This document shows positions 1 to 64,000 of a stretch of DNA of 64,000 bases, one piece after another; the stretch's first letter is position 1; each line of letters begins with the position of its first letter. Below the pieces are notes generated by a model. That model was not told where the DNA came from. It did not search any database and saw only the letters and a program-made list of their open reading frames with translations. Both the position numbers and the translations under genes were made by a program. This DNA comes from Bacteroidota bacterium (GTDB lineage: Bacteria; Bacteroidota; Bacteroidia; Chitinophagales; Chitinophagaceae), in assembly GCA_016868455.1 (NCBI GenBank), contig VGGV01000010.1, positions 1-64,000 on the forward strand. The letters are read 5' to 3'.

Positions 1-521
1 AAAATTACTGGCCGCTCTTCTTAGTCATTGCAGCATTGCTTGTAGCCACAGGGGCCTATTTTATTTTTTTTAATAAAAAGGGGGAAGAGACTGCTCAAAC
101 TACTCCTGCTGATCCTACAACAAGGCCCGCAACAACTAATAATACAAAACTTTCAGACAGGTCAGCCGGACAGCAAAACAATGATATAACTTCAGCAGCT
201 ACTTCCTATACAGATGAGTATGGAAAATTCATATATATATCTGACTGCTATATTATTGTTACAGGTTCCTTTGTTGAAGAGTATTCTGCCAGGGATTATG
301 TTAATTCCATGAAGTACCAGGGATTCTCCAACGTGGGATATTTATGGATCCCCGACTACCCTTCCTTAAGCGGAAAACGGTTTTATGCTACATTTTTAGG
401 CCCCTACCAGTCCTATAATGAATGCGAAACAGATTTAAGAGCACTAAAAATAAACAGCCGTTTCTGGTATGGTAAAAAAGTGTCTTATAATCCAGAACAA
501 ATTGAGATCAGAGTAAAATAA
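1..521 (+). CDS. Membrane-anchored protein with SPOR-like C-terminal domain (5' partial)
   Basis: The reading frame is open from the left window edge, so the start lies outside. It begins with a hydrophobic segment (WPLFLVIAALLVATGAYFIFF) followed by NKKG, nearly the same layout as the TM segment of the next gene, so an N-terminal zinc ribbon is expected upstream. A Thr/Asn-rich linker follows. The C-terminal part, from about 70 residues after the TM, resembles a SPOR repeat: YIIVTGSF, an alternating strand/helix pattern, then FYATFLGPYQSYNEC. SPOR domains bind denuded septal peptidoglycan, so an envelope role is likely. The gene lies 11 bp before its zinc-ribbon neighbour and is probably co-transcribed with it. 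The SPOR call rests on pattern only. Confidence 0.6.
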   Translation, partial: NYWPLFLVIAALLVATGAYFIFFNKKGEETAQTTPADPTTRPATTNNTKLSDRSAGQQNNDITSAATSYTDEYGKFIYISDCYIIVTGSFVEEYSARDYVNSMKYQGFSNVGYLWIPDYPSLSGKRFYATFLGPYQSYNECETDLRALKINSRFWYGKKVSYNPEQIEIRVK

Positions 522-532
522 ATTCTTAACAC

Positions 533-1003
533 ATGGGCTTTTGTATTAAATGCGGAAAATCCAATCCCGAGACATCGAAATTTTGCACCGGCTGCGGGGC
601 TGTCCTTACTTCGGCTATACCTGTTGCTAAGGAGACGCCAAAACCATCTAACCTGCGCTGGATAATTCTTACAGCCCTTCTTGTCATTGTTTCAGGCATT
701 GCAAGCTATTTCTTATTTTTTAACAAAAAGGGGAATAAAAATGATACTGAACAAAACATCATTTCAACAGTGGAAAAAGGGAAATACCCACAGGCATCCG
801 ATCGGTTGCTGACTGCAAATGATCTTGAGAATATGTCCCAGGCAGAACTTAGAATCATGCGTAATGAAATTTATGCACGGCATGGTTTCATTTTTAAAAA
901 GGAAGACATGAGGCAATATTTTAGTGTACAACCCTGGTATCAGCCTTTATTTAACAATGTTGACAACCTGCTATCTGAAATTGAGAAAAAAATATTGTCC
1001 TGA
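533..1003 (+). CDS. Zinc-ribbon, single-TM protein with YARHG domain
   Basis: 156 residues. The N-terminus has a zinc ribbon with two CxxC pairs (CIKCGKS and CTGCGAV). A TM helix lies at about residues 42-64, ending in FFNKKG. The C-terminal extracytoplasmic part has the YARHG signature (RNEIYARHGFIF) and an aromatic PWYQP motif typical of that domain, which is found in bacterial envelope proteins of unknown function. The topology is ribbon in the cytoplasm and YARHG outside. The TM and flanking residues match those of the preceding gene, so the two are paralogues with exchanged C-terminal domains. A role in sensing or organising the envelope is inference, supported only by the nearby amidase. 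Confidence 0.75.
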   Translation: MGFCIKCGKSNPETSKFCTGCGAVLTSAIPVAKETPKPSNLRWIILTALLVIVSGIASYFLFFNKKGNKNDTEQNIISTVEKGKYPQASDRLLTANDLENMSQAELRIMRNEIYARHGFIFKKEDMRQYFSVQPWYQPLFNNVDNLLSEIEKKILS

Positions 1004-1124
1004 TCAGGAGGTATGAAAATTTCCAGGAAGATCTTGGCGAAGGGTTCAGCAGGTAGTCTTAATGTTTCATCTTTTTTTTATAATCTTAAACTAACCCCCT
1101 TCTTAAGCAATGTTCCGGCGTAGT

Positions 1125-1828
1125 ATGAACATTAATATCAATATGAAGTTAGTAATGCCTGTTCTTTTTGTAATCCTTTTATCGTGTAAGGGTAGTAAAA
1201 AAAACATCATACCAATATAGACCTGGGACCGGAAATTGAAATCACTGAAAAACCAATTCCTTATACCCCCGAAAGGGCCCAACTGAGCATACAATACCTG
1301 AAGGACAGACATAATGTAATACAGATTACTCCCTCTATCAATCCAATAATGATTGTACTACACTATACTGATGGGGGCACCACAAACAGCATATATAAGT
1401 ATTTCAGCAGCGATACAATAGAATCAGCAAGGGAACTGAATAAAAAAGCAAGCCCTCTTAATGTGTCATCTCACTATTTAATTGACCGGAAGGGAAAGGT
1501 ATATCATTTGGTACCAGATACATTATTTGCCCGCCATATTATCGGATTGAACTACTGTTCAATTGGAATTGAAAATATTGGCAGTAAAAAAAAGCCACTT
1601 ACGGATGCACAAGTATTATCAAATGCAAAGCTAATCAGGCACTTAACAAAAAAATATAAGATTGAGTTCCTGATAGGACACTCTGAATATGAAAATTTCA
1701 GAAACAGCAAATGGTGGAAAGAGACAGACCCTGATTATTTTACAGTAAAAGAAGATCCCGGTAAGGATTTTTTGGAAAAGGTACGCAACCTGCTTCAGGA
1801 TATTAATTTGAAAAGCAACCCTGAGTGA
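1125..1828 (+). pseudogene. N-acetylmuramoyl-L-alanine amidase lipoprotein, frameshifted
   Basis: From the ATG at 1125 (or 1143) the frame encodes a lipoprotein signal peptide ending in the lipobox LLSC, then stops at 1218-1220. The rest continues in a shifted frame: starting after a run of eight A (1197-1204) it reads K-H-H-T-N-I-D and runs without stop to 1828. One extra A would join both parts. The downstream part is an Amidase_2 domain: zinc ligands in LHYTDG and LIGHSEY, the HYLID core and a C-terminal DPG. This family cleaves the bond between MurNAc and L-Ala. An internal start at ATG 1349 would lose the signal peptide and the first strand. It could be a pseudogene, a slippage-controlled gene or a sequencing error in the A-run. 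Confidence 0.7.
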
Positions 1829-1876
1829 TTAATCTTTATAGTTAAAAAGATAATCCTTGCCCAGATTTATATTTTT

Positions 1877-2419
1877 TTAACCCTTTTTCCTAATCCTCCG
1901 GTCTGCTCTTATTTCCCATGGCGGTTTTGCATAAGCATCTGCCCATAAACCAATCCGTTTAGTTCTGGCTTCATTTTCCAGGTCTGCCAGGATCTGATCA
2001 TTCGAATATTTCCTGAAATGCCAGGCATAACCCGCTTTTACCATTTCATAACTAAGGTTAATAGTATCTTCCAAAAAAGATTCGGCTATTGTTCTGCCAT
2101 GCCTGTCCATTTCTAATTTTACCACTTTGATATTTTTCTGAAAACAAAGGCTGCCCAAATAATCTTTTGCTTTCTGATAATAAGGTTGTCCCCGTTCCGG
2201 GGCATCAATACCATTCATCCTTATCCGGTAGGTCCTCCTCTCCACCAAAATGTCATAAGTATCACCGTCCACTATTTTTACAACCTGGCCTACTGCAACT
2301 CCGGGAAGCACCCCGGCTTCCTTAGTAGGTTTGCTTTTATCACTTGAACAGGAAAGTAGTAAAAAGGCCAGAAAACCGAATATAGAATTAATATATAATA
2401 ATGGCCGATGTATTTTCAT
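1877..2419 (-). CDS. Thermonuclease-family (SNase) lipoprotein
   Basis: 180 residues with a signal peptide and lipobox (FLLLSCSS), so it is probably anchored on the periplasmic side or the outer membrane. The SNase OB-fold motifs are present: VDGDT, the catalytic Arg in RMNGIDAPE with its Asp and Glu, and the second catalytic Arg in DRHGR, then GYAWHF near the end. Staphylococcal nuclease-like enzymes cleave DNA and RNA using calcium. It stands alone and faces the amidase gene tail to tail. A role in using extracellular nucleic acid is inferred from the fold and location. Confidence 0.88.
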   Translation of the reverse strand: MKIHRPLLYINSIFGFLAFLLLSCSSDKSKPTKEAGVLPGVAVGQVVKIVDGDTYDILVERRTYRIRMNGIDAPERGQPYYQKAKDYLGSLCFQKNIKVVKLEMDRHGRTIAESFLEDTINLSYEMVKAGYAWHFRKYSNDQILADLENEARTKRIGLWADAYAKPPWEIRADRRIRKKG

Positions 2420-2697
2420 TCATAATAATTTACATTAAATAGATTTCACCTTCTAAAATATTGATGTTGTTATGTTTTAAAACAATTAATTACCATAGCA
2501 AAAATTACATGGATCCCTGTTTAGTTTACTGACGGCATCATCCTGACTCACCTTTTTAACCGGCGTTGAGCATCTTTTTAAGCCGGAACAGGACCTTGTT
2601 TTGTGATAGGCATGGGAACGGGGCCCGCTGCTGGTTAACTATACCATTTTACTCTTCCGCATCTATATGCAGGAGTTTACAGGAAAAAAGAAACGGG

Positions 2698-3084
2698 TTA
2701 ATGGCCTGCCCCTTTTTTTATTTTTCTGTCCCCGAGGTTCAGCCAGACACTCAGCACCATACTGATTAAAAACACAATCAGTGTTATATCTTCCACCAGT
2801 TGTTCATTAAAGTTGATACCCGTGAGTTTCAGTACCAGAAAATGGATGTACGAATTGGATCTGTCGTGGTAACCCATTGCTTCCCGTACCTGCCAGTGCC
2901 AGTCGGTACAAAAACAATAGCCCCAGCCATACCAGATACCGAGAATAAACCAGGAGGCGGCGGTTAGCAGCAGGGTGATAAGATGCAGCTTTCTTGTTTT
3001 TCTAAAAGCCCAGCCGCTCATATTAAAGAGGGTAAAGGCGGTATGGAAAACGAAAAAGAAGATATTGAGAAAAGCCAGCCACAT
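2698..3084 (-). CDS. DUF2784-like integral membrane protein
   Basis: About 128 residues from the ATG at 3084; a TTG 18 bp upstream would add six residues. Helices are predicted at about residues 3-20, 33-52 and near the C-terminus. The central WYGWGYCFCTDWHWQVR stretch is the signature I associate with DUF2784 proteins, whose function is unknown. Start choice: the MWLAFLNIFFFVFHTAF beginning matches the usual family start. The 278 bp between it and the nuclease gene show no convincing gene. Confidence 0.65.
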   Translation of the reverse strand: MWLAFLNIFFFVFHTAFTLFNMSGWAFRKTRKLHLITLLLTAASWFILGIWYGWGYCFCTDWHWQVREAMGYHDRSNSYIHFLVLKLTGINFNEQLVEDITLIVFLISMVLSVWLNLGDRKIKKGAGH

Positions 3085-3232
3085 CAGCAATACAAAAAAC
3101 AAAGATAGATTTTATTGAACCAGTTTGCTTATCAAAAGGCTGCGTTATTTGTAATGCAAAAAAAATATAACCGGTCCCGTCTGCACATTGGGTTCGCTGC
3201 CTACTTTTACGGTTATAAAGTCTTCCTTTTTT

Positions 3233-3850
3233 ATGCGGATACCAACGAATCTGTTTTATCTGCTGCCGGTTTTCATTTTGTATTCCTGTAAAACTTCGCA
3301 GGGAGGTAAATCATTCATGCGGGAGGTAAGCATCATCCCCCGCACCGAATGGAAGGCCGCAGCACCGCGGTCCTATGCAAAGCATGACCTTGTTAGAATA
3401 ACAGTACACCACGAAGGCACCCGGTTATTACCCACTGATGATGCGGCAAGAAAGATAAAGGGCATACAGACCTGGGGGATGGGCCCCGACAGGAATTGGG
3501 CCGATGTGCCCTATCATTTCCTGATAGCACCGGATGGTAAAATTTATGAAGGCCGTGATGTTTACACAGCAGGTGAAACCAATACCGAATATGACCCCAC
3601 CGGCCACCTGCTTATTTGTTGCCTCGGTAATTATGAAGAACAGGAAGTGCCGGAAGAGCAATTAACATCCCTGATCAGGATGATTGCCTGGTGCAGCAAA
3701 ACTTACAAGATACCTGTTGAAACCCTGGCCACCCACCGGGATTATTCCAGACAAACCAGCTGCCCCGGCAAGAATTTATACCTGTATTTTACCAACGGGT
3801 ATATTAATAAAGAAGTGAAAAAGCTGTTAAGGCAGGTTTATGGTCTTTGA
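3233..3850 (+). CDS. PGRP-type N-acetylmuramoyl-L-alanine amidase lipoprotein
   Basis: 205 residues from the ATG at 3233, which gives a clean lipoprotein signal (LLPVFILYSC); a TTG at 3188 is less likely. The Amidase_2/PGRP fold is shown by IPRTEWKA, ITVHHEGT with the first zinc His, VPYHFLIAPDGKIYEGR, and the second His and Cys in THRDY and SCPGKNLY. It cleaves the stem peptide from MurNAc. Its end overlaps the convergent GH18 gene by 13 bp. It is the second amidase within 2.5 kb. Confidence 0.88.
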   Translation: MRIPTNLFYLLPVFILYSCKTSQGGKSFMREVSIIPRTEWKAAAPRSYAKHDLVRITVHHEGTRLLPTDDAARKIKGIQTWGMGPDRNWADVPYHFLIAPDGKIYEGRDVYTAGETNTEYDPTGHLLICCLGNYEEQEVPEEQLTSLIRMIAWCSKTYKIPVETLATHRDYSRQTSCPGKNLYLYFTNGYINKEVKKLLRQVYGL

Positions 3851-4923
3851 GCTGCTTTATCAATACAATCCAGCAACCCCTTTTGATACTTATCATCCGC
3901 CAGCTGCCAGAACATGATGCCGCCTAACCGCCGGTTGATGGCATACTTCGTTTTCAGCGCCACAGAAAGGCTGTCATCATAAGTTACCAGCATTTGCCGT
4001 TCGGGATTCAAGGCATAGGGCGCTTTGGCCACATCATCCCAATACTGTGTAAAACCTCTTGCTGCTGTAATACTGTCGTATAAATGTGCATACGATATGC
4101 CGCGGTGAAAATTTCCCGGCCGGTACAGACCATTATTCATTGTATCATTTACTTTAAACATGCGGGCATAAAATGCGGCGCCGATAACAATCTTTTTTGC
4201 CGGAACACCGGCAGCCAGTATGCGGTTCACGGCATTATCCGCAGAAGCCTGTTGCTGCGGCGTTGAAAAAAGCGGTGTATGGTGACCGCTAACCGTACTG
4301 TAGCCATGCACCAGGTCATAACTCATTACATACACTTTATCGGCGAGACGCATAGCCTGTTTCCATTCAACGGAAGAATCAATAAAGCTGTTGAAACCGC
4401 CTGCCGCAAAACTGATCTCTTTCCCTTTGCCCAATGATTTGCGGAGTGATTGCAGCAACCGGGTAAAATTCTTTTTATCTGCTTCTTCATAGGGATGACC
4501 GGGATAACCGGCAATGGCGGGATACTCCCAGTCGAGGTCAATGCCATCGGTATGAAAATAATCCGTGAGTTCTTTTACAGATGCAGCAAACTCCTTTCTT
4601 CCGCCTGCCGTGGCAAATACCGGAGAGCAGGCGGCGCAGCCGCCCCAGCCGCCGAGTGAGAGTATCACTTTCAGGGAAGGATTCTTTGCCTTGAATGAAA
4701 CCATCTTTTGAATACAGGCTGTATCGGCGGCATTGCCGATGTGCAGTTGGTTGCCTTTCAGATGACCGAAAGAGAAAATGATATGGGTGAGTTTACTGAC
4801 CTGGAAACTGTCCAGTCTGTGGGCCGGACCGGCGTAATACCCGGTGATGCAAAATGATTTGCCGGGCTGGGCAAAGCATTGACAGGTAAACAGCAATGAA
4901 AACAGCAGGAGCATTTTTTTCAT
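3838..4923 (-). CDS. Glycoside hydrolase family 18 (chitinase-like), secreted
   Basis: 361 residues from the ATG at 4923, which gives a signal peptide ending CQCFAQPG. The GH18 barrel motifs are clear: SLGGWGG in strand 3 and the catalytic DGIDLDWEYP (DxxDxDxE, Glu as acid). Later motifs include VYVMSYDL and the C-terminal GGIMFWQLADD. Family members cleave beta-1,4 GlcNAc linkages in chitin or related glycans by substrate-assisted catalysis. No separate binding domain is seen. It has a single-gene layout, convergent with the amidase. Confidence 0.92.
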   Translation of the reverse strand: MKKMLLLFSLLFTCQCFAQPGKSFCITGYYAGPAHRLDSFQVSKLTHIIFSFGHLKGNQLHIGNAADTACIQKMVSFKAKNPSLKVILSLGGWGGCAACSPVFATAGGRKEFAASVKELTDYFHTDGIDLDWEYPAIAGYPGHPYEEADKKNFTRLLQSLRKSLGKGKEISFAAGGFNSFIDSSVEWKQAMRLADKVYVMSYDLVHGYSTVSGHHTPLFSTPQQQASADNAVNRILAAGVPAKKIVIGAAFYARMFKVNDTMNNGLYRPGNFHRGISYAHLYDSITAARGFTQYWDDVAKAPYALNPERQMLVTYDDSLSVALKTKYAINRRLGGIMFWQLADDKYQKGLLDCIDKAAQRP

Positions 4924-5102
4924 GACAGGAAGATACATATAGTCCCTGGTTATCAAACCGGGGACGAAAAGGAAAAAATATCAACCTGGCAGTTTAACCA
5001 AGGGTTACTGAAAAAAATCATACAATTAAACCTGTCTTACTGCCTGCCCCCTCGAAACCCCGATCATTCCCCTCTATTTATTTAATTAAAAAAATTACCA
5101 GT

Positions 5103-5639
5103 ATGCGAAACACACTTCTCGTCGCACTGACATTGATTTGCCTGTCGTGCAATACCGGCGACAAAGGCAAAAAGGAAGAACAAAAACCGCCATCCATCAA
5201 CATGTATGGATACAATGCCAGTTATTCTTCTTCTTTTGAAATGGGCGATCCTAAAAATGTTGAAAAAGTATTGATGGTTTACAAAGACTGGGATGGCGGC
5301 GACCCAGCCGCTCACCAGGAAATATTTGCCGATACTTTGCAATTTAATTCCGGAGACGGCGGTGTTTATAAAATGGCGCATGACAGTGCCATGAAATTTT
5401 TCAGTGATTACCGGGGTTTATACTCTATGATGAAAAGTAATGTTTATTCCATTTTTTCCGTGAACAGCACGGACAAGAATGAATCCTGGACCTGTGTCTG
5501 GGCACAGGAAATACATACTGAAAAGGCAACCAATAAGACTGACTCCCTGGAAATACAGGAATCCTGGCGGTTTAACAAGGACGGAAAAGTGGACTGGGTG
5601 ATTCAGCATATGAAACCGGGCGCACCTGCGAATAAATAG
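5103..5639 (+). CDS. Lipoprotein, probably SnoaL/NTF2-like
   Basis: 178 residues. The N-terminus is a lipoprotein signal with lipobox LICLSC. The mature part has the pattern of NTF2-like proteins: helix (KVLMVYKDWDGGD), a short strand DTLQF, then four long strands ending WRFNKDGKVDWVIQHM. Proteins of this type are common in Bacteroidota and mostly uncharacterised. No catalytic residues can be assigned. It is flanked by non-coding DNA on both sides. Confidence 0.6.
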   Translation: MRNTLLVALTLICLSCNTGDKGKKEEQKPPSINMYGYNASYSSSFEMGDPKNVEKVLMVYKDWDGGDPAAHQEIFADTLQFNSGDGGVYKMAHDSAMKFFSDYRGLYSMMKSNVYSIFSVNSTDKNESWTCVWAQEIHTEKATNKTDSLEIQESWRFNKDGKVDWVIQHMKPGAPANK

Positions 5640-5795
5640 AAGAGCACTGAATTTTCTTGCTTTTAAAAAAGTAAGCCTGCTTTCGTTATTGTTCTGCGTT
5701 TTGCCGGGCGATGACCCGGCACAACTTAAAACAATTAGTTTCCCAGCCGGGTTTCTTCTAGTAATAGATCAGCATTAATAAACTCTTAGTGGAGG

Positions 5796-5830
5796 GACCC
5801 GGCGTTTATTGTACATAGCCACGCCGGGTC
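5796..5830. repeat. Perfect 9-bp inverted repeat
   Basis: GACCCGGCG at 5796-5804 pairs with CGCCGGGTC at 5822-5830 across a 17-base loop. Related CCGGGT and ACCCGG words recur at about 5703-5755, so this 290-bp interval between the SnoaL-like gene and the decayed HD gene is rich in short GC palindromes. There is no T-tract, so it is more likely a repeat element than a terminator. Confidence 0.6.
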
Positions 5831-5929
5831 TCTTGAAAAAGACCCGGACGGGAGGAAAATGCGGGCATCTCAGCCAAACTGTTTAAAGTTTTGGAGTTAG
5901 ATGAATATACTATGGCTAACAGGAAATTA

Positions 5930-6503
5930 CTAAAAAGCTTCTTTGTACAGAACCGAAAACTCTTTACTGAAATCAGGATAAAGGGATGCAGATCTGCTTT
6001 CTCATTCATCACTTCAGCCAGCGAGCCATAATACCATGCCTGCTGCTCCCTGCTCCTGTTGAAGCGAGACCATAGCCGGTCACCGATACTTCTAAAATCA
6101 GCGGCAATAGCCCGCAGGTTATCCAGCTTATCAGCAAAGGATACCAGCAGCTGGTCAACCGTAGCTTCATTTCTCAGGAATCCGATGGTATGCTCCTTGC
6201 GTTGCTCCCAGCTGCTTTTTTTGTCACCCTTTTTTTCTGTAACATTTCCGCTTCTGTGGCGCCGCGGACGATCTCTGCCACCCTGCTGCCGAATTTTTCC
6301 TCCACTTCTTCGATGGTTACTTCCGTGTCTTCAACAATATCATGCAGTAAGGCTGCCGCCAGCAGTTCATCTTCACAGTCTTTTTCTGCCAGGATCCTGC
6401 AGACATTCAGCAGGTGCCACATATATGGTATGCGGATGCCTTTGCGGAACTGGTGCCGGTGATTTTCTGGGGCAAATACCAGGGCTGTTGATACAATTGA
6501 CAC
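5930..6503 (-). pseudogene. MESH1-like HD-domain phosphohydrolase, two frameshifts
   Basis: The 5' part (from ATG 6503) encodes an HD domain of the (p)ppGpp-hydrolase/MESH1 type: HRHQFRKG, IPYMWHLLNV, AALLHDIVEDT and EKFGSRVAEIVRGATEAE. After an A7 run near 6233-6239 the family sequence continues in another frame (SSWEQRKEHTIGFL, then SFADKLDNLRAI, WYYGSLAEVMNEKADLHPF). A second shift near 5975-5985 is needed to reach the natural end DFSKEFSVLYKEAF and a TAG at 5930-5932. Each shift equals one missing base. Such enzymes remove the 3'-diphosphate of ppGpp. Two lesions in one short gene suggest a pseudogene. Confidence 0.75.
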
Positions 6504-6547
6504 GTTGTTTATTTTGTTGTTATATAATATGGTTTGGCATTTACTTT

Positions 6548-7036
6548 TTAAATTTTTCCAAAATGTACGCAGTCCGGTTTTGCAGACAGCGTATCAACGG
6601 ATAGGCTGACCCTGCGATCCAGCTCTTTGATCACCTTAATATCGGTGCCGGCCGGAATATTGTACCCGATGATATCAATGGCCTTAAAATGTAAAGCCTC
6701 AAAAGAGCCGGCTTCTTTCAGCAGGTTTACTTTTGATTTGAACTGCCTGGCTACCCAGAGAGCCAGGAAAAAATGATGGCCTTTGAACCGGGGATCCGTT
6801 ATGAGCCTGAAGATCAATTTCCCATCCCGGTACTCTTCAAAATAAGCCATAAATCCATCATACATGGCCCACGCCTTGGCATAGTTATGCGTGAAAAAAT
6901 AATTAATGGCTTCTTTGTCCATTTTTCCGGGTTGTAGCCCGCCGGTTTTAAAATAACCGTGAATGGTATAGGTCTTTTTTCCCTGTTGCGGTTCCGGCTG
7001 ACCGTTGGAGCCGGGGTTGTTGTTTTGCTGTGACAT
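6548..7036 (-). CDS. Uncharacterised 162-residue protein
   Basis: I do not recognise the family. The ATG at 7036 gives a Gln/Asn/Pro-rich start (MSQQNNNPGSNGQPEP); an ATG at 7072 would add 12 residues. The rest looks like a compact soluble domain with several aromatic-rich strands (YTIHGYFKTGG, AKAWAMYDGFMAYFEEY) and no signal or TM segment. It lies 44 bp upstream of the decayed HD gene on the same strand. The 288 bp upstream show no gene. Confidence 0.55.
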   Translation of the reverse strand: MSQQNNNPGSNGQPEPQQGKKTYTIHGYFKTGGLQPGKMDKEAINYFFTHNYAKAWAMYDGFMAYFEEYRDGKLIFRLITDPRFKGHHFFLALWVARQFKSKVNLLKEAGSFEALHFKAIDIIGYNIPAGTDIKVIKELDRRVSLSVDTLSAKPDCVHFGKI

Positions 7037-7324
7037 AGTGTAATGAGTTTTAATTTTTAAAAAAAGGTTCATTACACCAGGAAAATCAAAGGGAATGCGG
7101 CGCTTTATTTTGGCTGTAAGCCCTCATCGTTTTACCACCGTGGCCTCGCGGCTCGGTTGGTTTCACACTGAAGTGAATCCTGATGCGGGTATGAAGATAC
7201 AAAAAAATGTTTATTATTTCGCTGGAACTAACTAGAAATAATCTCAGAGACAATAAAAAATATTTTTAGTGATTACTCCAGCAAAATTGCCGCATGGGCA
7301 CCAACCACACAGGCAGAAGAAAAA

Positions 7325-8416
7325 TTAATTGCCTGTCAGCAATTCCATCAGCCTGTAATTAATGAAATAGGTGGTACGGCCGATTTTTTGTGGTCTCAGC
7401 ATTCCGGCATCCGATAATTTTTTTAACCACCCCGAGGCTGTTTGCCGGTGTGCAAGCCCTTTCTTTTCCAGCAGTTCAATTTTTAAGTACGGCAACGTAA
7501 ACATCAGCTGAAGCAATGCATAACTGAATGAAGCGCCTAATACTTCCTGCATCTTTTTTTCGTATTCGTTCTTTAATGAAAGCATGGTCCTTATCTTTTG
7601 CGTGGTTTGCTGCGTGGTCTCAATCACCGCTGTAAGTATGTACATTGTCCAGTCGTTCCAGTTGCCGGTTTCTGTTACGTCTCTTAACAATTTATAATAT
7701 TCGGCTTTATTATTCTCCATATAGGAACTGATATAAAGAACCGGCTGCACCAGCAATCCCTGCTGCACTAAATATAATGCATTCAGTATGCGGCCGGTTC
7801 GCCCGTTTCCGTCTGCAAAAGGATGAACCGCTTCAAACTGGTAATGTATCAATGCCATTTTTATCAATGGATCAGGCGTGGTGAGATCAGGGTCATTCAT
7901 AAAATGTTCCAGGGAGGCGAGTTTCATTCGTAATATATCTTCACAGCATGGCGGTGTATAAATCACTTCCCCGTTAATGGCATTCTTCAAAGCCGTACCG
8001 GGTGTGTTGCGAATGCCGGCATTGTTTTGTTTTATGGTTTGCACTATTTCCACCATCGTGCTGGTGAGCAATAAATTTTTTTGCGCCTGCATTTTTTTCA
8101 GTCCTGCATATAAAGCCTCCCTGTAATTCAACACCTCTTTGGCTGCCTGGCTGGCTGTTTCTTCTCCCGTTGCAGCTTTGTATAACTCATCTTGTGTGGT
8201 TACAATATTTTCAATAGCCGAACTGTTTTTACTTTCCTGCAAAACGATGGTATTGAGCAGCAGCTGAGGATCAGGCAAGGAACTGCAAAGCCCGTTTAGC
8301 TCGCCAAGAATACGGGAGGCTTTTGCCAGGTGCCTGAGCATTCCCGGTGTTTCAGTAAAACCTGGTGGCGGCAGGTCAGGCAGATCGTTAAAAGGCAGAT
8401 TCCTGTTATAGACCAT
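7325..8416 (-). CDS. Fic-family protein (adenylyltransferase)
   Basis: 363 residues. It has the Fic core motif HPFADGNGRTGR at about residues 199-210, with all conserved positions (His base, Asp for Mg, NGRxGR anion site). The inhibitory motif SSAIEN (S/T-x-x-x-E-N) lies near residue 65, ahead of the Fic core, as in class II Fic proteins where the Glu blocks ATP binding. A winged-helix-like C-terminus (about residues 290-360, RQTASGWLKKLSDAGML) follows. Fic enzymes usually transfer AMP to Ser, Thr or Tyr of targets. No antitoxin partner is adjacent, which fits cis-inhibition. Confidence 0.9.
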   Translation of the reverse strand: MVYNRNLPFNDLPDLPPPGFTETPGMLRHLAKASRILGELNGLCSSLPDPQLLLNTIVLQESKNSSAIENIVTTQDELYKAATGEETASQAAKEVLNYREALYAGLKKMQAQKNLLLTSTMVEIVQTIKQNNAGIRNTPGTALKNAINGEVIYTPPCCEDILRMKLASLEHFMNDPDLTTPDPLIKMALIHYQFEAVHPFADGNGRTGRILNALYLVQQGLLVQPVLYISSYMENNKAEYYKLLRDVTETGNWNDWTMYILTAVIETTQQTTQKIRTMLSLKNEYEKKMQEVLGASFSYALLQLMFTLPYLKIELLEKKGLAHRQTASGWLKKLSDAGMLRPQKIGRTTYFINYRLMELLTGN

Positions 8417-8726
8417 TATGGTGAATTTTTATCATTATTTCAACATTAGTTGCTGCAATTTGCCGAATAATTCGATATGAAAATTATTTTATGACGAAAA
8501 TACTTTAAAATTTCAACATTAAAAAGGAAATAGGATGAAATCCTGTTGATCAGGGTAGCCCGGGATAATGGGTATGTCAACACCAAAAAGACGGGCCAAC
8601 CCCGGAGCGAATACCGGGGGCAGGAATGGTGGATCAACCCCGAAACCGGGGTCAGAAATCTAAATGGAGCGACATGAATCTGCGAATTGAAAGTGCTAAT
8701 GAGCAAACACCAGGATACCCCTTTAA
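8417..8726. other. Non-coding interval with GC palindromes
   Basis: 310 bp between the Fic gene and an orphan HTH gene. The Fic-proximal half is AT-rich and holds two similar ATTTCAACATTA words (near 8438 and 8509), a possible promoter region for the Fic gene. The distal half (8555-8660) has short GC inverted repeats such as CCCCGGAGCGAATACCGGGG and CCCCGAAACCGGGG. No coding frame is convincing. Confidence 0.5.
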
Positions 8727-8942
8727 CTACAGACTTTCAACAATCTTGTTATCAACAGCAAATTCTACCAATGCATTGATTGATCTGGCCGATGTCCTGG
8801 TTTTTAATTTATCAATAATAGCTTCCACCGTTCCTGGCATTAGATCAACTTCAGCGCTGATTCCCTTACCGGTTTTTCCCTGATGTAAAAATCTCATTAC
8901 CCGTATTTCCATTTTAGTAAAATTTAAGAGATAATAAATCAA
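8727..8942 (-). CDS. Orphan LuxR-type HTH protein (possibly a fragment)
   Basis: At most 71 residues. The whole product is a LuxR/GerE helix-turn-helix: the MEIRVMRFLHQGKTGKGIS start, PGTVEAIIDKLKTRT as recognition helix and INALVEFAVDN at the end. The first codon of the longest frame is TTG; the first ATG (8912) would cut into helix 1. Normal response regulators carry a receiver domain before this motif, and none is visible upstream, so this is either a free-standing HTH or the remnant of a longer regulator. Confidence 0.55.
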   Translation of the reverse strand: MIYYLLNFTKMEIRVMRFLHQGKTGKGISAEVDLMPGTVEAIIDKLKTRTSARSINALVEFAVDNKIVESL

Positions 8943-9028
8943 TGCTGCATTAACGATTCATTGGGGATGTTGGAGAAAGACTGCAATAACAGTTCGCTAA
9001 AGTTAGTGCGGGCAAAGAAGATCAGGCA

Positions 9029-9060
9029 ATAAAAAAGGGCTTCATCACCGAAGCCCTTAA
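9029..9060 (-). terminator. Rho-independent terminator of the SWIB gene
   Basis: On the minus strand, AAGGGCTTC pairs with GAAGCCCTT around a 6-base loop, followed by a T-run. It lies 23 bp past the SWIB stop codon. Confidence 0.85.
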
Positions 9061-9082
9061 TCTGTTGATACCATCAGCTGGT

Positions 9083-9442
9083 TTAGCTCATGTGCTTGCT
9101 GAGAGCCTTGGCCACATCAAACATTGATACCTGGCCTCTGCCTTCGAAGATGGGTTTCAGCGCAGCATCGGTGTTGACCATGCGGCGGTTCTTGCTGTCC
9201 TGCAGTTTGTTTTTCTTAATGTGTGCCCAAATTCTTTTCACTGCTTCCGTGCGGGCCAGTGGTTTGTTGCCTACCACAGCAGCCAGGGCGGCGCTGGGGG
9301 TAAGGGGCTTCATAAAGGCGGCATTGGGTTTACGTTTGGCTTTAGCTTTGGGTTTTGCTTTTTTGGCGGCCTTTTTAGGAGCAGCTTTTCTTTTTGCGGG
9401 CTTCTTAGCAGCTTTTTTTGCAGCTTTCTTTTTTGTTGCCAT
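9083..9442 (-). CDS. SWIB/MDM2-domain protein with histone-H1-like Lys/Ala tail
   Basis: 119 residues in two parts. Residues 1-38 are almost only Lys, Ala, Pro and Arg, like histone H1 tails. Residues 43-119 form a SWIB domain: PLTPSAALAAVVG, LARTEAVKRIWAHIKKNKLQD, then NTDAALKPIFEG and FDVAKALSKHM. Proteins of this build occur in Bacteroidota and Chlamydiae and are thought to act on nucleoid structure; DNA binding is inferred from the basic tail. It is monocistronic with its own terminator. A TATATTTG box on the minus strand (9504-9511) may be its -7 element, with no clear -33 match. Confidence 0.88.
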   Translation of the reverse strand: MATKKKAAKKAAKKPAKRKAAPKKAAKKAKPKAKAKRKPNAAFMKPLTPSAALAAVVGNKPLARTEAVKRIWAHIKKNKLQDSKNRRMVNTDAALKPIFEGRGQVSMFDVAKALSKHMS

Positions 9443-9656
9443 GTTTGTTGATTTAGAATGTTAACGGGTTATGAAATGATGGCGTGCCTGTGCATACCGA
9501 TGCCAAATATAGGTTTTTTCAATTCCCCCAATGAAAAATGTGTTTTTTTCTTTCCACAAGACATGGCGTCTTCATCCTCTGTTATCCTGTTTTTAACATC
9601 CCCGGTAATGCCTTGCCCGTAGATAATGGGTAACTTTATAATATCAAATTCCGTAT

Positions 9657-10160
9657 ATGAAACAGCAACTCCCCCGCCGGTTATTTCTGGTGAAAATAAC
9701 AGCAGCGATTGCTTTTTCACTGGTATACTTTAATTCCTTTGCCCAAAAGGATACAACATCTCCCCGTATTATAGCGTCCGCCATACAGGCTGACCGGTGG
9801 GTGTTCACAGCAGAACGGTCAGACCCGGCCATCGGGCGCAATGTTTACCTCAGCAGCGGCTATGAGGTTCGCTGCAAGGGAGATACCCTTACAGTTAACC
9901 TTCCGTATGCCGGCACGATGCAGGGGCCTGCCCGTTTTCCTGACGGCAGCCGCCCGCTGGAATTTACCAGCACCAGCTTTACCATCAGTAAGGTGCAAAA
10001 AAGCAACGGCAAATGGATAGTGACACTGAAACCCAAAGACCACAATGATGTGGTCTCTTTTACCTTTACTTTTTTTGAAAACGGTAAAGCGTCATTGGAT
10101 GTGATACTTACCAACCGCAGCCCGATAGATTTTTATGGCACGGTGGAGCCGCTGAAGTAA
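9657..10160 (+). CDS. DUF4251 family secreted protein
   Basis: 167 residues with a signal peptide ending NSFAQKD. The mature part has the DUF4251 plan seen in many Bacteroidota proteins: VYLSSGYEVRCKGDTLTVNLPYAG, then PLEFTSTSFT, KWIVTLKPKD and the C-terminal ILTNRSPIDFYGTVEPL. It is rich in beta strands and of unknown function, probably periplasmic. The next gene begins 21 bp downstream, so they may be co-transcribed. Confidence 0.8.
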   Translation: MKQQLPRRLFLVKITAAIAFSLVYFNSFAQKDTTSPRIIASAIQADRWVFTAERSDPAIGRNVYLSSGYEVRCKGDTLTVNLPYAGTMQGPARFPDGSRPLEFTSTSFTISKVQKSNGKWIVTLKPKDHNDVVSFTFTFFENGKASLDVILTNRSPIDFYGTVEPLK

Positions 10161-10181
10161 CGCTCTTGCTATTTTTGCTTC

Positions 10182-10586
10182 GTGTCATTGTACATCGCAT
10201 CCCTCAATTCAGGCAGTAATGCCAACTACTATTATATCGGTAACGGCCAGGAGGCCCTATTGATTGATGCAGGTCTCAGTTGCCGGGAAACAGAGCGCCG
10301 GATGAAACAGCTCCGCCTTGCCATGGGACAGGTAAAGGCGTTGTTTGTATCGCATGAACATGCCGACCACATCAGCGGGGTGCCGGGCATTGCAAAAAAA
10401 TACCAGTTGCCGGTTTATATTACAGCAACTACAATGCGGCATGCCAATCTGCCGCTCGATGCTGCAATGGTAAGGTCTTTTAAACATGGTAAAGCTGTTT
10501 CAGTTGGGGCTTTATCGGTATTGCCCTTCCGTAAAAGCCATGATGCTGCCGACCCGCACAGTTTTATGGTGAGCTGGTGGCGGTAA
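10182..10586 (+). pseudogene. WalJ/YycJ-like metallo-beta-lactamase-fold hydrolase, 3' half lost
   Basis: The N-terminal half reads as a WalJ-type MBL hydrolase: SLNSGSNANYYYIGNG, LLIDAGLSCRETERRM, the metal motif SHEHADHISG and FRKSHDAADPHSFMV. After PHSFMVS the protein ends WWR-stop, whereas members of this family run to about 260 residues. The break coincides with the beginning of a MATE transporter fragment. Bases 10571-10586 already belong to that gene in another frame. Start is the GTG at 10182. The product would lack the second half of the metal site and is probably inactive. Confidence 0.8.
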
Positions 10587-11134
10587 CCGGAGGCACACAT
10601 GCATCGGCCGGTTACCAGATTGCCATTCGTAATGTGGTATTTTTTATTCTTCCGGCATGGGGACTGAATAATGCTGCTGCCACCCTGGTGGGGCAAAACC
10701 TGGGCGCCAAACAACCGGAAAGGGCAGAGAAAAGTGTGCTGCTGACAACAAAATACAATGCTATCTTTATGTCGGGTGTGATGCTGCTCTTCATTCTCTT
10801 TGCCCGTCCGATCATCCGCATTTTCACATCTGTACCGGAAGATCTGTATTATGGCGCAACGTCATTGCAGATCATCGGGGCCGGTTATATTTTCTACGGC
10901 ATCGGCATGGTAATGATACAAGCCCTGAATGGCGCCGGCGATACCCGGCCCCCAACCTGGATCAATTTCTTTGCCTTCTGGCTCTTCCAGGTACCGCTGG
11001 CCTACCTGCTGGTAAAAGTGTTCAATATGGGAGTGGCAGGAGCCTTTATTGCCATACCCGTGGCAGAAACCGCACTGGCACTGGCGGCATACTATTATTT
11101 CAGCAAGGGAAAGTGGAAGGAGGTGAAAGTATAG
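10565..11134 (+). pseudogene. MATE-family efflux transporter, C-terminal fragment
   Basis: The open frame encodes about 189 residues equal to the last 40% of a MATE pump: ILPAWGLNNAAATLVGQNLG, then QALNGAGDTRPPTWINFF and AGAFIAIPVAETALALAAYYYF. About six helices remain of the usual twelve. The frame extends upstream of the GTG at 10577 (E-L before V-A-V) until it meets the WalJ-like sequence, so the 5' half is missing rather than simply mis-started. MATE proteins export cationic drugs using Na+ or H+ gradients. The fragment is unlikely to be functional. Confidence 0.8.
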
Positions 11135-11157
11135 TGGGGATGAAGTAAAATCTACAG

Positions 11158-11222
11158 GATACGAAGTATGAAATACAAAATGCAGGTACTGCAAACTCAT
11201 TTTATTTCGTACTTCGTATTTC
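11158..11222. repeat. Long imperfect inverted repeat (about 25-bp arms)
   Basis: The left arm (11158-11182) contains ATACGAAGTATGAAATAC and the right arm (11198-11222) its near reverse complement, GTACTTCGTATTTC at the end. The two arms differ at few positions and enclose about 15 bases. The element fills the gap between the MATE fragment and the AI-2E-type permease gene. There is no T-tract, so it is more like a hairpin repeat than a terminator. Confidence 0.7.
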
Positions 11223-11238
11223 TTACTTTTAACCTGCT

Positions 11239-12282
11239 ATGAGTGATGTTATCAGCCAGAACCGGGTACGGCAGTTTTTCTTTATCCTGATCATCCTGCT
11301 GCTGTTTATTTTACTCTTCCTGGAATTGAATATTTTTTTGCCGGCCCTGCTGGGGGCCATCACCCTGTACATATTGCTCCACAAATGGATGTTGTATCTC
11401 ACGGAAAAAAAGAAATGGCGCAGGGGATGGACGACCGTACTGCTGATGCTTTTTTCGCTGGTGGTCATGCTGCTGCCGGTGGGTTTGCTGATCAACATGC
11501 TTTCTTCCAAAGTGAATTATGCCATACAGCATTCGGCCGAGCTGACCGCAGCTCTTAATACCGTGGTGGCGGATATTGACCGGCAGTTTGACATCAAACT
11601 GCTCAGCGAGGAGAACATCCACAAAATCGGGACCGGTATTGCCAACAGCCTGCCGCAGATACTGGGGGCCACCTTCAACACCCTTACCAATATTTTCTTC
11701 ATGTATTTCATTCTGTACTTCATGCTGGTGAACAGCCGGAAGATGGAAGACTCGCTGTATGAACACATACCGCTGAAAGATGAGAATCTGGCCAAAATCG
11801 GAAAGGAAATCCATACCATGGTATATTCCAACGCTATTGGTATCCCGCTGATCGCTTTTGCACAGGGATTGATTGCCCTGCCATTTTACCTGATCATCGG
11901 GGTAAAAGAGCCCTGGTTCTGGTTCGGCGTTACCTGTATTGCGGCCATGCTACCGGTGGTGGGCGCCGCACTGGCCTATGTGCCGCTGGCCATCATCTTT
12001 TTTGCCAATGACGAAACCATGAAAGGACTGCTGACGGTGGTATATGGTTTTGGTATAATTGGCACAGTGGACAATGTGCTTCGTTTTTCCCTGTTGAAAA
12101 AACTGGGCAATGTGCACCCGCTGATCACCGTATTCGGCGTTATAATAGGCCTCAGTCTTTTTGGTTTTATCGGTCTGATTTTTGGCCCGCTGCTGATCTC
12201 CCTGTTTTTGCTCCTGCTGAAAATCTATACCAGCGAATTCGTAACCAAACAAAGGGCTATCAATAAGATTATGGAAAACTGA
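11239..12282 (+). CDS. AI-2E family (TqsA/PerM) membrane transporter
   Basis: 347 residues with about eight TM helices: two at the N-terminus (FFFILIILLLFILLFLELNI), one after WTTVLLM, a soluble helical part (residues 95-145), then a helix bundle that includes PLIAFAQGLIALPFYLIIGV and the signature PLITVFGVIIGLSLFGFIGL with IFGPLL close by. Members export AI-2 (TqsA) or act as Na+/H+ or unknown permeases, so the substrate cannot be assigned. It stands alone behind an inverted repeat. The 266 bp downstream have no clear gene. Confidence 0.88.
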   Translation: MSDVISQNRVRQFFFILIILLLFILLFLELNIFLPALLGAITLYILLHKWMLYLTEKKKWRRGWTTVLLMLFSLVVMLLPVGLLINMLSSKVNYAIQHSAELTAALNTVVADIDRQFDIKLLSEENIHKIGTGIANSLPQILGATFNTLTNIFFMYFILYFMLVNSRKMEDSLYEHIPLKDENLAKIGKEIHTMVYSNAIGIPLIAFAQGLIALPFYLIIGVKEPWFWFGVTCIAAMLPVVGAALAYVPLAIIFFANDETMKGLLTVVYGFGIIGTVDNVLRFSLLKKLGNVHPLITVFGVIIGLSLFGFIGLIFGPLLISLFLLLLKIYTSEFVTKQRAINKIMEN

Positions 12283-12548
12283 GAACAATGTTTTTCCGGC
12301 AGTCACCTGATGGCGTGGTATCATAACAAAATTCTTTATCCCTTTTTCAAAAACTCACCCGCATTCGTAGTTTCCCCTGCCGTACTGATTCTTCTTTTTT
12401 CGTATTTCTTCGCACTGAAATAAAAAATACCTCTTCATCGCTTGCACAGTCAGCCATTGCATAATATTTTGGCACTGCTTTACGTTTTCAAAATCCAGCT
12501 GCAGTTAATACCTGCCGGCTGGATACCCTAAGAAAAACCGTACCCTCA

Positions 12549-13150
12549 GTGAGAAACTTTTTGTTTCCTGTAGTCATTGGAATATTGTGCATCTCATTCA
12601 CAATAATCCCTGCAGAGCCGGCCGGCAAGCCCGGCGATTCCGTTGCTGCTTCTCCCACCGTCAGCACAACATCAACAACAAATACACCGGATGCAGGAGA
12701 TGCGCTGTACAACCGCATTTGTCTTCAGCAATACGGTTTGTCCAGACAAGCATTTGACCATGCCTGGAAGGGCTACCGGTATTTGCTGGAGCATAACAAA
12801 ATATCCCGCAGTAATTACCTGACCATCTGCGATTTCAGCCAGTCATCCAGGGATTTTATGTTACTGCCAATACCTATTTCGGCAAACATGGTTTTTCGCT
12901 CCGGCTGAATGGAGTGGACCCCGGATTTAACGATAAAGCATTCCTGAGGACCATTGTAATACACGGCGCTGATTATGTAAATGCAGCAAGAGTGAGTGCC
13001 GGTATGTATATGGGCCGGAGCTGGGGCTGCCCGGCTGTGCCGCAAAAAGAATCAGCTGCACTTATCCATACAATAAAAAACGGAACCTGTTTATTTATCT
13101 ACCATCCTTCCGGGAATTATCTGCTCAAATCAAAAATATTAAACGGTTGA
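12549..13150 (+). pseudogene. Murein L,D-transpeptidase (YkuD_2 type), internal deletion
   Basis: The first part (GTG at 12549) gives a signal peptide, a low-complexity Thr/Ser/Ala linker and CDFSQSSR, the strand that opens a YkuD_2 catalytic domain. It then leaves frame and stops at 12908. The second part continues in another frame from 12851: GFYVTANTYFGKHGFSLRL, GVDPGFNDKAF, IVIHGADYV and GRSWGCPAVP with the catalytic Cys. About 30 residues that normally join SQSSR to GFYVT are missing. Homologues carry a second QSS just before GFYVT, so deletion between short repeats is plausible. These enzymes form 3-3 crosslinks or attach proteins to peptidoglycan. Confidence 0.78.
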
Positions 13151-13181
13151 TTGGACACAAACAAGGATGGATGATAACAAA

Positions 13182-13215
13182 AGTCCCGGCCCACCCTATG
13201 GCCGGGCTTTTTTGA
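13182..13215 (+). terminator. Rho-independent terminator after the L,D-transpeptidase gene
   Basis: The stem GTCCCGGCC / GGCCGGGC with a 7-8 base loop is followed by CTTTTTTG. It lies about 30 bp beyond the last stop codon of the broken transpeptidase gene. Confidence 0.8.
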
Positions 13216-13216
13216 G

Positions 13217-13276
13217 CCTCACCCCTGCCTGCCTGCCGGCAGGCCCAGCCCCTCTCTATAAATGGAGAGGGGAGTA
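13217..13276. repeat. Composite palindromic repeat (families B and C)
   Basis: It begins with a CCTCACCCC word, has a perfect GCCTGCCGGCAGGC palindrome at 13231-13244, then CCCCTCTCTATAAATGGAGAGGGG. The outer part matches the elements at 15227, 62676 and 62912; the inner palindrome matches the one at 52779. It sits just after the terminator and 9 bp before the stop of the NRAMP-type gene. Confidence 0.75.
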
Positions 13277-13285
13277 GTTGCCGTG

Positions 13286-14521
13286 TTAATAAAATTCCCG
13301 GATGCTTTGCTGAATAGTGAGGATGCTCATCCACGTCATAAGCGCCACAACAAGCCAGCCGCTGATGTACATCCAGAGCGGATGTTTATAAGAAGGAAAC
13401 AGTTTTTTCTTTGTAACGGCAATCAGCATAATCGTCAGTGCCACCGGCAGAATCAATCCGTTCAATATACCCGCCATCACCAGAATAGCAGAAGGTGTTT
13501 GCCGGAGTGTAATAAACATAAGAGCGGAGAAAAGGATAAACCCGGAAATTATCCAGCGTTGATTTTTTCCCAGTGCGGGGCTGAATGTTTTCCAGAAAGA
13601 AACCGAGGTGAACGATGCCCCGATTACAGAAGTAATGGCTGCGCACCAGAGCACCACTCCAAAAAACTTATATCCTGCATTGCCCGCCGCAATCTGAAAT
13701 ACCGAAGCTGCGGGATTTTTTTCTGCCAGCGCCGCCCCGCTCCACACCACTCCCAATGCCGCCAGAAACAATATATAGCGCATGATAGCCGTAACGATGA
13801 TGCCGGTAACGGAGCTTTTGTTTACCTGCGGAATGGCGGCCACTCCTTTTACATTTGCATCCAGCAAGCGATGCGCACCCGCAAAACTGATATAACCCCC
13901 CACGGTACCGCCCACCAGCGCCACAATCATTTTCACATCAATTTCTTTGGGCCAGAATGTGTGTTCAATTGCTTTCGCATAAGGTGGGTGCGAAGCAAAC
14001 ATAACATAAAGCGTAAGCCCGATCATGGCAGCGCCAAGAATCTTTACAAACAGGTCAATGGCTTTGCCTGCTTCTTTTGTCCAGAATATGATTAAGGCGA
14101 TAATACAACTGACCGCCGCTCCCCATTTTGCATCCATGCCGGTAAGCACCTCGAGGCCAAGACCGCAACCTGCAATATTGCCTACATTGAATGCCAGGCC
14201 ACCGAAGGCCACCAATGCCGCCAGTACATAACCAAGACCCGGCCACAACCGGTTCGACAAATCCTGGGCCCTGTTTTCGCTGACGGTAATGATGCGCCAG
14301 ATATTGAGCTGGGCGCCGATATCAATGATAACAGAAATAAGAATAACGAAGCCAAAACCGGTAAGCAGTTGCTGTGTAAAAACGCTGGTGTTGTTTAAAA
14401 ATCCCGGGCCAATGGCCGAGGTGGCCATGAGAAAGGCTGCACCTAATATAGGGCCTCCCCAACCCCTCCGGAGGAGGGGCTTATGAAGACTTTGGTTCAC
14501 CGGAGATTGGTCACTTGCCAT
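13286..14521 (-). CDS. ycsG: NRAMP-family transporter of the YcsG type (5-oxoproline locus)
   Basis: 411 residues from the ATG at 14521, which overlaps the pxpA stop by 11 bp; the upstream in-frame ATG at 14584 would give a 74-bp overlap. About eleven TM helices follow, starting GAAFLMATSAIGPGFLNNTS, a TM1 motif of the NRAMP superfamily. The DPGN metal motif of true Mn/Fe transporters is replaced by GPGF, as in YcsG-like members that lie with 5-oxoprolinase genes in Bacillus, so the substrate may be an organic acid or ammonium. Residues about 10-23 (SLHKPLLRRGWGGP) derive from a palindromic repeat inserted in frame ahead of TM1. Confidence 0.8.
   Translation of the reverse strand: MASDQSPVNQSLHKPLLRRGWGGPILGAAFLMATSAIGPGFLNNTSVFTQQLLTGFGFVILISVIIDIGAQLNIWRIITVSENRAQDLSNRLWPGLGYVLAALVAFGGLAFNVGNIAGCGLGLEVLTGMDAKWGAAVSCIIALIIFWTKEAGKAIDLFVKILGAAMIGLTLYVMFASHPPYAKAIEHTFWPKEIDVKMIVALVGGTVGGYISFAGAHRLLDANVKGVAAIPQVNKSSVTGIIVTAIMRYILFLAALGVVWSGAALAEKNPAASVFQIAAGNAGYKFFGVVLWCAAITSVIGASFTSVSFWKTFSPALGKNQRWIISGFILFSALMFITLRQTPSAILVMAGILNGLILPVALTIMLIAVTKKKLFPSYKHPLWMYISGWLVVALMTWMSILTIQQSIREFY
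14454..14492. repeat. Palindromic repeat family A, inside the NRAMP-type gene
   Basis: The core is CCCCTCCGGAGGAGGGG followed by CTTATGAAGACTTT. The copy at 33864-33903 in polA has the same core and the same GAAGACT tail. Here it encodes residues about 10-23 of the transporter on the opposite strand. Confidence 0.7.
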
Positions 14522-15296
14522 TATCCCCTGTTTTGATAGCTTCATGAATTGCTTTTGCAAATTCAACCGCATGTTTACCATCACCGTGTATACAGATGGT
14601 TTCGGCGAGAACCGGAATTTCTTTCCCTGACAGGCTGGTTACTGTTCCCCGGTTCAGCATCTGCATTGCCTGCTTTACTGCGTCAGTTGTTTTTTCAATC
14701 ATTGCACCGGGTTCAGAACGGGGAGTTAATGAACCGTCATCCCGGTAAGTACGGTCGGCAAATACCTCGCTGGCGGTTTTAAGTCCAAGCATTTTGGCCT
14801 CACTGATGGAATAGCTGCCGCTTAATCCATAGAGCACAAGACCGCTGTCAAAATCCATCACGGCCCTTGCAATTATATTGGCTGTTAAAGCATCCCTTGC
14901 TGATAGATTGTACAGAGCGCCATGGGGTTTTACATGGTGGAGTTTTGCTCCGCAATGGTCTGCCACCTCTTTCAGTATGATCAGTTGCTGGATTATCAGT
15001 TCATACAATTCCTGTACCGGCAGGTTCATTTCCGTTCTTCCAAAATTTTCCCTGTCTTGAAATGAAGGGTGCGCCCCGACAGCCACACCATATTTTAAGC
15101 ACAACTGAATTGTTTGTTCCATGATGGCAGCATTACCGGCATGATAGCCGCAGGCAATATTTGCAGCCTGTATATACGGCATCAGCAATTCATCATTGCC
15201 GGTGCCTTCGCCCATATCGCAATTGACCTCACCCCTGACCCCTCTCCATTCATGGAGCGGGGAGGTTGTGGGAGTATTTTTTGCTTCATTATTCAC
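14511..15296 (-). CDS. pxpA: 5-oxoprolinase subunit A (LamB/YcsF family)
   Basis: 261 residues. The LamB/YcsF fold is shown by VNCDMGEG at residue 24, IACGYHAGN, VGAHPSFQD, HVKPHGALYN and the C-terminal CIHGDGKHAVEFA. PxpA with PxpB and PxpC opens 5-oxoproline to glutamate using ATP. The start overlaps the end of pxpC by 4 bp (ATGA), so translation is probably coupled. Residues about 9-23 (PTTSPLHEWRGVRGE) are an in-frame palindromic repeat; homologues begin directly before NCDMGEG. Confidence 0.93.
   Translation of the reverse strand: MNNEAKNTPTTSPLHEWRGVRGEVNCDMGEGTGNDELLMPYIQAANIACGYHAGNAAIMEQTIQLCLKYGVAVGAHPSFQDRENFGRTEMNLPVQELYELIIQQLIILKEVADHCGAKLHHVKPHGALYNLSARDALTANIIARAVMDFDSGLVLYGLSGSYSISEAKMLGLKTASEVFADRTYRDDGSLTPRSEPGAMIEKTTDAVKQAMQMLNRGTVTSLSGKEIPVLAETICIHGDGKHAVEFAKAIHEAIKTGDNGK
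15227..15272. repeat. Palindromic repeat family B, inside pxpA
   Basis: The stem CCCCTCTCCATTCATGGAGCGGGG is next to CCTCACCCCTGA. Read in the pxpA sense it gives SPLHEWRGVRGE, in the same codon phase as the copies inside the amidase gene at 62676 and 62912. Confidence 0.75.
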
Positions 15297-16273
15297 CCAT
15301 TGAAATATTGTTGCAGCCTGAAAGTACAGGCATTTCGTAATTGCTGCAAATGTTGTTGCTGCTGCAGGTACAGGTTTTCAGCAATGGCCTGCTCGGTTAT
15401 ACGGAACTGAATTTTATCACCTGCCCTCCGTTGCGCCAGTTTTGAATGATGCGCTGTTATTGCATGGGCAATCCGGGGATAGCCTCCGGTGGTCTGGTGA
15501 TCTGCCATGAGTATAATGAGCTTGCCGTCGGGCAATAACTGCACCGTGCCAAAACTGACGGCAGAAGAAACCAGTTCTTCATTGGTCATTGCCGGAAGCG
15601 GAATATTGTTCAGCCGGTAGCCCATGCGGTCAGATTGCTGTGTTATGACAAAGGAGGTCATCGTGAAATTTTCTTTTGACTCTGTGGTGAGCCGGTGCCA
15701 CTCATGGCCGGGCAGCACCCATATTTCATTCGGGATATCCTCTCTTTGGTCGTCGGCTTTCCATGGCAGCACTATAAATTCAGATTGTCCGGGTGTGGAG
15801 GGAAAAGACTGGCAAAGCAGTATCTCATCCCCTTTTTGCAGGTTACGGCCATGGCAGCCTCCGGCTTTTGCTTTCAGGTTGGTGCTGTAGCTGCCCAGCC
15901 ATTTACTAATGTCAAGGCCGCCTGCTATGGCCAGGTAAGCTCTTGCGCCATATACCGGCCTGTGAAATTGCAGCACATCATTTTTATTTACCCATACAGG
16001 ATGCAGATGTGCAACAGGGTCACCATTGATGGTAGCTGAAAAATCTGCCCCGCTTATGGCTATTAATGCCGGGTAGCCAAATAAAAAAACTGAAGCGGGA
16101 AAGTGCATTTCTATCACGGCTTCTTCGGGGTGGTTGCCCACCAGTGCATTGGCAATATACATGGCATATTTATCCATGGCGCCGGAAGGGTTGATCCCCA
16201 GGTGCTGGTAGCCGAAGCGGCCACCATCCTGTACGGTGTCCAGTATACCGGCTTTGATGATTTGTATACTCAT
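15293..16273 (-). CDS. pxpC: 5-oxoprolinase subunit C (biotin-dependent carboxyltransferase family)
   Basis: 326 residues. The family start IIKAGILDTVQDGGRFGYQH is complete, followed by GINPSGAMDKYA, ISGADFSATINGDPV, YLAIAGGLDI and the C-terminal MADHQTTGGYPRIAH. This is the AHS2/KipA family, the partner of PxpB. It overlaps pxpB by 4 bp and pxpA by 4 bp, a tight operon order B-C-A. A Gln-rich tail (LQQQQHLQQLRN) extends slightly past the usual family end. Confidence 0.93.
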   Translation of the reverse strand: MSIQIIKAGILDTVQDGGRFGYQHLGINPSGAMDKYAMYIANALVGNHPEEAVIEMHFPASVFLFGYPALIAISGADFSATINGDPVAHLHPVWVNKNDVLQFHRPVYGARAYLAIAGGLDISKWLGSYSTNLKAKAGGCHGRNLQKGDEILLCQSFPSTPGQSEFIVLPWKADDQREDIPNEIWVLPGHEWHRLTTESKENFTMTSFVITQQSDRMGYRLNNIPLPAMTNEELVSSAVSFGTVQLLPDGKLIILMADHQTTGGYPRIAHAITAHHSKLAQRRAGDKIQFRITEQAIAENLYLQQQQHLQQLRNACTFRLQQYFNG

Positions 16274-16308
16274 GTATCTCCCTGACTACTCTCTTTAAGG
16301 AGAGCGGA
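16268..16308. repeat. Decayed family-B palindrome at the pxpB 3' end
   Basis: Read on the minus strand, ACTCCGCTCTCC, a short loop, GAGAG and AGTCAGGGAG follow the same order as in the family-B copies at 62912. It encodes the last residues of PxpB (SALLKESSQGD), in the same codon phase as the other copies. It is shorter and more diverged, so the assignment is tentative. Confidence 0.45.
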
Positions 16309-17034
16309 GTTTTGAATTTCCCTGAAATCGTTTTTACTGATTGAAAAAAACTGCACCTGGTCCCCTGCCTGCAGCAGCACCGGTTCCTCCCTTTCAGCAT
16401 CAAATAACTTCCATGGCGTTCTGCCAATAATATGCCAGCCGCCTGGTGAATCCAACGGGTAAATACCGGTTTGACTGCCTGCAACTCCCACACTGTCTGC
16501 CGCTACATTTACCGGCTGTGGTTTGCGGGGCATTGCAATCTTTTCATCCACCTGGCCCATATAGGCAAACCCGGGGAGAAAGCCGAGCATAAAGACCCTG
16601 TATGTTTTTGATGTATGCAGCGCTATTACTTCTTCCGGTGAAATATTATTGGCTGCAGCCAGGCGGAAAATATCCGGCGCAAACTCACTGTCATAACATA
16701 CCGGTATCCGCATCATTTTCCCGGGTGTTTCCTGTAGAAAGATGTTTTCCTTTAATCTTTGTTCTGCCTGTTCTATCATCCATTCAATTGCTGTGATATT
16801 TCCTGCTGTTTTTTTAACCTTCGGCAGATCAAAATACACAGTTAACGAACTGTAAGCAGGCACCAGTTCTGTCATTCCGGCAAGGGGATGTTGTTCCCAT
16901 TGAAAGAACCGGGAAAGAACCGAGATATTGATTTGTTCATCAATACAGTTTCCAAAATCAATTGTAATGGCAGAATCGCCCAGCGGAAATATGCGGTATG
17001 AAAAAGATGGCGGGTTCATACTAAACCTGTTCAA
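16270..17034 (-). CDS. pxpB: 5-oxoprolinase subunit B (KipI family)
   Basis: 254 residues. KipI/AHS1 motifs: IFPLGDSAITIDFG, MTELVPAYSSLTVYFD, IPVCYDSEFAPD, then FMLGFLPGFAYMG, MPRKPQPVNVAADSVGVAG and SPGGWHIIGRTP. It forms the enzyme with PxpC and PxpA. It is first in the operon, and the 54 bp between it and the divergent radical SAM gene must hold both promoters. The last dozen residues appear to come from a diverged palindromic repeat. Confidence 0.93.
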   Translation of the reverse strand: MNRFSMNPPSFSYRIFPLGDSAITIDFGNCIDEQINISVLSRFFQWEQHPLAGMTELVPAYSSLTVYFDLPKVKKTAGNITAIEWMIEQAEQRLKENIFLQETPGKMMRIPVCYDSEFAPDIFRLAAANNISPEEVIALHTSKTYRVFMLGFLPGFAYMGQVDEKIAMPRKPQPVNVAADSVGVAGSQTGIYPLDSPGGWHIIGRTPWKLFDAEREEPVLLQAGDQVQFFSISKNDFREIQNSALLKESSQGDT

Positions 17035-17088
17035 GGTACAACTTCCTCCACTCCGGGAAAACGGCTCTGGCCGTGAAGCAGTACCTTT

Positions 17089-18123
17089 ATGCCGATGGCA
17101 AGATTTAACCGGAGAGACAGTTTTAATTTATTATCCAAGCTCACCCGCCGCCGGGCCTGGAACGGGCTGAAAGTGCTGAGCAGTTATTATATCAGCAAAT
17201 GGACAAAACGGCCGGTACAGTGGGGTTATCCTGTTTCTGTTTCCTTTGAGCCCACTACTTCCTGCAATCTTCGGTGTCCTGAATGCCCCAGCGGTTTAAG
17301 GGCCTTTACCCGCCCCACCGGTATGCTTCAAAAAGATTTCTTCAGCCAAACCATTGACCAGCTGCACAAAGAACTGCTTTACCTGGTTTTTTATTTCCAG
17401 GGCGAGCCTTACCTCAACCCATCTTTCCTTGATATGGTAAGGTATGCTTCGCAGAAAAAAATTTACACCGCTACTTCCACCAATGCCCATTACTTAGACG
17501 ACGCCAATGCAAAGCTGACCATTGAAAGCGGTCTTGACCGGCTCATTATTTCCATTGACGGCACCACGCAGGAGGTTTATGAGCAATACCGGGTGGGCGG
17601 GCAATTGCATAAAGTAATTGAAGGGGCAAAGAAGCTTGTGAAGTGGAAAAAAGAATTAAAAAGCAAAACACCTTTTGTGGTGTTTCAGTTCCTGGTGGTT
17701 AAACCCAATGAGCACCAGCTTGAAGATGTAAAAAAGCTGGCGAAGGAAATTGGCGTGGATGATGTGTGGTTCAAAACGGCCCAGGTATATGATTATGAAA
17801 ATGACCCTAACGGGCTGATCCCGGAGAATGAAAAATACAGCCGCTACGGGAAAACAACGAATGGTTATGCCTTTAAGGGCAGGCTTGCCAATCATTGCTG
17901 GCGGCTCTGGCATGACCCCGTTATTACCTGGGACGGGCTGGTGGCCCCCTGCTGTTTTGACAAGGATGCAAAGCACCGGCTGGGCGACCTGAAGAAAAAA
18001 TCCTTTAAAGAAATCTGGAAAAACGGGGAATACAGTAAATTCAGGCAGCAAATACTGAGGGGAAGAAAAAATATAGACATCTGTTCTAACTGCAGTGAGG
18101 GAACTAAAGTTTGGGAAAGGTAA
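17089..18123 (+). CDS. Radical SAM/SPASM domain protein
   Basis: 344 residues. The radical SAM cluster motif CNLRCPEC (CxxxCxxC) is near residue 58. Barrel motifs follow: YFQGEPYLNP, TSTNAHYL and LIISIDGTTQEVYEQYR. The C-terminal SPASM part has Cys in ANHCWRLW, APCCFDKD and DICSNCSEG, able to bind auxiliary Fe-S clusters. Relatives modify peptides or act in cofactor synthesis, and no peptide gene is visible nearby, so the substrate is unknown. Start is the ATG at 17089. A diverged copy of the 3' end follows directly after the stop. Confidence 0.85.
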   Translation: MPMARFNRRDSFNLLSKLTRRRAWNGLKVLSSYYISKWTKRPVQWGYPVSVSFEPTTSCNLRCPECPSGLRAFTRPTGMLQKDFFSQTIDQLHKELLYLVFYFQGEPYLNPSFLDMVRYASQKKIYTATSTNAHYLDDANAKLTIESGLDRLIISIDGTTQEVYEQYRVGGQLHKVIEGAKKLVKWKKELKSKTPFVVFQFLVVKPNEHQLEDVKKLAKEIGVDDVWFKTAQVYDYENDPNGLIPENEKYSRYGKTTNGYAFKGRLANHCWRLWHDPVITWDGLVAPCCFDKDAKHRLGDLKKKSFKEIWKNGEYSKFRQQILRGRKNIDICSNCSEGTKVWER

Positions 18124-18130
18124 ACCATTT

Positions 18131-18227
18131 GAAACCTGCAGCAAGGGGACCAAAGTTTGGGAACGACCGCCGGGAAACAGCTTTCTTCTTTTTGTAACCG
18201 ATCAGTGCCCGGGAAACTACCCTGTTT
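18131..18227 (+). pseudogene. Remnant of a second SPASM gene 3' end
   Basis: Bases 18136-18166 repeat 18090-18120 with few changes, 46 bp downstream, and translate as TCSKGTKVWER against NCSEGTKVWER of the intact gene. The remnant frame then continues with unrelated sequence. It looks like the tail of a tandem paralogue lost by recombination. Confidence 0.6.
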
Positions 18228-18704
18228 ATGCAATTAGCCTCTTCTGTTTCCACCCGTTTGCAATACCAGCATAAATCGCTGGTGGATATGATTGACGGCC
18301 TTACCGAAGAACAGGTAAGAAGGCAGCGGAACCCCGGCCAGTGGTCCTTATTTGAAAATATTGTGCACCTGCAGACCTACCAGCACAGCTTCATCACCCG
18401 TGTACAGCAAATACTAAAGGGGGATAACCCGTCATTTGAACGTTACACTGCTGAATCTGATCCCCTGTTCGTTGATAATTGTCATAAGATTTTCCGGGAA
18501 ATCATGCATGATTTTATTTCCATGCGAAAAGGAATAGCAGCGGGCATCCTCACTTTGCCCGAAACGGATTACAGCAAAACGGGGGTACATCCGGTATACG
18601 GGCAAATGACATTGCTTCAATGGCTGAATTTTTTCCTGCTGCATGAAGTGCATCACCTGTTCACCATCTTCAAACTGGCTGCAGATCTGAAAAAAACCAA
18701 TTAG
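18228..18704 (+). CDS. DinB-family protein
   Basis: 158 residues, four-helix-bundle DinB type. The pattern is QYQHKSLVDMIDGLTEEQ, then PGQWSLFENIVHLQTYQHSF with the first metal His, and LHEVHHLFTIFKL at the end with the last His pair. Members bind a divalent metal and include thiol transferases such as BstA relatives; the reaction cannot be told from sequence. It starts with ATG at 18228, right after the SPASM remnant. Confidence 0.85.
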   Translation: MQLASSVSTRLQYQHKSLVDMIDGLTEEQVRRQRNPGQWSLFENIVHLQTYQHSFITRVQQILKGDNPSFERYTAESDPLFVDNCHKIFREIMHDFISMRKGIAAGILTLPETDYSKTGVHPVYGQMTLLQWLNFFLLHEVHHLFTIFKLAADLKKTN

Positions 18705-19163
18705 CTGCTCTGATTCCGGGTTAAGGCTCGGGCAGCCGGGATTATTTAATCAACAGATTAACTATTCACCATTTTCTCATCTCATCAAAAACAGAAGTAT
18801 AGAAAGAAACAAAACCTTCAAAAAAATGGCGGAGGGATTCAGAAAGCAGTTTCATAACCGGTGGATTTAAGGTTTGGCACTGTAAAGCAACAAATTTCCC
18901 TTATTAACGGCAATACCACAAAGAGGGGATTTTATGCACCGGCGCTGCCCGGGTTATGTTAATAAATGGCTAATCCGGCCGGGTTAGCTCATCGTCAGAC
19001 ACCCCACCACCTCCTGCCATACACCTCCTGAAAGAGGGGTATTATTACAACTGACAGGTTTTACTATAACAATCAGCTCTGCCAGTAATTCATTCATAAT
19101 AGTTCAGGGAAGGATATACGGCTTCGCCTGAAACTGTTTACTTTTATCAGCATATTTACGATC
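18705..19163. other. Non-coding interval, 459 bp
   Basis: I see no convincing gene. The region has scattered GC-rich inverted words (GCCCGGGT, CCGGCCGGGT) and a CACCTCCTGAAAGAGGGGT stretch at about 19024-19042 that resembles the core of family-A repeats. The last 100 bp, AT-rich, probably carry the promoter of the MarR gene, without a clear TTTG/TAnnTTTG pair. Confidence 0.5.
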
Positions 19164-19622
19164 ATGGGTATAGCAAATGATATTCAGCAATCCCGGTTCA
19201 GGAATGCCTGGCAGAAAGCGGCAATCAATCTGATTTACACAACCAGCTGGATGCGGGGAAAAAACAAAAATATTTTTGAATCGGAAGATATCACCCCGCA
19301 GCAATTTAATATTCTCCGTATTCTGCGGGGCAGTTATCCTCACCCCCTCTCTACCCTGCAAATCAGGGAAAGGATGCTGGAAAAAATGAGTGACACCAGC
19401 CGTATTGTTGACCGGCTTATTACCAAGGGGCTTGTAAAAAAGGTTATCTGTAAAACTGACCGCCGCCTCGTAGATGTTATCATTTCAGACAAGGGAAAGA
19501 AATTACTCGAAAGACTGGATGCAAGACAGGATCAAATTGACGGAGTACTTGGCAATCTTTCTGAAAATGATGCTGCTGCCCTCAGTGACCTGCTTGATAA
19601 AATCAGGCATGGCGGTGAATAA
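19164..19622 (+). CDS. MarR-family transcriptional regulator
   Basis: 152 residues with a winged helix at about residues 45-120: ITPQQFNILRILRGS, LSTLQIRERMLEKMSDTSRIVDRL as recognition region, and the wing KVICKTDRRLVDVIISDKG. Dimer helices flank it. Proteins of this family repress genes until a ligand or oxidation releases them. The target is unknown; the downstream glycosidase gene is 120 bp away on the same strand. Confidence 0.88.
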   Translation: MGIANDIQQSRFRNAWQKAAINLIYTTSWMRGKNKNIFESEDITPQQFNILRILRGSYPHPLSTLQIRERMLEKMSDTSRIVDRLITKGLVKKVICKTDRRLVDVIISDKGKKLLERLDARQDQIDGVLGNLSENDAAALSDLLDKIRHGGE

Positions 19623-19742
19623 TAACTTCCACTCAAACCTCCAAAATGTTAATTTGAAAAAAAAACAGCCTTGCGGGTCTGGTTTTTAAGGGTTGTTTTA
19701 ATGAGTGAAATAGTATTTTCGCAACATTGATTTTTCCACCAT

Positions 19743-21284
19743 ATGCAAATAAAATATCTGTTCCTTCCGCACCTCTTTCTTCTTATTTCATTTTTTATAC
19801 AGGCTCAGCCCAAATATGAGTTCCGGGGCGTATGGATCGCCACGGTTGATAATATAGACTGGCCGCCCCGCAACAGGACCACCGAAGAACAAAAAGCGGA
19901 TTTTATCCGGCAACTGGAGCTGCACAAAAAAAACGGGATGAACGCCATCATTGCCCAGGTAAGACCCGCGGCAGATGCTTTTTATCCTTCCGCTTACGAA
20001 CCATGGAGCCAATGGCTTACCGGCGTTCAGGGGCAGCCCCCTTCGCCCTACTATGACCCGCTGCAATTTATGATTGAAGAGTGCCATAAAAGAGGAATGG
20101 AACTGCATGCCTGGCTGAACCCCTACCGGGCCAATTTTAATATCAACACCGCCAGCATTGCCCCCAACCATATTACCCGCATTCACCCGGAATGGTTTTT
20201 AACCTATGGCGATAAAAAATATTTCGACCCCGGCAGCAGAGAGGCGCAGCAGTTTGTGGTGAAAGTGGTAAGGGATATCGTAAAGCGGTATGATATAGAT
20301 GCTGTTCACATGGATGACTATTTCTACCCTTACCGTATTCAGGGCAAAGAATTTCCCGATGAGGCCTCTTATAAAAATTCCGGCAGCAAGCTGAAAAAAG
20401 ATGACTGGCGCAGAAGCAATGTGGACACCATCATCCGGGTGCTGAGCTTTGCCATCAAACAGGAAAAAAAGATGTGCCGTTTCGGTATTTCGCCTTTCGG
20501 TGTATGGAGAAATAAAAAAGACGATCCTGAAGGGAGCGACAGCAAGGCCAGCCAGACCAACTATGATGACCTGTATGCAGATATTGTGTTATGGCTGAAA
20601 AACAGGTGGATTGACTATGTGGCCCCGCAGCTGTACCTGGAAATCGGCCATGATAAAATGGCCTATGAAAAAATGCTGGACTGGTGGAGCCGCCACAGTT
20701 ATGGCAAACAGGTTTATATCGGGCACGGTATTTACCGTGCCGGCGGAAAGGAAGCGGGCTGGAATAACCCGGAGCAGCTTCCCGACCAGATAAAACTGTT
20801 GCGGCGTTATCCTAATGTGCATGGCAGTATCTATTTCAGCAGTAAGTCGTTTAACAACAATCCCAACGGGTGGAACGACAGCCTGCAAAACAATTACTAT
20901 AAATACCCGGCCCTGCTGCCGCCCATGCGCTGGATTGACAATGAAAAACCCTGGCCGCCGATTGTGGACAGAAAGCTCATTGATGATTCGGTAATACAAC
21001 TGAATGTGCGCCCGGACCCCCGCAACCACCGGGAAATAAAGTATTATGTGGTGTACCAGTATGCGGCCGATTCGCACAGCGAAACATTTGGCAACCAGCC
21101 CAGGTATCTGTCTAAAATTGTAACAAGACCTGAAGGGTTTCAGCTAAAGGAGGCTCTTTCTTCCAAACATTTTTCTTACCGGTATGTGATAACAGGGGTG
21201 GGAAAAAACAATAATGAAAGCGAACTGAGTGAGATTGCCATACTGGTACAGCCGGACGGGAAGTGGCAGTTTTATAATCCTTAA
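19743..21284 (+). CDS. Glycosyl-hydrolase-like 10 (DigH/YngK-type) secreted protein
   Basis: 513 residues with signal peptide ending FIQAQP. The GHL10 (PF02638) domain is clear: FRGVWIATVDNIDWPP, MNAIIAQVRPAADAFYPS, GMELHAWLNPYRAN, the acidic DAVHMDDYFYPY and the WIDYVAPQLYLEIG motif. The E. coli relative DigH cleaves denuded peptidoglycan glycan strands at the septum, so a wall role is likely. The last 100 residues form a fibronectin-like beta domain (YYVVYQYAADS, SYRYVITGVGKNNNES). Confidence 0.87.
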   Translation: MQIKYLFLPHLFLLISFFIQAQPKYEFRGVWIATVDNIDWPPRNRTTEEQKADFIRQLELHKKNGMNAIIAQVRPAADAFYPSAYEPWSQWLTGVQGQPPSPYYDPLQFMIEECHKRGMELHAWLNPYRANFNINTASIAPNHITRIHPEWFLTYGDKKYFDPGSREAQQFVVKVVRDIVKRYDIDAVHMDDYFYPYRIQGKEFPDEASYKNSGSKLKKDDWRRSNVDTIIRVLSFAIKQEKKMCRFGISPFGVWRNKKDDPEGSDSKASQTNYDDLYADIVLWLKNRWIDYVAPQLYLEIGHDKMAYEKMLDWWSRHSYGKQVYIGHGIYRAGGKEAGWNNPEQLPDQIKLLRRYPNVHGSIYFSSKSFNNNPNGWNDSLQNNYYKYPALLPPMRWIDNEKPWPPIVDRKLIDDSVIQLNVRPDPRNHREIKYYVVYQYAADSHSETFGNQPRYLSKIVTRPEGFQLKEALSSKHFSYRYVITGVGKNNNESELSEIAILVQPDGKWQFYNP

Positions 21285-21290
21285 ATTTTT

Positions 21291-21674
21291 TTATCGCAGG
21301 TATAAAGCATTGGATTTTCCCTCCATCCGGTTCACATATTCCACGGAACCTAAGCGAAGGCGAAAAGGCAGGGGAGTTAGTTTATCCAGCTTCAGTTCTG
21401 CTTTACAAATAACGCCGAGGGTGTTTGCATAAAAGTTTCCGGGAACAGGCCGGAAAAGATAATATGCCGGTTTCTTTAACCATATTGAATCGCCACTGGT
21501 ATTTTGCACTTTCAGCAGGCTTTGCCAGATGGCATTGCCGCGGCAGCTTCTGTAATTAACCGTACCAGCAAAATGTAGTTCAATTTTTTGTGCCCCATTA
21601 TTTTTCTGCCCAAAAATTCCTCCTGAAAACATTAACAGGAACACAACAAGAAAGTGGCAAATCCGTTGCCCCAT
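21291..21674 (-). CDS. Small secreted protein of unknown function
   Basis: 127 residues with a signal peptide ending SGGIFGQKN. The mature part is beta-rich, with KIELHFAGTVNYRSC and SLLKVQNTSGDSIWLKKPAYYLF. I do not recognise the family. Its stop lies 6 bp from that of the convergent glycosidase gene. Confidence 0.6.
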   Translation of the reverse strand: MGQRICHFLVVFLLMFSGGIFGQKNNGAQKIELHFAGTVNYRSCRGNAIWQSLLKVQNTSGDSIWLKKPAYYLFRPVPGNFYANTLGVICKAELKLDKLTPLPFRLRLGSVEYVNRMEGKSNALYLR

Positions 21675-21684
21675 CTTTTATTTA

Positions 21685-21714
21685 TTTGTATCTAAATTTA
21701 CGGCATTATTTTTG
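21685..21714 (+). promoter_or_regulatory. Bacteroidota-type promoter of rpoN
   Basis: TTTG at 21685-21688 and TATTTTTG at 21707-21714 (fits TAnnTTTG) are 18 bp apart, the expected -33/-7 layout. Transcription would begin about 30 bp before the rpoN ATG. Confidence 0.7.
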
Positions 21715-21751
21715 TGCAATAGCGCATTTTTTTTAAAAAAGGAACGAACTG

Positions 21752-23242
21752 ATGGCCCTTAGCCAGAGCTTACAGCAGAAATTACTGCAGAAACTGTCGC
21801 CCCAGCAGATACAGCTGATGAAGCTGCTGCAGGTACCTACGGCCAACCTGGAAACCCGGATCAAGGAAGAGCTGGAGGAAAACCCGGCCCTGGAACTGGA
21901 TGAGGAAAAGCATGATGAGGGCGCCGATGAACTGAAGGATGAGTTCAGCGAAAACGGAGAAGAAGATTTTGAAGAAAAAGACGGAAGTGAAGAGGAGTAT
22001 GATAACATTGATATCAGCGAATATGTACAGGAGGGTGATGACGAGGTGGCCGATTACAAACTGCGGGATGATAATTACCCGGAAGAAGATGAAGGCCGGC
22101 AGCTCCCTTTTAAAGCAGAGACCAGTTTTTATGAAATGATGACCAACCAGCTGGGCCTGCTGAAGCTGGAAGAAAAAGAACAGGCCATTGCCGAACAAAT
22201 CGTCGGCAGCCTTGACAAAGATGGTTATTTAAGAAGAGAAACCTCAGCCATAGTGGATGACCTGGCCTTCCGGCAGCATATAACAGCCACTGAACAGGAG
22301 GTGGAAGCCATCATCAAACGCATTCAGCAGTTTGACCCGCCCGGTGTGGCAGCAAGGGACCTGCGGGAATGTTTGATGATACAGCTCTACCGGCAAAAAG
22401 ATGAAGGCAAACCGGTTGACCTTGCCATTAAAGCCATCACCAAATACTTTGATGAATTCACAAAAAAGCATTACGAGAAGATACAAAGGGGTCTTGACAT
22501 TGATGATGACCAGTTAAAGGAAGTAATGCGGTGGATCATCCGGCTGAACCCCAAACCCGGAGGAAATGTTGGGGAAATCAATAAGGCTGAAAGTTATGTT
22601 GTGCCGGATTTTTTCATCATCAACAATGGGGGGAAGCTGGAGCTTACGCTGAACAGCCGCAATGCCCCCGAACTCCGCATCAGCGAAGGATACCGGGACA
22701 TGCTGAAAGAATATGACCGGGGCGCCAAAAAAGACAGGCGGCAGAAAGAAGCGGTTTTATTCATCAAACAAAAGATAGACGCCGCCAAATGGTTTATTGA
22801 TGCCATCAAGCAGCGGCAGCATACGCTGCTCAGTACCATGAATGCCATTATGGAACACCAGTACAGTTTCTTTTTGACCGGCGATGAAACAGAACTGAAG
22901 CCCATGATCTTAAAGGATATTGCCGGGAAAACAGGGCTGGATATTTCTACCGTAAGCCGGGTGGCCAACAGCAAATTTGTACAAACCGAGTTTGGCACTT
23001 ACCGGCTTAAGTTTTTCTTCAGCGAATCGCTGAGCACTGACAGCGGAGAAGAAGTATCCACCCGGGAAGTAAAGAAAATTCTGAGCGACCTGATAGAAGG
23101 CGAGGACAAGAAACATCCGCTGAGCGATGAACGCCTTACCGAACTGCTGCAGGAAAAAGGATACAATATTGCCCGCCGTACAGTGGCCAAATACAGGGAG
23201 CAATTGAATATACCGGTGGCGAGACTAAGAAAAGAATTATAA
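21752..23242 (+). CDS. rpoN: RNA polymerase sigma-54 factor
   Basis: 496 residues. Region I is Gln/Leu-rich (LSQSLQQKLLQKLSPQQIQ), the target of enhancer-binding ATPases. Region II is very acidic (about residues 45-110). The core-binding and DNA-binding parts follow with GKTGLDISTVSRVANSKF as HTH and ending in the RpoN box ARRTVAKYRE, which reads the -24 element. It is full length. No enhancer-binding protein gene lies in the window. Confidence 0.96.
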   Translation: MALSQSLQQKLLQKLSPQQIQLMKLLQVPTANLETRIKEELEENPALELDEEKHDEGADELKDEFSENGEEDFEEKDGSEEEYDNIDISEYVQEGDDEVADYKLRDDNYPEEDEGRQLPFKAETSFYEMMTNQLGLLKLEEKEQAIAEQIVGSLDKDGYLRRETSAIVDDLAFRQHITATEQEVEAIIKRIQQFDPPGVAARDLRECLMIQLYRQKDEGKPVDLAIKAITKYFDEFTKKHYEKIQRGLDIDDDQLKEVMRWIIRLNPKPGGNVGEINKAESYVVPDFFIINNGGKLELTLNSRNAPELRISEGYRDMLKEYDRGAKKDRRQKEAVLFIKQKIDAAKWFIDAIKQRQHTLLSTMNAIMEHQYSFFLTGDETELKPMILKDIAGKTGLDISTVSRVANSKFVQTEFGTYRLKFFFSESLSTDSGEEVSTREVKKILSDLIEGEDKKHPLSDERLTELLQEKGYNIARRTVAKYREQLNIPVARLRKEL

Positions 23243-23348
23243 TCCATTCGCCTTCGAATGGCGCATTCACAAAATTTTTGTTTTGATATACTATAAATAA
23301 TAAAAGGTAATTACTATTTTACGCAGCTAAACATTTCCCGGAACATTT

Positions 23349-24752
23349 ATGGTTTTCGCCAGTCTTGTCTTTCTCTTTATTTTTTTACCCCTGAACCTGC
23401 TGTTGTATTACAGTACCAAAAATGCAAACTGGAAAAATTGGATACTCATCATTTTTTCGCTTGCTTTTTATAGCTGGGGCGAACCCATCTGGGTCACACT
23501 CCTGATCTTTTCTGCCCTGATTGACTATATCAATGCAATCTGGATTGAAAAATACCGGGGAACCAAATGGGCCAAACTGGGAATTGTTTCTACATTATTT
23601 TTTAACCTTGGATTACTCATCACTTTTAAATACGATGTATTTATTGTTGAAAATGTAAATTCTCTTTTTGGCACATCCTTTACATCACCCGGTTATGGAC
23701 TGCCCATCGGAATTTCTTTTTATACATTCCAGACCATTTCCTATGTAGTGGATGTGTACAGGGGTGAAGTAAAGGCACAACGTTCCTTCCCCCGGTTCCT
23801 GATGTTTGTTTCTTTATTTCACCAGTTGGTGGCAGGCCCTATAGTCCGGTACAGTCATATTGCCAATGAAATTGACAGCCGTAAAGAAACACTTTCAGAT
23901 TTCAGTAAAGGCGTTACCCGGTTTTGTATCGGTTTATTTAAAAAAGTAGTGATCGCCAACATTGCTGCTGAGCTGGTAGCAAAATATATGGATGCAGATA
24001 CCGGGGGGTTAAGCACCGGAGGAGCCTGGTTTGGATTATTGATGTTTGCGATTCAGATCTATTTTGATTTTTCCGGTTATTCGGATATGGCCATCGGCCT
24101 GGGATGGATGTTTGGTTTCCATTATCATGAAAATTTTAAATATCCTTATGTAGCCACCTCCATCACCGATTTCTGGCGGCGATGGCATATTTCCCTGGGA
24201 ACATTTTTTAAAGATTACCTGTATTTCCCGTTGGGCGGAAACCGAAAACATGTTTACAGAAATTTGTTCATCGTGTGGTTCCTCACTGGTATGTGGCATG
24301 GTGCCAGCTGGAACTTTATTTTCTGGGGATTGTATTTCTTTGTTTTTATTTCACTTGAAAAAGCATTTTTGCTGAAACTTTTGCAGAAGCTGCCGAAATT
24401 CATTTCCCATTTTTATGCATTACTTATCATCATACCTGGCTGGGTTGTTTTTTATTTTACAGACACAGCAAAACTCGGCGCCTATTATCAAAAATTATTT
24501 TCCTTTGGCTCTGGCAACCTTTGGAATATGGAACTGACCAATGATCTGACCTCGAATTTATTCTGGCTTATTATTGCAATCATTTTATGCATGCCGGTCT
24601 ATCAAAAAGTGCATCATGCATTTGAAAATAAACTGAAGAAACCGGCTTATTTTGAAGTAATTTCAATCGGGGTCAATGTTGTGTTTGTTTTTCTATGTGT
24701 AGCGCAATTGGTGGGTAAAAGTTATAATCCGTTTATTTATTTCCGGTTTTAA
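23349..24752 (+). CDS. MBOAT-family O-acyltransferase (AlgI-like)
   Basis: 467 residues with about eleven TM helices. It starts MVFASLVFLFIFLPLNLLLY, typical for AlgI/DltB-type proteins. Key motifs are GISFYTFQTISYVVDVYRGE, FWRRWHISLGTFFKDYLYFP and the catalytic His in WHGASWNFIFWG. These enzymes pass acetyl groups across the membrane. Together with the DHHW gene 19 bp downstream it forms an AlgI/AlgX-like pair for O-acetylation of an exported polysaccharide. No glycosyltransferase is nearby, so the polymer is unknown. Confidence 0.93.
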   Translation: MVFASLVFLFIFLPLNLLLYYSTKNANWKNWILIIFSLAFYSWGEPIWVTLLIFSALIDYINAIWIEKYRGTKWAKLGIVSTLFFNLGLLITFKYDVFIVENVNSLFGTSFTSPGYGLPIGISFYTFQTISYVVDVYRGEVKAQRSFPRFLMFVSLFHQLVAGPIVRYSHIANEIDSRKETLSDFSKGVTRFCIGLFKKVVIANIAAELVAKYMDADTGGLSTGGAWFGLLMFAIQIYFDFSGYSDMAIGLGWMFGFHYHENFKYPYVATSITDFWRRWHISLGTFFKDYLYFPLGGNRKHVYRNLFIVWFLTGMWHGASWNFIFWGLYFFVFISLEKAFLLKLLQKLPKFISHFYALLIIIPGWVVFYFTDTAKLGAYYQKLFSFGSGNLWNMELTNDLTSNLFWLIIAIILCMPVYQKVHHAFENKLKKPAYFEVISIGVNVVFVFLCVAQLVGKSYNPFIYFRF

Positions 24753-24771
24753 ACGGTAAAAAATTGTAAGT

Positions 24772-26067
24772 ATGAGTGAGATCAAAAAAAGCAGGCAAAA
24801 AATAATGATGGTCAATTCAATTCTTTTTTTGGCCCTGCTGGCTTGGGGTGGCATTGCTTCACTGTCTATGAAAAAAGCATCCATTTCAGAAATGGAAAAC
24901 CGCAAACTGACTCCTTTTCCAAAATACACAGACAGCGCATTATGGAGCGGAGAATATTTCAAACAACTTGAATTGTACTATGCTGATAATTTTCCATTAA
25001 GAAATCAATGGATCAGCATGTCAGGCTCTTTCAGAAACAAATTCGGTTTCCAATCCGGTGAAATTAAAATATATGACCAGGTCAACGATATGGACACTGC
25101 CGATATAAAGGATACAGCCCAAACCGCACTCAATACCATATTGCCGGATGATGGCGCTACAGGAGCTGTTAAGAAAAAAGTGTTTGTTTTCAAGAACAGG
25201 GCTTTTGAAATGTTTGGTGGAGGCCCGGGCATGGGCAAAGCTTATGCAGATGTGATCAATTCATACAATCGTTTATTGAAACCCAATGTGCAGGTTTACA
25301 ACCTCATTATTCCCGTTGCACTTGAATTTGAGCTTACTGAGAAATATGCCAATATGCAAAAACCCAACCGGCCGGCTATTGAAAACATTTATAATGCACA
25401 AGACAATGAAATAAAAAAAGTTTGGGCAATAGATGAAATAAGAAACCACCGGAGTGAATATATTTATTTTAATACCGATCATCACTGGACAAGTCTTGGA
25501 GCTTACTATGCTTATAAGGCATTTTGTGAAACAGCGGGTTTAACACCTGTCTCATTGGATACAGTTACTTATAAAACCAAGGATTCATTCCTCGGTTCTT
25601 TGTACCGGCTTACCCGTGATCCGGGGTTGAAGGGCAATCCTGATTCAGTTCGTTATTATCTTTTTAAAGACTCTGTGATTTTTTTTATTGGCAGTACCAC
25701 CATTGGATACTGGTCCAAATCAAAATTATATGGCGAAGGAGCCAGCGGCCCCAACAGTTATAGTGTTTTTTTACAAGGTGACCTGCCGATCGTAAAAATG
25801 GAAACGCAACATAAGAATGGTAGAAAGATAGCCGTGGTGAAAGAATCATATGGAAATGCATTTGCACCGTTCCTAATTAATAATTATGAAAAGGTGATCG
25901 TTGTAGACCAGCGGTATTATACCGGAGATTTTCTGGCCATGCTAAAGTCAGAAGGCATCAATGAATTACTTTTCATTAATAATATTTTTGCCGCACACAC
26001 TCCATACTATATTGAAAAGATAAAAGGGTTGATGAAGAAAGGAGGGAATCAAACCGTGAAACCGTAA
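24772..26067 (+). CDS. AlgX/AlgJ-like SGNH-fold acetyltransferase (DHHW protein)
   Basis: 431 residues with an N-terminal TM anchor (residues 12-30). The DHHW motif is in FNTDHHWTSLGAYYAY (about residue 238) and the Ser-containing block is VVKESYGNAFAPFL near the end, matching the catalytic Ser-His-Asp set of AlgJ/AlgX relatives. It would accept acetyl from the upstream MBOAT protein and place it on a polysaccharide in the periplasm. The gene pair is an operon by spacing. Confidence 0.88.
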   Translation: MSEIKKSRQKIMMVNSILFLALLAWGGIASLSMKKASISEMENRKLTPFPKYTDSALWSGEYFKQLELYYADNFPLRNQWISMSGSFRNKFGFQSGEIKIYDQVNDMDTADIKDTAQTALNTILPDDGATGAVKKKVFVFKNRAFEMFGGGPGMGKAYADVINSYNRLLKPNVQVYNLIIPVALEFELTEKYANMQKPNRPAIENIYNAQDNEIKKVWAIDEIRNHRSEYIYFNTDHHWTSLGAYYAYKAFCETAGLTPVSLDTVTYKTKDSFLGSLYRLTRDPGLKGNPDSVRYYLFKDSVIFFIGSTTIGYWSKSKLYGEGASGPNSYSVFLQGDLPIVKMETQHKNGRKIAVVKESYGNAFAPFLINNYEKVIVVDQRYYTGDFLAMLKSEGINELLFINNIFAAHTPYYIEKIKGLMKKGGNQTVKP

Positions 26068-26137
26068 TTGGTTAATAAGTATTCAACCCGTAAAGGATTA
26101 TTCGATCATAAGGCGCAGTACCCAATTAACTAATTAA

Positions 26138-26569
26138 CTATAATTGCAGATGCTTTCTCACCCAGGCCACCTTGGGTTTTAATTCGCCAGTGTATTTATC
26201 GCCTGTTGCATATTTCACATATTTCAGAAAATGATAATAGTCCGCTTTCGGATATTTTTTCCTCCATTTATCATATCGCTTATCCTGCCAGGATTTGTAA
26301 TATGCTATACAGGCAGAATCAGAAACAAATTTTTTGCATTTGTTTTTGCCAATATAAAAACCAAACAGGTTGTGATAGCGGAGACAGCATTTTTTACAAT
26401 TCAGGTTGCCGGTTTCCTGCATGCATTGTGCCATCACAAAATCCGGATGCCGGATGCCTGCCGCTTTGATAGCTTCATACATGGCCTGCATTTGGGGTTT
26501 ACTGATATTCTGTGAAAATAAATGCTGGTAAAATAAAAGGATAAATAAAACAGGTACAAGTTTTCTCAT
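26138..26569 (-). CDS. Glucosaminidase-domain-like secreted protein
   Basis: 143 residues from the ATG at 26569, giving the signal peptide RKLVPVLFILLFYQHLFSQ. The core fits a small lysozyme-like glucosaminidase domain: AGIRHPDFVMAQCMQETGN with the catalytic-type Glu, then RYHNLFGFYIG and YKSWQDKRYDKW. Such enzymes cut GlcNAc-MurNAc links. Four Cys near residues 48-66 may form disulfides. It converges with the acetylation pair. Confidence 0.75.
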   Translation of the reverse strand: MRKLVPVLFILLFYQHLFSQNISKPQMQAMYEAIKAAGIRHPDFVMAQCMQETGNLNCKKCCLRYHNLFGFYIGKNKCKKFVSDSACIAYYKSWQDKRYDKWRKKYPKADYYHFLKYVKYATGDKYTGELKPKVAWVRKHLQL

Positions 26570-26674
26570 AGTTGATTTATTAGCCAAAAATTGACAAGTA
26601 AAAAATGAACCGGCTTTGAAAGTGACAATAAAGATACTAAATACAATTCCTTTTCTGAGATTCCTTTACTTTGC

Positions 26675-27394
26675 ATGAGGCAGTCTTATATATTTTTTCT
26701 TATGTGTGCAGATTCTATTATTGAAAAAGAAAATCCTTTGAAAGTTGTCAGGAATAATAATTTCCTGCCTCAACCGGCAATGATCAGGTTTATCGCAAAG
26801 TTCATCTCTTATATTTTTCATCCGGTTTTTGTGCCATTATATATTGTCATATTCTTGGTGTATGTACATCCCTGGATCTTTGCCGGATTTTCAGAAGTAG
26901 ACAAATCAAGAACCGTGATCATGTCAGCTTTGATGTACACTTTTTTCCCAATGGTTACTGTCCTTCTCCTAAAAGCGCTGAAGTTCATCAGGACTTTTCA
27001 ACTTGCAACACAAAGAGACCGCATCATACCATTGGTTGCCTGCGGAATCTGGTATTTCTGGATCTGGTATGTGTGGAGAAATTTACCTGAGTATCCGGCA
27101 TCTGCCATAAAACTGGCATTGGCCATATGGATCAGCGCAAGCCTGGGATTAATGGCCAATATCATTATGAAAGTGAGCCTTCATGCCATTTCAATGGGGG
27201 TGATGCTGACTTTTATTTTCTTTCTTGCCTTTACGCAATCCCTCAATTTTGGTATTTATCTCTCCGTTGCCCTGCTGATTACCGGACTTGTTTGCACTTC
27301 CCGTTTCATCGCATCCGATCATGAACCCAAAGAAATTTATGGGGGGCTGGTTGTGGGGGCAGTTTCAATGGGGGTGGTGGGGTGGTTGGGCTAG
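26675..27394 (+). CDS. Integral membrane protein, possibly PAP2-like
   Basis: Up to 239 residues; an ATG at 26780 is an alternative start that begins right before the first hydrophobic stretch. Six helices are visible. The segment NIIMKVSLHAISMGVML recalls the KxSxH core of PAP2-related membrane proteins, but the full phosphatase motif is not evident. I do not assign a reaction. It sits upstream of recA on the same strand with 123 bp between. Confidence 0.55.
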   Translation: MRQSYIFFLMCADSIIEKENPLKVVRNNNFLPQPAMIRFIAKFISYIFHPVFVPLYIVIFLVYVHPWIFAGFSEVDKSRTVIMSALMYTFFPMVTVLLLKALKFIRTFQLATQRDRIIPLVACGIWYFWIWYVWRNLPEYPASAIKLALAIWISASLGLMANIIMKVSLHAISMGVMLTFIFFLAFTQSLNFGIYLSVALLITGLVCTSRFIASDHEPKEIYGGLVVGAVSMGVVGWLG

Positions 27395-27473
27395 CACAAA
27401 AAATAAATTCCAAAAATTATTAGTTTTTAAATGCTAAATCATTTAGCTTTGACCTTCGTCATAATTTTTTCCC

Positions 27474-27487
27474 CCAATAGCTATCGG
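27474..27487. repeat. Short palindrome upstream of recA
   Basis: CCAATAGCTATCGG is one mismatch from a perfect palindrome and shares the ATAGCTAT core with the perfect 18-bp palindrome inside the ArsC-like gene at 50161. It lies 30 bp before the recA ATG. Confidence 0.5.
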
Positions 27488-27517
27488 GATACATTACGAA
27501 AAACTTAACTTTAGATC

Positions 27518-28558
27518 ATGGCAAAATCAGAAAAAAACACAGATATGTCAACCAATAATAACAACACCGAAAAAATAAAAGCCCTGAAGCTTACCATGGA
27601 TAAGCTGGAAAAAGACTACGGCAAAGGAAGTGTGATGATGCTGGGCGATAAAGCACAAGCCATGCAGGAAGTGATATCCACCGGTTCCATCGGGCTGGAT
27701 GTGGCACTCGGAATCGGCGGTCTTCCAAGAGGCCGTGTGGTGGAAATATATGGCCCCGAGTCTTCCGGTAAAACAACCCTGGCTACACATGTGATCGCCG
27801 AAGCACAGAAAAAAGGCGGCATGTGTGCATTCATAGATGCAGAACATGCTTTTGACAGTTCCTACGCAAAAAAACTCGGTGTTGATATTGACAATCTTTT
27901 AATATCACAACCGGATTATGGCGAACAAGCTTTAGAAATTGCAGACAGGTTAATTCTATCCGGCGCATTGGATGTGGTTGTAATTGATTCTGTTGCAGCC
28001 CTTGTTCCCAAAAGCGAACTGGAAGGAGAAATGGGTGACAGCAAGATGGGCCTTCATGCAAGATTAATGAGCCAGGCATTGAGAAAACTGACAGCCACCA
28101 TTTCCAAAACAAATACGATCTGCATATTCATCAACCAGATGCGTGAAAAGATCGGAGTGATGTTTGGCAACCCAGAAACAACCACCGGTGGTAATGCATT
28201 AAAATTTTATGCTTCTGTCCGTTTGGATATCCGCCGCATGACGCAGGTAAAAGATGGTGATTCTGCCGTCGGTAATCATGTAAAAGTAAAAGTGGTAAAG
28301 AATAAAGTGGCGCCCCCCTTCCGTGCAGCAGAATTTGATATCATTTTCGGTGAAGGCATTTCCAAAACTGGTGAGATCATTGATATGGGAACTGAACTGG
28401 GTGTAATACAAAAAAGCGGATCCTGGTACAGCTATAACAATGATAAGCTGGGACAGGGCCGTGATGCCGTAAAGCAATTATTGGTTGATAATCCTGAACT
28501 GGCCAGGGAAATTGAAACCAAAATCAGGGAAAAAATTAAAGAACTACAGGCTATTTAA
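27518..28558 (+). CDS. recA: Recombinase RecA
   Basis: 346 residues, normal length. Walker A is GPESSGKTT near residue 78; other signatures are [37 protein letters not shown] and the L2 region [18 protein letters not shown]. It drives homologous recombination and, by known biology, LexA self-cleavage. No LexA gene or recognisable SOS box is visible. The recX gene is far away at 61.9 kb rather than adjacent. Confidence 0.98.
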
Positions 28559-28595
28559 GCTGCTTTTTTTCAATGACTTAAAACTGGGTTAATAA

Positions 28596-28640
28596 TTTCA
28601 GCCTCGGCCCCTTCAGTTTGCTGAAGAATGCCGGGGTTCC
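28596..28640. repeat. Palindrome between recA and the next gene
   Basis: GCCCCTTCAGTTTGCTGAAG gives a CTTCAG/CTGAAG stem, with partly complementary GGCCCC and CGGGGT words outside. There is no T-tract. It resembles the hairpins of the palindrome families seen elsewhere in the window. Confidence 0.4.
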
Positions 28641-28747
28641 TTTTCTTTTCAAATAGAATACAGGATAATCTATAATTCAATGTTTAAACACTGTACATTT
28701 GCTCCCCGGTTGCAACCTTACCGGTTCATCTGCCGTTATGAGTAAAC

Positions 28748-29662
28748 ATGGGAAATAATACCGCCCAAATACAAAAAGCCAGCTGGCTGCATGTTTTTTT
28801 TGCAGCGGGTATGGCCATTGCCTTTTTTCTTCCCTGGGTGGTCTGGAAAGATAGTTTGGTAAATGGTTATTACATGCCATCCGGTAAATTCTTTCATATT
28901 GCTGAAAGTAAATTCAACCTGGGTAACCTCTATCCGCAAATCGAATTTACATTTTATGCTTTTTGGTTGATTCCCGTATTGGCAATAGTTACTGCACTAT
29001 TGGGGTGGCAGAAGAAAAAAACCATTTGGCCTGCTTTTATTACAGGAGCTTTAACATTATCCTTAGTTACCGTTTTTTCCCTTTTTACCAAAACATTAAT
29101 TGGTTTAGGAGTCGGTAACAATGCTTTTCAAATGCTGAAACTGCCGGCTTATTTATCCGCACTATTTGCTGCCGGACTAATTTTAACAGCGCTGCCAGCC
29201 GGTAAATGGTTTTTACGGCTTGCATTCCTGATTGCAGGCCCGCTTTTTGCCTTTTCAGGATTTATGATCATTAACAAAAAAGTTTGGAGCGAAACCCACA
29301 CACCCACTGATAAAGAAAAAACTGATTATACGGTGACAGCTGCAGACCTCATTCTTGAGTTTGCAGCAAACGACACTGCTGCCAATACTAAATACCGTGA
29401 AAAAATATTGGTGGTTACCGGAAATGTTGCACAGGTTGAAACGCAGGCCGATTCAACAATAAATATCAAGTTCGTTGATACGTCAAAACACTTTATCAAT
29501 CTTTCGCTTGATAAACAGGAGTATGCCAATGCAAAAGAAATTAAACCTGGCGACCAGTTATCTGTTAAAGGATCCTGCAGCGGCAGCACCTACAGCATGA
29601 TACTAGACTCAACCCCCATTGAATTTAAACGTTCAACCATAAATAAAACAAAACAACAATGA
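28748..29662 (+). CDS. Membrane protein with C-terminal OB-fold (tRNA_anti-like)
   Basis: 304 residues. Five hydrophobic helices occupy residues 1-180. Residues 195-295 match the putative OB-fold domain found in many Bacteroidota envelope proteins: VTAADLILEFAANDTAANTK, EKILVVTGNVAQVE and EIKPGDQLSVKGSCSG. The function is unknown. Its stop overlaps the ATG of the YceI gene by 4 bp, so the two are translationally coupled. Confidence 0.75.
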   Translation: MGNNTAQIQKASWLHVFFAAGMAIAFFLPWVVWKDSLVNGYYMPSGKFFHIAESKFNLGNLYPQIEFTFYAFWLIPVLAIVTALLGWQKKKTIWPAFITGALTLSLVTVFSLFTKTLIGLGVGNNAFQMLKLPAYLSALFAAGLILTALPAGKWFLRLAFLIAGPLFAFSGFMIINKKVWSETHTPTDKEKTDYTVTAADLILEFAANDTAANTKYREKILVVTGNVAQVETQADSTINIKFVDTSKHFINLSLDKQEYANAKEIKPGDQLSVKGSCSGSTYSMILDSTPIEFKRSTINKTKQQ

Positions 29663-30225
29663 AAAAAACATCTCTTGTACTGGCTTTGATATTTGCAACC
29701 GTCGTTGTGTTTGCCCAAAACCTGCCTGCCGCACAGGCAAGGAAAACAACCACCTCGGCCACCGTGGCTTTTGATGCCACAACCCCAAAGGACAATCTGC
29801 CCAAGGCTGAAAACAAAACGGTGATTGGTTCCATTGATTTTACCACCGGCGATGTGGCGTTTGAGGCTTCTGTCAAGAACTTTAACTTCACTAACCCCAA
29901 GATGCAAGAACACTTTAACGGAACTAACTGGATGAACTCTGACCAGTTTCCCAAATTCACCTATACCGGAAAAATTGATAATGTAAAAAAGATAAAGATC
30001 CAAAAAGACGGTGTTTACAAAGCAAAAGTAATCGGCACCATGACCATCAAAGGGGTCAGCAAACCCTGTGAAGCAAACGGCACCATAACCGTAGCCGGAG
30101 GGAAAATAAGCGTGGTGGCCAACCTGAAGATCAAGCTGGAAGATTACGGTATTTCGGGCCAGCAGCCGATTGAAGCCGGTAAAGTAGCGAAAGAGCCAAT
30201 GATAACTGTTTCAGCACAATTCTGA
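29659..30225 (+). CDS. YceI-family periplasmic lipid-binding protein
   Basis: 188 residues with a signal peptide ending VVVFAQ. The YceI lipocalin-like fold shows in VIGSIDFTTGDVAFEASVKN, MQEHFNGTNWMNSDQFPKFT and the GTMTIKGVSKP strand. Family members bind isoprenoid-type lipids. The first mature residues (NLPAAQARK) come from a CCTGCCTGCC...CAGGC stretch similar to the family-C palindrome, though chance cannot be excluded. A terminator follows. Confidence 0.93.
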   Translation: MKKTSLVLALIFATVVVFAQNLPAAQARKTTTSATVAFDATTPKDNLPKAENKTVIGSIDFTTGDVAFEASVKNFNFTNPKMQEHFNGTNWMNSDQFPKFTYTGKIDNVKKIKIQKDGVYKAKVIGTMTIKGVSKPCEANGTITVAGGKISVVANLKIKLEDYGISGQQPIEAGKVAKEPMITVSAQF

Positions 30226-30248
30226 TTTGCCCTCATAAATTTATATAA

Positions 30249-30281
30249 GAACCGCATGACAATTTGATGCGGTTTTTTATT
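30249..30281 (+). terminator. Terminator of the OB-fold/YceI operon
   Basis: AACCGCAT pairs with ATGCGGTT across a 9-base loop, followed by a T-run (TTTTTTATT). Confidence 0.85.
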
Positions 30282-30329
30282 ATCTGTCCCCGTTCTTCAC
30301 AGGCTGTTTTAGTAAATTGCCTGTTCTTT

Positions 30330-32369
30330 ATGCCTTTTAATCTTCATACCCCTTTTCCGCCTGCCGGTGATCAGCCGGATGCAATTCTTCAACTGACGGA
30401 AGGGGTGCTGAACAGAGAAAAATACCAAACACTATTAGGTGTAACCGGAAGCGGCAAAACTTTTACCATTGCCAATGTAATACAGAACACCCAGCGGCCC
30501 ACCCTGGTAATTACACACAACAAAACACTGGTGGCACAGCTCTATGGCGAGTTCCGCCAGTTTTTTCCTGAAAATGCAGTGGAGTATTTTGTTTCGTATT
30601 ACGATTATTACCAGCCGGAAGCCTACCTGCCCGTCAGCGATGTGTACATTGAAAAAGATTTAAGTATTAATGATGAACTGGACAAACTTCGGCTGCGGGC
30701 TACAGCAAGTTTATTAAGTGGCCGAAGGGATATTATAGTGGTGGCATCCGTAAGTTGTATATATGGTATGGGTAACCCCACCGATTATGAAAACGGGATT
30801 GTCCGGATCAATAAAGGACAAACCATTTCAAGACAGGCTTTCCTCCATTCACTTGTCAACTCTTTATATAACCGGACAACAATTGAATTCAACCGCGGTA
30901 CCTTCCGGGTAAAGGGAGATACCGTTGATATCAATTTGCCGTATGTGGATTATGGCTACCGCATTACTTTTTTTGGTGATGAGATAGAAGAAATTGAAAG
31001 TATTGAAGTAGTAACAGGAAAAAGAATTGGTTTGATGGAAACCGCAGCTATTTTCCCTGCTAACGTATACGTAGCGCCAAAAGATATTTTACAACAGGTG
31101 ATATATGAAATACAGGATGAGGTGGCAGCTCAGGCTGAATATTTTAAATCGCAACAAAAATATATTGAAGCCCAGCGATTGACCGAAAGGGTAAACTATG
31201 ATCTTGAAATGATACGGGAACTGGGTTATTGCAACGGGATTGAAAACTATTCCCGGTTTTTTGACCGCCGCAAACCCGGCACGAGGTCTTTTTGCCTGCT
31301 GGACTATTTTCCGAAAGATTATCTGATGGTGGTGGATGAAAGCCACCAGACCATACCGCAGGTGAGCGGTATGTATGGCGGCGACCGGAGCAGAAAATTA
31401 ATATTGGTTGACTATGGTTTTCGTTTGCCCAGTGCATTGGATAACCGTCCGCTCAACTTCCATGAATTTGAATCGCTGCAAAACCAGGTGATCTTTGTTT
31501 CTGCCACCCCGGATGATTATGAACTGGAAAAGTGCGGCGGTGTTGTGGTGGAACAAGTGGTGAGGCCCACAGGCTTATTAGACCCGCCAATTGAGATTCG
31601 TCCGTCCGTAAACCAGATTGATGACCTGCTGGACGAAATAGACAAACGGGTAACCAAGGGTGACAGGGTGCTGGTAACTACACTCACCAAACGTATGGCG
31701 GAAGAAATGGACAAATACCTGCACAAGATCAACATCAAATCAAAATATATACACAGCGAAGTGGATACACTGGAACGGGTGGAAATACTCCGTGAATTAC
31801 GGTTGGGTAAAATTGATGTATTGGTTGGGGTAAACCTGTTGCGTGAAGGGTTAGATCTTCCGGAAGTTTCTCTTGTTGCTATTTTAGATGCCGATAAAGA
31901 AGGTTTTCTGCGCAATGAAAAATCGCTGACCCAAACTGCCGGCCGGGCCGCAAGAAATGTGGATGGCCTTGTTATTTTTTATGCGGATAAGATGACCGAA
32001 AGTATGCAGAAGACCATTGATGAAACCAACCGGCGCAGGGAAAAACAGATTGCGTATAATATTGAACACGGAATTACACCTAAAACAATTATCAAAACAA
32101 CCAAAGATGTTTTTGCACAAACATCGGTTCTGGATATTAAGGGATACGACCCGGCCAATCCTTACGCCATTGCACCCGAACAGGATCTTGTAACCGTAGC
32201 GGCGGAGGAACAGGAAGAATACAAGACCATTCCCCAAATGGAAAAAGCAATAGCCAAAATCAAAAAGGAAATGGAGAAGGCAGCAAGAGATCTTGACTTT
32301 ATGGAGGCTGCAAGGTTGAGGGATGAGATGTTCAGGCTGCAGAAGGAACTGGAGAGCATGAAGAAATAA
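30330..32369 (+). CDS. uvrB: Excinuclease ABC subunit B
   Basis: 679 residues from the ATG at 30330; upstream in-frame codons overlap the terminator and are not used. The family start MPFNLHTPFPPAGDQPDAI, Walker A GVTGSGKTF, the beta-hairpin YYDYYQPEAYLP, the DESHQT box, helicase motif VGVNLLREGLDLPEV and the C-terminal UVR coiled coil (DFMEAARLRDEM) are all present. It loads on damaged DNA delivered by UvrA and recruits UvrC. Confidence 0.98.
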   Translation: MPFNLHTPFPPAGDQPDAILQLTEGVLNREKYQTLLGVTGSGKTFTIANVIQNTQRPTLVITHNKTLVAQLYGEFRQFFPENAVEYFVSYYDYYQPEAYLPVSDVYIEKDLSINDELDKLRLRATASLLSGRRDIIVVASVSCIYGMGNPTDYENGIVRINKGQTISRQAFLHSLVNSLYNRTTIEFNRGTFRVKGDTVDINLPYVDYGYRITFFGDEIEEIESIEVVTGKRIGLMETAAIFPANVYVAPKDILQQVIYEIQDEVAAQAEYFKSQQKYIEAQRLTERVNYDLEMIRELGYCNGIENYSRFFDRRKPGTRSFCLLDYFPKDYLMVVDESHQTIPQVSGMYGGDRSRKLILVDYGFRLPSALDNRPLNFHEFESLQNQVIFVSATPDDYELEKCGGVVVEQVVRPTGLLDPPIEIRPSVNQIDDLLDEIDKRVTKGDRVLVTTLTKRMAEEMDKYLHKINIKSKYIHSEVDTLERVEILRELRLGKIDVLVGVNLLREGLDLPEVSLVAILDADKEGFLRNEKSLTQTAGRAARNVDGLVIFYADKMTESMQKTIDETNRRREKQIAYNIEHGITPKTIIKTTKDVFAQTSVLDIKGYDPANPYAIAPEQDLVTVAAEEQEEYKTIPQMEKAIAKIKKEMEKAARDLDFMEAARLRDEMFRLQKELESMKK

Positions 32370-32372
32370 CAA

Positions 32373-32397
32373 CTCGTAGATTTACGAGCCTTTTTTG
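32373..32397 (+). terminator. Terminator of uvrB
   Basis: CTCGTA pairs with TACGAG over a 4-base loop and is followed by CCTTTTTT, just past the uvrB stop. Confidence 0.8.
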
Positions 32398-32524
32398 CGT
32401 ATTTATGCCTTATTTCCATAACAAGTGGTTTCAGGTGTTTGTACTTACTGTTTTAGGGTTCTATCTTGGGCTGGATAAAACCAGAACTAAATCCAAATCT
32501 TGTAAAACCAGAAAATCCAGTATT

Positions 32525-32794
32525 ATGAAAAGACGTGTCCGTAAAATCGCCAACTTCTTTGCGTTTAACCTGCTGTTTTTTGCCCTCTATCTGAATTTTA
32601 TACATAAAGACAAAGCCCAGATAAGCTTTGCCGGTGATACAGCTGTGCAACACCAAAATACAGCTGCTTTCAGCGGTACCGGTGTTTAGAATACCCCCCT
32701 TCAGGCTGATAAAAAGAAAGAAGCGGCTGCATTACAAGCTGAACCCAAGAACCAGGAAAGTGGTACGGCAACGGTTCAACTTTCTATCAATTAA
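32525..32794 (+). pseudogene. Small single-TM protein with an in-frame amber codon
   Basis: From ATG 32525 the frame encodes MKRRVRKIANFFAFNLLFFA (basic start plus TM helix) and a short Gln/Thr-rich tail, then TAG at 32687-32689. The same frame continues for 34 further codons (NTPLQADKKKEAAALQAEPK...) to TAA at 32792, with composition like the first part. A CAG to TAG change would explain it. I do not know the family. It could be a pseudogene, an 89-residue readthrough product, or a 54-residue protein with a chance downstream frame. Confidence 0.45.
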
Positions 32795-32821
32795 ATTAAA
32801 GCAGCGTTAATTATAACAGCG

Positions 32822-32850
32822 CCCCGGCCTATTCGCCGGGGTTGTTGTGT
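32822..32850 (+). terminator. Terminator before polA
   Basis: CCCCGGC pairs with GCCGGGG around a short loop, followed by a moderately T-rich GTTGTTGTGTTTT. It is weak as a terminator because the T-run is interrupted. Confidence 0.55.
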
Positions 32851-32886
32851 TTTCAGCCATGACATTGATTTCTTTATCTTAGAGGC

Positions 32887-35754
32887 ATGGCTGAAAAAAA
32901 ACTATTCCTGCTTGACGCATTTGCCCTCGTATTCCGGGCCTATTATGCACTTATCCGCAACCCGCGGATTACTTCGAAAGGCAAAAACACCAACGCACAA
33001 TTTGGTTTTACCAACACTTTAGTTGAGTTGCTGAACAAACAAAAGCCAACCCATATGGCTGTTTGTTTTGATACGGCAGCACCGACTGAACGTCACACCG
33101 ATTTCGAGGACTACAAGGCCAACCGGCAGGAAACACCGGAAGATATTTCCGCAGCGGTACCGGATATTCAAAAAATCATTGCGGGTTTTAATATCCCCAT
33201 CATGGCGGTGGATGGCTATGAAGCCGATGATGTGATTGGCACATTGGCGAAGCAGGCGGAAAAAAAAGGATACGAAGTTTTTATGGTTACGCCGGATAAA
33301 GATTATGGCCAGTTGGTCTCCAAAAAAATAAAAATATATAAACCGGCTTACCAGGGAAATGATGTGGAAATAATGGGCCCCGAGGAAGTATGTACAAAGT
33401 GGAATATCAAAAGTGTTGACCAGGTTATTGATATGCTGGGTATGATGGGTGATTCGGTTGATAATATACCCGGTATACCCGGTGTGGGTGAAAAAACTGC
33501 AGCAAAGTTTTTAGCGGAGTATGGTTCACTGGAGAACACATTAAAAAATGCGGATAATATTAAAGGGGCAATGGGCGAAAAAGTGAAGAAAGGAAAAGAG
33601 ATGGCCATTCTTTCAAAAAAATTAGCAACGATAATGACCAATGCCCCGGTTGAGTTTCATGTAGAAGATTTTAAGGTAAAAGAATGGGATAAAGAAAAGC
33701 TGAAACAGGTTTTTGCCGAGCTGGAATTTAAAACATTGGGTAAAAGATTACTGGGCGAAGATTTTTCAATTGCTGCAACAAATAATGAGTTTATAAAAAA
33801 AGAACAGCCCCGGGGACTGCAGACAGATTTGTTCGGGAATATCATTGAAGAGCCGAAGGCCGCTTCTCCCGGCTCCTCCGAAGGAGGGGTTTTGGAAGAC
33901 TCTGACAGTGCGGAAGCCGGCTTAAGAGTTGATAAAAACATTAATAACACTCCTCACAAATACGAAGCGGTAACTGCGGATGCTGCCATAAAGAAACTAG
34001 TTACTGAACTGAAAAAGCAGGATGAAATATGTTTTGATACGGAAACAACCGGAATTGATGCGAATGATGCGGAGCTGGTGGGTTTCAGCTTTTCCATCAA
34101 GCCGGGTGAAGCCTACTATATTCCCTGCCCTTCTGACCAAAAAAAAACAAAAGAGATACTGGCACAGTTTGAACCCCTGTTTGCTGATAAAAAGAAAACC
34201 TGGGTGGGCCAGAATATCAAATATGATATGCTGGTGCTGAAATGGTATGGCATTGAAATAGCCGGTAATTTATTTGATACCATGCTGGCGCATTACGTAA
34301 TCGAGCCCGATGGTAAAAGAGGTATGGATGATTTAAGTGCAAAATATCTGGGCTATGAGCCGGTGCATATTGAAGAGTTAATTGGGAAAAACGGAAAGAA
34401 CCAGGGCAATATGCGGGATGTGGAACTGGGAAAAATCAAAGAATATGCCGGGGAAGATGCAGACATAACCCTGCAGCTGAAGAATGTTTTTCTCCCGATG
34501 CTGAAGAAGAAAGAAGTAGAGAAGGTTTTTTATGATGTGGAGAATCCGCTGGTGAAAGTGCTGACCGATATGGAATATGAAGGGGTGATGATTGATGAAG
34601 CGTTTTTGAAAGATTATTCAAAAGAACTGGAAAAAGATGCTAAGAAAGCAGAAGAAAGTGTTTACAAACAGGCTGGGGTCCGCTTCAACCTTGCATCACC
34701 CAAACAATTAGGCGAAGTTTTGTTTGATAAATTAAAGCTTGACCCTTCAGCCAAAAAAACAAAGACGGGACAATACCAGACCGGCGAAGACGTGCTGCTG
34801 AAGCTGGCCGCCAAAGGCAACCCGATTGTGGATGACATTCTTGCTTTCCGGGAACTAACCAAGCTTAAATCAACTTATGTTGATTCTTTGCCATTGCTGG
34901 TAAATAAAAAAACCGGCAGGGTACATACTACATACGGACAGGCGGTAGCCGTAACGGGAAGGCTTGCAAGTAACAATCCCAACCTGCAGAATATCCCGGT
35001 AAGAACAGAAAGGGGAAAAGAAATCCGTAAAGCATTTATTCCAAGAGATAATAAGCATATATTACTTTCTGCTGATTATTCTCAAATTGAATTGCGTATT
35101 GTTGCTGCCATAAGTGGGGACAAGAATATGTGCAAAGCTTTTAAAGACGGCACAGATATACATACTGCCACTGCATCAAGAGTATATAATGTGGCAGAAC
35201 AAGATGTAACCAAAGAAATGCGCTACAAAGCCAAGAGTGTAAACTTTGGAATCATTTACGGGCAGGGCGCATTTGGCCTTGCTGATAATTTAGGTATTTC
35301 AAGAACTGAAGCCAAACAAATCATTGATAATTATAAAAAAGAATTCTCCCGCATACAGAAGTATATGGACGATACGATCAACTTTGCCCGGGAACATGGT
35401 TATGTGCAAACTATTATGGGGCGAAAAAGATGGTTGCGGGACATTAACTCGGCCAACTTCACCGTTCGTGGGTTTGCCGAACGAAATGCCATCAACTCTC
35501 CCATACAGGGCACTGCCGCAGATATGATAAAACTGGCCATGCAAAAAGTGCATGCTGCCATGAAGAAAGAAAAAATGCAGAGCAAGATGATCCTGCAGGT
35601 GCATGATGAGCTGGTGTTTGATGCTGTGAAAGGAGAAGCGAAAGAACTGAAGCCTTTAATTATTGAGTGTATGCAGAATGCCATGCCGCTACCCAACAAA
35701 GTACCGGTGATAGCTGAATGCGGCGAAGGGAAAAACTGGCTGGAGGCGCATTAA
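32887..35754 (+). CDS. polA: DNA polymerase I
   Basis: 955 residues. Residues 1-290 are the 5'-3' exonuclease (DAFALVFRAYYAL, VDGYEADDVIGTLA, GIPGVGEKTAAKFL). The 3'-5' exonuclease (about 365-540) keeps its acidic set: CFDTETTG, GQNIKYDML and YAGEDADI, so proofreading is probably active. The polymerase has motif A DYSQIELR, motif B RYKAKSVNFGIIYG and motif C VHDELVFD. Residues about 327-340 (SPGSSEGGVLEDSD), in the linker between the two nuclease domains, come from a palindromic repeat inserted in frame. Its stop overlaps the convergent DUF5655 gene by 4 bp. Confidence 0.97.
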   Translation: MAEKKLFLLDAFALVFRAYYALIRNPRITSKGKNTNAQFGFTNTLVELLNKQKPTHMAVCFDTAAPTERHTDFEDYKANRQETPEDISAAVPDIQKIIAGFNIPIMAVDGYEADDVIGTLAKQAEKKGYEVFMVTPDKDYGQLVSKKIKIYKPAYQGNDVEIMGPEEVCTKWNIKSVDQVIDMLGMMGDSVDNIPGIPGVGEKTAAKFLAEYGSLENTLKNADNIKGAMGEKVKKGKEMAILSKKLATIMTNAPVEFHVEDFKVKEWDKEKLKQVFAELEFKTLGKRLLGEDFSIAATNNEFIKKEQPRGLQTDLFGNIIEEPKAASPGSSEGGVLEDSDSAEAGLRVDKNINNTPHKYEAVTADAAIKKLVTELKKQDEICFDTETTGIDANDAELVGFSFSIKPGEAYYIPCPSDQKKTKEILAQFEPLFADKKKTWVGQNIKYDMLVLKWYGIEIAGNLFDTMLAHYVIEPDGKRGMDDLSAKYLGYEPVHIEELIGKNGKNQGNMRDVELGKIKEYAGEDADITLQLKNVFLPMLKKKEVEKVFYDVENPLVKVLTDMEYEGVMIDEAFLKDYSKELEKDAKKAEESVYKQAGVRFNLASPKQLGEVLFDKLKLDPSAKKTKTGQYQTGEDVLLKLAAKGNPIVDDILAFRELTKLKSTYVDSLPLLVNKKTGRVHTTYGQAVAVTGRLASNNPNLQNIPVRTERGKEIRKAFIPRDNKHILLSADYSQIELRIVAAISGDKNMCKAFKDGTDIHTATASRVYNVAEQDVTKEMRYKAKSVNFGIIYGQGAFGLADNLGISRTEAKQIIDNYKKEFSRIQKYMDDTINFAREHGYVQTIMGRKRWLRDINSANFTVRGFAERNAINSPIQGTAADMIKLAMQKVHAAMKKEKMQSKMILQVHDELVFDAVKGEAKELKPLIIECMQNAMPLPNKVPVIAECGEGKNWLEAH
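33864..33903. repeat. Palindromic repeat family A, inside polA
   Basis: The core CTCCTCCGAAGGAGGGG and the following TTTTGGAAGACTCT align base by base with the copy at 14454-14492, about 80% identical by eye over 37 positions. It adds about 13 residues to a flexible linker. Confidence 0.7.
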
Positions 35755-36167
35755 GATTTCAGAGGCCTTTTACCGTTTTCATAAGCCTGTTTCATATACT
35801 TTCTGAACTCCATGTCAATAAAGCCTTCTTCTTCCATTTTAAAGTGGCAGATAAAATCATTTCGGGAAAGGACATCAATGCGGTAAAATTTTTTGCTACC
35901 AGGTTTTTTCCTCAACCACAGGTGCCCGTTGATAAAATCCTTACCAAGCCGGTTAATACTGGCAAAGCGAACCTGCACCATCAATGCCACCCTTGTTTTT
36001 GCAGGGTGAAGGGTAACAGGCCCGATTTCCTTGAAAGATGTTACAAGATTCCGGAATAATCCGATGCTTTTCTGACTTTCCCCTTTCAGTAAATCATCCA
36101 CAGAAAAAATACCGCAGCTATGCCAGAGGTTTTTCTGAACAAACCGGGCGCCATAGGTTTTATTCAT
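35751..36167 (-). CDS. DUF5655 domain protein
   Basis: 138 residues. The pattern is FVQKNLWHSCGIFSVDDLLKG, then GLFRNLVTSFKEIGPVTLHPAKTRVALM and the C-terminal DMEFRKYMKQAYENG, as in DUF5655 proteins of unknown function. Homologues normally carry a CPxCG pair just before this point; here the start MNKTYGARF lacks it, so the 5' end may have been clipped at the junction with the lipoprotein fragment upstream. Confidence 0.7.
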   Translation of the reverse strand: MNKTYGARFVQKNLWHSCGIFSVDDLLKGESQKSIGLFRNLVTSFKEIGPVTLHPAKTRVALMVQVRFASINRLGKDFINGHLWLRKKPGSKKFYRIDVLSRNDFICHFKMEEEGFIDMEFRKYMKQAYENGKRPLKS

Positions 36168-36289
36168 TTCAAAAATGTGTTTTTCACAGGTTCCAAATCA
36201 AACTTTACTTCAGCGGTCTTGTTTCCGGTTTCGTGATTATTGCAGGAAAAAAGGAAAGCTGTTGCAGCGGCAAAAAAAATTGATTTCAT
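36164..36289 (-). pseudogene. Truncated lipoprotein (5' fragment)
   Basis: 41 residues: the signal and lipobox MKSIFFAAATAFLFSCNN, a short linker, and FDLEPVKNTFLK before the stop. In Bacteroidota this lipoprotein start is usually followed by an NTF2-like domain of over 100 residues, which is absent. Its stop overlaps the ATG of the DUF5655 gene by 4 bp, consistent with a deletion joining the two. Confidence 0.55.
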
Positions 36290-36440
36290 ATTTAAGAGTT
36301 TGGTTTTTGTTTCTTTTAATCCTTTTGATTGCAGAAATTCCAGCAATTCCTTTGCATCATCGCCGCCTTTTTGTGCATGGTGCAGTAATGTAAATCCATG
36401 TGCGCCTCTTGCATTCAGGTAATCCGGTATTGTCCGTCCA
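36290..36440 (-). pseudogene. Ankyrin-repeat protein, C-terminal fragment
   Basis: About 50 residues: GRTIPDYLNARGAHGFTLLH, then HAQKGGDDAKELLEFLQSKG. This is the end of an ankyrin-like repeat protein. No upstream repeats are present; the preceding sequence is from an unrelated gene. The frame runs straight into the next lipoprotein without a stop. Confidence 0.55.
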
Positions 36441-36725
36441 TGTCTGTTGCCATTGCTAAGTGGCGGCATTGTAACTATTAAAACTTTTGCCGGTATAAAT
36501 CAATCCCTGCTGTGCATTGGCGCTGATCCATCCCTCCAGTATTACACAACTGTCAAGTATGATACTGATTTTACTGTCGCCGGCTTTGTTTCCTTTAGGT
36601 CCGAAAGCCTCCCATTCTCCAATTCAAAAATCAAATTGACGAAATTCGGGTTTGCCGCAGGGCTTCTGGGACATTGCGGAAAAAAAGAACAGCAAGGCGC
36701 TGCTTACGAAAATAATATGTCTCAT
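36441..36725 (-). pseudogene. Secreted DUF1579-like protein with two in-frame stops, truncated
   Basis: From ATG 36725 there is a signal peptide (MRHIIFVSSALLFFFSAMSQ), then FRQFDF-stop-IGEWEAFGPKGNKAGDSKI in one frame. The TGA at 36624-36626 sits where homologues have Trp (FDFWIGEWE). The frame goes on through ILDSCVILEGWISANAQQG and GKSFNSYNAAT to a TAG at 36456-36458, after which QWQQTWTDNTG, the natural continuation, still follows in frame before the ankyrin fragment begins. Family function unknown. Confidence 0.65.
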
Positions 36726-36808
36726 TACAGTCCGTTTATTATTGCAAGACAGAAAACCAAGGTATTCTTTCAGTCCGCCTGTCAAATAAATTAACCGGCT
36801 AACAAATT

Positions 36809-36847
36809 AAAAAAAGCCGCCCTGTTTTTATCAGAACGGCTTTTTAT
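36809..36847 (-). terminator. Terminator of the Spy-like gene (possibly bidirectional)
   Basis: AAAAAGCCG pairs with CGGCTTTTT around a 17-base loop, with A/T runs on both sides. It lies 18 bp past the stop of the minus-strand gene. Confidence 0.75.
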
Positions 36848-36864
36848 TATTAACTGGGCTGCCG

Positions 36865-37287
36865 CTATTTATTACTGCCTGCGCCCGGAGGAGGGCCGCC
36901 GCCACCAGGAGGTCTTTGCGGACGCATGGAAGGTGCAATCTTTTCTTTCCATATCTCATATTCATCCCTGGTGAGTACGGCTTTCAGAATTTCATTCTGG
37001 GCTTCAGAAAATTTTTTCATTTCCTCCTGTATCTTTTCCCTGTCGAAATTGCCCCCCGCCATCAGTTCCTGCCGTTTGGCATCCTGGGCTCTATAAAGCG
37101 CTGTAAGCGCCGTGTCGAGCATGGCAAGTTTAGAGGCATCGAGCTTAAAAGCGCTGTCAAGCTTATGATGAATGGCTGCCGCCTTTTCTTCAGGTGTCCG
37201 TCGCTGAAATCCGCCGCTTCCGGGCTGGGCTGAAGTAATAACAGCCAGGTTAAATAGGGTTATTACTGCTAAACCGAGTTTTTTCAT
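36865..37287 (-). CDS. Spy/CpxP-like periplasmic protein
   Basis: 140 residues with signal peptide (LFNLAVITSAQP). The mature part is helical and charged (RRTPEEKAAAIHHKLDSAF, KFSEAQNEILKAVLTRDEYEIW), like Spy/LTXXQ-type chaperones, and ends in a Pro/Gly-rich tail. A periplasmic chaperone or metal-stress role is inferred only from the fold type. Confidence 0.65.
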   Translation of the reverse strand: MKKLGLAVITLFNLAVITSAQPGSGGFQRRTPEEKAAAIHHKLDSAFKLDASKLAMLDTALTALYRAQDAKRQELMAGGNFDREKIQEEMKKFSEAQNEILKAVLTRDEYEIWKEKIAPSMRPQRPPGGGGPPPGAGSNK

Positions 37288-37432
37288 TGTCTGTTTTTAT
37301 GATTGTTTAAAGGATCATAAGACTTATGACGTCAACAGACAAAAATTCGTTCGGCCGGTTACAGATTTTTTTTGAACTGCCCGTTTTGGCAGAACTCAAG
37401 TATCTTGCACTCCCTGAATTAATTTTGACTTT

Positions 37433-37960
37433 ATGGAATACAGTAAACTTGTTGCCGTAACCGGGTTGCCGGGATTGTTTGAACTGATAAACAGCAAAAC
37501 CGACGGGGCTATTGTCCGGTCGCTTGAAGATACATCCACCCGGTTTGTATCCGGCCGGATTCATAGCTTTACTCACCTTGAAAGTATTGAGATTTATACT
37601 ATACGGGAAAATGTAAACCTTGCGGAAGTGCTGAAAGCCATGGATAAGGTGGGACTGAAATTACCCGATGAAAAGGATTCCGCTGCAGTAAAAAAATATT
37701 TTGAGAAAGTGTATCCCGATATGGATTTTGAAAGGGTGTATGCCAGCGATATGAAAAAAATGGTGAAATGGTTTGAGATACTTAAGAAGAATAATGTTGA
37801 AATAAAACTGACCGAAGAACCGGAACAGGAAGAACCTATGACGGCAGAACCGGTGATTGAGCAGGCTGAAGACCAACCTCCAAAAAAATCAGATGTTAAA
37901 AAGAAAGCAGAAGCTGCTGAACCAAAAAAGAAAACAACAGGAAGGAAGAAAAAAGAATAA
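37433..37960 (+). CDS. DUF5606 protein with Lys-rich tail
   Basis: 175 residues. The N-terminal 135 residues match the Bacteroidota DUF5606 family: YSKLVAVTGLPGLFELINSK, GAIVRSLEDTSTRFVSGR, SIEIYTIRENVNLAEV and the helix DMKKMVKWFEILKKNNVE. The last 40 residues are Lys/Glu/Ala/Pro-rich and probably disordered. Function unknown. It lies 87 bp upstream of the M3 peptidase gene on the same strand. Confidence 0.82.
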   Translation: MEYSKLVAVTGLPGLFELINSKTDGAIVRSLEDTSTRFVSGRIHSFTHLESIEIYTIRENVNLAEVLKAMDKVGLKLPDEKDSAAVKKYFEKVYPDMDFERVYASDMKKMVKWFEILKKNNVEIKLTEEPEQEEPMTAEPVIEQAEDQPPKKSDVKKKAEAAEPKKKTTGRKKKE

Positions 37961-38047
37961 TCAGCTATCAGCAAATTTAATAATGTGCTAATGAGCCCTG
38001 CCCCCAAGATACCTCATTGGCACATTATCTTGTTATCAAATTATTTT

Positions 38048-39772
38048 ATGAAGAATTACAGCGCCGAAATAGAAAAACTGCCCAGGAAATTTTTGCCAAA
38101 AGATTTTACAATTACCGACTGGAAAGGCCTGGAGCCTTTTTTTAAAGATCTGGAAGAAAGAAGTATTACATCTGCCGCAGTGCTTGAACAATGGATGAAA
38201 GACGCCAGTGAGCTGGAAGCCGCTGTAAGCGAAGATGCCTGCTGGCGCCAGATAAAAATGACCTGTGACACTGAAAACAAAGAGCTGGAGCAGGCTTTTA
38301 CATTCTTCATGATGGAAATACAGCCGAAAATTCAGCCTTATTCCGACAGGCTGAATAAAAAGCTGATGGAATGCCCTTTTACAAAAGAGCTTGACAGGGA
38401 AAAATATTTTACCTACCTGAGAACTGTTAAAAAGAACATTGACCTGTTCCGGGAAGAAAACATCCCCCTGCAGGCAGAGCTGAATGTGCTGCAGCAGCAA
38501 TTTGGTGTTATTTCCGGAAAAATGACAGTAGAAGTTAGCGGTCAGGAATATACTTTACAACAGGCGGCAAAATTCCTTGAGGACCCGGACAGGAAACTGA
38601 GGGAAGAAGTGTATCACAAAATCAACAGCCGGAGGCTGCAGGATAAAAAACAGTTGAATGATCTGTTTACCGCTTTGGTACAAAAACGCAACCTGGTGGC
38701 TTTGAATGCCGGTTTTGCCAATTACCGTGATTTCCGTTTTAAAGAACTGGGCCGGTTTGATTATACCAAAGAAGACTGCTATCAATTTCACGAAGCGGTA
38801 AAGCAGCATGTGATGCCACTGGTAAATCAGATCTATGAAATCAAAAAGAAAAAACTGGGGCTTGATGAGCTGCGTCCGTGGGATGTGGAGGCCGAACCTG
38901 CCGGTACACAACCGCTTCGCCCTTTTAAAACAGGTGAGGAACTGACACAAAAAACCATTGAATGTTTGGAAAGACTGAAGCCCTTTTTTGCAGATTGCCT
39001 GCGCAGGATGAAAGCTATGGGCCATCTGGATCTGGAAAGCCGTAAAGGGAAAGCGCCGGGCGGATATAACTGTCCGCTGGCCGAAAGCGGTGCCCCCTTT
39101 ATTTTTATGAATGCTGCCGGAACCCTGGACGATGTAACAACGATGGTACATGAAGGGGGCCACGCCATTCATTCTTTTCTGGCCCATCACCTTGAACTCA
39201 ACGGTTTTAAAGAATATCCCACTGAAATAGCTGAAGTGGCCAGTATGGCCATGGAGCTTTTCAGTATGAATCACTGGGAGGTGTTTTTTGAAAATGCAGA
39301 AGAGTTAAAAAGAGCCAAGGAGCAACAACTGGAAAGAGTGATTACCATATTCCCATGGATAGCTGCAATTGATAAATTCCAGCATTGGGGATATGAAAAT
39401 CCCGGCCATACAGAAGAAGAAAGAACATCACAGTGGATGATAATTATGGATGAATTTACTTCTCCGGTTATTGATTTCAGCGGACTGGATGAATACCGCC
39501 GTTTTGGCTGGCAACGACAGCTGCACCTGTATGAGGTACCGTTCTATTATATTGAATATGGCATCGCTCAGTTGGGAGCCATTGGGTTATGGCAACAGTA
39601 CAGGCAAAACCCCGCAAATGCAATTAATAAGTTTATAACAACTTTGGAAAAAGGGGGGACTAAAACCCTGCCAGAGTTGTTTAAAAACGCTGGTTTACAA
39701 TTTGATTTCTCTCCGGTATATATAAAACAGCTGATGTTATTTGTTAAAAGAGAACTGGAATGTCTTAACTAA
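38048..39772 (+). CDS. M3-family oligoendopeptidase
   Basis: 574 residues from the ATG at 38048 (MKNYSAEIEKLPRKFLP); an upstream GTG/ATG frame is AT-poor leader. The zinc motif is HEGGH in TTMVHEGGHAIHSFL, with the downstream Glu in EYPTEIAEVASMAMELF. The C-terminal QLHLYEVPFYYIEYGIAQLGA is typical of PepF-like enzymes. It has no signal peptide, so it probably degrades peptides in the cytoplasm. Confidence 0.93.
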   Translation: MKNYSAEIEKLPRKFLPKDFTITDWKGLEPFFKDLEERSITSAAVLEQWMKDASELEAAVSEDACWRQIKMTCDTENKELEQAFTFFMMEIQPKIQPYSDRLNKKLMECPFTKELDREKYFTYLRTVKKNIDLFREENIPLQAELNVLQQQFGVISGKMTVEVSGQEYTLQQAAKFLEDPDRKLREEVYHKINSRRLQDKKQLNDLFTALVQKRNLVALNAGFANYRDFRFKELGRFDYTKEDCYQFHEAVKQHVMPLVNQIYEIKKKKLGLDELRPWDVEAEPAGTQPLRPFKTGEELTQKTIECLERLKPFFADCLRRMKAMGHLDLESRKGKAPGGYNCPLAESGAPFIFMNAAGTLDDVTTMVHEGGHAIHSFLAHHLELNGFKEYPTEIAEVASMAMELFSMNHWEVFFENAEELKRAKEQQLERVITIFPWIAAIDKFQHWGYENPGHTEEERTSQWMIIMDEFTSPVIDFSGLDEYRRFGWQRQLHLYEVPFYYIEYGIAQLGAIGLWQQYRQNPANAINKFITTLEKGGTKTLPELFKNAGLQFDFSPVYIKQLMLFVKRELECLN

Positions 39773-39918
39773 AATACCCCAAAAGTGGGATGCCTCAAAT
39801 TTGGAAGTATGCACGGCGAGTCCCTATTTTTGATTCAGAAACAACAAGTATTTAAATATACTTCAAAATACTTACTACGTTACACCTTCGTAGTATAAAG
39901 TAGCTACTAATCAGAGCC

Positions 39919-40017
39919 TTAACCAAAAAGTCCCGGTGTTTCCACATCGGGGCTTTGTTTTTTCGGGGTTTTGTAGCTCCAGTTGAGGAACCCTGCCTGA
40001 ATATAGTATGACTGCAT
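39919..40017 (-). other. Short frame resembling an outer-membrane protein tail; also hairpin
   Basis: A 32-codon frame reads MQSYYIQAGFLNWSYKTPKK and ends PDVETPGLFG-stop. Aromatic-rich strand residues suggest the end of a beta-barrel protein, but the frame is very short and may be chance. It overlaps a hairpin (CCCGGTG / CATCGGGG at 39932-39952) followed on the plus strand by CTTTGTTTTTT, which could serve as terminator for the M3 peptidase gene. The remaining part of the 264-bp gap has nothing clear. Confidence 0.3.
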
Positions 40018-40036
40018 AATTATCAGCCGGAAAATC

Positions 40037-40471
40037 CTACCGGCAATCCCTGCAAAGCCCTTCCACAACAACCTCTACCTGTTCAGCAGTATAGTCTTTG
40101 GGTAATTTTATTTCGGGGGTAACCACATCATCCAGGCAATACGTCTTTTTACAATTGGTGCAAACAAAATGTACATGATGGTCGTGGTGGTGGCCATCTG
40201 AACATGCATCCTTGCAAAGCGCATAACGGATGGAATTATCTGCTGTAGGAATAGTATGTATGATGCCTTTCTCAACAAAGGTTTGAAGGGTTCGGTAAAC
40301 AGTTACCCGGTCAAATTTTTCCCCAGCCTTCTTTTCGATATCGCCATGGGCAAGGGCGCCTGTTTGTTCGAGGAAAAGCTGTAAGATTTTTTTCCTGCTT
40401 TCAGTAATGCTCAGGTTGTTTTTCTTCAGGGTTCTGGCTATAGCTGCTTCGGTGTTTGTACCTGTATCCAT
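40037..40471 (-). CDS. Fur-family transcriptional regulator
   Basis: 144 residues with winged helix (SITESRKKILQLFLEQTGAL, FDRVTVYRTLQTFVEKG) and a metal site region HHHDHHVHFVCTNCKKTYC plus the terminal CRDC, i.e. the two structural-zinc CxxC pairs. Whether it is Fur, Zur or PerR cannot be told. It follows the SCO gene by 2 bp on the same strand and faces a MerC-like gene beyond it, which suggests metal homeostasis. Confidence 0.9.
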   Translation of the reverse strand: MDTGTNTEAAIARTLKKNNLSITESRKKILQLFLEQTGALAHGDIEKKAGEKFDRVTVYRTLQTFVEKGIIHTIPTADNSIRYALCKDACSDGHHHDHHVHFVCTNCKKTYCLDDVVTPEIKLPKDYTAEQVEVVVEGLCRDCR

Positions 40472-40473
40472 AT

Positions 40474-41115
40474 TTAGTTAGCTTCTCTTTTAATGATGTT
40501 TTCAAAATCCTCTTTTAGCAATTTCTTTGCCTTTTTAATCAGTGTTTGAACCTCGCTTTCTTTCAGCCCGTCATAAATGTAACGAACATCCCCGCTTTTA
40601 TCCACCAGCGCCCAGAATTGGGTATGCAGAAAATCATCATCTATGCTTTTCAGGTTATTGGCCGGGTCATCAATCGTATAACTTGCTCTGGCCATATTGT
40701 ATAAGCTGTCTTTTCTGCCTGTGAGGAAAACCCATTTCCTTGTATCCACATTCATTGAATCGGCATATTTCTTTATCTGGGCCACTGAGTCTGTCACCGG
40801 ATCGCAGGTATGTGAAAGAATGAGAAAATCTTTTTCATTCTTTAAAGCTTCGTATACCAGCCGCATATTATTATTCATTTTAGGGCAAATGCCTTTGCAG
40901 GTGGTAAAAAAGTATTCTGCCACATATACTTTACCCGCCATATCCCGGTCTGTTACCGGCAGGCCATCCTGGTTGGTAAATGAAAAAGATTTTACGGAAT
41001 TGACAGGCGCCACCTTTTTTTTATCAAAGCCGGGAATCAATTTAGTGAGAACGAAATAGAATACCAGAACCAGCACTGTAAAAAAACCTGTATAAATCCA
41101 GCCTTTCTTTGACAT
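40474..41115 (-). CDS. SCO1/SenC-family copper/redox protein
   Basis: 213 residues with an N-terminal TM anchor. The thioredoxin-like fold carries the copper site CKGIC in EYFFTTCKGICPKMN and the distal His in DDFLHTQFWALVD. SCO proteins deliver copper to cytochrome oxidase CuA or act as thiol reductases. It is the first gene of a two-gene unit with the Fur-like regulator. Confidence 0.92.
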   Translation of the reverse strand: MSKKGWIYTGFFTVLVLVFYFVLTKLIPGFDKKKVAPVNSVKSFSFTNQDGLPVTDRDMAGKVYVAEYFFTTCKGICPKMNNNMRLVYEALKNEKDFLILSHTCDPVTDSVAQIKKYADSMNVDTRKWVFLTGRKDSLYNMARASYTIDDPANNLKSIDDDFLHTQFWALVDKSGDVRYIYDGLKESEVQTLIKKAKKLLKEDFENIIKREAN

Positions 41116-41159
41116 TGTATTCAGTTATCGGGCAAAGTTAACATCCGCTGGTTTTTGAT

Positions 41160-41190
41160 TTTGCAACAATGTTGCTTTTTAATATTTTTG
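41160..41190 (+). promoter_or_regulatory. Bacteroidota-type promoter of the merC-like gene
   Basis: TTTG at 41160-41163 and TATTTTTG at 41183-41190 are separated by 19 bp. The -7 box ends only 10 bp before the ATG, so the transcript would have almost no leader. Confidence 0.7.
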
Positions 41191-41200
41191 ACCTCTTTTT

Positions 41201-41593
41201 ATGAAACTGCATATCAACTGGGATGCCTTGGGAATAGGGGCTTCGCTGGCCTGCGCCATCCATTGCGCCCTTCTGCCGCTTTTTTTAAGCAGCCTGCCAT
41301 TATTTGGCATTAATATTATAAACAATATTGCCTTTGAAGTGGGTATGATAGTCCTCGCCTTCTGCATCGGGGCCTGGTCATTTTTCCATGGGTACAGGCG
41401 GCACCATCACAGCCCTGCCCCTTTTTTGATCTTTGCTGCAGGATTTTCGCTGCTGGTATTTAAACAGGTATTTCATGAACACCAGTTGTGGTTACTGATC
41501 CCGGGTGTTATGCTCATCATTACAGCACATATATCAAACTACCGCTCCTGCCGGTTGCACAATCATGCCCATGCCGATGATTGCAATCATTAG
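41201..41593 (+). CDS. MerC-domain membrane protein
   Basis: 130 residues with four TM helices. The MerC pattern is IGASLACAIHCALLPLF with the first Cys pair (C-x3-C), FHGYRRHHH and a His-rich end (HNHAHADDCNH). MerC proteins import mercuric ions, but most Bacteroidota members lie outside mer operons and may move other soft metals. It is divergent from SCO and Fur, which supports a metal role. Confidence 0.85.
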   Translation: MKLHINWDALGIGASLACAIHCALLPLFLSSLPLFGINIINNIAFEVGMIVLAFCIGAWSFFHGYRRHHHSPAPFLIFAAGFSLLVFKQVFHEHQLWLLIPGVMLIITAHISNYRSCRLHNHAHADDCNH

Positions 41594-41705
41594 CCCGCTG
41601 TTCCCTGAAGGGGCTCGGGTAAATAACTACTTTCATAAACTTAACCTTCTTCAAAAAAAGAAACATCCATCATCCTGCTTAACTTACCGGCATAAATTGC
41701 TTGTT

Positions 41706-42149
41706 ATGAAAAGACTTTTTGCTGTTCTTTCATTCTTTATTTCGGCAAATCTTGCTGCCCAGTCAAAACCAGCCCGTCCGGCAAGCGGGGATGAGGCCGC
41801 CATAGTCCGGTTATTGGAAGAACAAAACAATGCGTGGAACCGAGGCGATATTGAAAGTTTTATGAAAGGCTACTGGGAAAGTGACTCGCTGATGTTTGTG
41901 GGCAAAAGCGGGGTTACATATGGCTGGATGAATACCCTGAACAATTATAAAAAAGGTTATCCCGATACTGCCGCTATGGGCAAGTTGACCACTACCAATA
42001 TCAAGGTGAAGCGTTTGTCAAAAAAATATTATTTTATTGTGGGAAAATGGTACCTGAAGCGAAGCATAGGGGATGTAAGCGGCCATTATAATCTGCTGAT
42101 GGAGAAAATAAACGGCCGCTGGGTCATTGTCGCCGATCACAGCAGCTGA
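41706..42149 (+). CDS. SnoaL/DUF4440-like secreted protein
   Basis: 147 residues from the ATG at 41706, with signal peptide ending ANLAAQ. The NTF2-like fold is indicated by ASGDEAAIVRLLEEQNNAWN, GDIESFMKGYWES, then strands LMFVG and HYNLLMEKINGRWVIVADHSS. Such domains are often small enzymes or binding proteins; no function is assigned. Confidence 0.75.
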   Translation: MKRLFAVLSFFISANLAAQSKPARPASGDEAAIVRLLEEQNNAWNRGDIESFMKGYWESDSLMFVGKSGVTYGWMNTLNNYKKGYPDTAAMGKLTTTNIKVKRLSKKYYFIVGKWYLKRSIGDVSGHYNLLMEKINGRWVIVADHSS

Positions 42150-42152
42150 CTG

Positions 42153-42380
42153 TTAGCTTTTTTTCCATGTCCTATATAAATAGCGTATCAGTAAAAGCAG
42201 GGTTATTACCATCCCTGCATAAAACAGAATAGTAAAGATGGCCGGCTGACCATGGTTATAGCCCAGTTCATAATAGATGCCGCCGGTTACTCCCGCCATC
42301 AGCCACAGCAGGCCAAAGGAAAGTGATCCAATCACTTTTCGGAGGTATTTTTTTACTTCAGGGTCCCAGCCCCTTTCCAT
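42153..42380 (-). CDS. Small two-TM membrane protein
   Basis: 75 residues with two helices (about 18-35 and 47-67) and a basic end (RYLYRTWKKS). Family not recognised. Its stop is 4 bp from that of the convergent SnoaL-like gene. Confidence 0.65.
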   Translation of the reverse strand: MERGWDPEVKKYLRKVIGSLSFGLLWLMAGVTGGIYYELGYNHGQPAIFTILFYAGMVITLLLLIRYLYRTWKKS

Positions 42381-42435
42381 ACCTGACAGTTCAGGGGCAC
42401 AAGGTAGGTCATTATGCTGCCAAAACCTGCACAGC

Positions 42436-43209
42436 TTAACGAACGAGCAGCAATTTAAAATTCATAGAATCGCCGTTAAACACATTAAAATCCACCGCAT
42501 GGGAAATTCCGTTCACCCTTCCCTGGTCGCTGTGCTGCCAGAAAATCCAGCCCCGGCTGATGCGGGGCTGCTCCGGCTGGTAATAATGTGCCACCCATAG
42601 AGGGTAGCCGTCAAATTCACTTCCGAGATGGCGGTTGTAAAAATCTACGTTGGTGTAGATGATGGGCTTCACCCCGTAGTAGGCTTCTGCAGTCTCAAGC
42701 CAACGTTTGGCTTCTTTACGCAGTTGGGCTGAACCGGTGCCGTTCAGTTGTTCTATATCCAGTACCGGTGGCAGGTCGCCGGGTTCGAGTTCCACTTTAT
42801 CAATAAAATTTTCCGCCTGCATCTTACCGTCTTTGGAGGCAATAAAGAAATGATAAGCCCCCCGGCAGATTCCTGTTTCTTTTAACTTCTTCCAGTTGCG
42901 TTTAAAGCGGGGATCTGTATTCCCAATACCCTCTGTCGCCTTGATGAATGCAAAGCCCAACCGGATATTTTTCACTTTCATCGCTTTTACCTCATCCCAG
43001 GCAATGGTGCTCTGGTATTTGGAAACATCAATACCATGAATGGAATAATTTTCGGGGATGCTGATGCCAAATTCGGGGTATCGGGTAAACTTAGCTTTAC
43101 GGTAAGCTAATTTTTGGGGCAGGATCCAGATACCAACCACTGCTGCAATAGCAGCAACAGTCATGAAAACAATTCGTTTTAACAGCTTTTTCCGGCGGCG
43201 GGATGGCAT
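42436..43209 (-). CDS. GH25 lysozyme, membrane anchored
   Basis: 257 residues with a basic start and TM anchor (residues 11-27). The GH25 barrel shows IHGIDVSKYQSTIAWDEV, FAFIKATEG, GAYHFFIAS, the catalytic PVLDIEQ and IFWQHSDQGRV near the end. It hydrolyses the MurNAc-GlcNAc bond. Ser/Pro appendages are absent, so this is a minimal single-domain enzyme. Confidence 0.93.
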   Translation of the reverse strand: MPSRRRKKLLKRIVFMTVAAIAAVVGIWILPQKLAYRKAKFTRYPEFGISIPENYSIHGIDVSKYQSTIAWDEVKAMKVKNIRLGFAFIKATEGIGNTDPRFKRNWKKLKETGICRGAYHFFIASKDGKMQAENFIDKVELEPGDLPPVLDIEQLNGTGSAQLRKEAKRWLETAEAYYGVKPIIYTNVDFYNRHLGSEFDGYPLWVAHYYQPEQPRISRGWIFWQHSDQGRVNGISHAVDFNVFNGDSMNFKLLLVR

Positions 43210-43278
43210 ATAGCGGGGGCAGGTAAAGGCCTGCTGAACAAAAATAAAACTGCTCTTTAAAGTATTTTGTTAATTCAC

Positions 43279-45633
43279 TTATTCTATAATCCTCAGCTTG
43301 GCATAATTCAGCATAATCTTTTTCTCCCCATTGTGCTCAAAATTTACAGTGGCGATGGGATTGTGAGCGGCCCCCTCCATTTTAATCACTTCGCCAAAAC
43401 CGAATTTTTGATGTTCTACTTTTTGCCCTGTTTGTAAATTAGATGTATCGCTTGCCACAAAATCAGCTGAAGGGGTATGTTCTACTGCTTTTGGATGAGT
43501 GGTTTTAGGCTGCAGGTAAAAGGGGCCTTGTTTTTTCCCGGATGCGGGGTTATATTTTTTTTCTTCCTCCTGAACATCTCCATAAAACGAGTTGCCCCAA
43601 CCCTTCATCCGGTTGAACCCACTCGCCCCTCCCCATTTACTACTACCCTGGTTTCCGGTTCCTCCGCCTGCAAAACTTCGGTCCAAATATTGTTCCGGTA
43701 TCTCTTCTATAAACCGGCTCGGATCATTTTGCACCAGCTGGCCAAACCGGTACCGGGCATTGGCATAAGTGACCCACAGTCTTTCTTTCGCTCTGGTGAT
43801 CACCACATAAAACAACCTTCTTTCTTCTTCTAATTCCTCTCTTGTATTAATGGAAAGTGCATTGGGAAAAAGCATTTCTTCCAGCCCGGCGGCGAAAACA
43901 CAACTGAACTCAAGCCCTTTTGCCGAGTGGATGGTCATCAGTTTCACCGTATCCGCATCGGGGTTCTTTTCATCGGCATCCGTTAATAATGTTATCTGCT
44001 GAAGATACGAAGCCAAACTTTTATCTACCAGTTCTCCTTCTTCAGTATCCGGGCTTTCAGTCCATTCTTTAATAGAGTTCAATAACTCCTGTATGTTTTC
44101 ATAGCGCGGCACTCCTTCGGTGCTTTTATCATTGAATAATTCTTTTACCAGTCCTGTTTGCTTGCCCACATGAAAAGCCACTTCATAAGCATTTTGCTTC
44201 GCCAGCATGCTGGCAAAACTTTTTATCATGATGACAAAATCATCAAGGGCAGAGAGGGTACCTGCTTTAAAACCATATTTAGCTGCATTCTCCAGCACTT
44301 CCCATACGCTGATATTATTTTCATTGGCTGCCAGTATCAGCTTGTCAATGGTTGTTTTTCCTATTCCCCGAGCAGGATAATTGATGATGCGCTTTAAAGC
44401 TTCTTCATCTTTAGGGTTAACAACCAATCGCAGATAAGCAACCAGGTCCTTTATTTCCTTTCGCTGGTAAAAGCTGATGCCGCCGTAGATGGTATAAGCA
44501 ATGCCCATTCTTCTGAGCGCTTCTTCAAAAGCACGGCTTTGTGCATTGGTTCGGTACAAAATGGCACAGTCTTTATTGCTGTAGTGATTGCGGAGCTTTT
44601 GTTCCTGTATGCTGTCGGCAACAAATTTTCCTTCATCATTATCCGTCATTGTCCGTACCAGCTTTATTTTTTCTCCTTCCCTGTTTTCAGTGAAAAGCAC
44701 TTTTTCAATCTGGCCCTTGTTGTTCTTTATCACTTCGTTGGCCACATGCAGGATACTTTTGGTGCTGCGGTAGTTCTGCTCCAGCTTTACAATCTTTACC
44801 TCATCATAATCTTTTCTGAACTGCAGGATATTCTGGATGGTGGCCCCGCGGAAACTGTAAATACTCTGTGCATCATCGCCTACCACACATACATTTTCAT
44901 GCATGGCGCCCAGCAACTTTATTATTTCATACTGTGCGGGATTGGTATCCTGGTACTCATCAATTAATATGTACCTGAACTTTCGCTGGTATTTGGCCAA
45001 TGCCTCCGGTACATTTTTCAGCAGCTCATAGAATTTAAGCAGCAGATCGTCAAAATCCATCGCACCGTTTTTAAAACAGCGCCTTACATAAGCTTCATAA
45101 ATCTGACCGATGGCCGGGCGGTTGGCCCGCATATCTTCCTGTTGTATGGCATAATCATTCCGGTATTCTGCCGGTCCTACCAGTGCATTCTTCGCAGCCG
45201 AAATACGGTTGTAAACGATGTTGGGTTTATAATGCTTATCGTCCAGGTTCAGTTCGTAGATAACGGTCTTCACCACACTTTTGGCATCATCCGTATCGTA
45301 AATAGTGAAGTGGCGGGGGTAACCAATCTTATCTGCTTCAAACCGGAGTATTCTGGCAAACACCGAGTGAAAAGTGCCGATGTATAAATTCCTGGCTTCA
45401 CCGTTGCCTAAAATTTTTTCCACCCTTTCCTTCATTTCCTTTGCGGCCTTGTTGGTAAATGTGAGGGCCAGTATATTAAAGGCATCTACCCCGTTAGCCA
45501 TCAGGTGAATAACCCGGGTGGTAAGTACTTTGGTTTTACCACTGCCGGCACCGGCCACAATCATGATGGGACCATCAACATACACTACTGCTTCCCGCTG
45601 CTGCGCATTTAATCCCTGTAAATAATCAATCAT
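43279..45633 (-). CDS. pcrA: UvrD/PcrA-type ATP-dependent DNA helicase
   Basis: 784 residues, full SF1A helicase: start LQGLNAQQREAVVYVDGP, Walker A AGAGSGKT, motif Ia NILALTFTNKAAKEM, DEYQDTNPAQ, GDDAQSIYSFRGA, LEQNYRST, then YARGIGKTTI and motif VI VVITRAKERLW. The C-terminus (LQTGQKVEHQKFGFGEVIKM) is the Tudor-like domain that binds RNA polymerase in PcrA. It acts in excision repair and removal of stalled complexes. Confidence 0.95.
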   Translation of the reverse strand: MIDYLQGLNAQQREAVVYVDGPIMIVAGAGSGKTKVLTTRVIHLMANGVDAFNILALTFTNKAAKEMKERVEKILGNGEARNLYIGTFHSVFARILRFEADKIGYPRHFTIYDTDDAKSVVKTVIYELNLDDKHYKPNIVYNRISAAKNALVGPAEYRNDYAIQQEDMRANRPAIGQIYEAYVRRCFKNGAMDFDDLLLKFYELLKNVPEALAKYQRKFRYILIDEYQDTNPAQYEIIKLLGAMHENVCVVGDDAQSIYSFRGATIQNILQFRKDYDEVKIVKLEQNYRSTKSILHVANEVIKNNKGQIEKVLFTENREGEKIKLVRTMTDNDEGKFVADSIQEQKLRNHYSNKDCAILYRTNAQSRAFEEALRRMGIAYTIYGGISFYQRKEIKDLVAYLRLVVNPKDEEALKRIINYPARGIGKTTIDKLILAANENNISVWEVLENAAKYGFKAGTLSALDDFVIMIKSFASMLAKQNAYEVAFHVGKQTGLVKELFNDKSTEGVPRYENIQELLNSIKEWTESPDTEEGELVDKSLASYLQQITLLTDADEKNPDADTVKLMTIHSAKGLEFSCVFAAGLEEMLFPNALSINTREELEEERRLFYVVITRAKERLWVTYANARYRFGQLVQNDPSRFIEEIPEQYLDRSFAGGGTGNQGSSKWGGASGFNRMKGWGNSFYGDVQEEEKKYNPASGKKQGPFYLQPKTTHPKAVEHTPSADFVASDTSNLQTGQKVEHQKFGFGEVIKMEGAAHNPIATVNFEHNGEKKIMLNYAKLRIIE

Positions 45634-45710
45634 AAGGGTTGCAAGTTACTGGAAGTTCGGGCTGTTTGGCCCACCCCTTTCGAACATTCCCTTATGGCAA
45701 AATGCTACTG

Positions 45711-45726
45711 CCCCTCCCCGGAGGGG
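45711..45726. repeat. Short perfect GC palindrome
   Basis: CCCCTCCCCGGAGGGG lies in the gap between the helicase and acylase genes. The core resembles the family-A palindrome (CCCCTCCGGAGGAGGGG). Confidence 0.5.
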
Positions 45727-45738
45727 ATGGAGATTCCA

Positions 45739-47793
45739 TTATCTGGGGCTGTATATTTTTTTTGCCTTACTCAGCACTTCAGCCTTATCCAGTGTCATCG
45801 GCTTTGTTTGCTGTGCCTGGAACATTGCCATCTGGTCTTTAAAATGCGGTGAAGAAGGGTGCATCGATGCGCCAAATGTGTTTACCGATTCAATTACCGG
45901 CAGGCTGCCGTCTTTAGGATAGCGAACAAAACAGATATAAGCATCCCCGCCGGTTACTTTGCGCATGCCATTGATGTAGGGTTCCGAAAAAGAGGGTGTC
46001 AATACATCCGGAAAACCCCAGGCTGGTCTGGCATCATCTCCCCTCACCAGTTTTTGCACATCACCCAGCGTTAAATCGGTTTTTCCAAAATGCTTTATCA
46101 TATAATTATATACATATTGGTACGTTTCCACCGCTTCTGTTTTTGTAATTTGCCTGCCTGGAACCCCCTTGAACTTATTGGCCAGGTAATAATAAGTAAG
46201 CAAGAACACAGCAGCGCCTTTACTGCCGGCAGTTGCTTTTTTGTCCCAGGTTTGAAAAGTGGTAATAATATCTTTCAGTTGCGTTATATCACCGGCATTT
46301 ACATTCAGCATACTGTCAATACCATAAGTGTATTTTAGTTGCTGCGGCAATTGCTGATCAAACTTAATTTGTTTAAACCGGTTATAATCTGTTTTATCTC
46401 CATTAATCAATTCTGTAACCCGCTGGCTTCGGTTATTATGATAGGTTTCCCAACCGTCAGTAATGTCAAACTTGTTTTTATCAAGATTGTTTGTTGGATC
46501 GGTAGCCAGAAAAGGAGAGTGATTCGTATTAAACAAATAGCCCGAAGGAGGATTGATGTATTGCGGTAATTCTGTAATTGATTTAAACTCCGTCCACAAC
46601 GTAGCGGAGGTGTTTCCGGGTAAAGTGCTTTTCCAGTTATATTTCGGATCGGGATTGCGGCGGGGCATTTTCCCGTTGCTGATGTAAAAGATGGTATCAT
46701 ACCTGTCTGCATAGGTAATATTGAACATGGGCAGGTGCAGGGGGCGGAGTGCATTGTAAAATTCAGTGAAGTTCCTTGCCTTGTTCATCCGGTAGCACTG
46801 CTCCAGCGCCCTTATGTCCATCAGGGCGGGAACTCTTATGGCAAATACGCCTTTGGCAGTTTTCAATGTGGGGCCGTATTTGCTCCACCAGAATTTTTTA
46901 CCCACAGTAACAGGGATGCCTTTCACTTTCAGTTTTGCTTTTCTTTCTTCCAGGGAAAGCCATTCACCATCGAACCGGTACTGGTTTTTATTGGCCGGAT
47001 TTATCTCTAACTGGTACACATCTATTTTATCCTGGTAATTGATAGTATGCGCCCATCCGAGATTTTCATTGGTTCCGTGAAAGATGAGGCAACCGCCGGG
47101 AAAAAGGCCGCCCAGCATGTTCCATCCCTGTTCACTTTGCAAATGGGCTTCATAAAATGCCACCGGCCCTGTATTGGGCTGGTGTGCATTGATGGCAAGA
47201 AAACTTTCTCCGGTGGTTGTTTTCAGCGAGTTCATGGCAAAAGCATTGGAGCCCTGCGGATTAAAACCCGGGATGGTGGCCACTTTACCTCCGATAATCT
47301 GCGGCAGCACATCATCCACACCGCAAAAAAGACTGATGGAGAAAACAACTGCCGTCATATAATCTTTTTCATCAAAAGGGAAAGCCTGTTTGTATTTCAC
47401 CTCTGCGGGATGGGAATTGGCATACGCATTCAGTCCGGCCACATAACCTTTAATCAATGCGATGAAATCTGGGCTCAGGGTGTTCCACTGTTCCTCCACC
47501 GTTTGCCGGCAGCCCAACAGCTGGATGACATAATCTCCCTCTGCGCCTTTACGGCCCAAAGCAGTTCCGAGTTTTGTTTTCCCTCTCAGTACTACCAGTT
47601 GCAGGGTTTCAAAATCATCTTCTGCATGTGCCCACGCAATGCCGTAAGCCACTTCAGGGTCGGTGGGGGCAAATACATGGGGGATGCCGAAGCTGTCACG
47701 GGCAATGGTGATGTTGGAGGGGTTGATTTGGGCTGAGGTAGTCAGCTCTGTTAACAACAGAACTAAAAGGAAACAAAAAAATGTTTTTTTCAT
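45739..47793 (-). CDS. Penicillin-acylase-family (Ntn hydrolase) protein
   Basis: 684 residues with signal peptide (FFCFLLVLLLTELTTSAQ). The alpha chain region has ITIARDSFGIPHVFA and YGIAWAHAEDDFETLQ. The nucleophile Ser follows the autocleavage site in PQGSNAFAMNS, near residue 177. The beta chain carries GWAHTINYQDKIDVYQLEI and LFNTNHSPF. Members deacylate acyl-homoserine lactones, antibiotics or other amides; the substrate is unknown here. It is probably periplasmic. Confidence 0.92.
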   Translation of the reverse strand: MKKTFFCFLLVLLLTELTTSAQINPSNITIARDSFGIPHVFAPTDPEVAYGIAWAHAEDDFETLQLVVLRGKTKLGTALGRKGAEGDYVIQLLGCRQTVEEQWNTLSPDFIALIKGYVAGLNAYANSHPAEVKYKQAFPFDEKDYMTAVVFSISLFCGVDDVLPQIIGGKVATIPGFNPQGSNAFAMNSLKTTTGESFLAINAHQPNTGPVAFYEAHLQSEQGWNMLGGLFPGGCLIFHGTNENLGWAHTINYQDKIDVYQLEINPANKNQYRFDGEWLSLEERKAKLKVKGIPVTVGKKFWWSKYGPTLKTAKGVFAIRVPALMDIRALEQCYRMNKARNFTEFYNALRPLHLPMFNITYADRYDTIFYISNGKMPRRNPDPKYNWKSTLPGNTSATLWTEFKSITELPQYINPPSGYLFNTNHSPFLATDPTNNLDKNKFDITDGWETYHNNRSQRVTELINGDKTDYNRFKQIKFDQQLPQQLKYTYGIDSMLNVNAGDITQLKDIITTFQTWDKKATAGSKGAAVFLLTYYYLANKFKGVPGRQITKTEAVETYQYVYNYMIKHFGKTDLTLGDVQKLVRGDDARPAWGFPDVLTPSFSEPYINGMRKVTGGDAYICFVRYPKDGSLPVIESVNTFGASMHPSSPHFKDQMAMFQAQQTKPMTLDKAEVLSKAKKIYSPR

Positions 47794-47835
47794 TTCTGAA
47801 AATTAATAAAAGATAATTATACGTCTTTGCATATT

Positions 47836-48703
47836 CTACCGGTGCTTGCTTTGCAAAAACTTATCATGGATTATTTCTTCCATACGCTTGTTGTACACCC
47901 TGCCTTCCCCCCAGGAAATAATATCAATGTACGCAAACGATCTTGTCTGGAAGCGGTCTTTCTCCAGGTGTTTAATGGTAGCAAGCAACTTTTCAAATTC
48001 CGGTTTTAACTGCCGTGGCGAAAGCGGCATTGTCTGCCGTAAAAACTTAAAGATCGCTTCTTCTATCGCTGTCAGGTTTTTCATTTTAGCCATGAAGCGG
48101 TAAACGGATTTGCTGAGTGATTCCATCAGCATATCATTGCCCAGCTCATAATGGCCATCAGGTGCAGCAGGCGGGCATAACACTGCAGGTCGTACCGCAG
48201 GTTCGTATTGTCGTTAATGATTTTCTGCAGGTAATCAATGGATGTACTATAGTCGCCGCTGCCGAAGTACAGCATGGCAAACTTGTAGTTGAGCACCAGC
48301 ACCCGGTGACGGTCGAGAAAAAGATCATATCCCTTCAGTTCCTTTTTAATGGCGGGGATAATGCCAAGTCCCTCTTTAAAGGTGCCCTGCATAAATGCCG
48401 GTTGATGCGGGCCTGGCTCAGGTAAATAAAAGCCTGCATGCGGAAGCTATCATGATCCATTACCCGGCTTGTTTGCGCCAGCTCTTCAAACTGCGTCAGC
48501 GTTTTTTCAAAAGCCCGGTGGTTGTGCAGGTCAAAATGGGCATTCAGCAGGTAATGCATGGCCCTGATGTGATGACTTGTTTCTGCCCTTTTCATCAACG
48601 GGAATTCATCAAACAGGCTCACCAGTTTTTTTGCATAACGGTAATACTGTAAAAAATCCTGCCGGATAAAAGCATACCAGGTATAACTCTGGTACAGGTA
48701 CAT
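47836..48703 (-). pseudogene. TPR-like helical repeat protein, two frameshifts
   Basis: Three consecutive frames together read as one helical-repeat protein: part 1 (from ATG 48703) MYLYQSYTWYAFIRQDFL to QARINRHL; part 2 continues MQGTFKEGLGIIPAIKKELK to YARLLHLMA; part 3 HYELGNDMLMESLSKSVYRF to the natural end IIHDKFLQSKHR. The shifts lie near 48393 and 48155, each equal to one missing base. The frame also has a TAG just upstream of part 1 (about 48729), so the 5' end may be lost as well. Function unknown. Confidence 0.65.
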
Positions 48704-48886
48704 CCGTTCATAAAAACCGGTTTCTTTCTAGGCGCCGCCGGGCAGCTGCTGTGTCATAAACTTGCGGATGGCCTTGGGCGGGTTGCTAATTTTTCCGATT
48801 AAAGCCGTCTGTTGGCCAGGCCATAACGATTAAAGATACTTCTGCCGAATTTTTGATTCTTTATCTTCACAGTTCAATCAGTTTTT

Positions 48887-49375
48887 ATGGCAGTCCGCAT
48901 TTTCATCACCGGTGGCACATTTGATAAGGAATATAATGAAATAACCGGCCGGCTTTTTTTTAAAGACACACATATGCTGGAATTGCTGGAGAAAGGCCGC
49001 TGCAAAGTACCTGTAGAGATACGGACGCTGATGATGATTGACAGCCTGGAAATGACAGATGGCGACAGGTCGCTCATTGCACACCAGTGCCATAGCTGTG
49101 ATGAAACACAGATTGTAGTAACCCATGGTACGGATACGATCGCTGAAACAGCAAGGGTGCTGGCCGAAAAAGTACATCACAAAACCATTGTGCTTACCGG
49201 GGCGATGATACCGATTAAGTTTGGCAGTTCCGACGGGTTGTTTAACCTGGGCAGCGCCCTTGCTTTTGCACAAACCCTGCCAGATGGTGTATATGTGGCC
49301 ATGAACGGACGTTATTTTAACTGGGATAATGTGCGGAAGAATAAGGAAACCGGGGTGTTTGAAGAAATACATTGA
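48887..49375 (+). CDS. Short asparaginase-family protein (N-terminal domain only)
   Basis: 162 residues. It has both catalytic motifs of the asparaginase N-terminal domain: FITGGTFDKEYN with the first Thr, and VVTHGTDTIAETARVL with the TDT triad residues, plus TGAMIPIKFGSSDG. The C-terminal domain of L-asparaginases (about 130 residues) is absent; the end GVFEEIH looks natural, so single-domain asparaginase-like proteins of this kind are probably a real subfamily. The reaction is not certain. Confidence 0.8.
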   Translation: MAVRIFITGGTFDKEYNEITGRLFFKDTHMLELLEKGRCKVPVEIRTLMMIDSLEMTDGDRSLIAHQCHSCDETQIVVTHGTDTIAETARVLAEKVHHKTIVLTGAMIPIKFGSSDGLFNLGSALAFAQTLPDGVYVAMNGRYFNWDNVRKNKETGVFEEIH

Positions 49376-49415
49376 CCGGTAAGCCGGGGTTCATCTGCCT
49401 TTTTTATACGGCATC

Positions 49416-49907
49416 ATGGACAACAATTTTTTTTCATACCTGAGCCGGCTTGAAGTGATGGGCTTCTTTTGGCATACCCGCTTTTATATGCTGTGGTTCA
49501 TGTATTGGGGGGAACAAAAAAGGGGAATAATTTTTTTGGGCAAAGACTAATCCGGCTGTTACCATTAGGTTATGCACTTTGCGCAGTGCTTTACTTTGGG
49601 CTGCAGGTAAGAACACTTTATCCTGATTTTTCCGTCAACAACATCAGTAGTCATTTTAATTACTGGTTAAAAGTATGGGGGCTGCTGGGCCTGATGGGGT
49701 GTGCCGCAAAAAGCGGATAATCATTTCTTTGATAAAAGAACTCTGTGGTCCACCCGGTTCAGAACTCCGGGCTGGCTGTTGATAATAGCTTATAGTATAG
49801 TTCTTAGCGTTTGGGGAAGCCTTATTCATCTCGTATTACAGCTTATAAAAGTCAAAAAAATGGGCAAAAGTACTGCAACCGGTAACCCTGCTTCAACCGG
49901 GGGTTAA
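49416..49907 (+). pseudogene. Multi-TM membrane protein with two compensating frameshifts
   Basis: It starts MDNNFFSYLSRLEVMGFF in one frame, shifts after a T4 run (49467-49470) to PLLYAVVHVLGGTKK and LPLGYALCAVLYFGLQ, and shifts back near 49693-49705 to a C-terminal part with GWLLIIAYSIVLSVWGSL. The first shift is minus one and the second plus one, so the ends share one frame. Three or four TM helices remain. Family not identified. Confidence 0.55.
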
Positions 49908-49937
49908 TTATTATTAAACAAAAATTAAAAACTGTCT

Positions 49938-50309
49938 TTACTTTTTAAGGACATCCTTCAGTGCTGCCGCGGTTTTCTTATCGTTGCCGATAAAAATTTT
50001 ATTACCCGGTATGGTAACAAGCCTTTTTAAAAAAGTATTTTCTTCCAGTATTAACTTCCGGTAATCCTTTTCTTCCAGTTTTTTATCTTTTAAACCCAGC
50101 TCTTTATCCTTCAATGCCCGGCAGCTGAAAAGCGCTTCATAACTGCCGGCCATCTTTTTCATCCGATAGCTATCGGATTCCTCCAGTTGTGCCGGGGTAA
50201 TTTTATCAAATTTTATATCCTGCATATCAAGGGCGGCCGTATCCGCCCCGGTTTTCTTAATAATGGCCTGGCAGGTAGTGCAGTTGCCCAGGTGGTACAT
50301 TTTTTTCAT
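49938..50309 (-). CDS. ArsC/Spx-like thioredoxin-fold protein
   Basis: 123 residues, ArsC-family layout: YHLGNCTTCQAIIKK with a CTTC motif at the redox site, the KKMAGSYEALFSCRA helix and VTIPGNKIFIGNDKK at the end. The CxxC form is like Spx rather than the single-Cys arsenate reductase, so a redox or regulatory role is possible. Residues about 44-50 (ESDSYRM) come from a perfect palindrome inserted in frame. Confidence 0.8.
   Translation of the reverse strand: MKKMYHLGNCTTCQAIIKKTGADTAALDMQDIKFDKITPAQLEESDSYRMKKMAGSYEALFSCRALKDKELGLKDKKLEEKDYRKLILEENTFLKRLVTIPGNKIFIGNDKKTAAALKDVLKK
50161..50178. repeat. Perfect 18-bp palindrome inside the ArsC-like gene
   Basis: ATCCGATAGCTATCGGAT is fully self-complementary. 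Its core matches the imperfect palindrome upstream of recA (27474). It is in frame and encodes SDSYR. Confidence 0.8.
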
Positions 50310-50387
50310 TATGCTGATTCGTTGTTAAAGGCCGGGTGGTTCGGCACGAAGTAAAATGTGTTACTTTGCGGCACTTATTCTTTTAGT

Positions 50388-51116
50388 ATGGGCAAAGATG
50401 AAGTATTCCGGGAAGAGATTGAAAAACCCGGTGATTTTAAGTTCGGCGCCAATGTAGCCAATGTGTTTGATGATATGGTGAACCGCTCTGTTCCCTTTTA
50501 CGCCGAGATACAGCGGATGATGGCTGAACTGGCAGCTAACCATGCGGCTGAGGGCAGTTTTGTATACGATCTGGGCTGCTCCACCGGCACCACCCTGATT
50601 GGTATGGATACGATGGTGGACCCCAATATCCGTTTTATCGGAGTGGACGATTCGCAGGAGATGCTGGATAAATGCAAATCCAAACTGATGGAACTTGGTT
50701 GCTCAAGGCCTTATGAACTGCGCTGCGCCGACCTGTCAAAGGGTATCCGCATCGAAAATGCGTCTGTAGTAGTGTTGTGCCTTACGCTGCAGTTTGTCCG
50801 TCCCATTTACCGGGAGCAGGTGCTAAAAAACATTTTTGACGGGCTGAATCCGGGCGGCGTACTGATATTGGTAGAAAAAATTCTGGCTGAAGAGAGTCAG
50901 TTCAACCGTGACTTTATTGATTACTATTACAATTATAAGCGCCGCAACAATTACAGCGAGCTGGAAATTTCCCAAAAAAGGGAAGCCTTGGAAAATGTGC
51001 TGGTACCGTATAAACTCAGTGAGAATATCACCCTCCTGCGGGACCAGGGCTTCCATCACTGCGAGGTTTTTTTTAAATGGTATAATTTCGCAGGGCTGGT
51101 TGCTACAAAAAAATAA
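50388..51116 (+). CDS. cmoA: Carboxy-SAM synthase-like methyltransferase (CmoA)
   Basis: 242 residues from the ATG at 50388. CmoA-like features: FGANVANVFDDMVNRSVPFY, the SAM loop VYDLGCSTGTTL, IGVDDSQEMLDKCK, LTLQFVRP and a C-terminal FKWYNFAGLVATKK. CmoA makes carboxy-S-adenosylmethionine from SAM and prephenate for tRNA wobble uridine modification. The partner CmoB is not in the window. Confidence 0.85.
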   Translation: MGKDEVFREEIEKPGDFKFGANVANVFDDMVNRSVPFYAEIQRMMAELAANHAAEGSFVYDLGCSTGTTLIGMDTMVDPNIRFIGVDDSQEMLDKCKSKLMELGCSRPYELRCADLSKGIRIENASVVVLCLTLQFVRPIYREQVLKNIFDGLNPGGVLILVEKILAEESQFNRDFIDYYYNYKRRNNYSELEISQKREALENVLVPYKLSENITLLRDQGFHHCEVFFKWYNFAGLVATKK

Positions 51117-51130
51117 TATTGTAAACTCTC

Positions 51131-51265
51131 AAAAAGCAAATACCAAGAAACAAAAAAGTTCCAAATATTAAATCCAGAAAGACTGCCTCTGTTATTCAGG
51201 AATATTTTTAATCTTTTTTTTGATTTGTGATTTATTTGGTACTTGTTTCTTGTATTTTGGAATTT
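51131..51265. repeat. Imperfect long inverted repeat
   Basis: The left arm (about 51137-51175, with CAAATACCAAGAAAC) and the right arm (about 51228-51265, with GTTTCTTGTATTTTGG) are partly complementary over about 38 bp, leaving a 50-bp centre. It fills the gap between cmoA and the methyltransferase gene. Confidence 0.55.
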
Positions 51266-51278
51266 ATCTTTCCGGCAC

Positions 51279-52001
51279 ATGATTAAAATCGGCAATTTCT
51301 TTTTCAGGTACCGCAACTGGATATTCATTCTCTTTTATGCCGCCTTGTTAATTCCTTCCTGGCCGCTGTTTTCTTCCGGTCAGTTCGGCAGCAGTTATTA
51401 TATCTGGCCGGTAGCAATCGGCTTGTTCACCACCTGCCTGGGGCAATTGACCCGGGGGCTGACCATCGGGCTTGCCTATATCGTTCGCGGAGGTAAAGAA
51501 GGTAAACCCTATGCTGAGGGATTGGTAACCGACGGTATTTTTAATCATTGCCGCAATCCTTTATATGTGGGCAACATACTGATGCTGCTGGGAGTAGGTA
51601 TACTTGCTAACTCCTTATTCTATGTGGCGGTGATGATTCCTGTCTTTCTGTTCATCTACCAGGCCATTGTGCTGGCAGAAGAAAATTTTCTGCGGGGGAA
51701 ATTCGGCCGTGGTTTTGATGAGTATTGCAAAAAAGTTAACCGCTGGTGGCCCCGGCTTGCAGGAATTGGGAAGACCCTGGGCAGCATGCAGTTCAGCTGG
51801 AAAAGATGGATACTGAAAGAACACACCACGCAGTTCATCTGGCTCTGTGGTATTGTTTTAATACTGCTGCTGAGCTATCCTCAACTAAGCGGCTACAATA
51901 CAGACCGCCGTAACCTTCTGCTGGGAATCATACCGGGTTTGCTGCTGCTGTTGTATGTTTTTATCCGCTTCCTGAAAAACACCGGCCGGTTCAAAGAATA
52001 A
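51279..52001 (+). CDS. Isoprenylcysteine carboxymethyltransferase-like membrane protein
   Basis: 240 residues from the ATG at 51279, with about six TM helices. The C-terminal SAM-binding motif of the ICMT/PEMT group is present: LVTDGIFNHCRNPLYVGNIL, AEENFLRGKFGRGFDEYC and VNRWWP. Members methylate lipids or isoprenylated groups; the substrate is unknown. Co-orientation with cmoA is noted, though a large inverted repeat separates them. Confidence 0.85.
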   Translation: MIKIGNFFFRYRNWIFILFYAALLIPSWPLFSSGQFGSSYYIWPVAIGLFTTCLGQLTRGLTIGLAYIVRGGKEGKPYAEGLVTDGIFNHCRNPLYVGNILMLLGVGILANSLFYVAVMIPVFLFIYQAIVLAEENFLRGKFGRGFDEYCKKVNRWWPRLAGIGKTLGSMQFSWKRWILKEHTTQFIWLCGIVLILLLSYPQLSGYNTDRRNLLLGIIPGLLLLLYVFIRFLKNTGRFKE

Positions 52002-52013
52002 TTGTTTCTGTTT

Positions 52014-52140
52014 CAAGACACAAGACCCCCGGCACTGATCCCCGGCTTCGGGGCATTCCTTTCCGGTCTTCGTAAACATTGCCCGGTTGTATTTGTTACT
52101 TTTGATCATCCGAAGTCCCGTCTTAGCGGGACGAAGGAGG
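52014..52140. repeat. 5' region of nfu with hairpins and a possible promoter
   Basis: Two hairpins are visible: CCCCGGCTTCGGGG at about 52038-52051 and GTCCCGTCTTAGCGGGAC at about 52114-52131. Between them TACTTTTG (52097-52104) fits the -7 consensus but no TTTG is found at the right spacing. The second hairpin would lie in the nfu leader. Confidence 0.45.
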
Positions 52141-52163
52141 AACAGTATTTAAAAAAGAGTGTT

Positions 52164-52760
52164 ATGATCAAGACAGGTAACCCTATCATCAGCATTTATA
52201 CTGAAATGACTCCCAACCCGGAGACGATGAAATTTGTAGCCAATAAACTTCTTTATCCCGGCAAGAGCATAGATTTTCCTGATGCGGAAAGCGCCAGGCC
52301 TTCACCGCTTGCGACTGAGTTGTTTGGTTTTCCTTTTATCAAAGCCGTATTTATTGCCAGTAATTTTGTAACGCTGACCAAAATTGCAGAAACGGACTGG
52401 CAGGATGTGATCCCTTCTGTTCGCCAGTTCCTGAAAGATTACCTCGAAGAAGGCAAAGCCATCATCAACGAGGAAGAACTGGCCTCGGTGAAAAAAGAAA
52501 GCAGCAACGAAGTGAGTGCCGATGATGATGATGTGGTAAAAAGAATAAAAGAATTGCTTAATAATTACGTACGACCTGCTGTGGAAATGGACGGCGGCGC
52601 CATCCAGTTTAAAAGCTATGACGACGGTGTGGTGAACCTGATGCTGCAGGGTAGCTGCAGCGGCTGCCCCTCATCTATGATTACTTTAAAAGCCGGCATA
52701 GAAGGAATGATGAAGCGGATGATTCCGGAAGTGAAGGAAGTGGTGGCAGAGGCGGAGTAA
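52164..52760 (+). CDS. nfu: Fe-S scaffold protein Nfu
   Basis: 198 residues from the ATG at 52164. The N-terminal Nfu-N domain (IYTEMTPNPETMKFVANKLL, FPFIKAVFIASNFVTLTK) is followed by an acidic linker and a NifU C-terminal domain: VRPAVEMDGGAIQF and the cluster CSGCPSS. It receives and passes on Fe-S clusters. It is single and not near suf or isc genes. Confidence 0.94.
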   Translation: MIKTGNPIISIYTEMTPNPETMKFVANKLLYPGKSIDFPDAESARPSPLATELFGFPFIKAVFIASNFVTLTKIAETDWQDVIPSVRQFLKDYLEEGKAIINEEELASVKKESSNEVSADDDDVVKRIKELLNNYVRPAVEMDGGAIQFKSYDDGVVNLMLQGSCSGCPSSMITLKAGIEGMMKRMIPEVKEVVAEAE

Positions 52761-52778
52761 AATCCCCAGCCCCTAGAG

Positions 52779-52799
52779 CCTGCCTGCCGGGCAGGCAGG
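52779..52799. repeat. Palindrome family C
   Basis: CCTGCCTGC and GCAGGCAGG flank a 3-base centre. The same words occur at 13226-13244. It lies between nfu and the convergent dehydrogenase gene and could act as hairpin for both. Confidence 0.7.
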
Positions 52800-52834
52800 G
52801 GGAGCAACAAGCAGGCATTTCATTTGGCGCTTTT

Positions 52835-53950
52835 TCATTGCATTGATTTTTTCCAGATTACATTTCTTTCCAGGAGGTATTCCAGTACAAAATCAAAACA
52901 TTCTTTATACTTTCCCACCAGTTCAGGAGGGAAAACACCTTTTTCATTAAACATTCCGAGAGCAATCAAATTCACAGCAGCCGTGCAGGTGTAGCCTGTT
53001 GTTCTTGCCATGGAAGAGATTTTTGTTTCTTTATCGTAGTAGTCAAGCAGGTTCCATTCAATTGCTTTGCCCTCACCGTGCAGCAGCACTTTCATCACGG
53101 TCAGTTCTTCTTCCTCCAGGCCCAGCTTCCACTCATGGAATAAGATCTGCGAAGTAACCTGCAGCGGTGAAACGTTCACTCCATTTACTTCTATTGGTTT
53201 TTCGCTGAAGAAATTACTTTCTTTCAGTGAAAGGATAATATCAACATGGCCGGGATAACGAAGTGTTTTTTCTTTCTGGTTCCTGATATGCGGCATGGTG
53301 TAAAGCAAAGAACGAAGGCCATCGGTATTAAAGGCTTCCAGTGTGCCCACTTCGTCAAAGTGAATCCACTCCACTTCGCTTAATGCCGGTTTGGTTACGA
53401 TAAACCCATTTTCCATCAGCCTTGCCGGTCTTGTATATTCTTCTATCACATCGGCAGGTGAGAACGGCGCTTTATACTGAAAGGGTTTCTTTCTTACTTT
53501 GGGCAGGCCGCCTACATAAATTTCCAGCGCATTAATTTTCATTTCATCATTGCAGCGGCCGATAATGAAATTACTCATGCCGGGCGATACGCCGCAATCG
53601 GTAATAACGGTTACTTTTTTTTCTTTTGCCAGTTTATCCAATTGGAGCACCTCTTCGGGAAAGAAAGAAATGTCAACGATGTCTTTTCCGCAATTGATAA
53701 CGGCTTCCAATGATTTATAACCCATAAAGCCCGGTACGGCGGTTACCACCAAATCAAACGGAGCAAGTAGTGCTAAATATGATGAATAATCTTTTAAATC
53801 GGCTTTCTTTGTTTCGATGCGGGGATTTCTTTTGCTGAGTAAAGTCAGGTTGTTTTCATTCACATCAAATGCAGTGACATGATGCCGTGATGCCAGATCC
53901 AATGCAATGGCGCTGCCGACCATTCCGGCGCCGAGGACTGCGGTTTTCAT
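52835..53950 (-). CDS. Saccharopine dehydrogenase-like oxidoreductase
   Basis: 371 residues. The Rossmann start is KTAVLGAGMVGSAIALDLAS, with VTAFDVNENNL next. Later TDCGVSPGMSNFI, VGGLPKVRKKPF, GTLEAFNTDGLRSLLYT and the MARTTGYTCTAAVNLI motif match the saccharopine dehydrogenase/lysine-6-dehydrogenase group. It probably oxidises an amino acid derivative with NAD(P). Two remnant copies of its first 40 codons lie about 0.7 and 1.7 kb upstream. Confidence 0.9.
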   Translation of the reverse strand: MKTAVLGAGMVGSAIALDLASRHHVTAFDVNENNLTLLSKRNPRIETKKADLKDYSSYLALLAPFDLVVTAVPGFMGYKSLEAVINCGKDIVDISFFPEEVLQLDKLAKEKKVTVITDCGVSPGMSNFIIGRCNDEMKINALEIYVGGLPKVRKKPFQYKAPFSPADVIEEYTRPARLMENGFIVTKPALSEVEWIHFDEVGTLEAFNTDGLRSLLYTMPHIRNQKEKTLRYPGHVDIILSLKESNFFSEKPIEVNGVNVSPLQVTSQILFHEWKLGLEEEELTVMKVLLHGEGKAIEWNLLDYYDKETKISSMARTTGYTCTAAVNLIALGMFNEKGVFPPELVGKYKECFDFVLEYLLERNVIWKKSMQ

Positions 53951-54052
53951 TTGGTGAAGTTATTGAAAAATGAGGAGGGGCGCAAAGGGTAGCAAGAAAC
54001 AAAAGGGCGGGCACTAATTGTACCCACCCTTTGAAAGATTATTTCGTCTGCT

Positions 54053-54277
54053 TCATAAATGTTTGCTGTGAAGCTTTTTTAGATTAGTCTTTGCATCAAA
54101 GTTTTTTACAAATCCGCTTTTCTCTCCTTTGATAAGGGCCTGGGCTGTTTTTTTCTTTTTAGATTGCTTTAGTTTATACTGCTTAATATATTCAATGATG
54201 GCTGCCTTTTCTTTCTTTGTCAATCTCTGGCTTTTAATTATGAAGTCAATTCCTTTGGGTTCTTTAATGAGTCCCAT
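54053..54277 (-). CDS. Small Lys-rich protein of unknown function
   Basis: 74 residues: MGLIKEPKGIDFIIKSQRLT, a helical Lys-rich middle (YIKQYKLKQSKKKKTAQ) and KTNLKKLHSKHL. The GLIKEP start recalls small Bacteroidota antitoxin-like proteins. No toxin gene is adjacent. Low-complexity content makes it uncertain. Confidence 0.45.
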   Translation of the reverse strand: MGLIKEPKGIDFIIKSQRLTKKEKAAIIEYIKQYKLKQSKKKKTAQALIKGEKSGFVKNFDAKTNLKKLHSKHL

Positions 54278-54327
54278 AAGCTATTTTTTTACCATACAAT
54301 TTACAAATAAGTGGAATAATTCTGAAA

Positions 54328-54523
54328 GGCCCGTAGGGCCGTCATTGGGGTAGAAAAAATAATGAATAAGTTCGTTGAGCCCCGAAGGGGCGGCATTATT
54401 AAAATGTTCTTTCAAAAAGATTCTTTTAAAATATTGGCACAGTAAATTCAAAATGCCGGCCCGATGGGCCTAAGAGATAAACCACAATTAATAATGGCTA
54501 CCAAATTAGCGCCCCGATGGGGC
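54328..54523. repeat. Four tandem hairpin units (GGCCC/GCCCC family)
   Basis: GGCCCGTAGGGCC at 54328, GCCCCGAAGGGGC at 54379, GGCCCGATGGGCC at 54458 and GCCCCGATGGGGC at 54511 are 13-bp palindromes with a variable 3-base centre, spaced 51, 79 and 53 bp. The first is followed by GGGGTAGAAAA, a word I know from Bacteroidota intergenic repeats. This covers the non-coding gap between the small Lys-rich gene and the dehydrogenase remnant. Confidence 0.8.
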
Positions 54524-54585
54524 TGTATCAATCGGGGGACAGTATGTCCCCTGGTTCGTTATGATTTTGTAAGATGAATAATTTT

Positions 54586-54705
54586 TTAAACCGGGTTTCT
54601 TTTATGCAGTAATGTAAGATAGCTTTCGCTGATATCAAAAGCTGTTACATGATGGCTGGAAGCCAGATCAACAGCAATAGCGCTGCCGGCCATACCGGCG
54701 CTTTA
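54586..54705 (-). pseudogene. Remnant of a saccharopine dehydrogenase-like gene (5' end)
   Basis: Read from the transporter stop, AGMAGSAIAVDLASSHHVTA, then FDISESYLTLLHKRNPV and a stop. This matches residues 8-46 of the intact gene at 53950 (AGMVGSAIALDLASRHHVTA, NLTLLSKRNPRIE). Nothing more of the gene remains. Confidence 0.8.
54677..54703. repeat. 27-bp direct repeat, left copy
   Basis: It is identical to 55612-55638 (both contain GCGCTGCCGGCCATACCGGC). It encodes the SAGMAGSAI part of the dehydrogenase remnants. Together the copies flank the formate/nitrite transporter gene. Confidence 0.9.
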
Positions 54706-55557
54706 TTTGTTTTTGCTAACCTGCGGCTTGTCATTTTTAAGATATACAAACCAATATACCAACCCGACCAACGCTCCGCCGCCTATGATATTTCCAAGTG
54801 TTACCGGCAGCAAATTTTTCAGAAAGAAGCTGCTCCACGTTATGGTTGTATATACATCAGCGGATTGACCGTGAAATTCCCGGATGAAACCGGGTTCAAA
54901 ATCTTTTATGAAAAGTGCCTCCGGGATAAAATACATATTGGCTATTGAGTGCTCAAACCCTAAAGTAACGAAGGCTGATATGGGAAATATTATAGCGAGG
55001 ATTTTACCTGAAATGGATTTTGAACTGAAACAGAGCCATACCGCCAGGCACACAAGAATATTGCACAAAATTCCTGCCGCCAGCGCCTGAACAAAACCGA
55101 GTTCGCATTTCTTTTTAGCAATGTTCAGCAGGTGTATCCCCACCTTACCCGATGCAGCATAGTGCATTTTGGTTAAATATATCAGCATGGAAATAAAAAT
55201 CACGCCGATAAAGTTTCCGATAAATACCCACAACCAGTTCTTAAGCATTTGCTTACTTGTAACCTTTCCGCCGGCCCAGGCCATAACGATAAGATTATTG
55301 CCCGTAAACAATTCTGCACCGCCTACTATCACTAAAATAAGACCAAGGCTGAAACATATCCCGCCAATTAGTTTGGTGATACCTTCTGATAAAAATGTAT
55401 TTGCCGTGACGGTTGTAAAAAATGCTGCCCCAAAGGCAATAAACGCACCGGCCAATATGGCTAAAGTGATGGTTTTGTGAACGGGTGCATTTACTTTAGT
55501 AACCCCAATCGCCTCCGCACTGGCAGCCATTTCTTTTGGCATTAAAAAATCTTTCAT
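54703..55557 (-). CDS. Formate/nitrite transporter (FNT family)
   Basis: 284 residues from the ATG at 55557 (MKDFLMPKEMAASAEAIG); a TTG at 55572 is less likely. Six TM helices with the FNT marks: KTITLAILAGAFIAFGAAFF, GLILVIVGGAELFTGNN, KNWLWVFIGNFIGVIF, the filter-region CNILVCLAVWLCF, GFEHSIANMYFIPEAL and NLLPVTLGNIIGGG. It would form a pentameric anion channel for formate, nitrite or hydrosulfide. Its stop codon overlaps the left 27-bp repeat, so the gene is embedded between dehydrogenase remnants. No nitrite or formate enzyme is nearby. Confidence 0.93.
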   Translation of the reverse strand: MKDFLMPKEMAASAEAIGVTKVNAPVHKTITLAILAGAFIAFGAAFFTTVTANTFLSEGITKLIGGICFSLGLILVIVGGAELFTGNNLIVMAWAGGKVTSKQMLKNWLWVFIGNFIGVIFISMLIYLTKMHYAASGKVGIHLLNIAKKKCELGFVQALAAGILCNILVCLAVWLCFSSKSISGKILAIIFPISAFVTLGFEHSIANMYFIPEALFIKDFEPGFIREFHGQSADVYTTITWSSFFLKNLLPVTLGNIIGGGALVGLVYWFVYLKNDKPQVSKNK

Positions 55558-55568
55558 TGAATATAATT

Positions 55569-55655
55569 TCAATTGACAAATATATGATGCCGTGAAGCCA
55601 AACCAACAGCGATAGCGCTGCCGGCCATACCGGCGCTTAAAACTGAGATTCTCAT
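55569..55655 (-). pseudogene. Second remnant of the dehydrogenase 5' end
   Basis: A 28-codon frame from ATG 55655 reads MRISVLSAGMAGSAIAVGLA, then SRHHIFVN and stop. It corresponds to the first 26 residues of the intact gene at 53950 and includes the right 27-bp direct repeat. Confidence 0.8.
55612..55638. repeat. 27-bp direct repeat, right copy
   Basis: Identical to 54677-54703; the distance is 935 bp. It lies 55 bp upstream of the transporter ATG. Confidence 0.9.
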
Positions 55656-55719
55656 GCTGAAAAATTAAACTCCCGCTTTTGTCCTGAAAGCATTCGGCTT
55701 GCGGCGGGCAAAGGCAAAT

Positions 55720-56538
55720 TTACGCTGGAGAAAATTGCTGATTCTTATTTCTCCTCCCCTGCAAAATTTTATAAAAACTGCGGCTGCGGATTTCGTCAAT
55801 GGTTAACCCGGTTTCGGTGGCTTCCTGTTCGGTGATGGCACCGCAGTTCATGGCTTTAAAAAAGAAATTGAGCAGGCCTTGACCGGTGGCGGCATCATCA
55901 AATATATCGCCGGTGAGGGTGGAGATGGCGGCCCGATCTACAAATATTTTGAGGTGGTGTTTGGCATCGGCCATGCTGCTGAGAAAGAAATAATACGTGG
56001 CGGCGTACCGCATGGGCAGTTGCGCCGGGTTCAGATCCCAGCCCTGGTAAAAACCATTGATGAGCGAATGCATGGTATGATGGTAACCGATGCGCCATGC
56101 ATTGTGTACGGACTGCCTGTTTTCTTTTTTTTGCCTGGCAGTGAGTTTATCGCCCCGGTGCGGGGCAACCGGCATTACATTGGTGGCGCCGTCGGATAAA
56201 AATATGCCCGTGCCGCCGAGTGCAACCTTCGTCATGTGATGGGCAAAGTCGCAAACGGGATGCGCCATGGTCTGGTATTTTGCCGTGATGCCGCAGGAGG
56301 CTGTGTAATCATAAGTGCCGAAGTGGGCGGCAATCAATCTTCCTTCGCCTGCACGGATGATGCGCATCAGCGGGTTTCTTCCTTCCTCATCCATGATGAT
56401 TTGTGTGGCTTCCACCATAGTTTCCATTTTGAGTGTGCCGGGAGGCAAGCTGTTTTTCTTTTCTATGATTTCTAAAAAACGGACCATGGTGGTTACCTGT
56501 TCGGGTATGGTAACTTTTGGCAGTATGATGACGAAGTT
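55720..56538 (-). pseudogene. DUF6986 (aldolase-like) protein, 5' half missing
   Basis: The open frame matches the C-terminal half of DUF6986 proteins, related to the HpcH/citrate-lyase beta barrel: NFVIILPKVTIPEQVTTMVR, LIAAHFGTYDYTASCGITAK, HPVCDFAHHMTKVALGGTG, FLSDGATNVMPV. Homologues have about 200 further residues upstream. Here the similarity starts at 56538, exactly where the sterol desaturase gene ends, so the 5' half was deleted. A start at ATG 56487 could still give a 255-residue product, but it would lack half of the barrel. Confidence 0.7.
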
Positions 56539-57355
56539 ACTTCTGAAAAGGGTTTTTCAGCATTTGCAGAAAATCTTCATCTTTTTCTTCGGGGTAATCT
56601 TTATCAATTCCGTAACGAAGCTGCGGTGGCTCCAGGTATTTGTAAGTGCCCAGCAGGCGGTCCCATATGGAAAAGATAGCGCCGTAATTGCTGTCGGTAT
56701 AGGGTTGTTGCCGGTGATGGTGCACTTTGTGCATATTGGGTGAAATGAACAGGTAGCTCATCGCCATGTCGATCTGTTTGGGCAACCGGATATTGGCATG
56801 CTCAAAGGCAGTAAAAAAAACCAAAACGGTTTGATAGATCATCACGGCAAACATGGGGGCCCCGCTTACAAAAATGCCCATGAAAAAAAAGATGCCCCTG
56901 ACCACACTTTCCACCGGGTGGTGGCGCAGGCCGGTGGTTACATCCACATTGGTATCGGCATGATGAATAACATGAAACAGCCACAGAAACCTGAATTTAT
57001 GCTCTATAATATGTACCAGCCAGCCGCCAAAAAAATCAACCACCAGTATGGTGATCAATATAGTAGCCAGTATACCGGTGCCCGCCCAGTACACTAAACC
57101 AAATTGGTTAACGGCGCACCAATCGCTTATTTTAATTATGATAATGGCCAGGAAAGTGTGAATGATGAGATGGATAATGGTAAGACCAAAGTTGATGGCC
57201 GCATGGCGCACTCTTGTTTTGCGGAACCGAAGGGTTAGTAATGGAATGGCGCCTTCCAGTATCCAGAAGAAAAGCATGCCCCCCACCAGGAATGCCATTC
57301 GCTCCAGCGGCCGTTCTTCAAGGGTGGAGAAATAATTGATGATGTTATCCCACAT
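56537..57355 (-). CDS. Sterol desaturase/fatty acid hydroxylase family protein
   Basis: 272 residues with four TM helices. The di-iron His clusters are in HIIEHKFRFLWLFHVIHHAD, LRHHPVES and HKVHHHRQQ. Members hydroxylate or desaturate lipids with oxygen. The C-terminus LKNPFQK looks complete although the downstream gene is cut directly behind it. Confidence 0.9.
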   Translation of the reverse strand: MWDNIINYFSTLEERPLERMAFLVGGMLFFWILEGAIPLLTLRFRKTRVRHAAINFGLTIIHLIIHTFLAIIIIKISDWCAVNQFGLVYWAGTGILATILITILVVDFFGGWLVHIIEHKFRFLWLFHVIHHADTNVDVTTGLRHHPVESVVRGIFFFMGIFVSGAPMFAVMIYQTVLVFFTAFEHANIRLPKQIDMAMSYLFISPNMHKVHHHRQQPYTDSNYGAIFSIWDRLLGTYKYLEPPQLRYGIDKDYPEEKDEDFLQMLKNPFQK

Positions 57356-57390
57356 AAAAAATTTAAAGGTAAAAGTTACGAAGGATAATA

Positions 57391-57801
57391 TTATGCGTTT
57401 ATATCTGCTTGCCCGGGAAACTCATGGCCACAATCAAAACAATGGTTCACATTATCGGTTGCAATAGCATATGAACCTAAAAAAAACGTAACAAGGGCGC
57501 TGACCCAGTTCATGGCTTTCCGCGGCGTGCTGACCAGTTCTGTATTATGGGATCCGCATTTAGGGCAGGTTACCGCTGCTTTTTGCTCCCTTCTTAAAGT
57601 GTTTAAAATGTCCAGCGCTTTTTGTGCTTCATCTTTCGAAACCATTAGTTTTATTCCGCCCACGGCATTGGTCAGTATGGGGTCAATGGTTACCGTGTTC
57701 TCATCTTTTAGCCAGCTTCCAATACCGGCTTCTTCCAGCACCCCTTTTGCAATATGTGCCTCCACATAATTGGGATAAGATTTCAGCAAAACAAAGTTCA
57801 T
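57391..57801 (-). CDS. DUF2007 protein with zinc ribbon and TM segment
   Basis: 136 residues. Residues 1-70 are the DUF2007 alpha/beta domain (VLLKSYPNYVEAHIAKGVLE, EAQKALDIL). A zinc ribbon follows (CPKCGSHNTEL and CFDCGHEF), with a hydrophobic stretch between its halves (ALVTFFLGSYAIA). Function unknown; DUF2007 is described as a putative signal-transducing domain. Confidence 0.82.
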   Translation of the reverse strand: MNFVLLKSYPNYVEAHIAKGVLEEAGIGSWLKDENTVTIDPILTNAVGGIKLMVSKDEAQKALDILNTLRREQKAAVTCPKCGSHNTELVSTPRKAMNWVSALVTFFLGSYAIATDNVNHCFDCGHEFPGQADINA

Positions 57802-57874
57802 GACAGGTTATATTTACTGACACAGTGCTGTGTTTATTTCTTTACCGGAAGAACTGCAGTTAAGCAGAAATTTT

Positions 57875-58990
57875 TTACTGATTCAGCATCAGCGGCATCA
57901 CCAGCATCAGCAGTTCCTCGTTTTCATCCTGCTCAGAAGGTTTTATAAGACCCGCTTTGGTAGGTGTTGAAAGTTCGATATTCACTTCCTCGCTGTCGGC
58001 GGCGCTGAGCATTTCAATCAGGAAGCGGGCATTGAAAGCGATCATCATATCCTCGCCGTTATACCGGCATTTCATCCGTTCGTTTCCTTCAAAACTGAAA
58101 TCCACATCCTGTGCGGCCAGCTGCAGTTCGCTGCCGCTGATACTCAGGGCCACCTGGTTGGTGCTTTTGTTGCTGAATACATTTACCCGGCGCAGGGCGC
58201 TTTGAAAATCATTCTTATTTACTGTAAGGCGATACGGGTTTTCTACCGGTATGACCACTTTGTAATCCGGGAACCGGGCATCAATAAGGCGGCAGCTCAT
58301 TTGCGTGGTGCCATGTTTTACAAAAAGATGGTTACTGTTATAGCTCACTGTTATTTCATCTTCACTGGCGGGTATGGCTGTTTTCACGAGGTTCAGCGGT
58401 TTGCGGGGAACAATGAATGAATCGGACCTGGGGCATTTCACATCTGTTCTTTTATAGCGTATCAGCCGGTGTGCATCGGTGGCCACACACTGCATGCCTT
58501 TTTTATCCAGCTCAAAGAAAACACCCGTCATGGCCGGGCGCAGGTCATCATTGCTGGTGGCAAATATGGTTTTGCTGATGGCTGTAACCAGTCCGGCAGC
58601 TGTCATGGTGAAAGATGTGGTATCATCCGCTGCCGGTTCCTTGGGGAAATTATCGGGGTTTTCGCCCATGATCCTGTACTTACCGTTATCGCTGGTTATT
58701 TCAATTCCGAAGTTCTTGTCAATGGTAAACGTAAGCGGCTGGTTCGGGATGTTCTTGAGTGAATCCATCAGTATTTTGGCGGGTATGCATACCTTACCGT
58801 TGTCTTTGGCCTCCACATCCAGTTGTACCCTCATTACGGTTTCCAGATCGGTGGCCACCACGGTCAGCTTGTTCTTACCCACTTCAAACAAGAAATCTTC
58901 AAGTATCGGAAGTACGGTATTGGCATTGATCACACCGGCTATATGCTGCAGTTGTTTCAGTAACGAGGAGGAGGATGCGATGAATTTCAT
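57875..58990 (-). CDS. dnaN: DNA polymerase III beta sliding clamp
   Basis: 371 residues from the ATG at 58990 (MKFIASSSSLLKQLQHIAGV). Three clamp domains are visible: LPILEDFLFEVGKNKLTVVA, ISKTIFATSNDDLRPAMTGV, and the C-terminal SALRRVNVFSN with ending MLVMPLMLNQ. It is single here and not next to dnaA or recF, as is usual in Bacteroidota. Confidence 0.97.
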   Translation of the reverse strand: MKFIASSSSLLKQLQHIAGVINANTVLPILEDFLFEVGKNKLTVVATDLETVMRVQLDVEAKDNGKVCIPAKILMDSLKNIPNQPLTFTIDKNFGIEITSDNGKYRIMGENPDNFPKEPAADDTTSFTMTAAGLVTAISKTIFATSNDDLRPAMTGVFFELDKKGMQCVATDAHRLIRYKRTDVKCPRSDSFIVPRKPLNLVKTAIPASEDEITVSYNSNHLFVKHGTTQMSCRLIDARFPDYKVVIPVENPYRLTVNKNDFQSALRRVNVFSNKSTNQVALSISGSELQLAAQDVDFSFEGNERMKCRYNGEDMMIAFNARFLIEMLSAADSEEVNIELSTPTKAGLIKPSEQDENEELLMLVMPLMLNQ

Positions 58991-59202
58991 ATAGTAAATT
59001 GAATGTGGCGAAACTACTGATTTTTGGTTTACAGCCAACAATTTGAAGGTGGAGGTGGAATACTTGCCGGCCAGGTATATTTCCTGTAATAAAAGCAAAT
59101 CTGACCTTTCAGGAGCCGGCTTTCGCCCGGTTCGTTGCCCTTCTTTTGTTCCGTGTTTCTTGTGCCTTCTTTATTATCTTGCCTGTTCTCAAAATTCTGC
59201 AG

Positions 59203-60525
59203 ATGTTCGGTAAGCTTTTCGGCAAAGGAAGAAAAAAAGAGCCCCCTGCACCCGGACCGGCCATTTTTTTTGGCCGCTATTCAGACAATAATAAACCAGT
59301 GGCTAAAACCAACCGGTGGACGGATGCCGAAAATTTATTCAGGGAAAAGAAATACCCGGAAAGCATGGATGCTTTTTTTGACTACCTGCGGGATGATGCG
59401 GTGCAGAATGTGGTGTATGAAAGAAACGGGGCAGAAGGCCGGTTTCATTTTTACCAGGGATCGAAAATAGTGCGGGGCAGTTTTAATAACGGATTTTTAA
59501 ACGCAGAAATAATACTGGCCCGCATGCCGCAACCTTCCGTGCCGGTGATGCGCCGGCTGCTGGAAATGAATTTTAATTTATTCTACAGCCGCTTTGCACT
59601 GGACAATGAGCGGCTTTGCATGCGGTTCGACAGTGACATTGAAACAGCCAGCCCTGGCAAGTTGTATTACGGGTTAAAAGAACTCTCCACCAAAGGCGAC
59701 AAACAGGATGACCTGCTGGTTCAGGATTTTGCCATACTGGAAACTGCCGACAGCGAACACATGGCCGAAATACCGGTTAAAGAGAAAGAAATAAAGTATG
59801 AATACCTCCACAAATGGATCAGCCAGGCACTGGATATGATAAAGGGGCTGGATGCCGATAAATTTTCCGGGGGCATTGCCTACATGCTGCTTTCGCTTAT
59901 TTACCGAGTTGATTATTTAATAGCACCGGAAGGCAGCCTGCTGAATGAACTTGAAAAGATCGGGGGAATTTATTTCAAAAAAGATGAAAGGGCCGTAACG
60001 GAAAAAAACCGGGATATGGCCGAATCTTTCAGAAAATTACTGGCCATTCCCAAAGAAGAAGTATCCCGGTGCCTAATAAGGTCAAAATATACTTTTTCCA
60101 TTGTGGCGCCACAGCCTTATAAAACCATTGCGGATTCCATACACGGAGCCAACCAGAATCTCGTATGGTACCGGGATAATAATTATCCTGCCATAGCCTG
60201 CCAGATTGCGGAGTACGGTATTTCCTATTGCCAGTATTCTTACAGTATGCCCAGAGTGATTACAGAGCTTTATCATCTGTTCATGATGGTGACCTATTCC
60301 GATTATTTCAGGGCGCTGGGTTATAAAAAACTTTTTTATGATCCGGCAAGCGGAAAATTTGATGAAGAAGCGATTGAAGATGAAATAAAATCGGTGCAGG
60401 ACCGCTGGAAAGAAAAATATCCCCTGATGGATGTTAAAACACAAAACCTTCGGTATGACAACCTGGTGAACTTCAACCATACTTTTACCAATGAAATGGA
60501 GTTCTTAAATTTAGAACCCAAATAG
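59203..60525 (+). CDS. YbjN-like protein of the protease module
   Basis: 440 residues from the ATG at 59203 (MFGKLFGKGRKKEPPAP). After a basic start and a helical segment, residues about 55-170 have the strand-helix plan of YbjN/secretion-chaperone-like domains (AEIILARMPQ, VPVMRRLLEMNFNLFYSRFA, LCMRFDSDIET). The remaining part is helical (ALDMIKGLDADKF, ISYCQYSYSMPRVITELYHL). No signal peptide or enzyme motif. The protease-like gene begins 3 bp after its stop, so they are one operon. Family assignment is tentative. Confidence 0.6.
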   Translation: MFGKLFGKGRKKEPPAPGPAIFFGRYSDNNKPVAKTNRWTDAENLFREKKYPESMDAFFDYLRDDAVQNVVYERNGAEGRFHFYQGSKIVRGSFNNGFLNAEIILARMPQPSVPVMRRLLEMNFNLFYSRFALDNERLCMRFDSDIETASPGKLYYGLKELSTKGDKQDDLLVQDFAILETADSEHMAEIPVKEKEIKYEYLHKWISQALDMIKGLDADKFSGGIAYMLLSLIYRVDYLIAPEGSLLNELEKIGGIYFKKDERAVTEKNRDMAESFRKLLAIPKEEVSRCLIRSKYTFSIVAPQPYKTIADSIHGANQNLVWYRDNNYPAIACQIAEYGISYCQYSYSMPRVITELYHLFMMVTYSDYFRALGYKKLFYDPASGKFDEEAIEDEIKSVQDRWKEKYPLMDVKTQNLRYDNLVNFNHTFTNEMEFLNLEPK

Positions 60526-60528
60526 TGA

Positions 60529-61629
60529 ATGGACACACAGCAGATCATAGAACAATACCAAAAGGCCATTATACAAATTGCCACCCAAGGAGGCACAGGC
60601 ACCGGGTTTTACGTAAAAGAGTTTGACCTGATAGTAACCAATGCCCATGTGGTGGCTGATGCGGCAGAGGTGACCATTGCGGGTAAATCCTTCGACAAAT
60701 CTTTAGCAAGGGTTTGGTACACCGACCGTAAGCATGACCTTGCTTTTTTGCAGGCGCCTCCCGGTGTGGACCTGCCCGAAGTGCGGCTGGGGCAATATGA
60801 GCAGATGAAAGACGGTGATGAAGTGGTGGCCATTGGCCATCCTTACGGGCTGAACTATACCGCCACACAGGGAGTAATATCCAAAGTTGACCGGATAAGA
60901 GACGGTCTGAAATTCATTCAAATTGATGCGGCCATTAATCCCGGCAACAGCGGCGGCCCGCTGGTGAATATGAAAGGGGAAATTATCGGGGTCAATTCAT
61001 TCATCATCCGCGGAGGCGATAACCTGGGTTTTGCACTGCCGGTTATCTACCTGCGGGAAGCCCTGCAGGTGTATTTGCCCAACAAAGGACAGGCCACCAC
61101 CCGCTGCTTTAGTTGCAGTTTCCTGGTAACACCGGCCAATATTGATTCAAAAAAATATTGTCCCAGCTGCGGCACTGAGGTAAAACTCCCTGAAATACCG
61201 GAAAAGGAAGCCGAGGCTGTTGGTGTGGCAAAAACCATTGAAGAAATACTGCGGGAACTGGGCAAGGATGTAAAGCTGGCCCGTGAAGGGGCCAATAACT
61301 GGAGTGTAAAAGAAGGCTCGGCAAAAATCAAGATCACTTACAACCCTGAAAATTTTTTTATCGCCGGCGATGCCTATCTCTGCCAGATGCCCCCTGATGC
61401 AGCCCGGATAAAACCCCTGTACCGGTTCCTGCTGCAGGAAAACTACCGAACCAACGGGCTGGTATTAAGCTGCGTAAAACAAAACATTGTGCTGAGCTGT
61501 ATTATTTACGACCTGGATATGAACAAAGACAATGGCGTGGATGCCTTCCGTAATCTTTTCCGGCAGGCAGACCATTATGATGACTTTCTGAAAAAAGAAT
61601 ACGGTTGCACCGAGAGGCTGGAGGAATAA
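60529..61629 (+). CDS. Trypsin-like serine protease fused to zinc ribbon and YbjN-like domain
   Basis: 366 residues, no signal peptide or TM. Residues 1-185 are a DegP/S1C-type protease: the triad His in IVTNAHVVADAA, Asp in KHDLAFLQAP and Ser in INPGNSGGPLVN, followed by NLGFALPVIYLREAL. No PDZ domain follows. Residues 195-225 form a zinc ribbon (CFSCSFLVTP and CPSCGTEV). The C-terminal 130 residues resemble the YbjN-like domain of the upstream gene (AYLCQMPPDAARIKPLYRFL, GLVLSCVKQNIVLSCIIYD). It is predicted to be cytoplasmic, unusual for a DegP-type protease. Confidence 0.85.
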   Translation: MDTQQIIEQYQKAIIQIATQGGTGTGFYVKEFDLIVTNAHVVADAAEVTIAGKSFDKSLARVWYTDRKHDLAFLQAPPGVDLPEVRLGQYEQMKDGDEVVAIGHPYGLNYTATQGVISKVDRIRDGLKFIQIDAAINPGNSGGPLVNMKGEIIGVNSFIIRGGDNLGFALPVIYLREALQVYLPNKGQATTRCFSCSFLVTPANIDSKKYCPSCGTEVKLPEIPEKEAEAVGVAKTIEEILRELGKDVKLAREGANNWSVKEGSAKIKITYNPENFFIAGDAYLCQMPPDAARIKPLYRFLLQENYRTNGLVLSCVKQNIVLSCIIYDLDMNKDNGVDAFRNLFRQADHYDDFLKKEYGCTERLEE

Positions 61630-61690
61630 ACAGCTGCAGACGGCAGCAGCAAATTATTAACTACCTTACAGGAAGTAAAACTGCAACGCC

Positions 61691-61891
61691 ATGATATTCC
61701 GCCAATTTTTCGCCTTTCTGCCGGCGATATATTTGCTGGCACTGGCCCATACACCTGCATCAGCCGGATTTTATTCGCCCGGCTATACAATTAATTCAAC
61801 TGCTAACCTGTTAAATGCTGCAGATACTAGCGTTGAAGATCTGAGGACAGCCATCAACAACACCAAGAGCAATATCAAAAACAGCCCGTAG
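61691..61891 (+). CDS. Small secreted peptide-like protein
   Basis: 66 residues: a signal peptide (FFAFLPAIYLLALAHTPASA) and a 45-residue polar mature part (STANLLNAADTSVEDLRTAI). Family unknown. It lies between the protease and recX genes on the same strand. Confidence 0.5.
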   Translation: MIFRQFFAFLPAIYLLALAHTPASAGFYSPGYTINSTANLLNAADTSVEDLRTAINNTKSNIKNSP

Positions 61892-61922
61892 CGGGTACAA
61901 CTGATTTATTATTTTTCTGCGA

Positions 61923-62390
61923 ATGGCTTTTAACCTCCCCCTTACCAAAGAGCAGGCCCTGCAAAAACTGAAACACTATTGTGCTTACCAGGAGCGCTGC
62001 CACAGTGAAGTAAAAGAAAAGCTTTATAGCCTGGGCGTATGGAAAAAAGACCATAATGAAATCATTGCCGCACTGATTGAAGAAGATTACCTGAACGAAG
62101 AACGGTTTGCCCTTGCCTTTGCCGGCGGAAAATGGCGGATAAAGCAATGGGGTCGGGTGAAAATAAAATATGAACTGAAACAAAAGCAGGTAAGCGATTA
62201 CTGCATTAAAAAAGCGCTGCAGCAGATTGATGAAGAAGAATACCTTGCCGTGCTTGGCAAATTAGCCAAAGAAAAATATTCGGCGCTGAAAAATGAGCAA
62301 TACTTAGTAAGAAAAAAGAAGACGATGGATTATTTGATGGGGAGGGGGTTTGAATCCAATTTGGTGAATAAACTAGTTAATACGATATAA
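61923..62390 (+). CDS. recX: Regulatory protein RecX
   Basis: 155 residues with three RecX helical repeats: EQALQKLKHYCAYQERCHSE, VKEKLYSLG, LIEEDYLNEERFALAFAGGK and WGRVKIKYELKQKQVSDYCI. RecX inhibits RecA filaments. It is 33 kb from recA. Confidence 0.92.
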   Translation: MAFNLPLTKEQALQKLKHYCAYQERCHSEVKEKLYSLGVWKKDHNEIIAALIEEDYLNEERFALAFAGGKWRIKQWGRVKIKYELKQKQVSDYCIKKALQQIDEEEYLAVLGKLAKEKYSALKNEQYLVRKKKTMDYLMGRGFESNLVNKLVNTI

Positions 62391-62409
62391 TAGTTTCATA
62401 ATTTCAGAT

Positions 62410-63276
62410 ATGAATTCCACTCTTTCTATCACTATTATTCAACCGAATCTTTACTGGGAAAACAAAACTGCCAACCTTAAAATGCTGGAGGGGAAAATTT
62501 TCAGTATAAAGGAAAAAACGGAAGTGGTGGTATTGCCCGAAATGTTCAGCACCGGTTTTAGCATGAAACCGGAACCATTGGCTGAAACTATGGAAGGAGA
62601 AACAGTGCAATGGATGAAAAAAGTGGCTCAAAAGAAGAATATCATATTAACGGGGAGTATGATTATTAAAGAGCCGGCTCCCCCTCTCCACCATGTGGAG
62701 AGGGGGCCGGGGGGTGAGGTCTTTTTCAACCGCCTTATCTGGATGCAGCCCAACGGGCAATACGGCATGTATGACAAGCGGCATTGCTTTGCTTTTGCCG
62801 GGGAAAACGAACATTATACTCCGGGTTCAAAAAGGCTGATTGCTTCTGTAATGGGATGGAAAATTAATTTGCAGATTTGTTATGATTTGAGATTCCCGGT
62901 GTGGAGCCGCCAAACTCCCCCTCTCCGTAGGATGGAGAGGGGGTCAGGGGGTGAGGAATACGATGTGCTGATTTATGTGGCCAACTGGCCCGAAAGAAGA
63001 AGCCATGCCTGGAAAACTCTGCTGCAGGCAAGGTCTATCGAAAACCAATGCTATGTGATTGGTGTAAACCGTGTGGGCAAAGATGGCAACGGTATTTATC
63101 ACAGCGGCGACAGCATGATTATTGACCCGGTGGGAGAAGTGTTGTACTCCAAAAAAGATGAAGAAGATATTTTTACAACCACCCTGGATAAAAATTACCT
63201 GAACAGCATAAGGGAAAAATTTCCTGCCCTGAAAGATGCGGACAGGTTTTTAATTCTCAATGATGACGAAGATTAA
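62410..63276 (+). CDS. Nitrilase-superfamily amidase (YafV/omega-amidase type)
   Basis: 288 residues. The catalytic triad is present: Glu in VLPEMFSTGF, Lys in MYDKRHCFAF and Cys in LQICYDLRFPVWS. YafV/omega-amidase relatives hydrolyse alpha-keto acid amides and related compounds in metabolite repair. Two inserts of about 14 residues, PAPPLHHVERGPGG (about residues 91-104) and TPPLRRMERGSGGE (about 169-182), are encoded by palindromic repeats. They lie in loops, in frame, the second one directly after the Cys motif, and the protein is otherwise intact. Confidence 0.9.
   Translation: MNSTLSITIIQPNLYWENKTANLKMLEGKIFSIKEKTEVVVLPEMFSTGFSMKPEPLAETMEGETVQWMKKVAQKKNIILTGSMIIKEPAPPLHHVERGPGGEVFFNRLIWMQPNGQYGMYDKRHCFAFAGENEHYTPGSKRLIASVMGWKINLQICYDLRFPVWSRQTPPLRRMERGSGGEEYDVLIYVANWPERRSHAWKTLLQARSIENQCYVIGVNRVGKDGNGIYHSGDSMIIDPVGEVLYSKKDEEDIFTTTLDKNYLNSIREKFPALKDADRFLILNDDED
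62676..62722. repeat. Palindromic repeat family B, first copy in the amidase gene
   Basis: CCCCCTCTCCACC and GGTGG-like words pair as CTCTCCAC / GTGGAGAG, followed by GGGGGCCGGGGGGTGAGG. The length of about 42-45 bp keeps the frame. Confidence 0.8.
62912..62958. repeat. Palindromic repeat family B, second copy in the amidase gene
   Basis: CCCCCTCTCCGTAGGATGGAGAGGGGG forms the hairpin, followed by TCAGGGGGTGAGG. It is about 80% alike with the first copy 236 bp upstream and in the same codon phase. Confidence 0.8.
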
Positions 63277-64000
63277 TTGGATTTATTTTTTTCTTTATCT
63301 GCCTTGATCAGTTCCATTGCCTTCAGCACTTTAAAATCAATATTGCGCCGGATATCTTCTACGGTGGGCAGCGATGCAATTTCCGGCTGTACCCCTTTCC
63401 CATTTTTTGGAAAGGTTTTGTCAATCACCAGCCGAAATAAAGGAAGGCGAAAACGGACACCTGTTTCGGGTAACCGGACATCCGGTATCAGCCAGGCCGA
63501 ATTACCATAGGCGCCGCCGCCGGTTTCTTCTCCCACCACGGTTACATTATCCTGTTTTATCAGTGCAGAAGCAAACAGTGTGGAAGCAGAAAACGAGTTG
63601 CCCCCGGTGAGTATATACACTTTGCCGCCAAAATGATTTTTCTTTTTGGGCCTGAAGTAGTGGCGTTTAAAATAACCAAAATGATAAAAGCCGTCTTTCC
63701 GTTTCCCGGTGAAGATGGCTATGAACAATTTATTCCAGAAATGATTTTGAATATACCCCTGCCATGGACTCCCCTTGCGGATGGCATATAATGAATCGGC
63801 AATCCTGAAGGGGTGGTCTGCAATATATCTTGTAATGATGGTGGAGTTGGTCACACTACCCCCGCCGTTACTGCGGATATCTATGATCAAGTGGGTAATC
63901 TGGTTGCGCTTTAATGCCCGGAAAGAGTTATGAAAAAACCGCCTTAATCCATACCCTTTGCTGAAAGAACCCAGGTCCATCATGGCTGTCCGGTTTACCG
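63273..64000 (-). CDS. S41-family (C-terminal processing type) peptidase, 5' partial
   Basis: The frame is open to the right window edge (residues N-R-T-A before M-M-D-L), so the start lies outside. At least 240 residues remain. The S41 fold shows LIIDIRSNGGGSVTNSTII, GGKVYILTGGNSFSASTLFA with the catalytic Ser, and VVGEETGGGAYGNS; the Lys is expected near ASALIKQD. No PDZ domain is in the visible part. The stop overlaps the amidase stop by 4 bp, convergent. Confidence 0.88.
   Translation of the reverse strand, partial: VNRTAMMDLGSFSKGYGLRRFFHNSFRALKRNQITHLIIDIRSNGGGSVTNSTIITRYIADHPFRIADSLYAIRKGSPWQGYIQNHFWNKLFIAIFTGKRKDGFYHFGYFKRHYFRPKKKNHFGGKVYILTGGNSFSASTLFASALIKQDNVTVVGEETGGGAYGNSAWLIPDVRLPETGVRFRLPLFRLVIDKTFPKNGKGVQPEIASLPTVEDIRRNIDFKVLKAMELIKADKEKNKSN

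Follow-up and report, generated by a model that had tools for sequence, protein, structure and literature searches.

Two in-frame palindromes in a Chitinophagaceae amidase gene as probable solo ends of a DUF559 endonuclease cassette

Homing endonuclease genes carried by inteins or introns lie within conserved genes and have empty alleles in relatives. Rickettsia palindromic elements (RPEs), whose length is put at 105 to 146 bp (PMC2229807), are palindromes translated in frame within conserved protein genes, and they are described as tolerated and near-neutral (PMC2229807, PMC3733652). Some GTAG/CGTC REPs also lie in frame in genes, tRNA synthetases included (PMC3733652). VsrA of Caulobacter, a DUF559/Vsr-like protein, is given a predicted role in mismatch repair in PMC12907096, a text in which "palindrom" has no occurrence.

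We analyzed a 64,000-nucleotide stretch of a Chitinophagaceae genome (the window) in which an amidase gene carries two copies of a short palindromic repeat. Like RPEs, this repeat is a palindrome found in frame within conserved genes, but it is 42 bp long, has another sequence, is linked to an endonuclease gene, and occurs in another phylum, the nearest named amidase homologues being from Chitinophagaceae. Membership in the Rickettsia elements, to which a preliminary description of the locus had likened the repeat, is unsupported. The arrangement shares with the GTAG/CGTC REP-RAYT system (REPtron) short dispersed hairpins, some of them in frame in genes, and a small nuclease gene with these hairpins on either side. 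It differs in that the nuclease is DUF559 (PD-(D/E)XK) rather than a Y1 tyrosine transposase, that no GTAG/CGTC tag is seen by eye, and that the nuclease gene itself can sit in frame in a host gene. The DUF559 gene, which encodes the same Pfam domain as VsrA, resembles a homing endonuclease gene in being inserted in conserved genes that have empty alleles in relatives (cinA and leuS). However, no intein or intron was found, the insertions in leuS, cinA, metH, and hsdR are plain in-frame ones, and the cassette ends are palindromes that also occur alone. The amidase inserts are probably best read as right-hand ends, occurring solo, of a mobile cassette that is bounded by palindromes and encodes a small Vsr-like PD-(D/E)XK enzyme, the DUF559 (PF04480) endonuclease.

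The amidase gene and its two inserts

The amidase open reading frame (ORF) encodes a CN_hydrolase domain (Pfam, 1.2e-35) and scores 243.4 bits against NCBIfam PRK10438, slightly below the cut-off of 249; we take YafV to be the name given to an amidase near PRK10438. Coordinates of the gene and of the repeat copies in the window are collected in the table.

Table. Position of the amidase gene and of repeat copies in the window
Feature	Coordinates	Strand	Description
CN_hydrolase amidase gene (YafV/PRK10438-like), host of two in-frame palindromes	62410..63276	+	288 aa; ORF, Pfam, and NCBIfam
Probable solo end 1	62678..62719	+	Translated PPLHHVERGPGGE; loop 1 lengthened from 14 (44/46 homologues) to 27 residues
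Probable solo end 2	62915..62956	+	Translated PPLRRMERGSGGE; variable loop beginning ~12 residues past Cys157
pxpA copy	15227..15265	-	N-terminus, same phase as amidase copies, ahead of conserved domain
Probable decayed copy, pxpB C-terminus	about 16270..16300	-	By eye
Intergenic copy	13217..13272	-	Second palindrome nested between hairpin and tail, by eye

The repeat has the architecture CCCCTCTCC-loop-GGAGAGGGG-nn-GGGGTGAGG. As the preliminary description had proposed, two palindromes lie in frame within the amidase and represent one repeat in one codon phase: the copies are 42 nt each, are 81% identical, and are both translated as ..PPL...ERGxGGE, starting at residues 91 and 170. Five of the six frames of these copies are open, the sixth being closed by the TGA of GGTGAGG.

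We aligned the amidase with homologues from 46 of 80 loci, mostly Chitinophagaceae and other Bacteroidota according to record titles. Loop 1 has 19 residues in the 2 of these 46 named homologues that depart from the usual length. Loop 2 ranges from 17 to 71 residues and has 29 here, and because its length varies in the family, the second insert is the less clean case. Homologues sharing the insert peptides, which the preliminary description had set against its own reading, were absent for loop 1 (0 of 46), and similar-looking, repeat-like peptides (SPPQLRERGPGAG and TSPSSPLSQGEEGKG) were present in loop 2 of two other Chitinophagaceae (L184 and L185). In another amidase alignment no relative had the same peptides, and some relatives of the same genus had different insertions in the same two loops, indicating that both loops are permissive.

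An AlphaFold2 model of the amidase (47 sequences) had a mean pLDDT of 89.2. The blocks holding the inserts scored 59 (residues 91 to 100) and 49 (residues 171 to 180) and are thus low-confidence loops; insert 1 was placed between two strands and insert 2 in a region lacking secondary structure. In the alignment with 2e11_A, the closest solved chain, insert 1 coincides with a 13-residue gap and insert 2 with one of 4 residues. That both inserts are in frame and free of stops could suggest that the peptides were selected for changing amidase activity or assembly. We consider this most improbable given the low confidence of the modeled loops, the other insertions that relatives have in them, and the occurrence of the same repeat in unrelated genes. 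Most likely, the inserts are tolerated passengers in two disordered loops.

Repeat copies in the genome and genus and their reading phase

Within the window, GGAGAGGGGG with at most one mismatch had 9 matches against 2.8 expected, and none of 100 shuffles reached 9. Of the further copies listed in the preliminary description, the intergenic one was confirmed, and the decayed one in pxpB is plausible by eye. The pxpA copy is real and in the amidase phase, but it lies outside the PxpA domain, which begins at residue 23 (Pfam); given this location, it is either an N-terminal extension or upstream of another start. The broader suggestion of a tolerated dispersed palindrome stands insofar as the repeat sits translated in several conserved genes; it missed the main point, that the hairpin corresponds to the end of a putative DUF559 cassette. 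The window has, in addition, a CCCCTCC/GGAGGGG hairpin at 14463-14479, in the first codons of the ORF at 13286-14584 (reading KPLLRRGWGG), and two more short C-rich/G-rich hairpins at 45711-45727 and 33875-33887.

A stem-arm-plus-tail pattern gave 24 matches in the source genome (2.64 Mb), corresponding to 19 sites (five matches overlap) and, once L034, which lacks the 5' arm, was dropped, to 18 hairpin-bearing sites; the reversed control pattern gave 0 matches in the same genome. A stricter pattern found 77 copies in 15 of 42 genomes of the genus, with 1 match for its reversed control. Eight of the 18 source-genome sites lie inside genes supported by Pfam or NCBIfam: those for HolB, GSCFA, a formyltransferase, PxpA (N-terminus), the amidase (twice), a dihydroorotase, and a GH43 protein (between domains). 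ORFs of at least 180 aa cover 72 to 88% of the three stretches considered, so the excess of copies within genes that the preliminary description had anticipated is not borne out. Two solo sites are common to two species, one in HolB (G000 and G009) and one in an acetyltransferase (G049 and G009). Rfam had 0 matches in three loci examined.

Reading phase was tabulated for copies within genes. From 84 copies examined, 25 passed an open-frame and coding-score filter. We dropped L025 and two L107 copies (without a Pfam match), L133 (ahead of the domain), L147 (without the 5' arm), L135 and L138 (orthologous to L011 and L126), and a LeuRS copy that is a cassette end, and we added PxpA, which is below the score filter but has a Pfam domain, giving 18 copies. 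In two members, PxpA and the acetyltransferase L126, the start of the Pfam match coincides with the insert or follows it; the insert in L031 separates two domains. Owing to the variable loop length, the 5' arm of the repeat was misaligned by MAFFT. Eleven of the 18 copies are read in the amidase phase (binomial P 1.6e-4 against one in five open frames), four in the other same-strand phase, and three on the opposite strand, so that 15 are on the same strand (P 2.1e-4 against two in five). The phase of the repeat is biased, not fixed; survival in a single phase, as had been supposed, is correct only as a preference.

The source genome has 15 sites with a second end type (CCCCC..GGGGG..GGGGG). 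At eight of them the frame is open and has a coding-like character to either side of the end, with PPxGG..GA being read at five of the eight; host frames were compared with Pfam for cinA and LeuRS. The reading PPxGG..GA of these single ends is also that of the right end of the cinA cassette in the source genome.

DUF559 genes and their paired palindromic ends

The amidase repeat matches, in sequence, the ends of DUF559 cassettes in relatives; in many of these cassettes, one and the same palindrome is found at either end, in inverted orientation. One LeuRS ORF of 1180 aa, in the relative G001, contains four repeats and a DUF559 domain. Distances between copies and genes were computed with 33 strong DUF559 and 35 strong Y1_Tnp matches in the genus: 5 of the 77 copies have a DUF559 match no more than 200 bp away, against 0.015 expected.

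Flanks of DUF559 matches were searched for hairpins with a pyrimidine 5' arm and a stem of at least 5, within 200 bp of the domain. This pyrimidine-arm criterion was chosen after reading the genus flanks and was left unchanged for the phylum and plasmid loci, so that these two sets alone are independent. In the genus, where 30 of 38 matches were used, hairpins were present on both sides at 16 of 26 strong loci (16 of all 30) and on at least one side at 23 of 26. In the phylum, where DUF559 matches occur in 78 of 148 sampled genomes, we took the best 29 of at least 134 strong matches listed and dropped 2 with short flanks; both sides had hairpins at 17 of the remaining 27 loci and at least one side at 24. 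For plasmids (8 loci opened, of 42 records, 25 of them among the matches listed), the counts were 7 of 8 and 8 of 8, respectively. The plasmid loci are from Cyanobacteria (Synechocystis, Picosynechococcus [two], and Pseudanabaena), Deinococcus (two), and Alphaproteobacteria (Azospirillum and Sphingomonas). Under the same criterion, Y1_Tnp controls gave 0 of 27 on both sides and 0 of 27 on one side. Random positions from three pools gave fractions of 0.0000, 0.0017, and 0.0044 for both sides and 0.018, 0.031, and 0.159 for one side, the third pool consisting of sequence fetched for holding the repeat. The same loci away from the domain gave 0.000 and 0.054. A first screen for perfect stems of at least 7 did not separate DUF559 from Y1_Tnp, either on both sides (5 of 30 versus 6 of 29) or on at least one (14 of 30 versus 14 of 29).

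HMM coordinates were used to place the domain, since a DUF559-core regular expression missed 34 loci. One or both ends are present at 54 of 60 DUF559 loci, and 41 of the 60 have inverted palindromes at both. By eye, each end has two parts, a hairpin whose 5' arm is pyrimidine and, on its outer side, a second G-rich block; the left end is an inverted copy of the right. Ends are more alike within a cassette (0.41) than between cassettes (0.18; permutation P 1e-4, 41 cassettes), with only 10 of 41 right ends best matching their own left end. Similarity of ends is weakly correlated with that of the nucleases (rho 0.21, P 5e-4).

The repeats might instead be REP elements mobilized by a RAYT/TnpA-REP (Y1_Tnp) transposase. 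The source genome has two intact Y1_Tnp genes, and Y1_Tnp, above cut-off in 17 of the 42 genus genomes, is present in 12 of the 15 that carry the repeat (12 with both, 3 with the repeat only, 5 with the transposase only, and 22 with neither; Fisher P 1.8e-4, with P 0.08 among genomes of at least 2.5 Mb). This co-occurrence is non-discriminating, as a hand count for the repeat and DUF559 gives the same figures of 12, 3, 5, and 22. At closer range, none of the 77 copies is within 1.5 kb of any of 35 Y1_Tnp matches and no copy occurs in 31 Y1_Tnp loci, which makes this already disfavored alternative very unlikely. Nor was membership in the REP-with-RAYT class supported by the repeat itself: no linked Y1_Tnp gene is flanked by it, and its copies end, by eye, in TGAGG after the hairpin, with no terminal GTAG or CGTC tag. 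One Y1_Tnp gene (L155, G040:C28) is surrounded by another repeat (GCACCC..GGGTGAGG), present in five copies whose orientations are opposite on the two sides, a RAYT-like arrangement; neither CCTCAC nor GGGTGAGG occurs in the text of PMC3733652.

Another alternative treats the palindromes as a selfish repeat in their own right, mobilized by some other enzyme or through host repair; DUF559 genes would then use them as landing sites, inserting into or next to them. Consistent with it, 72 of the 77 genus copies do not lie within 200 bp of a DUF559 match, and no DUF559 gene with the end type of the amidase repeat was found in the source genome, which does have copies. The two DUF559 matches of that genome are a cinA cassette with the second end type (L264) and a truncated one on contig C11, so movement of the amidase copies would be past, or their partner lost. 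A palindrome of the GCCTGCC..GGCAGGC type is nested in repeat copies, namely the intergenic one of the window and those of L142, L143, L149, and L151; from this nesting, palindromes may serve as targets for palindromes. Ends of the same cassette, however, are inverted and more alike than ends of different cassettes, and some ends track nuclease groups. On balance we regard an independent repeat as unlikely, and prefer the reading of the palindromes as ends of DUF559 cassettes.

Cassettes in host genes and a possible mode of spread

Cassettes, as delimited by these ends, are either free-standing or in frame within conserved genes. A Sphingomonas DUF559 gene lies between sufB and sufC and one of Deinococcus psychrotolerans between paaD and paaZ; in Pseudanabaena, DUF559 is in frame inside a longer coding sequence. 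DUF559 is within an ORF of at least 350 aa for 12 of 33 strong genus matches and for 25 of 134 strong phylum matches among the matches listed. Ten long ORFs were assigned by Pfam to CinA (L264), LeuRS (L303, L305, L327, and L282), MetH (L316, L321, and L300), and HsdR (L308 and L299), and the G001 fusion to LeuRS was also seen by Pfam. DUF559 is at the same place in MetH L316 and L321, between the B12-binding_2 and B12-binding domains, and between HSDR_N and the helicase in the two HsdR proteins. No intein domain was among the Pfam matches of these 11 fusions, and L100 had no match in Rfam.

Comparison across species indicates that an empty site, a single end, and a whole cassette alternate at the same gene positions. 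The cinA site was readable by motif in 20 of 30 loci, 10 being unreadable: seven have a cassette in frame, one (G043) has a single palindrome at the same place, and 12 have neither. By eye, the single end of G043 runs into downstream sequence resembling that of the G029 cassette, which fits origin of a single end by deletion from a cassette. For LeuRS, the CP1 hinge was readable in all 30 genus sequences fetched, the second site in 29, and site 3 in 17. At the CP1 hinge, two of the genus sequences (G001 and G012) contain a cassette and the other 28 do not; the nucleases of the two are not mutual nearest relatives. G105 and G155, from another family, also have a CP1 cassette. At the second site there is a cassette in G015, a single end in G001, the source genome, and G009, a decayed one in G035, and a short linker in most; a member of another family (G132) has, by eye, a cassette near this site. 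Site 3 has single ends in G001 and the source genome and a decayed one in G047. The favored phase of the solo copies is that in which the right cassette end is read in leuS of G001, which suggests that some solo ends may be cassette remnants; the right end of the G015 LeuRS cassette is read in the other same-strand phase.

An assembly or binning artifact might be suspected, as the source assembly comprises 64 contigs and, in some relatives, cinA is divided over two contigs or more at the DUF559 site. Its probability is close to negligible: the repeat is in 15 of 42 genus genomes, two gene sites are common to different species, and complete plasmids of named strains have the same arrangement.

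In seven cinA cassettes (21 pairs), pN/pS was 0.199 for DUF559 and 0.189 for the flanking cinA; for the palindromic linkers the ratios of means were 0.354/0.45 and 0.285/0.51. Synonymous sites are near saturation (pS 0.73 and 0.69), so only the contrast between regions is meaningful. By this contrast, codons of the cinA-resident nuclease are under strong constraint, as much as those of cinA. Over the 60 DUF559 loci, E15, W19, Q35, D44, E55, D57, G58, H61, and D70 (L264 numbering) are invariant, and the catalytic-type residues D44, E55, D57, and H61 are thus present in 60 of 60. We take these residues to match the PD-(D/E)XK motif, and they are in line with a predicted working site of that type; 3hrl_A is a solved relative.

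From linkage, paired ends, three-state sites, and constraint, we infer that DUF559 is the mover. The nuclease may recognize its palindrome, as hairpin or duplex, and cut there or at the target; repair would then copy in the whole cassette or one end, much as for a homing endonuclease or a REP-mobilizing enzyme. A single end could arise by deletion from a cassette or by its own movement. Since the ends are GC-rich, have five of six frames open, and encode a polar Pro/Gly/Glu/Arg peptide, a copy inserted into a surface loop without disturbing the frame would survive. The best-supported mechanism is one in which cassette ends, either alone or together with the nuclease gene, persist wherever the frame is kept.

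The evidence leaves evenly balanced the wider proposal of a widespread bacterial mobile element, in which a DUF559 cassette homes into conserved genes without a splicing device and persists as a translated domain, its single ends being a source of GC-rich CCCC..GGGG palindromes in Bacteroidota, Cyanobacteria, and other genomes. No link of DUF559 or Vsr-like nucleases to such palindromes or to mobility was found in the literature searched, which comprised titles and the openings of abstracts, with most subscription papers and all bioRxiv preprints outside it. PADLOC gave weak matches only, and a DUF559 relative is present in 2 of 50,697 phage records. If correct, the proposal would provide a role for DUF559, a domain of unknown function that more than half of the phylum genomes sampled contain, and would identify an enzyme partner for a common class of bacterial palindromes. 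It would also mean that essential genes, leuS for example, can harbor an endonuclease gene that persists as a translated domain. Annotators should bear in mind that unusual Pro/Gly/Glu inserts, and DUF559 domains, in housekeeping enzymes may be what is left of mobile elements.

Two minor observations concern the host genes. In G001 (between contigs C27 and C75) and in G045:C39, the cinA match is interrupted at the DUF559 site or close to it, a repeated cassette having perhaps disrupted assembly there. At the LeuRS CP1 hinge, the source genome (L332, G000:C4) and L338, L334, L331, and L342 have in-frame GAGTCGT/GAGTTGT-like repeats, which are a second kind of translated repeat at this position.
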